From: Tomocerus qinae
Taxonomy: Eukaryota; Arthropoda; Collembola; Entomobryomorpha; Tomoceridae
Direction of reading: 5' to 3'
Length of the DNA: 64,000 nt
Assembly: GCA_020055645.1 (NCBI GenBank)
Contig: CM034550.1
Coordinates: 12,785,001-12,849,000 of the forward strand
Shown here: piece by piece, positions 1-64,000 of the stretch
How positions within the stretch are numbered: position 1 is the stretch's first letter
Layout of the letters: the number at the start of each line of letters is the position of its first letter
Position numbers and translations under genes: made by a program
Notes under the pieces: generated by a model
Databases searched by the model: none
What the model was told of the DNA's origin: nothing
Seen by the model: the letters and a program-made list of their open reading frames with translations, nothing else

Positions 1-3000
1 TTGGTTTATCCTTAGTTCTGAGTAATAATGTTTATTTCTCATTAATCCACCGCTGTTAATACACATGCATTATCAATTTCGCAAAGAATTAGTTTTCAAA
101 TGGAAATTAGTAACTAGTGCATAATTACATGCTGCTGTGTGCAAATTAATATAAGTGAATGCTTACGGTTAATCTTGTGAAATCAGCGAACGAAAGGAAT
201 TCTGAGAATTCGTGCTGTTGAACTCATTGTGACTTAAGTGTCTCTACGAGCACAATAATACGGCGTTTATCAAACGATAGAAGATGTGAAAGTCAATGCT
301 CTCGACAAATACTTTACTACCTCTTGTAACAATTCAAAGCTTCAAGTACATACCTTACTTATGCAGTGATATATTATAGTAGTAGGCAATGGCCATAAGT
401 ATCATCCTCTTTTTTATTACTCTCCTTGTCCTTGCCATATGCTTTTACCATTACTCACCCAGTTGCCTGTCTCCACAGCCAAAAATTAACTCTAATTGAG
501 TTATGCAACGTTCATTTACTTTTTAATCAGCCAACGGGTTCCATTAAATATTTAAATTAATCCCAAGACTTTCCTCTAGTCCTAGTTTTACTGCTAATAA
601 TCTGATTTATCTACGTTTTAACGAAATACGTAGAAAACGAGTGGATTTGAAAAATATGCAACGCAAAATGCAATATTGGATGTCTCGTGTTGACAATATT
701 GGTATTCCGAGTATTCTCTACAAGTCACGAGAAGGATGTTACTTATCACTATCAGATTACATTCCAAGCTAGGGCTTCAGGCTTTGGATCAAATTGTCAA
801 TTTAAGTTAGGAATATTGTCATCACAGAGTAGAGATTTTTTTTAGGTAGTAATAAAATGAAAGCTGCTCGTTTCGTAGATAAAATTATATTTTCTTAGCT
901 ACTGGATAAATTCAAGGATGTTTTCACACGGTAGAAATAGTCTTCGCGTGTTTTTATAAGGTAGATGACAAAGTTTATAGAAATAGTAAAGAGTACCAAA
1001 TAATTAATGGTTTGCATTACATCCGTGGCGTGATGAAGAGATGAGAGCTAAGAAAAAGTGCAATTACTACATAAACCCATTTGGCTGAACAAAAGGTAAG
1101 CTATAGACTCTTACAATTATTATAGCCATAAAAAGAACTTTGATTTGAAAGAGAAAGCCCACACAATTGTAATAAATCAGTAAGTATGCTTTTATCTGAG
1201 GCAATTCTATTAAATTATTTCGAGGAAGTAATGGTTTTGTAGGAGTAGAAAATAGAAATCTTATACATAAGGTGTGCTACTTTCTTGTATTGAAAAGTAA
1301 AAAGTATGAAACTTTTGAATAGAAAACTCAATAGAATAAGGATGGTGGTGAAAGCAAGAGAGAAAATTACGTCTTAGAAAAGATACCAAAAGTTTTTACA
1401 CGACAGTGATATTTCTCATAAGAGTTTATAAGCAAGTACGTCATGTTATGATTGGATGTTCTAAATATTTGTGGGTATTATTAGAAAATGTGTAGTAAAA
1501 CTGAATATTTAAATAAAATTCTCTAGTAGTTTGGTGAATGATAAGGTCTAGCACTAATTCAAAGGATTATTTTTCTGACTACAATAAATTCAACTTAAAA
1601 GATTATTTCTCAACTAAGAACACATTATTTTCAGTCTTAGAGCATAAGGCCATTTTAACAAATGTATGAGACTATTTCTGGAGTTTTATTACAGGGAAGA
1701 CGAGGACAGAGCACTTTGTGCAATTTATTACAGTTCTATTATCTTGTTGTTCTGAAAGCTTGAAAAGTTATAGAGACAAGTTTATAAATAGCAATTTAAT
1801 GGCGTTTCTTGTGAAATTAAGGCAATTGACTTACACAAGCATATGGAAAATATGGAACAATAAGTTACTAAAAAGAAGATAAAAGAGCTTAATTCACTTG
1901 CATAAGATCCCACGTTATTAACTTATGATGAAAGTGTATAAGATCGAAAAAGTATCTTTGTGTATCTTGAATAAACACAAATTGCATGTTAATTATGTTA
2001 ATCCTACAGAAAGAAACATAAATCTCTATTTACACAACCTCCAGCGTTTTTTCACATGTTGCTCTCGATCCTCACATGTTATTACCAGAGTTGGTTGTAT
2101 AGGAAAGTTGTAATTGTGAACGGCATGAAAATCTGTTAAGAACGAGTCACTGCGTAGAATTGAGATTTTTCGTCGGCTGTTGTATATGCAGCATTTATTT
2201 AGTACTGCATAGATACGGGTGAAATGAACTGCAAGAAAATTGGATCACTACAGGATATTGACTTTAGAAAGACGTCATCTCTAAGCTTCGCACATGGTTT
2301 GCTTTGTTCAGTCTTACTTGTCTCTTCCCCACAACTCATCTAATATCCTTGGAATAGAAAAACAGAGTTAAACAAACTTTCATCATTTCACAGAGTAGCA
2401 TTTTGCAATAGAGACACAAGAACATTACATTTCCTCATTTGACCCTCCTCTGAGTGCAATTCATTCGACAAAACCTCTATCATTTTACTCCGCTACTATT
2501 CTATACCTATAATATTATCTCCCTTCTTCCTCCTATTTGTGACGTGGTCACATGTTCTCAAAATATTGTCCGCTTAGGTAAAGCCTATAAATAAACTAAC
2601 AAATACTACCAAAAACTTTGTAAGGTTTAGGAGAGCTTTTAGTACTAGAATCGGTTTCATCTGGTATGCACTGCATGCCTGCAGTATTATACTCTAATTG
2701 CACGATGGTGATGATTCACGAGTATTTATTTTGTTACTTTTGGCATATTTGTATAATTCTTTGTTTGCCTTTAATAGAATCCTCATGCATGCTGCTTTTA
2801 ATTTCCTATTTTCGTCACAACTTTTTCAGAAATAAATTAATTCTGACATCGCCCCATATTGACGCATACTTCATGGAATATGAACTATGTAACCCAAAGG
2901 TAACTCTAAAATGGAAGATAGCAATCTAGAATGTATTCGTCTAGTGTTATTTCTATCGTGGGTTGATTTAATATTGGATAGATAAATTTTTGATTGCTTT

Positions 3001-5340
3001 CCGGAGTGGATTGCTCTATTTTTGGTACAAGGTACACACTCTCTAGAACTACCTAAAACTTTCACACCCTTTAAGCAAATACGATGATAAAAATGAGATA
3101 AACATGTGTTTCCTAATTACTAGTCATAATATCCAGAAATAAATGCAGATAAAAATTCATAGTCTGTTAGGAGAGATGACTGACAGGAGAGAACTATTAT
3201 AGAATTCAAAGTAGATACTTATCTTATCAGCAGAAATACAAATATGCTATCTCTGTATCTCTACAGCTATTTATAGAACCTATGTAAACATAAATAATAC
3301 AATTTACGTGAACATTCTAATTTTATTGATCGTGTAGATATTGGAAATCAATAACAATTGAAGAGTAGATATTTTACTTGGATAACCTTACACAATTTTC
3401 ATTGAGATATGCAAAACGCTTCCATACTGGCTTAAAACTATAAAGTAGAAGTTACATTTTTGTGCAATGTAGGGTAAACTTCATCCGTAATAGGACAACC
3501 ACCACACTCTGTGCATAGAAAAACAGAGTTAGTATGTCTGAACAAATCTGTGTTAAATATACAAAGATGTATAACAATAAAGGTAAGCAAAGAAAATAAA
3601 ATGCGCAAATCTTTCTGTTTACTATATAACAATGGCCTTGCCAATATCTGTCTGTGTGGGTGTACTATGTTTAACGCCTTCCATGAAAAACAGCTTTTTG
3701 TTTTTCCCTGTACAATATTTCTCAGTAATATAATTTCACAGCCTATGAAGACAGATAGACAGACAAGTCTCACCAAATGATATTAGCTACCATATTATGT
3801 TATGTAACATTGTTTGTTTGCTAATGTGATTTATGTAGCTGAGTCAGTACAATGTAGCTGTCAACTGCACTACTAAATACATTAGGAAGTGTCAACTGGC
3901 TAAATTTAGACACGAGGCTAGAACTACTGCGGAATACCGCAAATATATATATCTATTACCATTAACGATGTTCTTCTTTTTATATCGCATATTGCATACT
4001 TATAATGATTGATGACTACCCACGTTAATTAGTACATAAAGGATACCCAAACATAAAGGATCTTCTCATTTTCCATCTATTTATATTTATATGTGTATTA
4101 ATTATATAAAACCACTCTGAATCCATTTTCTCCTCTATTTCGTATATACTGTCAATTCTTAATGGGAGAAAGTCAATTTGCAAGACAATAGATGCTTTTA
4201 ATAATGTGCTCCATACAAAAGAGCAAAGTAGAGTTTTCATTTTACGTAGACATATCCTGCTTTCTCTTCTTTTCTTTTAAATTACGTATGGTAGAACATT
4301 TGGCTACATAGAAACTGGAAAGTACTAGGAATTTAGTAATACAAAGTGAATTTGCATTTTTATTTTGAAACGGACTACTGTTTTAGTGCAAAATTGTTAG
4401 TACTCATACTCTAGTTTGAGAAGAAAGGTTCGTGGAAAACATGAAAATTTTATACAGTGGTATTAGTCAATGAAAACATGACCTTCAGAAGTTAATGTGG
4501 TCGAAAAGTATGGAATGATGCTACAGTGTACTTAGTGTATACTAAAAGATGGTAATAATAGATGCTTGGGGACTTAATGGGCTGAACGATGATCTCCTAT
4601 GTGCTTAGATATAGATCTTGTATTATGATATGTACATTTTTGATACAATTGACACATAGAGAGCTAGATTTTCATAATAATAAAGGAGAAAGGTATTCGT
4701 GGTGTTATGCATAGCTATAATATTCGTGTAACCACAATTTCCGGTTTATTCCGGAGATTTTCAGTAGTCGACTCGGGGAAAGGTTATAAATGTATAGCCT
4801 TTTTCATTATAATAGTTTATAATATTTTCGTGGCTGGTAGCAAAGTAAAATAAAGTGAACAAAAGGCAACAGGCGAAAGTGTAGATCTGTAATTATTGTT
4901 CTATTGCTACTATAAATCAGGTAGGGTCTAACCAGAGAGAGGAAAAGGTGGAAAACTATAATGTTGCGCATGGATCTGCTTTCTCGGAGAAATTCGGCTC
5001 GTGTGCTTTTCTCACGAACATTGAATGTGGGACAAAAGAGAAATTGGATCAAGAATGAAAGGAGTCCAAATGGATGTGATCCAGTTTTGTGCAGATGTTT
5101 TCATTCATACTGCCATAGCCTGGAAACGTCACATCCTACAACAACAAAATACTGGCACTTGATTCGATTCGAAACAAGCTCCACCAAGGTTGCACATACT
5201 ATTAGAGTCCTTTCACATACAAAAAGATACTCGTCCATTGACAAATACGAAAAGGTCTTGAAGAGTTTTCTAGTTTCCATCTTATTTATATGTGACCATT
5301 GATTTGCGTTCTTTAACAAGTGAATTAACTGTCAAAGGAA
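1..5340. other. Gene-poor left end
   Basis: AT-rich sequence. The reading frames here are short, overlap one another on both strands, and show no domain, signal peptide or splice-consistent continuation. I see no gene, RNA gene or clear repeat. The last part is the upstream region of the F-box gene that starts at 5341. Confidence 0.5.
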
Positions 5341-7506
5341 ATGGAATCTTCCAAGGATGAGAAAACCATCCAGGAAAATCCATTTAAAATCCCTGAGGTA
5401 AACTTATTTCAACTATGATTCAATAAAACTCAATTTATAGAAATGAAGGTTGCAAATTCAAGGATATATAGTATCTCTATATTCCCTTGCAGCGTGTAAA
5501 CAATAATGATCAATTGTAAGGGTTTTCTGTTTGAGCATTGATATTGTGGTTTTATAGATTCTAACAAAATTATTGTACTACCTGGAGTTGAGAGACCTGA
5601 GAAATTGTCGTCGGGTGAGTCGTTTATGGAAAGGGGCTGCAGGTGCCCACATTGCAGACCGAGTTAGAAAGATAACATTCGTCACAAACCAAGATGGACA
5701 ACAAGAGTCTAATATCGAAGAATTTACACAGCAAATCAAAAACAAAGATCATTCAATTTTTAAAGATTTTGCTTTAGAGCTTAATGAAGATTTACTTCCT
5801 TACCGAAGCTTTCCTGTTCAAAACTTCTTCGAAATATTTGGACAAAATTTACGACGATTGGAGGTCTATTATGACAACTGGCTTGATAATTTGCACGCTC
5901 AAGAAATCTTTCTAATGCTTCCTTCGCATTGTCCCAACTTGGAGGAATTTTACACTCGAATGTGCTATGACGAATTGGAAGGCGAAACAATTTACGATGA
6001 AAGTCGACCTAAACTACAGAATGTCAAGAGATTTACTTGGTACGACACTTCAGTAGCAAAATCTGTGGAATCTTCCAATGAAATTTTATCGTACATGCCA
6101 AATCTTGTGGATCTCCACTACAGACCAAGACCTTTCAGTCGCGCTCCACGCACTGTTAAATTCATTGATATGTTTATGGTGGCGTTCTACTCTGGGAATT
6201 TACAACAACTGGAAAACCTGTCATGTGACTACGAATGGATTGACAGCTGCGATTTCAAATGGCTTTTCAAGCTCGAACTAAGGTTGAAAGAATTGGCTTT
6301 GCAAATTAAAATTGATGACCATGGAAAATGGCTATTCCTTTTTATGGTCCAGCAATCCTCGACTCTAAAAGTTCTAGACATCCGACTTGCAATTGCTGTT
6401 CCATCAAATATGGCTGCAAATTCTATCGACGTGGCTGCTGGCGGTGCTAGTGATCTTGACCATGACCCTGATTTCGACCTGTCACCAAAATTACCAGCTC
6501 AACAAACACTTTTTGCATTCCCCAAAATGGACCACGTAACTAAACTTACAATGTGCTACAGTATGCTTACGAATGGATTTCTAGATTTATTCCCTTGTCT
6601 TACTCATCTCAACTTTGAACGAACACACTCCCTTGATTTCTTCGGAGGCGCTATAAAAATATTTCATGTGCTGGAAGCTCCCGTGGAGAAAGTATATCCC
6701 AAAATCAAATCTCTCAAATTGACAGAATTGATCCCTGAAAACGAAATTTGCATTTTGGCAACTGCTTTTCCTAATCTGAGAAAATTAGAAATCATGGCTA
6801 CAGATGGAATTATGAAGGAGATTTACAAACTCATGCCCACCTTGGAAGAACTCATCATTTGGGGAGATAACTTGACAGACATGGGAATCATGTACATCAA
6901 ACCATTCAAGAAAATCAAAAAGAAGAAAATGAAAAGTTTTCAATTAGACAACGAAGCACCTTTCATCGGAACACTAAAAAGTTGGTTTTCCCATTCATAG
7001 AACCTTTTTTATTATCCCGTTATTTTAATATTAATGAATATTTGCTGTTTCAGATCTGAGAGTGTTGGAAATCATTAACGGAGATCACAATCGGGTAGAT
7101 TGCAGAATCACTGGACTCTCCGTTGCATTTGGAATTGTTTATTTAAGCAAACTAGAAAGTCTTTCTCTGATCAATGGCATTCAGGTGAGATATATTTAAA
7201 TTGCTGGTTGAATTGAATTCGCCGAAATAACAAAAGTACGTCATTTTAATATTTCCACAGCTATCTCCCGATTCATTAACTGCCCTGGCGCACATATTTA
7301 CTCTGCGTCGTCTCTACATACAAATGAGTACAGAAGAAATCTTGGAGCCGATACAAATCCTTACTATGGCCAATCCACTGCTGGAGATATTTTACAAGGA
7401 GGAATCAACACTGAATCAATTGAAAATGGGAAAGCCATGGTACATTCGTCCTATCAAACATCTGATACAAAAGGGCAAAAGGAGACGAAAGAATGACAAT
7501 TTCTAG
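5341..7506 (+). CDS. F-box and leucine-rich-repeat-like protein
   Basis: Probable substrate adaptor of an SCF ubiquitin ligase: the F-box would bind Skp1 and the repeats a target. Exons 5341-5397, 5558-6980, 7054-7184 and 7261-7506 join in frame to 618 aa. The F-box is split by intron 1: residues about 14-50 read NPFKIPE, then ILTKLLYYLELRDLRNCRRV, then SRLWKGAA, with the usual Pro, Leu and Trp positions. The rest is made of irregular LRR-type units such as NLRRLEVYY, LKSLKLTELIP, LRKLEIMA and LRVLEIING. A basic lysine-rich stretch precedes the third intron (FKKIKKKKMK), and the protein ends in a basic tail. The start was chosen because exon 1 supplies the first F-box residues. The donor at 6981 (GTTGGT) is weak, but it is the only one that keeps the LRR frame. 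The family is recognised; the target is unknown. Confidence 0.85.
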
Positions 7507-10482
7507 AGAAGACCCGGAAAGTCTTACAGAAAACAGTATTACTCGCAAAAAGTACAGAGATTCGGATACACGAGCAAGTAAAGTTTTATATTCTAACTAC
7601 TGTATCATGATCGTAACAATTTAACCAGTTCTACCTCTATATAAATATTTAACATTGCATTACACTTGTGCGATGATTATTGTATGCTTTGTATGGCTAT
7701 GAGTGTATGAGGTACCACTTGCTATACAAATCGTTTACACAACTATCTTAGCGTGGGTATCTTGATAGTCTTAGAATTTAAAATTTAAGGTCAAACATAT
7801 TGGCGCGACTAACATTTGGAAATAAAATTCGAAAAGAATATTTTAAATCATTTCTGAAAGGGATTTTTGCTGCAATGAACAACATTGTTGTAATTTTGTA
7901 ATATCAGGTGAGGGGAGGAAAGAATTCAAGTTATTATCAAGTAGCTATGATATCAAGAATTAAAAACGATTCAAGTTACAATACTACAAATTGAACTGCT
8001 ATAATTATGCAGTTTATGTGTACTCTAGACGTAGTATATGGATATTTATTAGTTGTACTTAAAGTGTTACATGATTCCTTGTAATGTCTAATGATGATGT
8101 TTGAATGTTCATGCATGTACTGTATCTATTACGATAACTATCAATGTGCTAACTATGATGATTAAGTCAATTTTACAGTATTATTTCTGCATCAAAGGAA
8201 AATATGCAGATATGGCGTAACAGAATCCTAGGCTGGCTAAAAATGACCTGATTAATCGTACTGATTCCCTAGAGTATTAAATCTACTTATATTTTCTGGA
8301 AGACTATAATTAAGGTATTTTTAGTTGATATATAGTCAGCAGTTGTGTTACGTTAGGGAGAAGACAAAGAAATTCTATAAGCCGATTACTTCCTTTATGC
8401 CAGTATTTGGCATATTACTTTGAAGTTATTGAAATAAGTATTTTGTTTAGTAATCCTATCTAACCATGATATCATTATCTACATTATTACTGAATTAATA
8501 TATAATACATTAGCATGTTGATACGATTAGTTACAAGTTACAATAAGAATCTAATGACAAGGTTGATATTTGAAAACTGTGGACTTTTCCATAGGAATTT
8601 AACGTTTCTAGTTATTATAATCCCTTAGAAACTTTTGAAGGGAGTACAGTTTTCCAGACCACAACTATAAGTAGTGCTTATACGGATGACAAATTCTAAC
8701 GAAACTGATACAAATTGAGGATTTTACATTACATCTATAGGTATTACTAGTTTGGAACTTAATCCTCTTAAGAATTACAAAATCTACATAAATTGATACT
8801 AAAAGGTGAACATTTCCAGACGTGGGCACAAAACTCAGGTTCTATTTGAACTCGTTTTATGCCAAGTTAACTATAAATAAAAGATTTTGGAGAAAGAAGA
8901 GTGCTGACTGGGAGTAACTTTTTGTAATTAATACATTTTTGACATTTAGTAGTTACAGATAAAAGCAGTCCTGTGATAAGTATTTCCTCTCAGAATATAA
9001 TCCCTATCTATCTACAGGTCTTTAGATTTTACTTGCAAAGATGCTTTACAAGTTGTGGTTACGATGCAATGATAAGGATTTGACACAGATGTATCTATAA
9101 ATACTTTGGTCATACCATAGTATCATTTCATGTGTACAATAGTTACATTTCTTTTTGAATGTACATATGCTGATGATTACCCAAAATAAAATTAGGTAAA
9201 TAAATCACTTAATGTGCGTGAAACGTGAAATTATGTATATATACATGTTAATAAGGCTATATGGCTTTGTATGTGGTATTAAATAATTCTGTATTATAAA
9301 TGTCTGTCGTGGCATACGTGATGACGTGCATTTTGTGTCTCTAAACTGGAAACTTCTACTACGTTAATGTATGTAGGTGTGTGTGGGGAAGTACACGTGT
9401 GATGTGAGACACAATACACAGACTACGTGTAGCATGTTATAACAGTAAATTTATATTTGGGCATATGAACAGTATAGCTTTAATGCTATGGAAGAAGGAA
9501 ATAATATTAAGAATATGTAAAATTGTGTGAAATAAGATTACAGAATAAAATGCGTAGGATAATTTTGGCGTTGATGTGATTTATTGGTTTTAAATATAAA
9601 AAAAACATTAATAATGCAGCCATTCATTCCACTCGTCAAGTCAAAGTATGTTACCAAATTGACACACACGTAGATTATTCCTAAATGTTAATAAAGGGAA
9701 TTTAAATGCATTTTTGTTAAGTGTATTCAATGTAAATAATAATTGTCATTACGTTGCTAAATAAACTTTTAGATGCAAAAAATAAGAATTGCTTACGTAC
9801 ATTTAATTCTATGTTAATACAGTTTTTCATATTGAATAGCTAGAAAAAGAGTCATGTTGTCATCAAATCTAGATAGCAATTATTATCTATGATGATTCAT
9901 GTCTGTAAGAACATCTGTCCTATCCTATAGAGACTGTGATCATCGGCTTCAATCCAAAAGCTGAGCTCACACACCATGCTGAAATGATTAATGTTATTTA
10001 AAACGATATTTTCGTTTGAGTGAAAATAACTTGTGATTTCTCCATTTATCATTTGATTCTGTGCACTGGGAATACAAATTAGCAATGCTAAGCATCTGTA
10101 CAGTTTATTCATATCTTTGACATGCAAGATGAGTGTTAGTGAAAGGGTGTAAAAGCCAATTGCGAAATAATGTCATAATATCCTTCAAGGGAAACGAAGC
10201 AAAATGACAGGTAGAATGCTCATGTTGGATTTTATAGCGGATTCGACTTTGAAAATAGACAAGTCTTGCATCTGTGTTCATGATTCAATAGAAAAATGAG
10301 TATTAGTAGCAGGTATTTCTGTTTTTTCAATTCGAGGAATTGGCTGACTGGAAACAAACTATGCACATCCAAGATGTATTCGATTAAGTGACTTGCACAG
10401 ATTGGAAATGTAAAATCTGGGAACTGCCAGTAGAATTCAGTAGATAGTTATTACACTTTTCCCTAAGGATACATCGACCACA
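7507..10482. other. Intergenic region, nothing recognised
   Basis: About 3 kb of AT-rich DNA with no open frame of note, no tRNA-like structure and no clear repeat. The left end holds the 3' UTR of the F-box gene and the right end the promoter of the EF-hand gene. Confidence 0.5.
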
Positions 10483-10490
10483 TATAAAAG
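10483..10490 (+). promoter_or_regulatory. TATA box of the EF-hand gene
   Basis: TATAAAAG, about 120 bases upstream of the ATG at 10610, with a possible initiator (CTCAGCA) about 20 bases downstream. Confidence 0.45.
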
Positions 10491-10609
10491 CTAAAGTACT
10501 CAGCACTGAATATCTTACATTATTTTTCGGGTTGCGGCAGATAACAACTCCATTCTTTGCAAAAGGTGAAACTTGACGATTGAAATTGTTTCTAACTATA
10601 CATTCAGAA

Positions 10610-11215
10610 ATGGTGAGTAAACATTTTTACATTTTAAATACATTATCAGAAGCTATTACTGGAAATTCATTTTCGAACTGGTTAATTGTCTTTTATTTAG
10701 GAAGAAAAAATTCTGCACGAGTCCCAAACAAGTAAACAACTAATTTAAAGCTATTTTACATTTCTAATGTATACTTTGTCCATGCGGATTAATTTTAAGA
10801 GCTACAGCAATTTTGTAATTTTTTGGAATGCGTTGGTTGTAGTGCTAAAGAAAATGTTCGCGGGCTCAGATACAGAAAATACTGGATTTATAAAATCGAC
10901 AGAATTGCCACAACTGCTGGAAACCCTCCATTTGGACATCGAAGTTAAACCAGAAGAAATAAAATCTGAAATCAGCAAAGTGGATCCAGAAGGTATGCTG
11001 ATTTCCATCAAAAAATATTTTGTTTTCATCCAGTATTTTTAGTGTATTGGTTTGCAATAATATTTTTTACTTAACCATGTACAGGAAAAGGACTCTTGGA
11101 CTATGAATCTTTCAGCAAAGTAATTATTTACTTTTTAGTAAAGGAAGGTCAAAAAGAAGCGAATGCATTTAGTGATAAACGTGACATAAGTCTTGGATTT
11201 TTTAACAAAGCTTAA
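10610..11215 (+). CDS. Small EF-hand protein, troponin C-like
   Basis: Exons: 10610-10612 (only the ATG), 10701-10731, 10843-10992 and 11085-11215; they join in frame to 104 aa. A first exon ending right after the ATG is a common layout in EF-hand/troponin C genes. Two EF-hand loops are visible. Loop 1 starts at DTENTGFIKSTE and has acceptable D, N, G, I and E positions. Loop 2 starts at DPEGKGLLDYES and lacks the final Glu at position 12. The spacing resembles the N-terminal lobe of arthropod troponin C, but the C-terminal lobe is absent and the protein ends in an unrelated 30-residue tail. It is either a truncated paralogue or a gene whose 3' exons I missed. Calcium binding by loop 2 is doubtful. 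Confidence 0.7.
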
Positions 11216-12182
11216 CAAAATATTTACAATAGAGAGTATGAGTGGAAGAAAGCAATTTGTGCAAGGTAAAATCAGGTAAACCTAAATTTCCTTCAGCAAT
11301 TTACTCCGGTTTGTAAATTTTGTGCATGTGGTTGTTTGAGAATTCGTTGACATAAACTTGTTAATCAAAATTGCTAAGATGTAATCTCATAACGGAAATA
11401 AACCAGTTAAATTCAAAATGTACATTATACTTTCATCATATTTTACTTCATTTTAAAGATCATCAAGGAAAGATTGGCCAAAACATAATTGCTAATACCT
11501 ACATATACATTTACCACAACCTAACCTCAATTAAACGATTTTAAATGTATTACACTTCTATATACCATTCAATTTGGTGTAACAATTTAAAAATGAGAAC
11601 TATATCCACAGAGCATTAAATTAAATTGTGGTTAACTTCTTGTGATTTTCCATTTAAATCACTGAAAAAAATTAAGTACGTATTGCTACTTCTATGTACC
11701 ACAACAAAGGACTTAAAGAACAATAGTCCTTTGTCGCTACCACAAATGCTAATGATCAGAAGGAAAAGAGAAAGACTAAACACAATCTCCTGAATGTACA
11801 ATGCACTGACTGACTCTACAAACCACATCTGTTAAGTGTTGATTTTGCAGGCGCGTAGTTGAATTACACGGATATTCCATTGAAACTTGTTTGATTTAGA
11901 TAGAGTTCTATTCTATCTAAAACTGTAGCGAATAATAAAGAATTTTATTTTTATAATGTGATGTTTATTTATAGCGATTGGTGCGTAATCAGTATTCTAA
12001 TTCTGATATCTCGGAAGTTCGGAATTGCGAAATGGGATTTTATATCGCATACGCAGTTCGCAATATTCGCATCGCATAATTTTTTTATTTTACACAGCCG
12101 ACTAATTTTATTTCTACAAGAAATTCGAATTAAATACATTTAGTGATTACTTAGAAAACTGTAAGCCACCCCTAATAACAAT
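11216..12182. other. Intergenic region, nothing recognised
   Basis: AT-rich; contains the 3' end of the EF-hand gene and the upstream region of the hydrolase gene. No further gene seen. Confidence 0.45.
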
Positions 12183-13459
12183 ATGAATTCAAATAGCAAA
12201 TTATTACTTGGAAAGTTAATTAAGTTTGCTACTGCTACTGTAAAAAGATACGGTTCTACAGTTGTCAATGTGAATGCAGATGCCTTACCTTACACAATCA
12301 AGGAGATTCAAATTCCGGCCCCTGGAGGATATATTGCAGGTTAGTCTAGACAAAATTCTATTTAGGACTTAGTAAAAGGAATAAATATAGAAATCGAAAA
12401 ATAAAATTCGTAGTTTTAATGTTTTCTAATTGCAAATGAAAACTAAAGCTAAAACGTGATGAAATTGCTCGTTCATTGTTATTAAGTATAATTTTTTAAT
12501 TATAATATTATATAACTATAATTTTTTGACAGGAAAACTTTGGGAACCAAACGAAAGTTCAAGTGAAAGCATACTAGTCAAAGAAAATGAACAACCTCCG
12601 ATAATGTGTTTACATGGGTGGTTGGACAATGCTGGATCATTTGACGGATTGCTGCCTTTGATAATGAAACAAAATAGAAGATTCTTTGCAATGGATCTTC
12701 CTGGACATGGGTTTACGACATACTGCCCTATTTCGCACTACGATGGCTTAATGGAGGGGCTTATTAGTGTGGGAAGAGTTTCGAAATTTTTCGGATGGGA
12801 CAAGTTTTCGTTATTTGGACACAGTATGGGATCCATCATTTGTTTTCTCTACAGCGGACTATTCCCAGAGTAAGTAAAAAACAATATTTTATTTGCGAAT
12901 TTTCTCTAAACATAAATATTTTATGATTTTAAGGCATGTTCACAAATACATCGGATTAGAGAATTTACGACCGCTTCAAAGAGACACTCTAGAGATGCTG
13001 AGATCGTCTCTGAGTCTCGTTTTCGAAGTTGAAGAGAGGATTGCCAAAACCTCCAACAAGTATTTTACTTACGAAGAAATTCTGAAAAGATTTTATAATG
13101 GAAGAATGGAAACAATATCAGTAGAAGGCTGTAAAATTCTGTTGAAAAGAGGAGCAACGATGCATGGAGAAGGGAAATATCAGTTTTCACACAACCTACG
13201 AACGCTAATCCCACCTGGGAAAAGTTTTTCAGAGCAAGAATCCTTAGATATAGCCAAGGAAATCAAATGTCCGGTATGTTTCATAAAAGGAGATCCTGGA
13301 AACGTGTATGAAACTACAGAAGCTTGGGATATGTTCGTAAAAGCATTAAGACAAAGTACAGAGAGCGTGGAAGTGCATTTTGTTCCTGGAACTCATCATT
13401 TTCATGTCAACGATCCTGAACTAGTAGCACCGATTGTGAATAAATTTTTGGATTCTTGA
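12183..13459 (+). CDS. Alpha/beta-fold serine hydrolase (SERHL/kraken-like)
   Basis: Exons 12183-12339, 12533-12869 and 12934-13459 join in frame to 339 aa. Visible parts of the fold: oxyanion-strand motif LHGWLDN at about residues 79-85; FFAMDLPGHG at about 103-112; nucleophile elbow GHSMG with Ser near 150; a candidate acid in FIKGDPGN; and the catalytic His in the C-terminal GTHHFHV. The length and the LHGWLDNAGSF signature fit the animal serine hydrolase-like family (Drosophila kraken and vertebrate SERHL). Members are thought to act on small ester or detoxification substrates, but the physiological substrate is unknown. The first about 45 residues may hold a weak targeting sequence (basic and hydroxylated), which I cannot assign. 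Intron phases 1 and 2 are consistent. Confidence 0.88.
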
Positions 13460-15016
13460 TGACGCATGTCGCACATAAATGTTTATTAATTCTATAAAAT
13501 GAAATTAAGTTTGTTGAGAATTATTTATGAACACAGTACAATTAAAAAGCTACTCGCCAGAGTCACGCGTTTGAACTTATCTATTAAAGTGTCTTCACTC
13601 TAAAATATATATACCTTAAAATTATTATATAGTTACCCACGCGCAATTACATAAATTTGTTTCATAATCTAGACAAAAGGGAGTCTCTTTTGTCGGTCTT
13701 TGATTGATTTGAGAAAAAAACACAAACACCTGTCTAAAAATGATTCAGAAACCTGACTATCTAAAATTCATCGTGGAAACTTTAATTTTCATCCGAAACA
13801 GCTTTTATTAATGGAGAGAGAGAGAGAGTCGGTCAGATCTTTATAACGGTATTGGACAAAGCTTAATTTTCTTTATAGTTTACCGACACTAATTTCTAAT
13901 CACTTTTTGCATTTGCATGCATATATAGGAGTTAAATGCCCTTGTTCTTTCAATCAAATGCATTTATAGATGTAATGCGTATGGAAATACTGTTAACAAA
14001 GTACGGACGTATTGTGAATGCTAATGTAGTCAATGTAGTATGCACATAATATCATTCAAGCGAAATCACAAAGGACGAACTCAAATAATCGCATTGTAAA
14101 CAAGCAATTATTTGTTTACACAATTTTGCATAATGCGGTTTTGGACATTGAAAAGACCGACAGTAATCCATTTTCTTTAGCACAACCTCATAAGTGTGCC
14201 GGCGTGTGAAATGGTTCATTTACATTTTAATGTCAGTCGTCGTGTCGGTCTCTTTTTCGGCTTTGTTGTTTGGCTGGCACTTAAAGTTTCAGTTTTAAGT
14301 ATATTGTTTAAGAATTAATTGATAAAATTACTAATGTCATACTATGTAACGCAGTTTACATGATATTTATGCCGCCCGCAGAGTGAAAGAGATGAGATGA
14401 CGTCCGGATGTTAAAACTTGACCCTGTCCTTTTATAATAGAACTTTTAACTACAATTTTTGTACCCATTCATTGACATTTGGCACCTATTCATTCTAAAC
14501 TATGTATTCCCAAAAGACCTGAGATTTTAAGAGATAGAAAATAGGGAAATTATGTGATAGTGTGGGAATAAATTGATGCTTTGTACTTTTTTACCGCTTA
14601 GAACAATCCCATTATAACAATGATTCAATGGTTGTATTGTTATGTTGGCCTAATGGGCCTTATAGAAGCAATGACTATAATATAAATATATTCATAATAA
14701 ATTAAATGACATCACAACGAAGATGAGTATAATCATCTATAATGTTTATTACACTGCAGAAGGTATTTATAGATCTTCATAATTTATGCAAATATGTATG
14801 TAATCAGATATATGTGTAAAATATCATGTAAAATGTGTATAGCATAGGAAAAATTAGGTTAGACATTAGAATAGGCTTTTACTGGATAGTAGAACCAAAG
14901 AGTATCCGACAATATACGACTTACTGATCTTTTTTCAATGGAATGACATTAATGATTATCCTATATAGAGGTGAGTACAATAAATATTGTGGGAATTCAC
15001 CGCATGATAGTCAGTC
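13460..15016. other. Intergenic region with a short GA repeat and inverted forkhead-like sites
   Basis: Holds a (GA)n microsatellite at about 13813-13828 and a 9-bp perfect inverted repeat, TGTAAACAA at 14095-14103 and TTGTTTACA at 14112-14120, which reads as two facing forkhead-type sites. No gene seen. Confidence 0.4.
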
Positions 15017-15705
15017 TCAGTCCAATAACCACTCCATCAATTTTAGTTTGTCTTCTTCGGTTTTGCAGGAATTGCCACTTTTGACTCTTTCTTTCCAAAA
15101 CGAAAAATCTGGACAAATTCTCCAGTACAGGAAATTGATTGCATTCAGCATCTGATTATGAATCTCAGGAGGAATTCCATTTTCGTCTTTGGTTTTCGCC
15201 AGCACTCTTTTGATATAAACAATTCTGTTGTATAAACTGGTTATCGCAGGTAGAACGGTTCTATTGACACATTGAAAATATTTATCAAAGCACTGAATAA
15301 TTTCTGCTCTGCTTTCGGCGTCCTTAAATTCTTGAAAATTCTTTAGCCCCAGTCGATAGTGCTTGCTGACCTCAATACTCAAATTGGGAAACTGAAGGTC
15401 CAAATACAATAAAATTTCATTTGTTCGTTCTTTAATTTCTGGAAGATCTTTGAAAAGGGATAAAATCCGAGACACATATTCAACAATGCTTATTCCTTTG
15501 TACTCTGCGAATTCTCCGAGTCGAATGTCCTCACAAGTTGAGAATCTGAAGAAAAAAATCATAAAATTATATTTTATACAACAGACGAATTCAGACGATT
15601 AGAAAAATGATTTTATATAGTATCGAATTTAAATTACACATTCAAAGTCGCGTCAGGGAAAATATCTGGAAGATGTTCTGTCTCTAATTTAAAATCCGGT
15701 CCCAT
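15017..15705 (-). CDS. Unrecognised two-exon protein
   Basis: Minus-strand exons 15638-15705 and 15017-15545 are joined across a GTAATT...TTCTTCAG intron in phase 2, giving 198 aa. The start MGPDFKLETEHLPDIFPDA is the first ATG and flows into FSTCEDIRLGEFAEYKG. It has no signal peptide, no TM segment and no motif I recognise. It looks mostly helical, with regularly spaced leucines and aromatics (for example YVSRILSLFKDLPEI and FLYWRICPDFSFWKERV). It lies between the hydrolase and the deoxyhypusine hydroxylase genes, transcribed towards the former. The spliced reading frame supports a real gene; its function is unknown. Confidence 0.65.
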
Positions 15706-16847
15706 TTTCGGTTGACAACTTCACAAATCGGGTTTCAACTGGAAAATATCGGACCGCAACGCAATTTTGATAATTTCTTGGGTCTTTTGAAATATTGTGA
15801 TTTACTTATTGGTAGTTTTAAAGCACACTTCTAAGGAAACAGATTAAAGGTGATAAATGTCACCGAAGAATTCAATTCGGATCGCTCGGAGTTCCAAGTC
15901 GAATTTACAGAAGCACTTTCGCATTGTTTTCATTTATACTGGACTCAATCGACTCATTGACACTATTGAATTTGCTGACCGCAAAATAAAAGTAACATGG
16001 TGGGCGCATTATTCAATTCCATTCAGTATCAGTATCGTTTAAAATCTATAATAGTACATGTACTTTGTTACAAGCTTTAAAATAATATTATTGAATAAAT
16101 AAAAATGTACCTAATGCAATCTCATGATAAGAAATATTGCGTATTGTAAGCTTTTGTGTAAAACAGAGACACACGAAAGTTATACATTCATTCTCAATAA
16201 AAGCGTGTCGTGCAAGAGCGATTAGTAAGTAATTTCCATTTAATCAAGTGCAATATTGTGTCAATTTACTTGTAAATACTTTAAATGCTTGTATATATGT
16301 ACATAATGTATTATCCGGGCATATGAATGTAGAAAATCTTTTCATCTAACTGAAATACAATAAAATATGCAATTTGTAAATTACAATTCCTTATTGTCAA
16401 ATGTAAATAGTAAATGGGAGCACCAATTATTGCAATTTTACTAAATTATTAACAAATAAATAAATAAGAAATTTGTAAAATAAATGGTACTCAAATGGGA
16501 AACTACACACTGCCTATGGTATATCTACACATTCCTCTCTGTCCTCGGCGCATTATTACCTCCCGATTCAATTCTCCATGTGTATGTGACAAGGCATACG
16601 ACTAAACTCTAGGAGGACCGGAAGACGAGTAAGACCAACTAGTAAAAATTTGTTGTAACAGTTTTCAGTTGACAGTGGACACAAAGGTAACAAAATAATA
16701 ATAATCTGCTAAAAAATACGTTAGAAGGGTTTAGATTTAGTAAAGTAATGTAAATAATGCAAAGGCAAGTAAATGATTAGTAATCTTCAAATACCATTCG
16801 TGAATCGGTATATTTATCATTAGAACTGTTTTACAGGTGCATATACG
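15706..16847. other. Intergenic region and likely 5' UTR exon of the DOHH gene
   Basis: A 5' UTR intron for the next gene is likely: donor GTAACA at 16687 and acceptor TTTACAG ending at 16836, eleven bases before the ATG. Otherwise no gene is seen. Confidence 0.45.
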
Positions 16848-18133
16848 ATGGGAGAAACGTCATTTACCGAGGAACAGGTTCAGAAGATCGGAAGTTACTT
16901 GCGAGACCAAAATAAACCCCTTAAGGGACGATTCAGAGCACTATTTACTTTAAGAAACATTAACACGGCACTAGCAGTTGAAGAAATCTGTAAATGTTTC
17001 TCTGACCCTTCAGCACTGTTGAAACATGAATTGGCATATTGTCTTGGACAAATGCAAGCAGAAAATTCAGTCCCGGTTTTAATTAATACTTTAACTACGA
17101 AAGAAGAGCATCCGATGGTGAGACACGAATGTGGTAAGTTGCACTTTCTAATCATTTTAAATTATTATCAAATTGATGTCAAGTCTGCAATGTGAAATCT
17201 TGCCGTTTAAGATTTTTAATTTTATTTGGGAACATTTTAGGAGAAGCTCTGGGCGCTATTGCTAAAGTTGCAAATAATTCATCGATCACACCGCTTATTA
17301 CATCTGCTTTAGAAAAGCATAAGAATGACAACTTTCCAGAGGTTGCTGAAACCTGCCAGCTGGCTTTGAATAGAATATTACATCTTGAAAAATCGACCGA
17401 ACCGGAAGAGAAATTAAATGTTAGCAAATACAACAGTGTGGACCCAGCCTTTCCCAGTAGCTGTCAAGATATTAGTTTACTTGGCCAAGAACTTCTTAGC
17501 GAAGACAATGATTTGTGGAAACGGTACCAAGCCATGTTTGCCTTAAGAGATATTGGGTCCCCGGAGAGTATTGCTCTTCTTGGAAAAGGTAAAATATTAA
17601 TTATGTTTTACCTTTCCTATTTATATTATACTATATTATTCCATGATATTCCAACACAAATAAGAATATATTTCGTTTTCCTAAGTAAATAAATAATGTT
17701 CCTTTAATTTTAATTTAGCCTTGAAATGTGGAGGTGCACTCTTCAGACATGAAATTGCGTTCGTACTTGGACAACTGCAAAGCCCATTATCAGTAACAGA
17801 CCTTACCGACAGTTTAGCTGATCTTGGTGAAAATGAAATGGTATGCATTACCAATTTTGTGTTGCTTGTTTAATTTTTCAAAATAATTTTGAGTGCTATT
17901 TTAATATTTTTTGTAATATAATATTTTTATTATAATATTTATTTTAGGTACGACACGAATGTGCAGAAGCTTTAGGAGCTATTGGAACCCCTGAATGCGA
18001 AGAAATTCTCAAGACGTTTCTACAAGACAAGGAGCAAGTAGTAAGGGAAAGTGTAGAAGTAGCCTTGGATATCTGTGAATATGAAATGACTGGAGATTTT
18101 CAATATGCGAACACCTTGCAAACTGTAACATGA
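16848..18133 (+). CDS. DOHH: Deoxyhypusine hydroxylase
   Basis: Di-iron HEAT-repeat oxygenase that hydroxylates deoxyhypusine on eIF5A, the second step of hypusine synthesis in the cytosol. Exons 16848-17133, 17241-17588, 17719-17840 and 17948-18133 join in frame to 313 aa, close to the roughly 300 aa usual for the family. All four His-Glu iron-ligand pairs are present: KHELAY (60/61), RHECGEA (93/94), RHEIAF (222/223) and RHECAEA (255/256), in the expected two-by-two symmetric arrangement. The two halves each repeat RALFTLRN or QAMFALRD before their HE motifs. The ATG used is the first in frame and lies just after a likely 5' UTR splice acceptor. An AATAAA-type signal lies shortly after the stop. 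Expected to be fully active. Confidence 0.95.
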
Positions 18134-18894
18134 AATTTGTAAATGTATTATATTAATCTACTGGAAAAATTTCGTAAGATCTTATTCTTTACTAATAAAA
18201 TGGACACATGTACATGTTTGCAATTAATATTAAGGAAAATCTTTTTTGGGTACACTATTTAGTAATTATAAGGTCAATTTTAATTCTAAAAGGGTTCATT
18301 AAGTTTAAAATAAATTTTGTTTTGAAATTCTAAGTTTAAATATTGGGAGAGACATTATTATCCAGTAAATCAAAGAACATTTCCAGATTAATTTTTTTTG
18401 TATTTTTCTTTTAAAGTAATACTTTGAGAATGCACAAAATTAAATAGTTATTCCGAATTTAAGCCATTTATGGTATCATATCCGCTAGTCTAGCGCATTT
18501 AATACCTACCCATCCTGTTCTGCAGAGCATATAAATAGTTTTACTGTACTATATGAGCCCTGTAAATGACTAACGGGATCTGCAAAACCTGATGAAAAGG
18601 ATGCCCTACTTCAATTGAACATTTAAGAGATTCCGTTATTCAAGCCAACAATGGTTACAGGTAGTTCAATCTTTGTAGGCAAATATTATTATTACTAATC
18701 ATTACCTCAGTCATAATCTATCTGAAATCAATTACATTCATACACTGCATATTCTCTCAATGTCACTTTAGTTTATTCCGGTGAATAGTTTCCTTCTCCT
18801 AGAACAGTGTTTAATTCCTAATATCATTCCATGACTTATATACCTACACAATATACTGTAACTGTAAGTAATTTTTAGTTGGAATTTCTGTTCA
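18134..18894. other. Intergenic, 3' UTR of DOHH and promoter of the first four-TM gene
   Basis: AT-rich with no open frame of note. Nothing else recognised. Confidence 0.4.
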
Positions 18895-19573
18895 ATGGAT
18901 TGTTTTAAGAAATTCGCCATACTCACCGTGGTCTATGTAAGAAAATCAATTTTTATTTTTTTGCATTAAGATTTTCTATTTTGGCTTCTGGAATTAATTT
19001 TATTCTTCACTTGCATATCGTTTTTGTACCCAGGCGATATTCTTCGTTGTACCATGGTTTTGTGGATTTGCGCTTATGTGGGAATTACACCAAGATGAAC
19101 CTAGTTGGAATCACGACAAATATTACGCAAGCATGGGTTTGTTTTGTTTATACTTTGTCTACTGATACAAAAGGGCTTCAAAATCTTTAATATGAACATC
19201 AGACAAAATTTAGGTTTAAGTTTTGCATTAAGGTTTTATATTATGGACATTATGGCATTCAAATTGTAACAAATGACAATGATAAAATAATTAATACGTT
19301 TTGGTTTCAGGAACAAAGGGAACGTTGATTCTTGGAATTTTCCTGTTCACTTGTGCAATTGAAATTTTGGCTTTTGGAACAAAGCTGTTTATCATCCCTG
19401 TTTGTATTGAAATTATTGTGTTTGCAATTTACGCTATCGGGTTGGATGTAACTAATGACTGGGCAGCTATTCTTACGATTCCGTTCTGCATTCTACTAAA
19501 ACTAATTTACGTCTTCTGGAAATGGTGCCAAAACAAAATTGAAAAGATTGAGAAAACGCAAGAATGCATTTAA
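18895..19573 (+). CDS. Four-TM small membrane protein, array copy 1
   Basis: Exons 18895-18936, 19034-19136 and 19311-19573 give 135 aa in frame. Four hydrophobic segments are visible: exon 1 end to FFVVPWFCGFALM; GTLILGIFLFTCAIEILAFG; FIIPVCIEIIVFAIYAIGL; and ILTIPFCILLKLIYVFW. A charged C-terminal tail follows. The first exon has 14 codons and ends in phase 0; the second ends in phase 1. This is the same structure as the three following copies, so the ATG is secure. I do not recognise the family. Topology suggests both ends are cytosolic. Function unknown. Confidence 0.75.
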
Positions 19574-20447
19574 GTTTCATTTACCGCGTATTTATTTATC
19601 ATTATTTAATAAGACTGAAGACTAAAAATCACTAATCAGTCACCCACAAAAAACATGTTCAAATGTTTACTAGATAAAAATGGCTTCAAACTACCATCTT
19701 ATAAATCAATCTTTGACGTAAATTCTTGAGATCAACATACAAAGTTTATAGTTATAGCATCAAACACGCAGGAAAAATAATAAAATACTGTGCAATTAGC
19801 CCTTGGCACTATTTAAAAACAATACTTTTGCACTTCAAGCACAATTATCGATAAGAAAACTACAAAAATATACACTTATTACAAAATTCAAGTTTTAACA
19901 CAATCATTGGCATTTTTGGTATCATAAAATAAATATTATGGTTTGACTCCACTGTTTATAGAACTAGAAGTAACGCTCAAATGAAAAGATCTGTAAAAGC
20001 AGGTAAAGTCTAGGTCTGGTCTGACGCGTACGTACCGCAATTCTACCTGTAAGGTCCCGACCTGAGAAATGTCTCAACTGACTATAACATAAGAAATAAT
20101 CCCTACCGTTCATTCTCTCCGTATTTATACTACTATATCTACTATTCTTTGTGGCAGCTCTCTGCACCTTTCACACCTGCAGTTACTATTATACCTGCAG
20201 GTATTACTTCAAAAAGAAATAAACTATATTATATCTACAAGTGACATACCATTCAAAAGCTAAGAATTCCTAAGGGTAGATATGTCAACTAAAAATAAAT
20301 CCGTCTTAACATTTTTCACCGTTGTTCAAGAATGAAAACTATATCACAAGACTCCCATCGAACCCACGGGGGTTTTAACAAGCACGTAACTCAGAAGCTT
20401 CGCATTATTGCTCCCTTTATCTGTAATCTGTAACCAAAAATGTTTTG
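19574..20447. other. Spacer between array copies 1 and 2
   Basis: No gene supported. The minus-strand frame around 19964-20167 has no homology that I recognise and no splice partners. Confidence 0.4.
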
Positions 20448-20510
20448 TATAAAGAAATGGTAAAAGGCCATCCTTTTTTCGTAGGCAGTTGAAACTAGAC
20501 TCAAGTCACC

Positions 20511-21421
20511 ATGTTAAATGTTTTTATACTAAAATATTATTATTTTAGTTTTCTAGTACGTAATTCATATTAAAATTCATTTTAAACTATACTGAAAAGT
20601 TCGGACAATTTAGATAACAATAGGACAATATCATACCATGTAGACAAAATTTTTAAGTGCACCAGATAACTTTTCTATATTCCTGTTTGCTAAAAAAATC
20701 AGTTTCGTGTGAAAAAATAAAAACTTGGTTTTGAGATGAATTTTTGGCGAAATGTTTTTTATGTCGTCTGTACTTATGTAAGAATTTAAATCAGTAAATT
20801 CAAAAATCAATATTAATATCAAAGTGGGATTATTTTCTGAACAAGCTTTAATTTGAAATTGTTGCCAAATAGGGTGTTTTCTTTTTCATTCCATGGCTGG
20901 GGGCTTTCCGTCTACTGGCTGAGATGGCAGATGACAATGCAATAACTCACTGGCAGAACAACGAAACGCTTTCCAAAAAAGGTCATTATTTTTTAAATCA
21001 TTGTAACAACATTAAAACCAATCATCTGTAATAATCATGTTTGTTAATATTAATAGGCAATGTTGGAACATTTCTGTTAGCCGTGTTTCTTCTAATTGTG
21101 GCCGGACAAATTCTTGCATTTCGTACAACTGGATTTCCATTTCTCGTGTGTGTTGAGACTGTGATCATTTTGACATATGCAATTGGATTCGACATTACAT
21201 CTGATTTGGCTGTGTTAATAACATTAGCTTTGTGCACAGCAACTAAGATTGTCTATTCTGGATGGAAATATTTTATTAGCAAACATGTCTCTTGTGCCAA
21301 TGGAGTACGTGTGAACGGCAGTAATAATTTAAAAGACAATGAATTACCATTACCAAGTGTCAATTTAAGTTTAAGCGATTTGGAAGAAGTGCCTATTGAA
21401 AATGAAAATCCTAACCAATAA
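20511..21421 (+). CDS. Four-TM small membrane protein, array copy 2
   Basis: Exons 20511-20555, 20873-20981 and 21057-21421 give 172 aa in frame. Exon 1 (15 codons, donor GTACGT) is the least certain part; it was chosen because it matches the length and phase of exon 1 in the other copies and lies about 60 bases after a TATAAAG at 20448. The middle exon reads VFFFIPWLGAFRLLAEM, and the last exon carries three more hydrophobic segments (VGTFLLAVFLLIVAGQILAF, FPFLVCVETVIILTYAIGF, LAVLITLALCTATKIVYSGW). It differs from its neighbours by a C-terminal extension of about 50 residues that is rich in Asn, Ser, Leu and acidic residues, probably a cytosolic tail. Confidence 0.65.
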
Positions 21422-22466
21422 TAAATTCTAAAATATAAATTATATTTTCTACTCCCGTTTTACTCTCAAATTCTCTGGAAATAAATGCTTCAAAATATTA
21501 GTAATAGCCATTTTCATACATTTTTCAGTTCACATTTATCTCCAGTTTCCATTTTCCATGCAATTTCCATTATAAGTGCAAAAACATGTAAAAATGGTCA
21601 GAACTTCGTTGTGGAAGTGTACTTCGAGACATAAAATAAACAAAGAACGATATTTACATTTATATAAATTAAAAATTGCAGACATAGAATTACAATATCT
21701 TTCTAATTGCAAATTGTAGGATCTTTTGCCTAGTATTTAACTTGAATGTTTAAAAACGGGAAGCAGTAACAGTACAGGCGTGTAAAATAATTCGTAGAAA
21801 GTATCTGTCTTTACGTAGTCCCAGACTGCCCTTTACTCACAATTAGAAAGATATCTTTGGTAAACAATCATGGCACAATTTTTGTTATTTTATTCTGAAT
21901 AGGAAGAGAAGAAGAATAAAAGAAGTAGGTAGGCAGGGCAGAGGCACCAAGGAAAAAAGTAACAAAAGGACCCTTCAAAGACCTTCACCGTGACCCTCAA
22001 TTTAATGTGAGACTCAGCCTGTCCTTGGACTTGCATTTCTAAAGCAGAGAGAATGAGCTCACTTGAAAATATATTCCTTATTCATACATTTCAATAGTCT
22101 ACCATGTAAGGTTTGTATAATAAACAATTTTTACACTATTAAAGTTTCAGTACTCTGCTTGTCATTACTCATCTCTCTATATGAGCTGCGGATTTATTTC
22201 CCATTTTGTGATTTTATTACGCCAAAAAAATAATTTCTCAATTGAATTGAAAGCAATTTGGCAAGATAATAGTCCATTAATCTTTAACGAGTCTATGTGC
22301 GCACTCATCTACCATCAACTATTTATTTGAATGCAGTGTACAATTGCAATTTAGTTCACTAGTGAAAATCTACTATTGGATCAATCAATATATATCTAGG
22401 GCTCGAATTGGAAGTACATAGTAGGATATTATATAGTGTTTTGTTTCACAAGTACATGACTTTACA
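21422..22466. other. Spacer between array copies 2 and 3
   Basis: No open frame of note and nothing recognised besides the upstream region of copy 3. Confidence 0.4.
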
Positions 22467-23100
22467 ATGGATTGTGCCAGAAAAGCATTGTCTTTTGCAA
22501 TAATCTACGTAAGTACAATTTTTTTCATTTGAATGTACATAATAATATTATAAAATAATTCCTGACCGTTTTTTAAAATTATTAACATCGCCAATATTAT
22601 CCTCTAAAATTATTTCGACTATAATTTAACCATTTTTTGTTCAGTCTGTGTATTTTGTCCTCCCTTGGCTATGCGGCCTACGTCTCTTGTGGGAATTACA
22701 TCAAGATACTGTTTACTGGACACAAAAGAAATATTATTCTAATGTTGGTAAGTCTTGACCAAATAGTGATATGTTAGAATTGTTTGTAAATAGAGATACA
22801 AAGCTAAAGTGTAAAATTAAATGCTATATAGGTGAAGTTGGAACGATTCTGCTCACAATCTTCTTATTCTCAAATTCCTTGGAAATAATCAGTTATACCT
22901 CAAAATATTTCATCATTCCTGTGATTCTGGAGATAGCTGTATTTGGAATATACACATGCTTATTGGGAATCACATTCGATCTTTCCTTAGCACTTGTTGT
23001 GGTCATGTGTTCTTTTGCAAAGATTATCGACATTCTTTGGAGTCGATATCAGTCTCAAATGGATAAAACTGAAGTAGAAAGATATACCCATTGTGTTTAA
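22467..23100 (+). CDS. Four-TM small membrane protein, array copy 3
   Basis: Exons 22467-22508, 22645-22747 and 22832-23100 give 137 aa in frame. Exons 1 and 2 have exactly the same lengths (42 and 103 nt) as in copy 1. The motif VLPWLCGLRLLWELHQD in exon 2 parallels VVPWFCGFALMWELHQD of copy 1, and both end with a lysine-tyrosine-tyrosine segment before the second intron. The last exon carries three hydrophobic segments and a charged tail. Clear recent paralogue of copy 1; function unknown. Confidence 0.78.
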
Positions 23101-23543
23101 GAATTATCCCAGTATGCTTTGAAAATTATAGACTGAAAACTGATAACATTGATATACGACAGTCCACAGTATATCTTATGATAATAATTATTATTATCCC
23201 ACCTACCTAAGTAAGTATGTACATTATCTAAATGATGAATGACACAATTTGTAATAAGTATAACTTTACTATATCTTATGTAATTCCGTTTGTTTCCCAT
23301 TTCGTATTTAATATCGGAGGTTGTGATAAAATATCTTTGGATGTCCTTAGAAATGTTAAGGAATAATCTTAAGTCAATAAATACGTAATCAAAAACAAAG
23401 TAAATATTATGTATAGATTTCTAATCAAATGGATGGCTAATCGTAGTACTTAGTCTTCTAAAGTGTATACTCAAAAGAATGATCTTGGTGTAGGCAGTAA
23501 CAAACTCCGCAGATGAACTTTATCCTACTCCTGCACAACTACC
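23101..23543. other. Spacer between array copies 3 and 4
   Basis: No gene seen. Confidence 0.35.
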
Positions 23544-23551
23544 TATAAAAG
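23544..23551 (+). promoter_or_regulatory. TATA box of array copy 4
   Basis: TATAAAAG located 65 bases upstream of the ATG at 23609. Confidence 0.45.
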
Positions 23552-23608
23552 TAACCCTTTTTGAGTAATTATTTTTCTTCAAAATTAAATTCTGTAGGGA
23601 GATAAATT

Positions 23609-24373
23609 ATGCCGTGTTTCAAAACAGTTGTATTTCTTTTGTCAATTCAGGTATAATCTCTAAAGTTTTAAATTATGATTTCGTTGTATTTTACTTTTAC
23701 CAAAAGTTAACCGTGATTCTGATGAATTAATAAATCATTAAAGGATAAATTAATTTTTCTCGTGTAGTTATTTTTCCTCATTATCCCACTCCTGTGCGAA
23801 TTGAATCTGTTTTTCGTCAATATCGGATATGGGGAAGACCCATCTAATCCAGAAATTCTTAAGGCTCCGAAAACAAGAACATCGCATCAGTTGACAACTC
23901 ATGGTAATTTTTAATTTACAATAAAGTTCATGTTTCAGGGCTATAATATATAGCTTAGTCGGCAACTTTTTTAAAATCCTTGAAAAATATTTCAATTTTC
24001 AAGACTAATGATTTTCAGGTAGAAAAGTAACTAAATTACAGATATATAATTTCCCGTAGTGAAAAGAATAATCTTTCTTGTACTTTATTGTTCAACAGAA
24101 ATCTTGAGCTGTCTGGTCCTTTTGGTTTTAATGTTCCACATAATATTTGAATTGTGCACATTATTCTCAACCCACTTCATATACATATTTATTTCGGAAA
24201 TGCTTGTTTTGGCCATCTACCTTTTGGCATTTCATGAACCAAAAACCGGAGATTGGTGGATGATTGCAGGTGTTATCGTATCCGCTTTTGTCAAATTTTG
24301 CTACACAATAGTTGCAAAATTAAATCCGAATCTTATCACACAATTTATGTATTACTTTTATGATTCTGTTTGA
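23609..24373 (+). CDS. Four-TM small membrane protein, array copy 4 (divergent)
   Basis: Exons 23609-23650, 23768-23903 and 24060-24373 give 163 aa in frame. The first exon again has 14 codons and the intron phases (0, 1) match the other copies, although the sequence has diverged. Exon 2 starts with LFFLIIPLLCELNLFFVNIG and is 33 nt longer, adding a polar loop rich in Pro, Lys and Thr. Exon 3 carries three hydrophobic segments. Recognised as a family member mainly by gene structure and position. Function unknown. Confidence 0.68.
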
Positions 24374-24716
24374 CATGACAGAATATATTTTCCAGCTGTT
24401 TTTTATTAAGTTATTATGCAATGAATAAAAAAACATGCTTCATTTGCGAGATACTTTGTCCATGGGATATGATATTATAGTGAGGAATCGAGTTGGGTTG
24501 CAAACAAAAAATACTAACGTAAGGCATGTGTGTACACAATGTATTTTTATAAATTAAAATGTGATACGTTGTTTTTCGAATAAATTCGTTCACTAAAATT
24601 ACAAGTACAATATTTACATATTTACATTTGTTCTTTTGGGACAAATTGAATTAAATGCAATGGGGTCAACTAGTAATAAAATTAGGAATTTACACAATAT
24701 ACACTTGGAAGTAATT

Positions 24717-27590
24717 TTATTCCCCATCTTCTTCTTCACCATCGTCTTCAAAGTCTTCTTCTTCATCATCCATTTCTTCTGCAGCTGGTGGGGCTGGTCT
24801 TGTTGCTGAAGAAGAAGGAGCAGGAGCTTCTGGAGGCTCAGGGGATTCTGGAGGTTCAGTAGAATCGGGTTCTGCACTATCTACTGGAGCACGATCACTT
24901 TCATCAACAAATTCAACAGTTGATGCTTTGAAGCTATCAGTAATATTTGGAGGTTCCGGTTCTTCCTCCTCTTCTTCCATTTCATGCTTAGACATCTTAT
25001 CAGGGAAAGCTTCAAGACCTTTTTCGGCAATTTCCTAAACAAAATCCAAGATTAGCATAGAGAATAAATTCGGGTAATAACTACAGTGAAATTCTTCACT
25101 AACCGCATCGAGTTCGTTGTAAAAGTCTTTTTGTGTTTGCAAAATAGGATCGTGTAGGGCTTCATAAACCAAATCATAATCTCTGCCTCCAGAATAATCT
25201 GGAATGGGAACAGGTTTTCCAGTTTCTTTTTCTTTCTGCTTAGCTAATTCTATTTGCTGGGCTCTATCTTCCTCCAGTTTCTTTTTCTCTGCTACAGCCT
25301 TTTCTTTGTCTCTCTTGCGAAGTCTAAGTTCTCGGTGTCGCTGCTCTAGGAATTTTTCTCTGCGAGTTTCTCTCTCAAAAATTGTACCTAGAAGAGTCCT
25401 GGAAATATTTCATAGCTATTAACACAATTATCTGGAAAATTCTCTTCCATTCATTTAAAAAATAAAAACAAATCATCACCTGTCATTTTTAGTGAAAGTA
25501 GTCATATACTCAGCTGGTTTTAAAAGCCGGACTTTTCCTTTGTTTGTACCAACAGCAATAAATTTACCAGTGTCTGAAGGCCATAGGCATGTCAGCTGTT
25601 CTCGGGTAATCTGTCGTAATAATTAAATTATTTAATTCTCTGTGTGTAATTCTGTGAAAATAATGCATTGTAAAATTGTACTCTGGTGCTTAGAAAAGGA
25701 TATGCAGGATGCTTGATAAAATCCCAGAAGTCTACATGACCATCTAAACGAGAAGCCACTATAACTGAAGGTCGAGTCGGAATCCAATGGGCGTAAGTGT
25801 ATTGAGATCTCTGTTATTAATAAAATGAGTGTATAAATTATAGAATTAATTCCTTACAATTATTATTCAACCCAATTTTAATTACTTGCGGAGCAGTCCA
25901 CATTATAGATGACTCTCGGCAATCTTCTGTGAATATTCGTAAGCAATCCTGACCAACTGAGAGCATATTTTTTATGAAAAACGGATTTCGGTGCAAAGCC
26001 CTGACTCTTCCTCTGTGTCCTTTGAAGCAATGAATGAGCCTCTCGTTCGCAGATTTCCCTTTTTTCATCATCAGCATTATTTGACCTGTCAGAGCAATAA
26101 TAAACAATCCAGGCGTTAGTAAAATCAAAATATTTTACTGTCCTAAAAAATATTAATTGTTGATTTTACCTCCTTCACATCCAGCTACAAACTTAGTAGG
26201 TAGTGTGTGATCATACTCTAAAACTGTACAAGGAACTGCATGTTCTGGCCGACAATTACCCTTCTCTGGATCTAACCAAGTTTCATCAAGTCGTTTATCG
26301 CAATAACGTTCATCCCACCAAATGACCTTTTATTTCATAGTTTCGTTTTTAGTGCAATGTAAATAAATGTAAATAAATGTAATATTTTAATTATATTTTT
26401 GCAAATATATTGTATGTGTTACTGCATGGATTAATTTCAAATTTTACCTGCCCGTCCAATCCCCCGGAAAAGAATTCTGAGCCCGTTTTGCTATTTATCC
26501 AAGTTGCCGTAGAACAAACATCACCGTGACTAATGTCCAAGTCTGAAATCATTTGTGGCCATGGACCAACACGATTATCCCAAGTTCCAACCTAAAATTA
26601 CGCATTTAAAAGATAATATAGACTATCAGATGTAAAAAAATGAGTTTTAGCCGAGATACGAATTTTATTTTGCACACCGTTCCATTGTACAAAGCAGCGA
26701 TGATACTGTGAGGGTCCTTAGGGTGATAATGCATCTCTTGGACTGGACTAGGAGCAATAATTTTTGCTTCAGGACGACTAGGAATTTCCACCTCAAAAAA
26801 GTAAGCCTCGGTGGGTTTGTTTCGGAGTAATGGATCAAAATCGTAAGGGCAATAAGAGACGCCCATTCGTCCGTAATCATTAGCCCAGCAAATATGCTTC
26901 ACAGCCCGTTCCGTGGATGTCGGATCCAGAAAGTCGCAAATGACGTGAGCGTAAGGATGTCTCCGTTTGTCAGTTGGATAATGCCATTTTCGTTTGTAGT
27001 ATTCGGCATACATGTGCATAGCATTATTGTGCTTTACTAGTTCTTCCACATTCTGAAGAAAATAAGGAAAAACTAGTTCATTTAATTATTCACAATAAAA
27101 ACTGCAACGGAAAATGGAAATTAGTCACAAAATAACCTCAGTTAGGACGGGCATCACATTCTGGAAAGCTTCATCCTTTTCCAACTTCTTCCGAGCACGC
27201 ACGATAATATCAGGTTCGTCGACATTGACATCTTTGGCCCAACCTCCTTCGGTGTGATGGTAATTCCAGCTTTTGAAAACTGGTCGATTACTGTTCATCT
27301 ATAAAATTCAAATACGAGTATTATTTATTATTGTTAAATACCAACTTGAAACATATGACTAATACAATTTGGTTTACCAGTGTGTTTTTAGTTGGAGGAA
27401 TAGCTTGGACATTCTTATCAACAACTGCCTTTTGTCGAACTCTTTTTCGGTTATTTGGATTTGGTTTGATATTACAATGCATGCGTGAGTGATCTTCTGC
27501 AAATTGAGGCTGACGGCCGAACTCATACCGCATACGTATATATGGGAATACATTTTGATCAAGAATCGACCAAGTTGGAGCGTTATCCAT
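24717..27590 (-). CDS. DNAI2: Axonemal dynein intermediate chain 2 (WD-repeat)
   Basis: Subunit of the outer dynein arm of motile axonemes; in hexapods probably used only in sperm or chordotonal cilia. Ten minus-strand exons: 27378-27590, 27137-27298, 26678-27052, 26448-26591, 26170-26326, 25886-26085, 25682-25810, 25480-25610, 25104-25398 and 24717-25034. All phases agree and give 707 aa. The N-terminus has the DNAI2 signature YEFGRQPQF and then HHTEGGWAKDVN. WD-repeat cores follow: VGTWDNRVG, VIWWDERYCD, FKGHRGRVRALHRNPFF, CRESSIMWTAPQ and LDGHVDFWDF. After these come the family-specific LGTIFERETRREKFLEQRHR and a charged coiled coil. The tail of about 90 residues is rich in Glu and Pro and ends EEEDFEDDGEEEDGE. 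At the third junction the donor after ACG was chosen because it preserves the WD spacing. Confidence 0.93.
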
Positions 27591-29215
27591 ATTTGCTTTA
27601 AGGTCACTGGATTCTTGAATTACGTAGGAAGAAGAACTCCGGAAATGTAAAATGCTACGGGATGAAAGTTGAATGCACAAGGGAAATACTCGTTCTGAGT
27701 CAAAATCTCATTGAGCCAAGACTCAAGAATGAAAAAGGTTCCTCGCCAAATTGCTTCATTTGTTTTGTTACGTAATAATTTTGACAAAAATTGATCATTT
27801 ACTTAGCAACTACCTCCTAGAATGTTCAAATACGAATGACGAATGGGGTCATTGTCCATTATTGTGATACTCCGTGCACCTAAACATATTCAAATGTCAA
27901 TCAAAAAAGACAAATGACAACTTGGTTATTAGATCTTACATTTTCCGATAATTAAAAAAATTATATTCAATAAAAATCATAATTAAGTACTATTTTATAT
28001 GGATCCAAGAGTTTTAAAACCATAAATCCTAAACAGTTTTCACATAATCACATCAAAATATATGCACTTTAACATATCCATGCGACATATAGGAAAAATG
28101 AATACATACATATTGCGAGTACAGTAGTACAAAAATATGCAATCAATGTTGACGTTGACGCATTTATAAATTATATGATTATAAATAAATGCGAGTGACA
28201 ATGTCATTCACTAATCTAATAGTACTAGTGCAATAATATTCTCATAACGATTCAAAAAAGACAGAATGGCCGACACATAATGTAACAATGCAAGTAAAAT
28301 ACATAGTATCATGCATTAATAAATTTCACGAAATCCTATGCATATTATTCTTTCCTGTATTATTCTTTTTGGTCCAGGCAGGGTTCCGTGTATGTTGAGC
28401 ATATCAATAATACAGTAAACAACCACAAACTCAATTCAGCTTCGACATAAATAGGTTCAAACAAATACGACCAACATGACTAAAGTTAATACCAAATCAT
28501 TTATTGATATTCAATGTAAATATTGTTTAGTTTATCAATTTTGGTGCAATCATAGTCATTGTAGTATGCTAAAATGCTAAACTCAGTCAAACATCTGTGA
28601 ATATTTTATACGTACAGTGAGTCAAATGTGATTTGTAAACTAATGCTAATCTCGAACAAAACAAAATGGCTATATCTCTAAAACAGTAGTATAGTAAGTT
28701 TAGTAATAAAATTAAGCATGCTTCTTCATTAGCTAGTTTACTTTTTTGCATATTGACAACCTTCTTGTAAAAATTAGCAAATTGCATGATTGCATGTTGG
28801 ATGAGTATGTAGTAACTTAGAACTTGGGATACCATACTAACGCGGCTTGAGTCTGACTACTGTGTAGAATAGTGCAATGTAATGCTACTTACTAAGAACC
28901 CCATTTTTGATCATCCTACTTGCTACAAAACTTGGCAGCTCGGATCCCAGCTGATGTCCTGTGTATTTTCATGCATGTTCGTTGTACTAGTACAAAGTTT
29001 TATGCTGAACAATCCATTTTTTGTTTGACAAACTGCTCTCTCATATACAACAACAGTCTGTTGACTGAACTAGAAATGACGCATATTATGGTAAACTGAC
29101 CTAAAGTTTTTCAACTGCCAAAGAAGTATTCTACTTCAGGTTCAGTTGGAAACAAGCGAGAGAGGCAGCAACACACAACGTAGAACTCTCCGTCTAACGA
29201 TATTATTGTTTCAAT
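27591..29215. other. Intergenic region between the dynein and cathepsin genes
   Basis: The two genes are divergent and share this 1.6-kb spacer. No gene, RNA gene or clear repeat seen. Confidence 0.4.
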
Positions 29216-29223
29216 TATAAAAG
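29216..29223 (+). promoter_or_regulatory. TATA box of the cathepsin B gene
   Basis: TATAAAAG located 75 bases upstream of the ATG at 29291. Confidence 0.5.
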
Positions 29224-29290
29224 TAGAAATTGCAGACACATACAGATTTCAATTTTAGCGTGCCTAATTTACCTATTTGGGTAACTTAAT

Positions 29291-31801
29291 ATGGGTTTCT
29301 CGGGTATTTTGTTAGTATGTGCGGCAAGTGCACTTTCTGTGACATTTGCTACACAATTTCCAGTGCCTACTCCAAATTTTCCTCTCTTCTCTCAGGACAT
29401 GATTGACCACATCAATAATCTCAAACCAAATTGGACCGTAAGTCATACTTTGTTAAATTTTCGAATTATTTTTACAGTTTACTTAAATTTAATTTCACTG
29501 CCGCATAACTTTAAAGAATTCGAATAGGGAATTGATATTAGTTATTTGATTGAGGGCGTATATTTACTTTTGACTTTTTTCAAATTGCAGGCTGGTCAAA
29601 ATTTTCATCCTGAAATAGATATCGGCTACATCCGAAAACTATGTGGAGTTCTACCTGGCTCTGATAAGTATCGCCTACCTGAAAGAAATCATCGAGTTGA
29701 AGGACTATACATTCCAAAGGAATTCGATTCCAGAACCAAATGGCCAAATTGTCCTTCGCTGAAAGAAATTCGAGATCAGGGTTCTTGTGGATCTTGCTGG
29801 GTAACATTAATCCTCCCCTTTTAATAGTCTTGCTAAACATTTCCACCATAACTCGCAAATCATTATCCTTAAATATGTCTCTTTGAAAATTCCTTTTGAA
29901 CTTTTAAGTTAGAGAATGATAAACCAACAAAATTATGCTAATGCAATATAAAACAATACATTTATTTTATAAGTCCTCATAAGAATTTATAAGAATGACA
30001 ATCAGGATATCAGGAAAACCATATTCATAAATAAGTATGACTAATCCACCCAGAATTTTGTTGATCACACGATTTTTGTTTTCTTTGATATACTTTAGTG
30101 TTGTATTCATCTTATTTACTTAATGTGCTTATGTATTCCTTCTTTTATCTTATGGCTAACGATGAGTTATTTATTTTAAGTACACACTCTACAACGTACT
30201 TTTGTAAACAATTTTAATATAGATTACTTTATTTCACAGTAGAAAGTATAAAAGAGAATTAACAAATGTTAATGTGAAGGTTAATGTTTATATTTACTAG
30301 GAATATTGTTCAAGGATAAAGTTGAGAAATATCATTAGATATATTTGAACAAATATCGATTATGATTGTTTCTAAGAATCCATTGTCTTTGTTCTTCGGA
30401 GTTTGCTCTCAATGACCTCTTGAACCTCATTCACCGCCTTATCAATATTTATTCACGACTAAAGAAGGCGTTTACTTCCATGTTGTTTATCTATCCGTGA
30501 TAATTATTTTAAGTAATGCGGAATATGTTATGACTATGACTCATCGTCAGTCTCCAGCAGAAGTAGATAGCATTGTGTCTATCTCGTCTAGAACTAAATG
30601 AAGCAAGTGTTTTGTAATCATAAAAACTAAAATAACTCAGTTCCATATAAAATGGAAATAGATGATAAAGAGCGATGAGTTTTATTCTAGTGTCTACTGT
30701 GTTATCCGTAAGGATGTGATATACCATCCTGTATAGTAGGCTTTGATGCAGTTAAAAGCATTCACTAATATTTTCCATGTTAATACATTTTTATGATAAC
30801 CCATTATGATTCTGTATTAACTCTATAAATTATGTAACTGCACTTGATGTAGAGTAGATTCTTTGCCAATATTTAATTTTTTCATTTTTTTGAAAAGGCA
30901 TTTGCAATGACAGCCGCTGCAACTGATCGCTACTGTATTGCTAGCAAAGGAAAATCTCGGTTCCGATTCTCGTCTGAGAATTTACTCTCATGCTGTGGTG
31001 AATGTGGAGATGGATGCAACGGAGGGTTCCCGTCTGCTGCATGGGAATATTGGGTCGAAACTGGAATTGTATCTGGAGGACCCTACGATTCTAACAATGT
31101 AAACAAACGCCACCTTATTCCGTATTAATTGTAATGCAAAACCCGCTGATTTAACTATGATGCAAATTTAGGGATGTCAACCGTATGAAATCGCTCCTTG
31201 TGAACATCACACAACTGGAAAGCGACCGAATTGCACTGGAGAAGGTGGCGGTACTCCTGCGTGCCATAAAACTTGTGAATCTTCCTATTCGGTCGATTAC
31301 ACTAAAGATTTACATTTTGGAAGAAAAGCTTACTCTGTTTCAAGGAAACCAGCTCAAATACAAATGGATATCATGAAAAATGGTCCAGTCGAAGCAGCAT
31401 TTACTGTCTATTCAGATTTCCCATTGTATAAGTCAGGTATGAATTGTTTTTAGAATTATTTAAAAGCACAGTAGTCATTTGGAGGATACCTATTACTAGT
31501 ATTATGATCCTGTACTAGGGGTTTACCACCACGTTACCGGAGAAGAACTCGGTGGACATGCAGTGAAGATTTTGGGATGGGGAGAAGAAAATGGTGACCA
31601 ATATTGGTTGGTTGCGAATTCGTGGAATACGGATTGGGGTAAAATCCTTACAATTATCAAACAAATTAGGAAATGGTATTGAATATTAATTTATTTAATT
31701 TTGTCATCTGAACAGGAGATAATGGCTTCTTTAAAATCCGCCGAGGAAATGATGAATGTGGAATTGAGAGCTCTATCGCTGCTGGTCTCCCGAAAGTTTA
31801 A
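29291..31801 (+). CDS. Cathepsin B-like cysteine protease precursor
   Basis: Lysosomal or gut papain-family (C1A) protease. Exons 29291-29437, 29591-29800, 30898-31098, 31172-31436, 31519-31638 and 31716-31801 join in frame to 342 aa, the usual length. Order: signal peptide (residues 1-20, [19 protein letters not shown]), propeptide with HINNLKPNW, then the mature enzyme from about IPKEFDSR. Catalytic Cys118 lies in DQGSCGSCW, His288 in [11 protein letters not shown] and Asn308 in [10 protein letters not shown]. The occluding loop [18 protein letters not shown] keeps the paired histidines that give dipeptidyl-carboxypeptidase activity. The disulfide cysteines and [13 protein letters not shown] are also present. 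Intron 2 (1.1 kb) splits the gene right after the catalytic Cys-Trp. Appears intact and active. Confidence 0.95.
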
Positions 31802-32143
31802 TTAAGAAACTCTCGCGTTTGATCAATTTTATTGGGTTCTATTATTATCTATAAGTTAAAATACTATGCAAGCGTTTGGATCTTTTTTCTATTGTACCAC
31901 ATTGAGTTAATTATACATTGCACTCGTAGCTTCTGTCCGTAAAAAATGCTTATTGTACTTCAATAATTTAGTAAGGTAAAAATAACACCAATTTGTGTAA
32001 ACTTTTTGTTAAAATTATTTAATAAATCACTAAAAGACATCTTATTGGTTGTTTCAATATTTTTAACGAAGCTCGAATAGGAACGAAGATGAAATATTTA
32101 TTATTTTGGCTCGGTCACGAATGAACTGAGGAATTTCATTAAA
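31802..32143. other. Convergent 3' ends of cathepsin B and fucosidase genes
   Basis: AT-rich; presumably the two 3' UTRs. Nothing else seen. Confidence 0.4.
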
Positions 32144-33769
32144 TCATACCTCCTTAAATACAAATGTAAAGGCCCACTTAGAAACAGGATTACCCAGGTC
32201 AGGAATATCGATAAGAATTCCTTTGTTTTGCAAATCTTTCCATAAGATTTTTCCTGTAAATCCTAAAATGTCAATTTTTGAAAAGTCCTTCGCTTTAATA
32301 GATTCCAATCTTATTTGTGTCTTAAGTAAACCCGGTCCATTGAGAACTATTGCATAAATCTCGTTTCTCTCATCATTCCGGGTGTACCAAACGTTATTTG
32401 ATGCGGAGTCATTTTGTGCCGTTTGCCAAGGGTGAGATTCATAAACAGCATTGCCATTTACTTCTAGCCATTGTCCCAGCTGAATTAATCTTTCTTGCAT
32501 CACCGGATCGATCGTCCCTTCCTTTGTAGGGCCAACATTAACTAAAATGTTCCCACCACAGGAAACAGTCTCGGCCAATTGCTTGAGTAATTCATTGATA
32601 CTCAAATAGTCTGATAATTTTGCATTTCGACGAAATCCCCAATTAAATCTATCCAGAGTCATTGCATTTTCCCATTTAAAAGGTTGAAGAACTCCTGGAC
32701 TGTAACGATCTTGACATGAAAAATATCCACCATGTTTACATGATGTCCCAGAACCCCAACGATCATTTACGACAACGGTATCCTTCACAGGACTATCATT
32801 GTACAGCCAAACCAAAAATTCTTTTGATTTCCAATACGAGTCTGGAGCTTCCCAGTCTCCATCAGACCAAATTACTTCAGGCTTGTAGTTGAGTATCTAA
32901 AATTTCAAAAATTGAAAAACTACGATAATTGTTGGTCGAAAAATAGTCTAAAATCGTCCCATTGCAGAATTGCATAAAATATTAAAAAGTGAAAGTTCGT
33001 AAATTAAAATTAAAAATCAGATGTTTTTCCGTACCAGCTCACGCATTTCGGGTAAGACCTTGAGATGAACAAAATCATCAGTTTTCAGTAGGTTTCTTTT
33101 GTCACTAAGCCAGAGAGGATTGTACCATTCGTAAAGTGAGTGATATATACCAAATTTTAAAGTTGTATTCTTCCTAATGGCAACAGCAAGTTCTCCCAAC
33201 AAATCTCTATTTGGACCAACATCCATAGAATTCCAATTGAAAGAATATTTCGAAGGCCACAGTGTATATCCTTCGTGGTGTTTGCTTGAAAAGACGACGT
33301 ACTGAGCCCCAGATTTCGAGAAAAGATTGGCCCATTCGAAGGGATCATAAAATTCGGCTGTAAGTTGAGGAGCAAAGTCTTGATAACTAAAATTAGGTGG
33401 GTAATTATTCTTCATAAAAGTCACATAACTCGGGCTCCCTGATTTCCAATAGTTCCAGAACCATTCACTTCCAAAACTAGGGACAGAATGCACACCCCAG
33501 TTGATGAAAATTCCTACTTTACTAGAATCAAACCATTTCGGCAAGGGACGAGAGTCCAAGCTTTCCCAAGTGGCATTGTAGATAATTCGAGGAGATACAT
33601 GGTCAGGTTTATTTTCTTCTGTTAACTGTTGTTCGTCTTCGCTATCAGAAACGGATATTTTCACTCCCTGATTGTTTTTGAAAGTAGTAGTTAACATTGA
33701 TGTCTCAACATTAGAAATAATTATGCAAAAAATAGGAAAATAAAACATAAAGACACCACGTGGATGCAT
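32144..33769 (-). CDS. Alpha-L-fucosidase (GH29), paralogue 1
   Basis: Secreted or lysosomal hydrolase removing alpha-L-fucose from glycoconjugates. Two minus-strand exons, 33035-33769 and 32144-32896, give 495 aa in frame. A hydrophobic N-terminus ([15 protein letters not shown]) fits a signal peptide. GH29 landmarks: [43 protein letters not shown], and the nucleophile Asp257 in VIWSDGDWE at the start of exon 2. [16 protein letters not shown] follows the catalytic domain. Oddity: the conserved His of the IHWG motif, a fucose-contacting residue in this family, is Asn90 here (IFINWG), while the neighbouring paralogue keeps His. Activity or specificity may therefore be altered. The single intron is at the same place as in paralogue 2, so the pair arose by tandem duplication. 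Confidence 0.92.
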
Positions 33770-34365
33770 TTTCGTGAAAACACTTCTATTAACCTCAAGT
33801 ATGCGTAATAAATTATTGCAGTAAATGTAAACAAACTACAAATTGAATTAGATAGACTGATCGCAAACTTGTCCCTCTCACAAGACACTACTGTACATGA
33901 ACTCTTGTTTGTTTTCCAAATGACTTTGCAAACTCGTCGTTTACTTATATATGTTATTTTCTTTCGTTCATATCGATGAATAAATTGGTTACAAATAGAT
34001 TAGGTTATCTATAACTGCAAGATACAAGGTCCTATTCTATTACTATTACTACATAATATAACTTATGGTGACGACTATTTACATACAAAATCGTTTTTTA
34101 TGCTTTTATAGGCTCGGGATCGAATTCTTCTGGCAAAGACAAACCAACGTCGCTTGAGGAAATTTTATTGAAAAATATTAAATATTATTGGAGTTTTCAA
34201 TACATAGATATACATATACCGAAGAAAATAGATTACTTATTTTTGTAGGCTTTATGTACATTTTTCGTCAAGAGCATTTATTAAAATCATTAATATTCGG
34301 GAGAAAACAAAATTGCGCCTGAAAGCATTTACATTGAAAGCAAACGATAATTTACACTGATTTAG
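33770..34365. other. Spacer between the fucosidase paralogues
   Basis: Promoter side of paralogue 1 and 3' side of paralogue 2. No further gene; AT-rich. Confidence 0.4.
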
Positions 34366-36054
34366 CTATACAAGTTCAATAGAAATCGTCCACGCCCACT
34401 CCCCGTTGACTTTGCTGATATCTGGCATTTCCACTTTAATTCCATCTCCAGAGCGTGAGAATTTTAATTGTCCACAAGACGAGCACCCTAAGAGACTCAA
34501 TTTCTTAGCGATCGTGAATTTTACAGATCCCAAAATGATTTCTTGACCAGGCCATTTATTTAAAATGATAGCAAACACTTTCACATCACTTTCATTAGTC
34601 TGTTTGGCAGTGTACCAAACATCTGAGGTGACGGAATCATTTTGAGTAGTTTTCCAAGGTACAGTTTCATATATAGCTTCTCCGTTAATTTCCAACCATT
34701 TTCCCATCTGCAAGAGTCTTTCCTGCATCAAAGGTATGATAGTTCCTTCCTTCGTTGGCCCAATATTGATGAGAATATTTCCTCCACATGAAACTGTTGT
34801 AACTATTTCTGATATGATCTCCTGGACTGTAAGATAATCTTGCAATTTAGCATTCCTTCTGAATCCCCAAGAGAATTTATCCAGGGTCATTGCATTTTCC
34901 CACTTATACGGTTGAACCACTCCTGGATTGTATCTATCCTTACAAGTAAAAAATCCTCCATGCTTACATGGTACACCATATCCCCATCGATCGTTTGTTA
35001 CCACTGATTCTTTCACCGGACTGGAATTATACAACCAGGCGATAAACTCTTTTGATTTCCAGTAAGTTTCCAATGCATCCCAATCTCCATCTGACCAAAT
35101 TACATCTGGTTTATATTTGTTTACCTAAATTAGCAACAATAAAAATAATTAAAAATCGCTTAAAATGAAATCATGTGATTTACACTACCTACCAAGTTTA
35201 TCTAGTTTAAAAGTTATTGTAATAAAATGCAGCATTGAATTTTCATGATAGACATCAAAAACATACTTTTGCAAAAATAAAATAAAATTCATATGCCCAC
35301 CCAAAGTAAAATAATATTCGAATGTAATTACCAATTCATAAAGTTCCGGCATTGCTTTGAACCTAACGAAATAATCCGTGGAAAAGATATCCCAACGATC
35401 AGCAATGCAAAGTGGGTTGAACCATTCCAGCAATGAATGATAAATTCCAAACCGCATTTTTGTTTTTGAACGAACTGCCTCAGCTAATTCTCCGACTAAA
35501 TCTCTATTTGGACCAACATCCATGGAATTCCATGCGAAAGAATATTTCGAAGGCCACAAAGTGTATCCTTCGTGATGTTTACTTGTAAGAACTACGTATT
35601 TAGCTCCAGCCTTTTCAAACAAGTCTGCCCATTCTGTAGGATTGAAAAATTCGGCCGTGAAATCTTTTGCGAAATCTTGATACGTAAATTTGTAGGGATA
35701 GTTATCACGCATATAGTTCACAGTTTTTGGTTCGTAAGTTTTCCAATTGTACCAAAACCATTCACTTCCAAAAGCAGGAACACTAAAAACTCCCCAATGA
35801 ATAAAAATCCCTATTTTAGATTTATCATACCATCCCGGGAGTGGACGACTATCTAGACTCTCCCACGTAGGCTCATAACGTAGAGAACCGATAGTGTTAT
35901 TATTATAATAACGAACAGAGTTGTTTTCTGTTACAACTAATGAAGAAAGATGCTCTACTAAACTACTCGTATTTCGAAATGACGACGATAAAGCAGTTGA
36001 AAGTGTTAGGAATGTCAATACTATAAATAATTGAAATGCAAAAACTTTGGCCAT
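34366..36054 (-). CDS. Alpha-L-fucosidase (GH29), paralogue 2
   Basis: Two minus-strand exons, 35332-36054 and 34366-35124, give 493 aa in frame. The N-terminus [20 protein letters not shown] is a convincing signal peptide. Motifs: [20 protein letters not shown] with the fucose-binding His86, [34 protein letters not shown], nucleophile Asp253 in VIWSDGDWD, and [16 protein letters not shown]. All expected active-site features are present, unlike paralogue 1. The C-terminal beta-sandwich domain keeps a Cys pair (CSSCGQ). It lies head-to-tail with paralogue 1 and has the same intron position and phase. Confidence 0.93.
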
Positions 36055-36955
36055 TTTTACTACTAATTTTAAAAGATTTTATTGCAGATTTTAATGATTC
36101 TATGTTTGATGAGTAGGGTGATACATTTCTGTACTAAGTACTAGCACAGCAGAGTCAAATTGTATATAGAGTAATTAAATGATGTTTTGATTATGACAAA
36201 TGGTAGCAGTAATGCATAAGCAGCAACGAACTATAATTATTTTCAATAAACTTTATAGATAAAGATGTACTTGAGGATGTTGTAACAACTATACAGTGGG
36301 CAGAGTTGCATATATATAGACTATTAATATATTTATTATCAGGAGAATTTTTGACCCTTGCTTATTTTGTTTATAGCGAGGGATGAATGACTTTCATTAA
36401 ATACAAAATCCTCGTTATAAAGAGTGTACAATTCTAAGATATAAGAAATGTAGATGTAGTAAAGTAGTATATGTTACAATTTTAATTTGCCGTATGGCTG
36501 TATATCTAATCTAGTGATTTCACATATTGTAATATGTAATTATATACATATAGAAAGCCCATCTCCAAGTCATTCAGTTGGGTAAATTGGATGTAATTAA
36601 TTTTCTCTGATATGCATATAACTTTAAAAAATATACTCTCAGATCAGGATCAACGTAACACGATGTATCTTACGGATACCCACTCCAACAGGGAAAAAGC
36701 AAAATGTCTGAATCAAATCATTTTTATTAAAGACTAGGGATTTTGGCCATTTACAATTCCACTTTTACAGTCAGGAAGGATATGACATGAACAACAGAGA
36801 GCTCTCAAATGATTTCATTTTTAGCCAGTAGCAAGGCAGCAAGGCTTTTGATAATGTGATTATCTAAATGTACAGCTAGCTGGGATCCGATCGGTACTCG
36901 ATAAGCAAGGCTTGTTATTCTGTCATCTGTTCGCATCTAGAAATCTATTACCGGG
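36055..36955. other. Intergenic region, nothing recognised
   Basis: Upstream of fucosidase paralogue 2. No gene or repeat that I can define. Confidence 0.35.
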
Positions 36956-37115
36956 ATCTCGTTTCAGCAGGTGCAGATGCTGAAACGAGATTTTGTTCAG
37001 TTCCAACACCTGCTGAAAATAGACCAAATCTCCTTTCAGCACCCTGCCGAAACGAGACAGAGATAATTACAGCACCTGCTGAGACTAGACCATTCTCGTT
37101 TCAGCACCTATTTTT
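36956..37115. repeat. Cluster of inverted and direct copies of a TCGTTTCAGCA motif
   Basis: Perfect 14-bp inverted repeat: ATCTCGTTTCAGCA at 36956-36969 and TGCTGAAACGAGAT at 36978-36991, with an 8-base loop. Within the next 120 bases, variants of the same word recur in both orientations (CACCTGCTGAAA, TCCTTTCAGCACC, TGCCGAAACGAGA, CACCTGCTGAGA, TCTCGTTTCAGCACC). The origin is unknown; it may be a degraded mobile element. Confidence 0.55.
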
Positions 37116-37155
37116 AAATGATTATAAAACATCATACCTCACTATTAATATATCA

Positions 37156-37518
37156 AAAATGATTGTGAATCATAATTAATTACTATAAATATTATAAATG
37201 CATCTTAATCAACATAAATGCATCTTCATATCATTTTTAACCAGAAATATTTCTACGACATACGCAATCAATATTATTTTATCTATTACTTGTTTAAAAT
37301 TCTATTATATAATCGCAGACTGAGAAAAATTTACCCATCTATATTATATATATGTATGGTAGGGCAAATTTTGGGGCTACTATAAAAATAAATTCTTTTG
37401 ATTTGTAATCATTTACAATGATTTATAATCATTTAGCATATACGATGATTAAGATGCATTTATGATGATTAAGATGCATTTATAATATTTACAGTAATTA
37501 ATTATGATTCACAATTAT
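37156..37518. repeat. Long inverted repeat (MITE-like hairpin)
   Basis: The left arm, about 37156-37230, and the right arm, about 37441-37518, are near-perfect reverse complements. They contain a doubled ATAAATGCATCTTAATCA unit on each side, with about 210 bases between the arms. No coding capacity. Likely a non-autonomous transposon or a foldback element. Confidence 0.6.
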
Positions 37519-38823
37519 GGTTAATGGGATTCGAGAAATGCTTAGGAAGAATGCAATACACAAAAAATTACTTTAAATGCTCATGTTTACGAGAAATTGT
37601 TTTCTGTAAAAGTATTTTACAGGATATAATTTGTCACTATCAGAATTAGAATTAAAATGAAATTTACTGAGAATTATGTGGTGGTTGGGGATTTAGAATT
37701 TCGTCTTTTTCATTTACAATTCTTAATAGTTGGTTAATGTGAAACGTCAATAATTTACCAACATGAATACTACGACACGCAATTTGGATTCTGAGTACTT
37801 TTATTTGCAAGGAACAATACTTAATAATTTTTAAGGACAATAATCCACTACTTAGCACATATTATAGCAAGTTTATATACCAGCAGACAATTTTACAATA
37901 ATACTGATTTACAACATACGAGTTTCCATTCCTAACAATAACAATGTAATTTATCCCTGATGCTTACATATAATGACTACATAAATACCATATACTTCCG
38001 TATATGTACACACAGATATTTAAGATATTTACATTCTGGTTGGTTACTTTTACCTAATAATTAGATAATAATTATTATTATAAAACTGAAATTCTAGCAG
38101 AGCATTACTAAATGCCCTATGAACAAATCTTTTCACTTTCAAAGACAACATTAGACCCCGGAAGGAGGACTCCAATGGGAACCTAATCCATCACAATATC
38201 CGGGTTCAAAAATGTCAATTTATTATGTATTTTGTTATCTATATAAATGTAATCCATTTAGTATTGAATTATCTATTTATGTGTACAAACACTGTGGGTG
38301 GGAATTGTGTCCACAAGATTTAACCGTGGCTTAGATAAAAGATAAAGAGACTGCATTCATTTCGCCATTAGCGAGAAATGTCCAATTTTGAGAAAATATA
38401 AACCGACATAGAAAAATTGGAAAAGTTCTGATAAACTTAAGTCTAAACAAAAGTGTTAGCTGTAGAAAAAGCCTTTACAAAATTCAATTAATATTGCTTG
38501 TCACCACAATATCCGGAATCGAATTATCTTGCTTTCCAATTAGTGTTGGTGTGCAAATAAATGGAAAAATACTAACAAAATAGATTTAGGAGAAGTTTAT
38601 TGCACACATAGTCAGCAACAGATACTGAAACGAATTGATCAGTATATTATAGCAAGTGTAAAAGAAGCCTCTGTCGTTAGTCGTTCATTCATAAAAGGTG
38701 ATACCAAGTTTGTTATGCAATTATTATAATTACTCTATGCTTTTGAAATTCGGAAAAGATCTTCCCAATCTTAATTTGATTATTACATGACAATCTTCCG
38801 AAAAATAAAATAGTTAACTTTAA
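37519..38823. other. Non-coding region, nothing recognised
   Basis: Between the hairpin repeat and the palindrome-rich MITE. Only short frames without support. Confidence 0.35.
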
Positions 38824-39270
38824 CACTTCCACATATCCAAGCCTAAAAACTTCCACGGACTACCAAGTGTGGTACAATTGTACCACGCAGCAATATCCAA
38901 GTGTGGTACAATTGTACCACACAGTGTTTAGTGTCTTTAAACTGGTAATCAAACTAATGGTTAACGCTTTTGTCCTACTACATGGCAGTATCCAAGTGTG
39001 GTACAATTGTACCACCCCAGATAAGAAACCTTTGTTGTGGTACATTTGTACCACATTGGATATTGCCATATGTAAGCGCTGACTTCGTCTTAGTTTTTTC
39101 GCAATAAAAATTGAAAAAATGTGCGAAATAACTTCAAAGAATTTTAAAAAATTGCAAAACAATATTCCTGACAGGTACCTGAAAGCTGGATGTAATTCGG
39201 TTGAAAGGAACGGAGATAAGGGCAAATAAAGGCGTTGTGGTACAATTGTACCACACTTGGATGTGAAGTG
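38824..39270. mobile_element. Non-autonomous TTAA transposon with internal palindromes
   Basis: Flanked by TTAA on both sides (38820-38823 and 39271-39274). The ends are imperfect terminal inverted repeats: CACTTCCACATATCCAAG at the left, and at the right CTTGGATGTGAAGTG, the complement of CACTTCACATCCAAG. The interior carries five copies of the 18-bp palindrome GTGGTACAATTGTACCAC at 38869-38886, 38903-38920, 38998-39015, 39037-39054 (one mismatch) and 39237-39254, most of them next to ATCCAAG. No protein is encoded. The TTAA target site is used by piggyBac and Kolobok elements. Confidence 0.72.
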
Positions 39271-39499
39271 TTAAACCTATTAGCTAATAGTTGTTTTACT
39301 ATCATCCCAAAATGCGTCATAATTATAATACAAACCGCATCCACATCCTGTGACTAGGCTGCTAACGCTTGAAGCATTTACTTTACGCTGACAGTTGGAA
39401 GTGGAAAGTGGAACTTGTTTTTAATATCCAATTACACCACGCGTTAAGTAGATATAAGCAATAGGAAGTACATAGTTGTGTTGAGTTTTTAAAAATAAA

Positions 39500-41098
39500 A
39501 TGCCGAAAGATCGCATAGCCGAATTTAAGCGACAGGTAAGATAATCAAATTAATCTGAATATTAATTTGAGGATTTTTGCATTAATAAATTAATAAACGT
39601 ACTAATAAAAATACCTTTATCTAGCAATTCCAACGGAATTCCTCAAAAGCTTTTAACGAAACATTTGGAAATAGGACAACTGTTGACAGCGGAGACTTTC
39701 ATATCAGTATGGAACATCTGGGACATCCTACTAAAGAACTTGACGAGGTTTGTGAATTGCCATGAAATTATAGCAATCTACGGAATACAAATACATTTTG
39801 CGATTTCTATTTTGTTGAAAAATGCTATTAAAAAAGAAAGAATTGTTTGAAATGTAGTTGGCAGACATGTGGCTACAACATCAGGAACTTAAACAGAAAA
39901 TTGACCAAATAAGATTGGAGCAGGATAAAATACTCATCATGGCCAATCCTGACAAAAGTATTTATTTATTATTATGCAATGTACGTAGACACCCAAAAAT
40001 CATGGTTTTCTATTATCAGGTACGCAAGCAGCCCTTGAGGACTTAATGAACTCGACAAAGAAAGACTTGGAAAATTTTCGGACAAGATTAAAATGTAAAA
40101 CTATTTAATTTTGAATTTTTAAAGAGATAATAATTATAAGCTTGGAAGGAAATGTTCTGATCTGTAAATATATGCACATTTCTATTTTCCAAGTCATCGA
40201 GAGTCGCATAACAGAGGATGAACTCAACGTAAAAGAATCAGATGGGAGCAAGCCCTTAACAGATATTCGGATGAGGAGAACTCAACTTGCAGGGCTAGCC
40301 ACGGTATTCGTCAGTACAATCGAGGATTACAAAAAAATGCAGGATAATCACAGGGAGCGGTGCAAAGGACGAATTAAAAGACAATTGGAGATTGGTAATT
40401 TGGTGTTTATTTTTTTATTTTGAAAAGGATAAGCTCTAGGATGTTAATATGGAATTATTAATTTGCAGCGGGAACAATCGTAGATGATGAGAAAGTGGAA
40501 GAAATGATTGACGAAGGGAATTTTACTGTATTTGGCCAGAGTGTAAAATAAATATTTTCTTAAATGTACCAAATTAAATTTTGGGTCGCCATAAAATTAA
40601 CTGTTTTATTATCATTTGAAGATTCTGCAACAAACAGAAGAGACACGGAGGGTATTAGCTGATGTTCAAGCACGACACAATGATATTTTAAAACTGGAAC
40701 AGTCCATCAGAGAGATTCATGAACTTTTCCAGGAAATGGCACTTTTAATAAAAGATCAAGTACGTACCTGCTTAAAACTTTGCATCCATAAAAACGCATA
40801 TACACTCGTCAATAAGTTAAAATATTTTCCAGGGGGCAATGATTGACAACATCGCGAGGCATGTCGATAAAGCTATGGAATATGTACCGAGGGCTGTGCA
40901 TGAACTCAAAAAGGGAGTTAAAAGTAAAAATGCAGCACTCAAAGTAAAAAATATTTACAGTTAACAATTTTGGGTCTAAAAATTATCTGAGAGCGCTTGT
41001 TTAACATTTTGTCTTGGTTTTTTCAGAAAAAGATTTGGCTGGCAATCATTTTAATTATTGTCCTCTTTGTTGTTGGTATCATCATTTGGAAGGCATAA
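39500..41098 (+). CDS. Syntaxin (Qa-SNARE, syntaxin-1/4-like)
   Basis: Membrane-fusion SNARE. Nine exons join in frame to 309 aa: 39500-39535, 39625-39747, 39858-39957, 40020-40094, 40194-40394, 40469-40542, 40622-40759, 40833-40943 and 41027-41098. An N-terminal Habc-type helical region contains MRRTQLAGLATVFV and RERCKGRIKRQLEIAG, typical of plasma-membrane syntaxins. The SNARE helix runs through ARHNDILKLEQSIREIHELF and keeps the ionic-layer Gln at the exon 7/8 junction (LIKDQ/GAMIDN). The last exon is a C-terminal membrane anchor, IWLAIILIIVLFVVGIIIW, followed by KA. The first about 40 residues are polar and low in similarity. The family call is firm; the exact subtype is not. Confidence 0.92.
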
Positions 41099-41874
41099 TC
41101 ATTAGATCCATGACTTTATAATATCATTTAACAAAGATGATTAGGACTCAATCAAACCGTTGAAAATGATAAAAATTTGACTCGAATCCTTAAACTTAAA
41201 TAGTATTAAGTATAGTAAATGTTAATGACAAATTAGTTATGTACCTGAGCAAAAAATTTTTAACTAGAACTTGGCTGACACTGAGTATTTAATAATTTTA
41301 TGTCGTCACGCCTTAGTATATATCTTCATGACCTTCTCATTTTTTGGCTCAGTTGAGCATAGTCGTTCTTTACTAATTGTAAATGTGGTACTTTTATATT
41401 GTAGTTTTACCTTAATATTACTGCTTTGTTTATCTCATTTAAATTTTGTACTATCTTTATCTAATAGTAAAATAAAATGTAGTGATATGCAAAAAACAAG
41501 CGAATTGTCTTGGACATTCTTGAGTTTTATTGTAAATATAATGTGCTTATGAACCTAAATAAACTGTGTCATTTAATTGAATTGAGGAAAGAAATAGTAG
41601 CATCCTGCTATTTCCCAAGGAGCATTCTTAGTAGATATATTGCAATTTTTTATTTACTCAAATGTGCTACAAGTGGCTTAAATTGGATTTTTATACCAAT
41701 TTGAGATCTCTTTCGTTGAAAATGTAAACGCCCAAATAATTCTCATCTATATTGTTTAACACCAGCACAGAACACTATCACTTAGAAATAATTAATTTCC
41801 CAACCTTTTAGAAACATTTCATTAAATAAATGCCAAAAATAAAAAACAACTGACTTTTTATGTCTTTTATTTAG
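41099..41874. other. 3' side of syntaxin and promoter of the lipocalin gene
   Basis: Frames at 41271-41704 are hydrophobic but have no splice or domain support. No gene called. Confidence 0.35.
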
Positions 41875-41883
41875 TATATAAAG
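41875..41883 (+). promoter_or_regulatory. TATA box of the lipocalin gene
   Basis: TATATAAAG, about 135 bases upstream of the ATG at 42016. Confidence 0.4.
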
Positions 41884-42015
41884 CACCGTCGATTGTCCAA
41901 TGAATTTAAGAAACAAGAGAACTCCGGCAATCTAGTACATTCATTCAAATTGTACATTTTTGTACGAAATATTCTCTACTACTATTTACGGCAATAGATT
42001 TTAAAATATTCGAAA

Positions 42016-43017
42016 ATGGTGAATTTCGGAGGGAATAAACCCAGTTTCGTTATATTATTTGTGGTATTAGGGGCAAATTGGGTAACAATTGAAGGAGCCA
42101 GCTTGGAACAAAACGTCGGTTACTGGTAATTAAGCTGTTATTAACTTATTTCAGAATGTCTCAAACCAATTAATTTGAATAACAACTTTGATCTATCTGT
42201 TGAAAATTTTATTCCATAGAAGAATAAAATTTTCAAATATTTCAATGTACTGAAGTATCAAAAAATTATTTTTTCCTTTTTCAAAGCTCGGCTCCAAAAA
42301 TTGCGGACAATTTCGATATCAAATGGGTGAGTTTCATATTTTGACCCTTTTATTAAAATTTTCCCTGAAGAATTGTTTTTAAAAAAATCTTCTATATTTT
42401 ACTTTGTGATTGATATTAGGCAAACGACCATTCTCATCAAGGATGGTACATTACTGTAGGAAATCAGCAAGCAAGAAATCACATTTACGAAATTCTTCAA
42501 GGGAAGAATTTGACGGAAAATTCTGTATCTGATTATTCTGATATGTGCACAAAATTCACACTTGATATAGACAGTACTATGGACATTAAAGGAAAATATT
42601 TCGGATACGGAGACAAAATCGCTGACTGGAATTGTCATTTTGATCACGATAACTTTCAATGCAAATTCAACAACCACCAAGATCCTGAATTTGGTAAATA
42701 TATTTAAAACGGCGATTTACCGGTTTTATATTATCACTTTATTTCTTCTGAGATTGAAGACGGATACATTAATTTATTGATGTTTGTATATTTTAGTTAA
42801 AAATGGACAAGCCTATTTAAGCTACTTTGATGGGAAAGATAGCCACAACGTTTTTGTTGCTGTTCTTTGTCTTGAAAATGGAGTTTCGGGCTGGTTTGCT
42901 GCTTCTTTAACCAAAACAATCTCCAAGGAAGAAAAAGAAGATATCGCCAATCATTTGAAATCAATCGGCTTTGATCCCAACTCTAATGTTGAGTTGTATG
43001 CAGATAATTGTGCTTAA
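42016..43017 (+). CDS. Secreted lipocalin-like protein
   Basis: Exons 42016-42125, 42287-42326, 42420-42693 and 42797-43017 give 214 aa in frame. The signal peptide is around FVILFVVLGANWVTIEGA. The lipocalin first structural region is visible: CSAPKIADNFDIKW followed by HQGWYITVGNQ (the G-x-W-Y core). Paired cysteines (MCTKF, WNCHF, FQCKF, VLCLEN, DNCA) support a disulfide-bonded secreted barrel of the apolipoprotein D/bilin-binding type. Lipocalins of this group carry small hydrophobic ligands; the ligand is unknown. The 40-nt second exon is needed to keep the Cys-Pro-Asn-Phe motif. Confidence 0.78.
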
Positions 43018-43263
43018 AAGTAAGCTATTTAGATAATAATTACACACACCTTAGTTATATAGTCAAAAAGTCCTCACAGATAAACATTATTATGTAGCTA
43101 TATAAAATTATTTCAGTTAATTTAATGCACATTTTACAACTATAATATTATAATTTATTCCCAGTTATGATTCCTTAGTATTTACATCTTAATTCATTCT
43201 TTATAATTGTGTGAAATATGGAATTAAAGAGAAAAATTGAAAATCGAACTATATAGCTGTTAA

Positions 43264-43278
43264 GGTGGGGGAAACCCT
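43264..43278 (+). repeat. Left terminal inverted repeat of the DNA transposon
   Basis: GGTGGGGGAAACCCT immediately after the TTAA at 43260-43263; pairs with the right end with one mismatch. Confidence 0.8.
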
Positions 43279-44682
43279 CATGATTTTACATGTCTTTTCC
43301 TACTCCGTCATTTTATGAATAACTCGATTAATTTTGCCTCAATCTAGGCGTGTGAGGTCTTAAAATGACGAGACACTATCCAGGAGGGTCTCAAGTTTCT
43401 TACATTTTACAATTTTGACCTCTCAAAGTCGTAGGAGCGGATTTGAAAAAAATTATTTTTTATTTTTTGGCGGGATGCTTTTAGAAATGGATAACAGGGT
43501 AAATAAAATTAATTTTGGTAAAGTCTGAGACTTGTGACCCTCCTGGTCATAGGATGAATCTCTAGAAAAAATCCCATATTTTTTAGTTTATCCATTTATG
43601 AGTTATGCGTAAAATGATGCAAAATAAAAGTTTGAATTCCAAGTAAACTTTAAAACAGCAAAGAACGACAGAGTATCTTAGTCATGTGTGTTACTGTATA
43701 CTCTCACAGACAACCAAACAGCATCAGCATTTCATTCGTATGCATTCTTCAAGGCACGTTCATTCCTATAAGACTGTTGATTTTATCACATTTACTCACA
43801 ATTTTCACTCGCAACTACATAAAATTGGAAATTGTGACTTCAAAATAATTGATTAGTATATTGCATTTTCGACTTCAATTTTTTGGAATCCGATTTTGCC
43901 TTCAGTCGTTGAACTTTTGACACTATATACGAAGCAAGATGGTAGAAAACCGAGACTAGGTAAGCATTCCCAATTTAATTTTATACATTTATTGTTGCCC
44001 AAAAATTAGCATGTGTTTAAATAATTGACAAGTGAAAATAATTGTTACTGATCATTATCCGCTGTGCTGTAATTATTACAGCACTACGAATATGAGTATT
44101 ACTCATCAGGTGTTACTAAATGAAAAACTAAGAAATTAATAGTGACAATAAATTGACTCTAATTACACAGGTGGCAGGTGAACAATTAGTACTTGGAGTG
44201 GAAACAAATCGAGAGGAGTAGTAAGTAAAATACATCCGAGTGATTTGACCTGACCTAGTCGTTTTAGCTGTATAACACTGTAAACTCAACTACAAAGCTG
44301 CAACTGATTAGGTAATGGTTGATAGTAATTTTTAAAAAAAAAATTCAATCCTCATTAGGAGCAAAAATGCATTAAAATATTATGTAATCATTGACAAATG
44401 ACATACTGAACAGTTTACAGCATTCCTAATCATAAAAAAGTAACAGCATTTGGCTTTATTATATAGGTGAAAAGATGAGTTTCCGTATATGGAAAACCGA
44501 GAGGAGTAATGAGTAAAATACATCCGAGTGGTTTGACTTTATTTTAGTGACTAGCACTGACTTTTGGAAGCCGAGACACAGGTGACGAGGTAAGCTTCCT
44601 CAAAAACTTGAGTGCTTTCAATTCCATCTTCGTCGGGTGGTGCCATGCAATAAAACAGTTTGAGCTTTTTGTGTATTTTAGA

Positions 44683-47359
44683 ATGGCCAAATACAGAAAT
44701 GTCAACAGCCGTAAGAGAAAGCCTCCTTGGAAACTAAAACAAAATAATGTGGCCAAAAATCGAGTACAAAAAAATACTTTGCAACAAATACCGGCGGAAA
44801 ATCTAGCACCCCAAAATCATCCAGCGATCCAGGCTCCATCCAAACCAATAGACATAAGAGCAAAGGGAAGACGACTGATGTCTATTTCATCTCTAGAAAA
44901 CTTTATGAAGCTGTCAATGGATCATGGTAAAGCATGTCCTGAGGGAGCTATACACATTAATAACGAAAAACTATTGGGAATGCGGTCCATTTTTTCAATT
45001 CAATGTCAACATTGTGGCTGGACAAAAGATGCGGATTCAGATTCAAATTGTGCCCTGGGTGTAAATGAAGCATTAGCTTGGGGAACATTAGCAGGAGCTT
45101 CAAGTTATCAAGGTAGCAGAAATCTGTTTCAAGTTTTGGAGTGTCATTTTCCAAGTCATAAAACGTTTCAAAATCACAAAGATGCCACTGCTTTGAAATG
45201 GACCAAAGCATTGCACAATGAAATAAAAGAAAACGGCATACTTGAAAGGAAACTAGCAATTGAAAACAAAAATTTTGTCGTTGTAAATGGCATTCAATAT
45301 CCATACACTACGGTCTACGTTGATGGTGGCTGGGGTAAGAGATCATACGGCCACTCATTTAACTCAAACTCTGGATGTGCAGTAATTGTTGGCCACTATT
45401 CGAAAAAGATTCTGTTTTTAGGCGTCCGGAACAGATATTGTACTATATGCAAGCTAAACGAAAATAGAGAATTTAGAAGCACGTCTGTTTTAAAAAATTG
45501 GAAAAACAATCAAAGTTCTAGCAGTATGGAGTCAGATATTTTAGTTGAAGGATTTAATTCAAGCATCGACACTCACGGCCTTGTTTATAAAAACTTTGTA
45601 GGTGATGGCGATTCATCAGTGTACGTGAATCTTTTGTCAAAGGTAAATCCTCTAACAAACTTCTATTTATAATATTAAAATTAAACGTAGATTTATAACG
45701 GCACTCGAATACAAACATCTGTTTGTTTCACTCACCCCAAATTTAGACTAAGTACTTTTTAAGTTGCTAATTATTGCTATATCGTTTTACAGGTGAACTA
45801 TGGAGATATCCGGATAGAAAAAACTGAGTGCGTCAACCATGCAGTCAAACGATTCAATAAAGCAGTAAGAGAAATTGCAAACAATACTAAGCGCTATGGT
45901 GGAAAAGAGCATCTTCTTATTAGAAAGAAAATTAACAGATTTGGAATCGCATTAAGATATGTTGTTCAGTTTCACAGTCGTCAAGACAGCACTGACAAAG
46001 TAAAACATTTGGCTGAGAACATTCGAAATATTCCATTTCACATATTTGGGGACCATTCAAAATGTAGTGACAACTACTGCTCAGAAGAAAGAAAACAAGA
46101 AAAAAATGAAGTACCTATTCTTTCTAAAACCCTGATGTGGGAAGACTTATCTGAAGTAACAACTCGAATTGCGCAAATTTCTCCCAGAATAATCTCAAAT
46201 GTTACTAGTAACCGCGCAGAAAGATTTATGAGCAACTGCTCGAAATATTTGTTAGGAAAACGTTTAAACGTATACCAAAGAGGAGGGTATAACGAAAGGG
46301 TTACCGCTGCTGGATTAGCATACACTAACAAAGCTAGTTTTTTTACGAATGTGATTCGAACCATTGAGAAGAAGAGCCCATGTGCTGTGTGGAAACGTTC
46401 AGAACAAATATCAATGCGACTAAAAAAGGCCAGCCTAAAGCGGACTAAATTACATTTTCCAGTGCCTAGGAATGGAAACATGGAATATGGGGATGTAGAT
46501 TATGGTAAAAATCCTGCGGACGAAGACATGCTAACGGAAGATGAAATTAAAGAGAAAGTAAAATTAAAGATCAGTAGCTTACAAGTAGATGGTAATACGA
46601 GGGATGATATTGAAAAAAAGACGATAGGACAATCGTCTAATCATCAATGGCATTATTTTAGACGGCATAGAATAACAGCATCTTTAGCAGGCCGCTTAGC
46701 TGGGCTTCAAGACTGTACTAATAATACGTCTATTATTAACGCAATTTTGAGACCCGATCGAAAATCCTAACATTAGATGCTATTCGGCACGGCGTTTCTA
46801 CAGAAGGGGAGGCTAAACGGCAGTATGAAGTGGTAACTGGAAACAAAATAACGGAATGTGGTCTGTTTATTTCTTTAGAAAATGGTGTACTAGCAGCGTC
46901 GCCCGATGGATTAGTGGGACACGATGGCATTGTGGAGGTAAAATGTCCAATTAGTATGATTGGACATAATCCATCTGAAACACCATCAAAAATGAAATCG
47001 CCATATTTAGTATTTGACAAAGCAACTAACAAACTAACATTAAAAAAGACACATGCCTACTACAAACAAATTGTAATGCAACTGTATGTAACAAATCGAA
47101 ATTGGTGTGATTTCGTAGTATATTCATACAAAATTGAAAACAACTTGCATGTCCCCTTTCCGCCTTTATTCAACGAATTGAAAGAAATTCAGCTACAGAT
47201 GCCGAATGGGCTAATATGTACCATAAGTTTCTTAAATTTTATGAGGAAGATTTAGGCCCCGAAATAGTTAATTCTCGAGCTAGTCGAAATATGATAATTA
47301 GGCAGCCAAAGTATCGCCAAGATGCAATAAACAAAAAGACTGCTAACAAAAACAAATAA
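44683..47359 (+). pseudogene. Transposase fused to YqaJ-type nuclease, frameshifted
   Basis: The start is the ATG at 44683 just after a splice acceptor (TATTTTAG); a 5' UTR exon with donor GTAAGC near 44590 is likely. The first coding exon ends at 45642 and the second begins at 45793 (150-nt GT-AG intron, in frame). The N-terminus is basic. The middle carries a zinc-ribbon-like CQHCGW and CTICK, and the Mutator-like transposase motifs YPYTTVYVDGGWGKRSYGHS, YKNFVGDGDSSVY and IEKTECVNHAVKRFNKA. The C-terminal part is a YqaJ/lambda-exonuclease-fold nuclease: WHYFRRHRITAS, LAASPDGLVG and VEVKCP, the last two bearing the metal-binding Asp and Glu-x-Lys. The frame breaks at an A-run near 46760 and again near 47165; the end is read in the shifted frame at 47359. 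Broken, or sequence errors. Confidence 0.8.
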
Positions 47360-47448
47360 TTTCTTCATTATAGGTATGGTATACGATCTCAATTTGTATT
47401 TGCAATAATCAGCTATAACCAAAGATATTATGCATGAAATGAATGAGG

Positions 47449-47755
47449 TGAGTGGAGCACAATGTTTCGTGCATCCGAGTGCCATCATAATTGTCATTAC
47501 GGGATACATGACTAAAAATTAATTGATTTAGGTAGTGATTGATACAAGTTTTATTTATACAATGTAAAAGACATAAACTGGGGAGTGGAGCACAATGTTT
47601 CGTTCATCCGAGTGCCATCATAATTATCATTATTATTACGTGATACATTATTACAAATTAGTTAATCTATGTGGTGATTGATACAAGTTTTATTTATATA
47701 ATGTAATATATATAAACTGGCGAGTGGAGTACAATGTTTCGTTCATCCGAGGGCC
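47449..47755. repeat. Tandem repeat of about 135 bp inside the transposon
   Basis: Two full units and a partial third begin with GAGTGGAGCACAATGTTTCG at about 47450, 47583 and 47722. Each contains CATCCGAGTG (CATCCGAGGG in the last). The same word occurs twice at the 5' side of the element (44233 and 44521), next to GAGGAGTA and GTAAAATA. Confidence 0.75.
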
Positions 47756-47837
47756 AAAAGGTTGACATAATCACTGTTTATGAATAAACTTGCATAATAA
47801 TGTATATTCAACTTTTTGAACACTGTAAATCGAACGG

Positions 47838-49245
47838 TTATTCCCAATCCTCTTCTTGACATTCTGAGGTGGACGTACCACCAAATTCAAAGTTATCAAG
47901 ATTTATAAAATTGAACCCACCGATCATGTTACGGCATAACTTTTGCTTTTTCTTTCCCTTCACTATTTTCTCTCTCAATGCACAATGTTTGGAACAACCT
48001 TCCCATTTTATCATTTTCTGATACTCTCTTCTAGGCGGTTTCGCTTCACGGTATTTGTCTAGATCATCACATTCAAAACGAGTTTTTGTAGGAAATTTCT
48101 TCAAAAAAGCCTGTTTTTTCTTATGGCATAAAACAGCAATTCTTGCATCACGAATACAGTCATGGTGGGGAATGCCGTCTGGGTTTTCTTGAATATTTTT
48201 TCCAGAAAGTGTATTCCTAAATCCTCAACGCATATTGCAGTATTCCTTTTGTCCCGGAAAAAATCCTGGAGCTCTTCAAAATGTGGATGATTAATTCCCA
48301 CGGTCTTAAGATCATCTTTAATGGCAAATCCTATTACAATTTTATTTCGAATACATTCTTGTAATAATTGTTGCACCTAAAATCAACATCGAACATTAAT
48401 TTCAACACTTTTAATTTAATAAAAAATTAAATCATTTAAATCTTACTATGTCATAATTGATTCCTGATTCCAGCTTAGATTGATTAATACCAGTGAGGGC
48501 AGTATTATATCTACAAATACTTGTTGAGTGCTTAACAATAGCCCAAAATATTAATCGCCAATGTTTGTCGACAACGGCGACTGAACCTGGAAGGAACTTG
48601 TGGGAGTTTGCTTCGGTCACGTTTTCTATGTCCAAGTACACTTCTTCACAGCTTACAATTAAGTCAGCTCGATAAATAAAATTAGCCTTTAATAAAAAAC
48701 AAACATTGAGTACGATTGTTGTATTTATTATTCAATAACAGTTTTTTATTATAAGCCACTATATTAAATAAATATAAAACTTACTGCCGAAAACGCTGGA
48801 GATGCCTTTGATATAGTCGGAGTTGGGGCACTCGAATGTACACTCCTTAGTATTTCACTCACCCCAATACCTACATCAGCCTTTTCCACTTTTTCTTCAG
48901 ATTTTCTCTTTCTTTTCAAAATGTTTTGTGCATGATTTTTTACTTTCAGCAGCTGTTGATCATCAAACGGGCTTCTGTTTATTAGTTCCATGACCAGTTT
49001 TAAATACTCGTCCGAATTCAATGAAATTGCAGCTGCCATGACCGATTTCTAAATATTATAATGTATAAATTGAATATATGTCACTAATTATTGCAGAAAG
49101 TACAACCTAAGTATTGCATTATCACTTAGCATATTACAATAAAATAATTTAGTAAAATTACTTGACTTACTGTTTCAATTGAAATCTCTATGGCTTCTGT
49201 AATTTTTCTTGTACCATGGGGTTTGCAAATATCTTTTTTGTCCAT
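47838..49245 (-). pseudogene. REX4-like DEDD exonuclease carried by the transposon, frameshifted
   Basis: Minus-strand exons 49171-49245, 48785-49048, 48446-48685 and 48376 downwards, all with GT-AG junctions in phase 0. A Lys-rich N-terminal region precedes the exonuclease. The fold is recognisable: exo I VYLDIENV (Asp-x-Glu), RYNTALTGINQSKLES, then exo II IVIGFAIKDDLKTVGINHP. In a second frame downstream come exo III HHDCIRDARIAVLCHKK and a basic tail ending GGTSTSECQEEDWE. The four acidic residues and the exo III His are retained, but the frame changes near 48225 between exo II and exo III, so this copy is broken. Similar to the REX4/ISG20 family of 3'-5' exonucleases. Its position within the terminal repeats implies that it travels with the element. 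Confidence 0.72.
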
Positions 49246-49461
49246 TATGACTATTCAAAATTTCCAAATACCAAATAGTAAACTTTCAGTAGTAAACAAT
49301 AAACAAACTAGTCTGTTTCCTTCTACCGCATTCTATCCCATTGATTCTACTGTTTGAATGCGCCCGGTTGAACAACTGGGAATTCTACCTAAACTTTTCT
49401 TGCGATATCATTCCAGTAGGAAAATTTTGCTTCGAACGAATTCCGCTAGTTGCCTAGTAGT

Positions 49462-49476
49462 AGGGTGTCCCCCACC
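49462..49476 (-). repeat. Right terminal inverted repeat of the DNA transposon
   Basis: AGGGTGTCCCCCACC followed by TTAA at 49477-49480. Confidence 0.8.
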
Positions 49477-49644
49477 TTAACTCTGATTATTACAAATGCT
49501 AGAAATCCTAGTTATTTCGAACTTCAACGTAAATAACATTTTGGCCAATCATTTAATACGGGTAACTGCAAGTGTTTGATAAAGGGAAGCATAATATACA
49601 GATACAAGCGATAGCCATAACAGATGTATTTAAAACAAACTCAA

Positions 49645-49802
49645 TAAGCCTTTCCTACAATTGCTTTCTGGTCACCAGTTGAAGTGAATCTCAGTAGATG
49701 GAAATATAGTATTTTCAGGCTTTTTTAATGTATTATTCTCTACCTCCATCTACTGAGATTCACTTCAACTGGTGACCAGAAAGCAATTGTGGGAAAGGCT
49801 TA
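49645..49802. mobile_element. Palindromic MITE interrupted at its right end by the BEL element
   Basis: Inverted arms of about 57 bp: left about 49645-49701 starts TAAGCCTTTCC, right about 49746-49802 ends GGAAAGGCTTA, with only one or two differences and a loop of about 45 bases. The last bases of the right arm (GCTTA) are the target duplicated by the LTR element, and the terminal TT continues after the right LTR. Confidence 0.7.
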
Positions 49803-50030
49803 TGGATAAACCTCGTTAATGCATTTTGGTATCTACACGAGGGAGCAAGACATAAGTTCGAAACAGTCTTGTCTTGCCCCTTTGTTGAGTTTGGAATCTC
49901 TACAGGGAGACAGGACGTGTTAGTTCGAAACATTCTTGTCTCTAGCTTGTGCTAGAGCTTCTCACTCGTCCCTACACTTATACATGTAGTAGATAGGGAC
50001 AGTGGGAATCTCGTTAATCCATTCATGCGT

Positions 50031-50087
<57 letters not shown>

Positions 50088-50639
50088 ACGGAGTAAAGCC
50101 TACTCTCTTTCCCACAGCCAGCCTCCAATACCTATCTTAATGTTAAGTAGTGTAGTTTCTAGCCGTACGCATGTAATGCATTGATAACTACCTATCTATG
50201 TATAGTCCCTACCTTAGCATAGTATGTAGCATAATATTATGTATGTAACTCTAGTACCTACCTATCTATTAGTGTGTAGCCCTATCTACCTACCTATTAG
50301 ATGTAGTACATAAAGTAAGTTTTTGGCGTAGCATTCTTCAGTAGCACGCGGTACCCTGTTGGAGACGCACGTTCCTTTTGTGTCAGTTCTCCGAATATAT
50401 TTAATTTGCCCAATTAAATATTACTAGTGCTACCCTTAATTACCTTACCTGTAATTACCTATAAATTGTTGATTGTGTGTTTGTTGTGTATGTGTGCCTA
50501 TTATTTTCATATAAATAAAACCGGGTTTTTCAACACAAAATAAGTTCGCCAAAAGCACACACTACATTAAAGCATCCCCAGATTTGGCATCATTGGTTTG
50601 GACTCTACCTGCAAGCGATATCGAAGTCAGCCCTCTTCA
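49803..50639 (+). repeat. Left LTR
   Basis: 837 bp, begins TGGATAAACC and ends CCCTCTTCA (TG...CA). Contains ATAAATAAAACC near 50510, a likely polyadenylation signal. Confidence 0.93.
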
Positions 50640-50965
50640 TTTTGGTCCTTCGAGAGCACGGATGTCGGTAATTATCATTAATTTAAATTAGTGCATCAAT
50701 TAATTACCGTAATCAGTTACGGGATACTGACTGTCGCCTTGCCACGGTTACTCGTCAGCCATTTTGGAAGCCATTTCGCCAGTTGTGTTTGGATCGTTCA
50801 TCCAATTTAAGTTTGAATTTCCCGCCATTGGGGAAACTAGAGACAGTGCACGTCTCATCTACAAGTGAAAGTGTTTGTGAGCTCTCTACAGCTACAACAG
50901 GAAAAGTCTCATCTCACGGTGCCCCGTAAGTTGTTCTTTCTCCTTGTCTCTTGCATAAAAGCATC

Positions 50966-53900
50966 ATGGACGCCGTCCAGAGGAATCGACGAGCGTTGAA
51001 CACTGAGATTACTCGGATCGCCAACGTACTTGCCCAGTACGACAAGACGAATCCGATGCCGAAATCCGAAAACGTAGTACAGGAGAAGAGTCTGTTTGCC
51101 TGCAGACAACGGTACTACAAGGTCTTGGACGAGTGCAGTGTGGCCGCCAAGACCACTGCGGAGTACGACCGCGAAGAAGCAGAGTTTCTCACTCTCATCG
51201 AAAAGATGGACAAGCTGAGCATCAAGCTCGAAGACATGAAGATCGCCGCCGCTGCTCTAGTGACTGGAACCTCAGAAATCAAGCTACCGAAGCTGGAACT
51301 ACCACGGTTCTCCGGTGAAGTACACCAATGGCTTTCCTTTCATGACCTCTTTTTAGCGTCCATCCATCATAACACGAAGCTATCTGGAGCCCAGAAGCTT
51401 CAATACCTGAAAGGTGCAGTGGACGGTGAGCCGTCGAAGCTCATCAGTAGTCTCCAGATAACGGACGCAAACTACGACGTCGCCTGGAAGACCTTGGAGG
51501 ATCGGTATCAAGATAAGCGTGAACTCATCCGAGGTACGTTCGTCCGACTCCTCTCTCAACAGAACATTATTACGGATTCTCCAGCTATGCTACAGACTCT
51601 AGCCGATACTTCTCGTGAGTGCGTGCAATCGTTCGCGACTTTGGGCATTCCCAAAGAAGAAGTGTGTGAGCTTCTCATAGTGCACATCATCTCACAAAAG
51701 TTAGACTCAGAGTCTCGTACGCAGTGGGAGCGTAAGCAGGAAAAAGGTAAACTGCCCACATTTGAACAGTTTTGTGAGTTCCTTGATGAACAGGCCAGAG
51801 TCACGGCCGCAGCAAAACCGTCGTCATCCAAGTCACAAGCGAAGTCCAAGGATCGTCGTCCTGGAGCAGCTATGCACTACGGATCATCAGACGCAAAACC
51901 ACGAAGTGAGTGCACGTTCTGTAGTGGTGAGCATCACATATTCTCGTGTTCAGCCTTTGCGGCTTTAACTGTGCCAGACAGATGGACATCTGTAAAGAGT
52001 AAAGCCTTATGCTTTAACTGCTTAGAGTTTGGGCACAGAACTGAGAACTGCACGAAAAGAAAGTGTAGGCATTGTCGGAAGCCCCACAATCGCTTACTCC
52101 ACCCGGAGAAACCTCCGCGAAAGCAAGAGTCCTCTGCACCAGCTACGACGGATCCTCCAGAGAAGGTACAAGTCAGTTTTTGTTCGTCTCTATCAGCATC
52201 ACGTACGCAAACTCTTCTGTGCACTGCACTCGTACGAGTGAAGGACAGCAAGGGACAGCTACAAGTGTGCAGAGCTCTGTTGGATAACGGCTCGCAGACG
52301 TCTACAATTACTACAGCATGTGCCACTCGACTCGGACTACGTAGACGTAAAGTGCACATACCGATCTCAGGCATTGGTGGTGTGGATGCAGGTACGTACT
52401 CGGAAATCACTTCTTTAAGCTTTTCCTCATGCTACGCTACTCAGCCTACCTTCGACGTCAATGCGATCGTGATGAAAGTCATCACTCATCCCCTGCCTAC
52501 GTACGAAATCACGCAAGTGAATTGGAATCACTTACAAGGACTACAACTAGCAGACCCTCAATATAACGTCCCTGGCAAGATAGACATGCTGCTAGGTATG
52601 GACATTTACAATGCTTTGCTTGTAGACGGCATGAAGAAAGGCGCACAGGGTAGTCCTACAGCTATCAACACGGCTCTCGGTTGGATTGTCGGAGGAAAGC
52701 TAGGAACTATGCAGCCTACTTCACTCGCTACGCATCACGTCCATTGCGACATGGATGATGCTCTTAGGAAGTTCTGGGAACTAGAAGAGCTGCCACGGCA
52801 GAAGTTCTTATCGCTCGAAGAGAAAGAGTGTGAAGAACACTATGCAGCTACGCATAGTAGAAATGATGACGGAAGATTCGTCGTACGCCTTCCCTTCAAG
52901 AAAAGTGCAGAGCCACTTGGAGACTCTAGGAACATAGCCATGAAGCGGTTGAAGAGTACGGAACGAAGATTAAGCTTAGACCCACCTTTGCATACAGAGT
53001 ACCAGTCGGTAGTTAGTGAGTATCTACAGCTTAAGCATATGGAACTTGTCCCCGAGCGTGAAGTGGTTCCCGATCGGCAAGTGTATTATATGCCGCACCA
53101 TGCAGTGTTAAAGCCCACTAGTACTACGACAAAACTGCGTGTAGTGTTTGATGCATCAGCAGCATCATCAAATAAAGTTTCATTGAACGAAAATCTACTA
53201 GTAGGTCCCAAACTGCAAGACGATCTAGTGTCTATACTAGTTAGGTTCCGAAAGCATGCGATCGCATTTACGGCAGACTTGGCCAAGATGTACAGACAAG
53301 TACAGATGCATCGCGATGATATAGACTATCAACGCATTCTTTGGCGAGCCTCTACTACCGAACCTGTACGAGACTACAGGCTTCTGACTGCAACATTTGG
53401 AACTGCTTCAGCACCGTACTTGGCCATCAAGAGCCTCCAGCAACTAGCTACGTACGAAGAAGTCAAGCATCCAGAAGCAGCGCAAATAGTACGTAGAGAC
53501 TTCTACGTTGATGATTTGATGAGTGGTGCGGAAAGTGAGGAACACGCTCTTAAGCTACAGAGCGAGTTGATTGCAATGCTGCAGCTCGGACAGTTCGAAC
53601 TACGCAAGTGGTCATCTAACTCTCCCGTACTGCTGGCCTCTCTCCCACCTGAAATGCGCGAATTCAACTTGCCCCTGTCGATCGACGAAAATGAAACTAT
53701 CAAGACATTAGGACTTAAATGGCATCCTGCTACGGACTGCTTTTCGTTTACAGTCACTCTCATGCAACAAGTCACGGCACCAACCAAGCGCATAGTTCTA
53801 TCAGAAATTGCTAAAGTGTTTGATCCGCTTGGCTGGCTGTCCCCAGTGACTATAGTTGCAAAGACATTTATACAGACGTTGTGGAAGGAAGAAATCGGCT

Positions 53901-56068
53901 GGGACGAAGCACTACCGCAAGAACTCCAATCTCATTGGAATGAGCTAAGAGAGCAGCTGCCTACTCTCCATGCATTGAAAATCCCACGCCACGTCCTCAC
54001 AGTGAATGTTGTTGATACTCAACTGCACGGCTTTAGTGATGCATCGGAACGTGCATACGCTGCAGTTGTCTTTCTACGCTCAGTGGATGCAAGTGGAAAT
54101 GTGCGCGTGAGAATGGTAGCTGCAAAAAGCAAAGTAGCTCCAGTGAAGCAAGTGACTTTGCCTCGCTTAGAATTGTGTGCCGCAGTTCTACTCGCAAAGT
54201 TGATGCAGTGTGTGCATAGTGCCTTAATGCTACCGGTACGAGAGAACTACGGCTGGACGGATTCTACAATCACTCTAGCATGGCTCGCATCCCCACCTCA
54301 ACGCTGGTCCACATTTGTTGCGAATCGTGTGTCCGAAGTACAGCAGACTGTGCCATACATAGAGTGGAATCACGTACGGAGTGAGGATAATCCTGCAGAC
54401 TGTGCATCCAGAGGGATCCCACCGTCTGATCTCCTCACTCACAATTTGTGGTGGAATGGGCCTGAGTGGCTCGCAGTGCCGAACTTTGTGCCTCCAAGTT
54501 ACACTGAACCGTGTTTCGCTCCGCCAGAAGAACGACCTAGAAAAGTGCTACATGTGCTGGTGGATGACTCTATGCTACATAGATATTCAGATGTAAGTCG
54601 ACTACTTAATGTTACTGCATATTGTTTACGCTTCATACGTAATGCTCGCATGAAGGCAAGTGCACGACGTACTAGGCCAGAGCATGTCAGTCCACCAACC
54701 ACGTACGAATTAGATGAAGCATTACATACTTGGGTGAAAGTAGTCCAGTCGAACGAGTTTCACTCGGACATTTGTGCTCTTAAAGCAAATAGGGAATTGC
54801 CTAATAGCAGTAAGTTGAAGTCGCTTGTACCATTTCTCGATGAAAATGGAATTTTGCGTGTTGGCGGACGGCTGAAGAAATCAGCACTGCATACCGACGC
54901 CAAGCACCAAATCCTACTGCCAAAGAATCATCACTTCACTCAGCTCATCATAGCATACTACCACAAGAAAGAATTGCACGCAGGGCCTCAGCTACTACAA
55001 GCATCAATTCAGCAGAAGTACTGGATTCTGGCCGCTCGCGATGCGATAAGGAAATATGTGCGCCAGTGTGTACGGTGCTTTCGCTTCCGTGCACAAGCTA
55101 CACAGCAGAGAATGGGAGAATTACCAGCATCTCGAGTGACCCCAGCACCTCCATTTCAACGGTGCGGAGTTGACTATGCTGGCCCATTTCTACTCACCGC
55201 ACGGAAGGGACGAGGACAGAAGAGCTACAAAGCCTATGTAGCTCTCTTCGTGTGCTTCGTGTCTCGTGCGATTCATTTGGAACTGGTATCTGATTTGACT
55301 ACGGATGCTTTCATGGCTGCATTCCGTAGATTTATTGCACGTCGTGGAAAGCCTACAGACGTGTATAGCGATTGTGGTACGAACTTCGTTGGTGCACGCA
55401 ACAAGCTCGATGACCACTATAGGAAGTTTATGTCTGCAGCCCACAACGAAGAAATGGAACGAGAACTCGTACGTGAAAGGATCCGCTGGCATCTAAATGC
55501 GCCTGCATCGCCACACCATGGAGGTATATGGGAGTCTGGCGTGAAGTCGATGAAGCATCACCTCCATAGAACGGTCGGCAATGCAATACTCACTACGGAA
55601 GAGATGTCCACACTCCTAGCTCAAGTAGAAGCCTGCCTCAACTCCCGTCCGATCACTGAACTGTCTAGCGATCCGAACGACTTGCTGCCGCTTACGCCTG
55701 GACATTTCCTCATCGGACGGCCACTTACTGCACTCGCTGAGCCTTCGCTCACGCACTTGAAGGAGGGACACCTATGCCGCTGGCAACACGTGCAGCAACT
55801 GTACCAGCACTTCTGGAATAGATGGTCTACAGAATATCTCGCGCGACTACAGCAACGTAAGAAGTGGACTACGGAGCATCCCAATATCAAGGTAGGAGAT
55901 GTAGTACTTCTTACGGATGAACGCCTTGCACCGAACAGATGGAATCTAGGACTCATCACAGCTACTACGCCTGGAAAAGATGGTTTAGTGCGCGTAGTGA
56001 CTGTGAAGACATCAGCAGGGAGTGTGCAACGCTCCATTGCTAAACTCTGCATATTACCTATAGGATAA
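50966..56068 (+). CDS. BEL/Pao Gag-Pol polyprotein
   Basis: 1700 aa from the first in-frame ATG (50966). Order: Gag region (DUF1759 type, PKLELPRFSGEVHQW); CCHC zinc knuckles (CFNCLEFGHRTENC, about residues 350-365); retropepsin with ALLDNGSQTSTI (about 435), a DNG active site; reverse transcriptase with FYVDDLMSG (YVDD about 848); Pao-type RNase H (LHGFSDASERAYAA); integrase zinc-binding region (ELHAG ... CVRC); integrase core with Asp in VDYAGPF, Asp in YSDCGTNF and Glu in HHGGIWESGVKSMK; and the C-terminal domain WNRWSTEYL ... VVLLTDE. There is no stop or frameshift in the whole frame, so it appears competent. Its G+C and codon use are higher than those of the surrounding genes. No envelope gene follows. 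Confidence 0.95.
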   Translation: MDAVQRNRRALNTEITRIANVLAQYDKTNPMPKSENVVQEKSLFACRQRYYKVLDECSVAAKTTAEYDREEAEFLTLIEKMDKLSIKLEDMKIAAAALVTGTSEIKLPKLELPRFSGEVHQWLSFHDLFLASIHHNTKLSGAQKLQYLKGAVDGEPSKLISSLQITDANYDVAWKTLEDRYQDKRELIRGTFVRLLSQQNIITDSPAMLQTLADTSRECVQSFATLGIPKEEVCELLIVHIISQKLDSESRTQWERKQEKGKLPTFEQFCEFLDEQARVTAAAKPSSSKSQAKSKDRRPGAAMHYGSSDAKPRSECTFCSGEHHIFSCSAFAALTVPDRWTSVKSKALCFNCLEFGHRTENCTKRKCRHCRKPHNRLLHPEKPPRKQESSAPATTDPPEKVQVSFCSSLSASRTQTLLCTALVRVKDSKGQLQVCRALLDNGSQTSTITTACATRLGLRRRKVHIPISGIGGVDAGTYSEITSLSFSSCYATQPTFDVNAIVMKVITHPLPTYEITQVNWNHLQGLQLADPQYNVPGKIDMLLGMDIYNALLVDGMKKGAQGSPTAINTALGWIVGGKLGTMQPTSLATHHVHCDMDDALRKFWELEELPRQKFLSLEEKECEEHYAATHSRNDDGRFVVRLPFKKSAEPLGDSRNIAMKRLKSTERRLSLDPPLHTEYQSVVSEYLQLKHMELVPEREVVPDRQVYYMPHHAVLKPTSTTTKLRVVFDASAASSNKVSLNENLLVGPKLQDDLVSILVRFRKHAIAFTADLAKMYRQVQMHRDDIDYQRILWRASTTEPVRDYRLLTATFGTASAPYLAIKSLQQLATYEEVKHPEAAQIVRRDFYVDDLMSGAESEEHALKLQSELIAMLQLGQFELRKWSSNSPVLLASLPPEMREFNLPLSIDENETIKTLGLKWHPATDCFSFTVTLMQQVTAPTKRIVLSEIAKVFDPLGWLSPVTIVAKTFIQTLWKEEIGWDEALPQELQSHWNELREQLPTLHALKIPRHVLTVNVVDTQLHGFSDASERAYAAVVFLRSVDASGNVRVRMVAAKSKVAPVKQVTLPRLELCAAVLLAKLMQCVHSALMLPVRENYGWTDSTITLAWLASPPQRWSTFVANRVSEVQQTVPYIEWNHVRSEDNPADCASRGIPPSDLLTHNLWWNGPEWLAVPNFVPPSYTEPCFAPPEERPRKVLHVLVDDSMLHRYSDVSRLLNVTAYCLRFIRNARMKASARRTRPEHVSPPTTYELDEALHTWVKVVQSNEFHSDICALKANRELPNSSKLKSLVPFLDENGILRVGGRLKKSALHTDAKHQILLPKNHHFTQLIIAYYHKKELHAGPQLLQASIQQKYWILAARDAIRKYVRQCVRCFRFRAQATQQRMGELPASRVTPAPPFQRCGVDYAGPFLLTARKGRGQKSYKAYVALFVCFVSRAIHLELVSDLTTDAFMAAFRRFIARRGKPTDVYSDCGTNFVGARNKLDDHYRKFMSAAHNEEMERELVRERIRWHLNAPASPHHGGIWESGVKSMKHHLHRTVGNAILTTEEMSTLLAQVEACLNSRPITELSSDPNDLLPLTPGHFLIGRPLTALAEPSLTHLKEGHLCRWQHVQQLYQHFWNRWSTEYLARLQQRKKWTTEHPNIKVGDVVLLTDERLAPNRWNLGLITATTPGKDGLVRVVTVKTSAGSVQRSIAKLCILPIG

Positions 56069-56164
56069 ATAATGAATTTTTTATTGTATTTAGCTATATT
56101 TATCCTTGGCATGTATGTATGATAGCTTAGAATGTTGAAATAGTGTATTTCAAGGCGGGGAAAA

Positions 56165-56392
56165 TGGATAAACCTCGTTAATGCATTTTGGTATCTACAC
56201 GAGGGAGCAAGACATAAGTTCGAAACAGTCTTGTCTTGCCCCTTTGTTGAGTTTGGAATCTCTACAGGGAGACAGGACGTGTTAGTTCGAAACATTCTTG
56301 TCTCTAGCTTGTGCTAGAGCTTCTCACTCGTCCCTACACTTATACATGTAGTAGATAGGGACAGTGGGAATCTCGTTAATCCATTCATGCGT

Positions 56393-56449
<57 letters not shown>

Positions 56450-57001
56450 ACGGAGTAAAGCCTACTCTCTTTCCCACAGCCAGCCTCCAATACCTATCTT
56501 AATGTTAAGTAGTGTAGTTTCTAGCCGTACGCATGTAATGCATTGATAACTACCTATCTATGTATAGTCCCTACCTTAGCATAGTATGTAGCATAATATT
56601 ATGTATGTAACTCTAGTACCTACCTATCTATTAGTGTGTAGCCCTATCTACCTACCTATTAGATGTAGTACATAAAGTAAGTTTTTGGCGTAGCATTCTT
56701 CAGTAGCACGCGGTACCCTGTTGGAGACGCACGTTCCTTTTGTGTCAGTTCTCCGAATATATTTAATTTGCCCAATTAAATATTACTAGTGCTACCCTTA
56801 ATTACCTTACCTGTAATTACCTATAAATTGTTGATTGTGTGTTTGTTGTGTATGTGTGCCTATTATTTTCATATAAATAAAACCGGGTTTTTCAACACAA
56901 AATAAGTTCGCCAAAAGCACACACTACATTAAAGCATCCCCAGATTTGGCATCATTGGTTTGGACTCTACCTGCAAGCGATATCGAAGTCAGCCCTCTTC
57001 A
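56165..57001 (+). repeat. Right LTR
   Basis: 837 bp, TG...CA, identical by eye to the left LTR; followed by the duplicated GCTTA. Confidence 0.93.
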
Positions 57002-57123
57002 GCTTATTAACAATTAATAGTATAAATATCAACTTGAATATCGCTACACAAAACATCTGTATTACAATCCATTTTTATATTACAATTTGTACATGTTTCT
57101 TCTTTTTGGTGTGTCAACTAAGA

Positions 57124-59673
57124 CTACGAATCAAGAAAGGCATAGTGATCTCTAAAAAATTTGCTCAGGTAGTCAAATGTCGGTCTGTCATTTGGATTTT
57201 TTCTCCAGCAATAGAGCAGCACTGCATGTCTGAAATGTATAATTAGCAAATACGAATTGATTACACAACTGCATTCTAAAATTAGGACAAAGTATTTTCT
57301 GCAAATTACATTTCCTCGGTACAATTGGGAGGCATGGCCATTCTCACTCCATTCTTTAATTTCTTTGCAAATTCAAGGTTAAAAGTTTCTTTAGGCCAGG
57401 GCACTTCACCCAAAGAAAACATTTCCCAAACAGTAACGCCATAAGACCAAACATCTGATTTGGATGAAAATGTCATGTCAGTAATTGATTCCAGAGAGAG
57501 CCAACGCCAAGGAAGAGGCGTCTATTAGAATATAAAATATAACATTTTTTCACTTAAACCCAAAAGTAAAAAATAAATTCCCAAGTTATAGAAAAAGGAA
57601 CAGAATGGTTAAAAAATGTTCAAACAAATTCACTTACATTTTGTCTTTTTACATAAACTGAATATTGGTACAACTGTCTCGATAAGCCAAAATCGGAAAT
57701 TTTAGCATTCCTTTCCGCTGTGAGTAGAACGTTTCTGGTTGCTAAATCTCCATGAATTACCTATGTACATTGAATAATTTAGTATGAAGTCATAAGGCAA
57801 GTGAAAGAATTTGTTCAATAATTTGAATGTAATTGAAATGTTGAAATAATCAGGTTTTACTTTTTTACTTTCTAGATAAGCCATTCCGTCTGCGGTCTGA
57901 TAAGCCCATTTAAATATATCTTTAGTTGATGTCCCATCACTTTCTTGATAGTTTGAATAGGAGTCGTCACTATTTTATTAATTTTACAATTTAAGATATT
58001 AAACGTAAACAAGCAACAGGAAAATGCACAAAGCCACAAACCTTGAAGTTTTGGTGAGGATACCGTCTTTAATTTGACTCCAAAATAGTCCACGACAACC
58101 TCGCAAATGGTCGAAGAGGCTCCCAAAAGCACAGAACTCTACCACAATGAATAATTTCTCTGAAAGTTGAGACGGGAAAATTTATTTAGATGTTAGAGTA
58201 TACAATCTCTACTATAGGAAATGTTAATTTTAGCTTCAAATTATTAAATTTAATTTCGTCGTTGAATAATCAATTCATTAATTTTCCAGATTTTCTTTAT
58301 GCAAAACAATTTCTACTTCGTGAATAAATTGCACTAACTGGTTCGTATTTCCGAAGTAGATGCTCCAATAAGAGTTACAATATTGTCATGTTTGCCCAAG
58401 TAGCACATGACCTTTAATTCGGATAACAGGGCCTTGAAAATTGTCACATCACCTTCCTCTTGATTAATTGTTTTCACAGCCACTACCAAAGGAGTTTGTT
58501 TATCTGATGTAGTGATGTACCCTTTGCAAACTTTTCCATAGGCCCCAGAACCTAATTCTTGGGTTTCGTCTAAATAATTAAACAGTAAAATATTATTATC
58601 AATTGTGATATCCTTTAGGTACTATATAATACTCTATTTATTATATGGCTGGTAAATCCGACAATTAACGTCCATAGACATGAAAAATTATAATGTTATT
58701 GAATTTTACCAATAACTAATTTATCCATTGAAATTTCGAATTCCTCTGTTTTGTATCTGGAGTATTGAGCTTGTTTTGGGGGTTTCAAAGATCCTGAATT
58801 AGGATTATTATTCCCGTAATCATTGCAAATGTCACTTTTACGATACAAATCTTCAGGGTTTTTCGGTGGTGGTAATGGCAAGCCTTCTTTAAATTCTTTG
58901 ATTTCTTCATCAGTCAATTGTCTACATGCTTTAAGAGTTTTCTCATCGTACTGAATTTCTTTGATGTAGTAGTACACAACTAATATAGTGTAGTATCTGT
59001 AGATCAGATAGCCATTGTAGATCGTTATTGTAGGGATGTGGATACCGAAATACACTGTGTGAAAATAATAGACGATTCCAGCCCAAGAAGCACAACAGAA
59101 TGTTCCGATACTCCATATTAGGAGACCTTTCGTATTGCGCTTTAAATTTCAGAGATTTTTAGAGAAGTCATACTGAATTTTAAAACGTTATTTTCCAAGT
59201 CAAAGAATAAAGTACTTACAGCTCGGCTGACTTTGAATAAATAAATATCCAGCAATAACTGAAGAATCACATGGACCCAATAGGCAATCCAGATAGAATA
59301 TCTTACTAGGAATTAAGATCAATCGGAAATTGGAATTTCGGAAGATAAATTCGTTGATCAAGAAAATTGTAATCTCTTTAATTAGCTAATTACGTTGTAG
59401 TAGTATTTAAGAAGTTAGCGTACCTGTAAATGCCAAATGATTTTCTTGTCTTTCTTTCTGCCATTTATCATATAACTGGATCATGTCCAGTATTAGAAGA
59501 CCATACCCAACAAATATTTGCAACTACAAAATATTTATGTTTACAATTTTGTACCTCGTAATGCATTTGAATTTATGAATTCTTACAATATTTGTGACGC
59601 AGATCCATTTTACTGCTCCTTGGAGAAAATATCCACAACAAGGTTGAAATCTGGGGAATACTGCTCCGGCCAT
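57124..59673 (-). CDS. Tyrosine kinase with an N-terminal four-TM domain
   Basis: Ten minus-strand exons: 59587-59673, 59424-59523, 59220-59305, 58710-59139, 58339-58569, 58042-58159, 57861-57969, 57638-57760, 57310-57521 and 57124-57229. All phases agree and give 533 aa. Residues about 23-44, 65-86, 97-118 and 127-150 are four hydrophobic segments; no Ig, cysteine-rich or other extracellular domain is present. After a juxtamembrane stretch comes a receptor-type tyrosine kinase domain: GSGAYGKV (241-248), Lys267 in VVAVKTI, Glu285 in LLSELKVM, hinge [12 protein letters not shown], a short kinase insert, HGDLATRN (390-397), DFG (410-412), [15 protein letters not shown] and [12 protein letters not shown]. 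The sequence is nearest to the PDGFR/VEGFR/Torso group. The HRD Arg is Gly. The catalytic set is otherwise complete. A separate neighbouring four-TM gene fused by misannotation is unlikely, because exon 4 itself contains TM3, TM4 and the juxtamembrane part. Confidence 0.85.
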
Positions 59674-60156
59674 TGTAAGAAATCCGACTTACAACTACGA
59701 ATTTCACAATCTGAGACACTAAATGCAGGTAGCGAATATTCCTATACTCCTAACTCCCATGTCTATAATTTTACTAATTTCTGCTTCAGTTGAAGCCGAT
59801 CTTTCCACCGTGACCGTAATCAGGAAAAGTTGGCTTTTCCTTATTATTGCTTGATTTTCTAACTTTGTTTTTAAAGAGAAACTCCTAATACTTAAATTAC
59901 TTCGTGCATGTGTGCAAAGTTTAAGCTTTATTCATTCATTAGTCAAAAATCCAACAATTTTGCAGCATAGCTCGAATTCTTATTTTTTCCTTGTAACGTT
60001 ATAATGAAGCCGTAATTTAGTTGGTCACTAAATAACATTCATTAGCCACTATATAATGTTTATTAAGTATAGTCAATTATATCTTAACTTTGTTATTCAG
60101 GTAATACCTATAGAAATAAATGAGAGCAAAATGATGAAATCAATGAAATAATGTAT
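59674..60156. other. Spacer upstream of the four-TM kinase gene
   Basis: Promoter region of the kinase gene and 3' side of the next minus-strand gene. Nothing else seen. Confidence 0.35.
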
Positions 60157-60725
60157 TTAGGTGGTAGAATCCTCTTTATTTAATACCCAAGTTAAATAAT
60201 TCATATTTGGTTTTACTTCATCATTATGTGATAAAAGTGTATAACCCATCCGCGAGAAAATGTCCAGGAGAGGAGCTACGGCGGATAGAGGAGGAGCTCG
60301 ATCACCTGATTAAAACACAAAAATTTTCCAGTATTAAGCACTTGGAACTATTTAAATTGCTACATCAAATGAAATACTTTAACTAATTACAGGTACACAT
60401 AAAAATAATTAATTGAATTTGAAACAGCAAAAAAAAAGAAAAATAATTCGTGAAAACTTACTATTAGGTAATTCCACACTGAATCTGGCGACATATTTCC
60501 CCATGTACTCTTTGCCTTGTAGATCAGGTTTCATATTTGCAGTTATATATTGTAGTTGCTCCTTCTGCAATCCTCCTAACTCAATCATCCATGTTGAACC
60601 CGCAGCCAAAAACAGCCTTAGAAATTAAAAAAATAGAAAATTGCCCAAAAATAATTTAAAAGAATAATAATAAAAATGAAAATATTTTCCACATGTTTAA
60701 CTTACACGACGGTGACGAATGACAT
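60157..60725 (-). CDS. Unrecognised 107-aa protein, possibly secreted
   Basis: Three minus-strand exons, 60706-60725, 60462-60616 and 60157-60305, join in phases 2 and 1 to 107 aa. The N-terminus MSFVTVVLFLAAGSTWM resembles a signal peptide or anchor. The body includes GGLQKEQLQYITANMKPD, YMGKYVARFSVELP and PPLSAVAPLLDIFSRMGYTL. No cysteine is present and no family is recognised. It has the same orientation as, and lies about 480 bases upstream of, the four-TM kinase gene. The splice-consistent frame is the main evidence. Confidence 0.55.
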
Positions 60726-63700
60726 TTTGGATTGATTCCTTTACACAAAACACCGAAAAACCTGATTTTCTTTGGTTTAACTATAGATATTTGTAATAAA
60801 AGATTCCGAAATATTTTCCTCACCCTCTTGACAGTGCAGAAGATGAAACTCAAGTGTCAGACAAGAGTGAAACATTTTAGATATAAATACATCACCCACC
60901 TGTGCTAGAATAGTCAAGTCAAAACGAAGCAGCACTGCATAACTAATGAACAGCCTCATCAAAAAAGCTGGGGCAATTTTATAGAAACTGCATATACACT
61001 ATACACCTAGGGTAATACTATTACTTTATCTTAACACGCATTACCTCATCCCAGATTAAGATTCTAAAGGTGTGCAAGTTAAGTATTTACAAAGTACAAT
61101 ACAGCTGATGTAGTATCATGATTTAATGACTATAAGAATGTTCATTGACAAATGTAACGCAACGTAACGTAGTAGAGCCTATAATTGTATGCAAGGGGTG
61201 CATTTTATATGCATAGCTGTAGATGCAAAGGACATAAAATTGAATGGTTCGAATGTAAATACTTGCACATGATATATTTAGATAAGTAAAAGTCTTCACA
61301 GATGCATTAGAAATTAGCATATGGAAATGTTTCGCTAGAATTACAGCCAAAGCGATTGTTATATCCATATAGTTATTATTTAACAAGTTTTCCACTCTTG
61401 AATTTCTATTATAAGCATTCGTCATAGCTCCGTTCTCAATCTTAAGTCTCATCACTCAACTCTCGCCTCGTCCCGTCCTCATGCAGTAATTGTAAAATCT
61501 GTTGTCATCATCTCATCAGCAGCCAGCACAGCCATAATACACTCATACTCATCGCTTTGTGTTTTCAAGAAGGTAAAATGAACCAAGGAACCGCAAATTC
61601 ATTAGTGAAACGATATTTTCATTTTCTACCCCGTATAAATGATATCCACTTACTAAACAATCACAAAATAAGTTTCCAAAAGAAAATTAGTGGTACAGTA
61701 CCAAATGCTCCTCCATGTACATCCTTTTTCATAGTTTTACTAATAATCAGACAGTGTATTCAATCATTTTCTGTTATACAATTTTTTTTAGCTATTGAGC
61801 GACATAGTCATTATTTTTGATCCATATCGATGACACCAAACAGCATACTTCTTGTAAAAACTTCAGGTATTCTAGCTAGTAACAATTTTGAGCTATTAAA
61901 TCAGCTGAAAAAATATTATTATCGTTCTCAAAGTTTTCAGTTGTATTTAGGACATATTTTTAAACTTTCCACCGGAATTATCCAATTTTCGATGACCCAA
62001 ATCTTAAATTCATCATATTTTATGTATTAGATAATCTAGTTTTCTATTCTTCAGCTGCTTTTGTTATCTTCAAAATTGCGAGGAAGTAATTCAATCCTTC
62101 AATCAAAGCCAAGAAGTAGGTTGGTGGTTTTCGCAAGCAATCATCATCACATAAATAAAAAGATTCGCTCTACAAACTGACTTTCCTACTCCAACTCAAA
62201 CAGAGCGAATTGTCCGATGTCTGAAGAAATGATCCTGTCATGTTTTAATTATTCCGCCAAGAATTATGGAAGTTTTAATTCTTAGATCGATTTTGCATGT
62301 CAAATTGAAAATTGAATGTCCGAAGCCAATGTTAGATTGTATATTGTATAGTAATTTAGTAATTCGCTTGAATCCTTACCGTCTCTAATTTTAGAAGCCT
62401 TCTCATAGTATCAAGTTACCCCTACCTTGCTTTTGTTTATTCTGCATTCTGCACTGCATGATTAGTACTAGGTATTATAAGCAATTATGCAAATGATAGG
62501 TAATTGTTGGTATCGTCAATAAAGTGGGTTATATTTAACTATGCTAACTGTGTACAAGTAAAATGGCTAAATGTTTACACTAATGTAAGTTTAAGTGGTA
62601 CAGAAATTCCGGATGACTAATACTTGCAAATATTCTTAACTTCCTTTGCAGCTCTCACTATATAGAGATCAAAGAAAGTTACGCCTGTATTAAATGGCGA
62701 CAATTAAGTGTTATGTATTATCTGGTGGACTGGATTGGAAAGTGGAAAACAGCCGAGTCGACACACATTAAGTAGGGTAGTCTGCTTCTATATCTAATCC
62801 ATGAGTAGACAGAGCGGTAAGGTTTATTACAGAAGAGATAATAATATTTAGACACGTAAGTAAGTGTTAAGAGTTAAAAGACTATTACTTCGGTACAATG
62901 GAGTATGAATACAGATGACAATGGATGTCATTTAATGGGCCTTCCCTTTCACACACTGACTCATCATTTCAAATCTCACTCATATTATGGCATCTCTCAC
63001 CTCTAAGAAGATTAACTAATATATCGTTAATTGCAAATTGTAAAATCTCATTTGAGCCATTCCATTATATACACAGGTGCATAGATTTACATGCTTTTAT
63101 ATGGTATGTACGTCCAAACACAATAAAATTCTATTTAGAAGGCTCAGAATCTTGTTTTACTTTGCACCAATACTCAATACGTTAACAAATTAAGTCATTA
63201 AATGAGATGAGAAGACATAAGTAAAAATATTCAATTTAAAATGTCCTTTAAAATAGATTCAAATCTGTATTTTTATAGACGAGGCGAAAAATATAGGACT
63301 GTATGACACTGGCTGGCCTAATTGTAGCCTATCGGACTTGTTGTCTCAGACTGTCTGATTTGTACATCAATTCTCGTACACAGTACTCATACTACTCTCT
63401 GACAACTCATCATAAACATCATAAAAGTATCAGAGTACCCCATAGTGCATCAATTCTACGAAGAGGCTCTCAGCTCTCTATTCCATGCGACGCGAAGCAT
63501 GATTTGATGATGCAGACTGTCGTGCACTTTTGAACATGCAGTGTAGGAGCAGCCTACTCTCTGCACTCTTTACAGTTACAAAACTCTATTACAACAATAT
63601 ACGAATAGTCAATTGAAATTTCCAAAATATTCATGCAAATTCAAAAAGTACTAAAAATTCTACCCCTTGTAGTTGTAACAATTAACCACTGAATTGTATT

Positions 63701-63728
63701 GTTGGGGTCTAATATTTAAGTAATAGAG
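60726..63728. other. Intergenic region, nothing recognised
   Basis: About 3 kb of AT-rich DNA between the 107-aa gene and the U2 snRNA promoter. Short unsupported frames only. Confidence 0.45.
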
Positions 63729-63766
63729 TCATTCCGTTGGATGTTTAGCGTGTCTGTTCATGAGGT
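63729..63766 (+). promoter_or_regulatory. snRNA promoter elements (PSE-like) of the U2 gene
   Basis: The stretch 63729-63749 starts TCATTCC and ends GTTTAGC, at -62 to -42 from the U2 start. It shares its conserved flanks with the insect PSEA as I remember it (AATTCC ... TTTTAGC). CATGAGGT at 63759-63766 (-32) starts like the Drosophila PSEB (CATGGAAA). There is no TATA box at -30, consistent with a Pol II snRNA promoter. Confidence 0.6.
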
Positions 63767-63790
63767 TTCGGAGTAAAGAATAGCAACGGT

Positions 63791-64000
63791 ATCGCTTCTC
63801 GGCCTTTTGGCTAAGATCAAAGTGTAAGTTGAATTCTTTGGCTAATTCCATACTTATACTGTAGTTACAGTTTGGTAAGACATGTGACTAATCTATGCTT
63901 TCTTTTTGTGTCTTTGCAGGTAGTATCTGTTCTTATCAGCTTAATTCCTGATACGTTCCTCATTGAGGGACTCAGAATTATTCTGATTTTTGGAACCAGG
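63791..64000 (+). ncRNA. U2 spliceosomal snRNA gene with an intron (3' end outside the window)
   Basis: U2 pairs with the intron branch point during splicing. Exon 1 (63791-63823) starts ATCGCTTCTCGGCC and ends GATCAAAGT, the universal U2 5' end with stem I. Exon 2 (63920 onward) starts GTAGTATCTGTTCTTATCAG. Joined, the exons give the standard U2 sequence, including GATCAAAGTGTAGTATCTG as in Drosophila, to my recollection. The branch-point-recognition sequence GTAGTA is residues 34-39 of the joined RNA. Downstream, stem IIa (TATCAG/CTGATA) and stem IIb (GTTCCTC/GAGGGAC, one G-T pair) can form, and the Sm site GATTTTTGG lies at 63985-63993. The remaining roughly 75 bases lie beyond the window. 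The intact stems argue against a pseudogene; the intron excludes a retrocopy of mature U2. Confidence 0.9.
63824..63919 (+). other. 96-nt spliceosomal intron inside the U2 snRNA gene
   Basis: 5' splice site GTAAGT (full match to the U1 consensus); candidate branch site TGACTAAT at 63885-63892 with the branch A at 63891, 28 bases before the 3' end; pyrimidine-rich tract CTTTCTTTTTGTGTCTTTG; and a terminal CAG at 63917-63919. Other registers would give the same spliced product, but only this one uses GT-AG. Confidence 0.88.

Follow-up and report, generated by a model that had tools for sequence, protein, structure and literature searches.

Six U2 snRNA genes of Tomocerus qinae appear to be interrupted by a spliceosomal intron next to the branch-site recognition sequence

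The last 210 bases (63791-64000) of the window, by which we mean the whole 64,000-nucleotide stretch analysed here (C5:12785001-12849000), contain the 5' portion of a U2 snRNA gene of Tomocerus qinae. The gene is split by a 96-nt insert, 63824-63919, which reads GTAAGT...TGACTAAT...CAG and immediately precedes GTAGTA, the branch-site recognition sequence. The features of the gene and its upstream region are as follows.

63729..63749 (-62 to -42), plus strand: PSEA-like element TCATTCCGTTGGATGTTTAGC, at the expected place, with 12/21 identity to the fly U1 PSEA
63758..63765, plus strand: PSEB-like sequence TCATGAGG, 8 bp after the PSEA-like element; kept in four of the six U2 genes by eye
63791..63823, plus strand: U2 exon 1, 33 nt, with the 5' end, stem I and GAUCAAAGU; RF00004 match; identical in all six genes
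63824..63919, plus strand: putative spliceosomal intron, 96 nt; same position in all six full-length U2 genes
63824..63829, plus strand: 5' splice site GTAAGT; the first 8 intron bases are invariant in the six genes
63885..63892, plus strand: branch motif TGACTAAT, with the branch A at 63891; invariant in the six genes
63893..63919, plus strand: polypyrimidine tract (19/24 pyrimidines) and 3' splice site CAG; the last 15 intron bases are invariant in the six genes
63920..64000, plus strand: first 81 nt of U2 exon 2; RF00004 match; the gene runs on past the window
63920..63925, plus strand: GTAGTA, directly after the 3' splice site, which we take from the established biology of U2 to be the branch-site recognition sequence
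63942..63980, plus strand: partners TAATTC (63942-63947) and GAATTA (63975-63980), six standard pairs, presumably those named stem IIc
63986..63993, plus strand: ATTTTTGG, which we take to be the Sm site from its sequence

The two sides of the insert were matched separately by the U2 model RF00004 in cmscan. The 3' side (63898-64000) scored 55.6 bits, above the gathering score of 46, and the short 5' side (63791-63896) scored 37.9 bits, below it; both matches extended into the insert. When the two sides were joined, the score against the printed Rfam consensus was 69.0, compared with 18.5 for the unjoined sequence, which bears out the initial annotation in its claim that the blocks around the insert join to a metazoan U2 5' region. 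An excision scan, in which every start from 63791 to 63959 and every length from 40 to 160 was scored against the Rfam U2 consensus, peaked at the removal of 96 nt. The peak comprised four equivalent placements (63824-63827) because GTA is present at both edges of the insert, and the next best excision scored 68.0. Only the placement at 63824 gives GT...AG, and it yields a joined sequence in which GATCAAAGT is followed by GTAGTATCTG. At the junction exon 1 ends in AAAGT and the exon 2 side is GTAGTATC; an uninterrupted U2 junction would be AAAGTGTAGTATCTG. At the 5' splice site the exonic AAAGT differs from the usual CAG, and this counts against the intron. Beyond the window the 3' half of the gene, whose destruction would by the initial annotation refute the reading, is intact and reaches the U2 end at about C5:12849078. 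An artefact of the window end was rejected, given that the gene continues intact past 64000.

The insert had been described from its letters as bearing the marks of a pre-mRNA intron, and GTAAGT, TGACTAAT, a pyrimidine tract and CAG were all found in it. The branch A at 63891 lies 28 nt before the intron end and is followed by 24 nt that include the 19 pyrimidines. GTAAGT together with YAG at this spacing occurred in 2 of the 127,808 96-mers of the window (both strands), and only one of these, the U2 insert itself, also had a branch-like motif; a Markov control gave 4 occurrences of the 96-mer intron signals in 4,000,020 positions. With its GT...AG ends, GTAAGT-like 5' site, branch motif and pyrimidine tract, the insert has the sequence features predicted for a U2-type intron. 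A U12-type intron was rejected, as the ends and the branch do not fit the U12 consensus. Introns of 64, 84 and 107 nt, all GT...AG and comparable in length to the insert, were deduced from the open frames of three neighbouring genes; one of the three was recognised by Pfam, and the tested pieces of the other two had no Pfam match.

The rest of the window carries genes and mobile elements of other kinds. Two tandem alpha-L-fucosidase genes lie on the minus strand at 32144-36054 (three of the four open frames tested by Pfam). Among the best 120 of 348 matches to a fucosidase open frame, all named organisms are animals, many of them arthropods, with identities of 47-71%, and the best among the matches listed is a mussel protein (58%). 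A Mutator-like transposase in two separate open frames, followed by a third open frame, occupies 44608-47252. A young LTR retrotransposon, assigned to the BEL type by eye from its open frame, spans 49802-57001; it has two identical 838-bp terminal repeats with GCTT at both outer edges, and within each repeat lies a piece of 28S rRNA, about 100 nt long, in antisense orientation. The open frame at 5573-6997 was without a match in the protein search.

The initial annotation called for a search of the whole genome for U2 loci with and without the intron. The assembly comprises 334 Mb in 115 contigs, and 46 of 22,564 first-look candidates were scored with RF00004. Seven U2 matches were obtained, of which the seventh is truncated and the other six (L002-L007) are full-length genes, all located on the 24-Mb contig C5 between 4.99 and 14.99 Mb. 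All six are interrupted at the identical site, by 96 nt in five genes and by 97 nt in one; the interruption claimed for a single U2 gene therefore extends to every full-length gene found. The six genes lie above the RF00004 cut-off up to model position 192. Stem I was not fitted to exon 1 in these genome matches because the matched stretch begins inside the intron, and the spliced U2 was compared with the printed Rfam consensus by alignment over its first 114 nt. Taken together, the sequences match U2 over the whole molecule, and the branch-site recognition sequence, stems IIa-IIc and the Sm site of a U2 gene are all present. That the window holds an isolated decayed copy was rejected, as five further genes have the same structure.

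The uninterrupted junction AAGATCAAAGTGTAGTATCTG was absent from the genome at up to two mismatches in a pattern search, and neither RF00004 nor the junction pattern uncovered an intronless full-length U2 gene in the 334-Mb assembly. When the intron was used as a DNA query, in a search that skips very common words, it matched six places in the genome, all inside the six U2 genes, at 91-100% identity. Within the window there was no close copy of the insert (the next best match had an E value of 0.64). Given that the intron matches only in U2 genes, there is no visible repeat family, and the intron was probably gained once, before the gene copies separated or were homogenised. Exact patterns of the U2 5' region, both interrupted and joined, had no match in virus, prokaryote and plasmid sequence collections, and blastn against plasmids and phages gave none either.

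Two minus-strand genes of C5, L004 and L007, are separated by about 99 kb and have nearly identical flanks (2/96 upstream columns differ); to judge from these flanks, the pair is a recent duplication. L002 shares its upstream flank, and not its downstream flank, with this pair.

An alignment of the six genes revealed where variation has accumulated. None of the 33 columns of exon 1 and 2 of the 152 columns of exon 2 are variable, both of the latter in L007. In the intron 14 of 97 columns vary, while the splice sites and the branch motif region are invariant. Upstream of the gene, 12 of 20 columns vary at -20..-1, 12 of 43 in the promoter stretch (-63..-20) and 62 of 96 in the flank from -160 to -64; in the 3' flank, 7 of the first 25 columns vary and then 30 of 30. 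An intron that evolves faster than the exons and keeps its signals is what would be expected of a U2-type spliceosomal intron, and the pattern of variation is, on this comparison, that of working genes with a real intron.

The exon sequence was also consistent with a functional RNA. The joined 114 nt folded better than 200 shuffles (z -4.04), and stems IIa and IIb of U2 can pair fully. In its minimum-energy fold the joined piece forms stems I, IIb and IIc and omits IIa; stems IIa and IIc are alternatives in U2. By our own reading of the alignment, two stem IIc pairs differ from the Rfam consensus on both sides, and such double-sided changes would be as expected for a functional RNA.

By eye, five of the six U2 genes share the PSEA-like element listed above without a change, and L006 departs from it at 5/21 positions. 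When the upstream region was compared with the fly U6 PSEA, the element did not rank among the best matches. A score as good as that of the element is reached at 365 of 127,920 window positions, which gives a chance of 1.4% for five placements. A PSEA match with CATG at the PSEB place is expected with a probability of about 1e-4 by chance, a post hoc figure in which the site itself is counted. The spacing of 8 bp between the two elements is that of fly Pol II snRNA promoters, as described in PMC4227766. At about -60, U1 and U4 genes show by eye motifs of the GTCGTTNG...GAGCGTGT type, and U5 genes show GTCGTAGG. When the upstream stretches of U1, U4 and U6 were compared with the U2 element, they scored 10-12/20, the same as random stretches, and for this reason the evidence for a snRNA-type promoter common to U2 and the other snRNA genes of this genome is no more than suggestive. 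A stretch after the U2 3' end, ACAATTAAATCAAAA, is conserved among the U2 genes and may be a 3' box.

The seventh U2 match, L008 on contig C1, is truncated and lacks the intron. Its likeness to U2 stops at about nucleotide 93. At the junction one GTA has been lost (a 3-nt deletion), and there is one inserted base and one substitution; its other bases up to about nucleotide 93 equal the present U2. It aligned with a score of 83.0 to the spliced U2, compared with 60.0 to the unspliced U2, and it is flanked by perfect 15-bp repeats. Beside the U2 part, in L008 1438-1604, are (GATA)n and a short sequence, and these also border L022, a truncated U4 copy. Both copies look like reverse-transcribed snRNAs that would have been mobilised with one putative LINE-like element. 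Because L008 is intronless and truncated, with 15-bp flanking repeats and a (GATA)n end in common with L022, it is best read as a retrocopy of spliced U2 RNA, and as such it is the nearest thing to RNA evidence in this analysis. It could also have been copied from an intronless ancestral gene, in which case it would hold no record of splicing. The lack of the intron, together with the one-base insertion, the substitution and the 3-nt deletion, would be in keeping with such an ancestor; however, the bases up to about nucleotide 93 match the present U2, and the perfect 15-bp repeats suggest a recent event. We consider the ancestral origin somewhat unlikely, though it deserves real weight, and it touches one supporting line only.

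The splice signals, the intact exons, the single site in six of six genes, the constraint on the exons, the promoter-like element and the intronless retrocopy together point, at the level of sequence, to a functional U2 snRNA gene, and very probably this gene belongs to a six-member family with a precursor that requires splicing. In this respect the proposal of a U2 snRNA gene interrupted by a canonical spliceosomal intron is upheld. Introns are unusual in snRNA genes and multi-copy snRNA families often include pseudogenes, so one could envisage that all six genes are decaying. Yet only 2 of 185 exon columns vary, as against the 62 of 96 in the upstream flank, and no other full-length U2 gene was found; decay of the whole family is extremely improbable. 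The same can be said of the possibility that the U2 genes have received a small transposon or a mobile introner rather than an intron spliced by the cell, which we find barely credible. The GTA at both ends could be a 3-bp target duplication, and transposons that target snRNA genes do exist: Dada DNA transposons target U6, U1 and tRNA genes, encode a transposase and duplicate 6-7 bp (PMC3706591). They resemble the present case in placing extra DNA inside small RNA genes. In contrast to Dada, with its longer duplication, the U2 insert is 96 nt long, bears intron signals that are invariant across the six copies, and has ends that by eye are not inverted repeats; its six copies in the genome are all in U2, with none found elsewhere in the search that skips very common words.

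A different objection accepts that the six interrupted genes may be spliced and holds that most U2 is made from undetected intronless genes in unassembled DNA. The other snRNA genes bear on it. Neither RF00026 nor a set of four conserved U6 patterns, each allowed one mismatch, revealed an intact U6 gene in the assembly: RF00026 gave one weaker match, L018, a degenerate-looking copy, three of the four patterns had no match, and the other matched L018 only. In view of this result, some snRNA genes may be absent from the assembly, intronless U2 genes possibly among them. However, nine U1, four U4 and seven U5 matches are present in the assembly, and the interrupted genes keep their exons and splice signals while their flanks diverge, unlike an unused family. 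We therefore regard a hidden intronless source of U2 as quite improbable and return to the six interrupted genes, which, we infer, are spliced and supply all U2.

The U6 result leaves two alternatives: the assembly has missed the U6 genes, in which case the claim for U2 would be weaker, or they are interrupted too. No insertion was found in any of the nine U1, four U4 (two of which are truncated copies by eye) and seven U5 genome matches. It is a rather unlikely but conceivable outcome that all U2 genes and U6, both catalytic RNAs of the spliceosome, are interrupted, with introns in U6 having hidden it from our searches, and that U1, U4 and U5 are uninterrupted. If this were true, the interruption of U2 and U6 would suggest that reverse splicing had placed introns at the active centre of the spliceosome itself, and the supply of snRNA would depend on splicing itself.

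To our knowledge, introns in spliceosomal RNA genes are known only from fungi. The ordinary animal U2 (RF00004) has stem I, the branch-site recognition sequence, stems IIa-IIc and the Sm site in common with the present gene, which differs in being interrupted by an intron between the equivalents of human positions 32 and 33. The closest precedent is the U2 snRNA gene of the yeast Rhodotorula hasegawae, which has an mRNA-type intron (Takahashi et al. 1993, via PMC2586383). The likeness lies in an mRNA-type intron inside a U2 snRNA gene; Rhodotorula hasegawae, however, is a fungus, whereas Tomocerus qinae is an animal in which the intron is present in all six full-length U2 genes found. A 2017 paper describes U3 and U6 as the sole small structured RNAs in which introns are known to be frequent, and in baker's yeast the introns of U3 are removed by the ordinary splicing machinery (PMC5832005). 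The fungal U6 snRNA and U3 snoRNA introns likewise lie inside genes for small structured RNAs, but these are other RNAs in another kingdom (PMC5832005). No animal U2 gene with an intron was among the matches listed in the open-licence part of PubMed Central, a collection without most subscription journals.

A working model can be drawn up for the expression of the U2 genes. The PSEA/PSEB-like, snRNA-type promoter would direct Pol II transcription of a pre-U2 of about 280 nt, from which existing spliceosomes would excise the 96-nt U2-type intron so that stem I becomes joined with the branch-site recognition sequence; the spliced RNA would then acquire its Sm core and a trimmed 3' end. Because the intron signals are U2-type, U2 would be required for the maturation of U2, and this self-dependent loop might be primed by maternal snRNPs. 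As to the origin of the intron, it occupies the region through which U2 pairs with the branch site, adjacent to the catalytic core. For snRNA introns, the literature on yeast U6 has proposed an origin by reverse splicing into RNAs of the spliceosome. Perhaps, then, the intron was gained once when a lariat was reverse-spliced into U2 held in the spliceosome and returned to DNA, after which it would have spread among the U2 genes by duplication or gene conversion; it is the position of the intron that fits such an origin.

In Tomocerus qinae, a component of the spliceosome must apparently be spliced by the spliceosome itself. This is an animal case that comprises six full-length U2 genes, with the intron placed against the very sequence that reads branch sites, and, if RNA confirms it, the production of U2 depends on U2. 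If true, the finding leads one to ask whether Pol II transcripts of the snRNA type can undergo splicing, whether introns arise by reverse splicing into an RNA of the spliceosome, and whether the supply of U2 is bistable and maternally primed.
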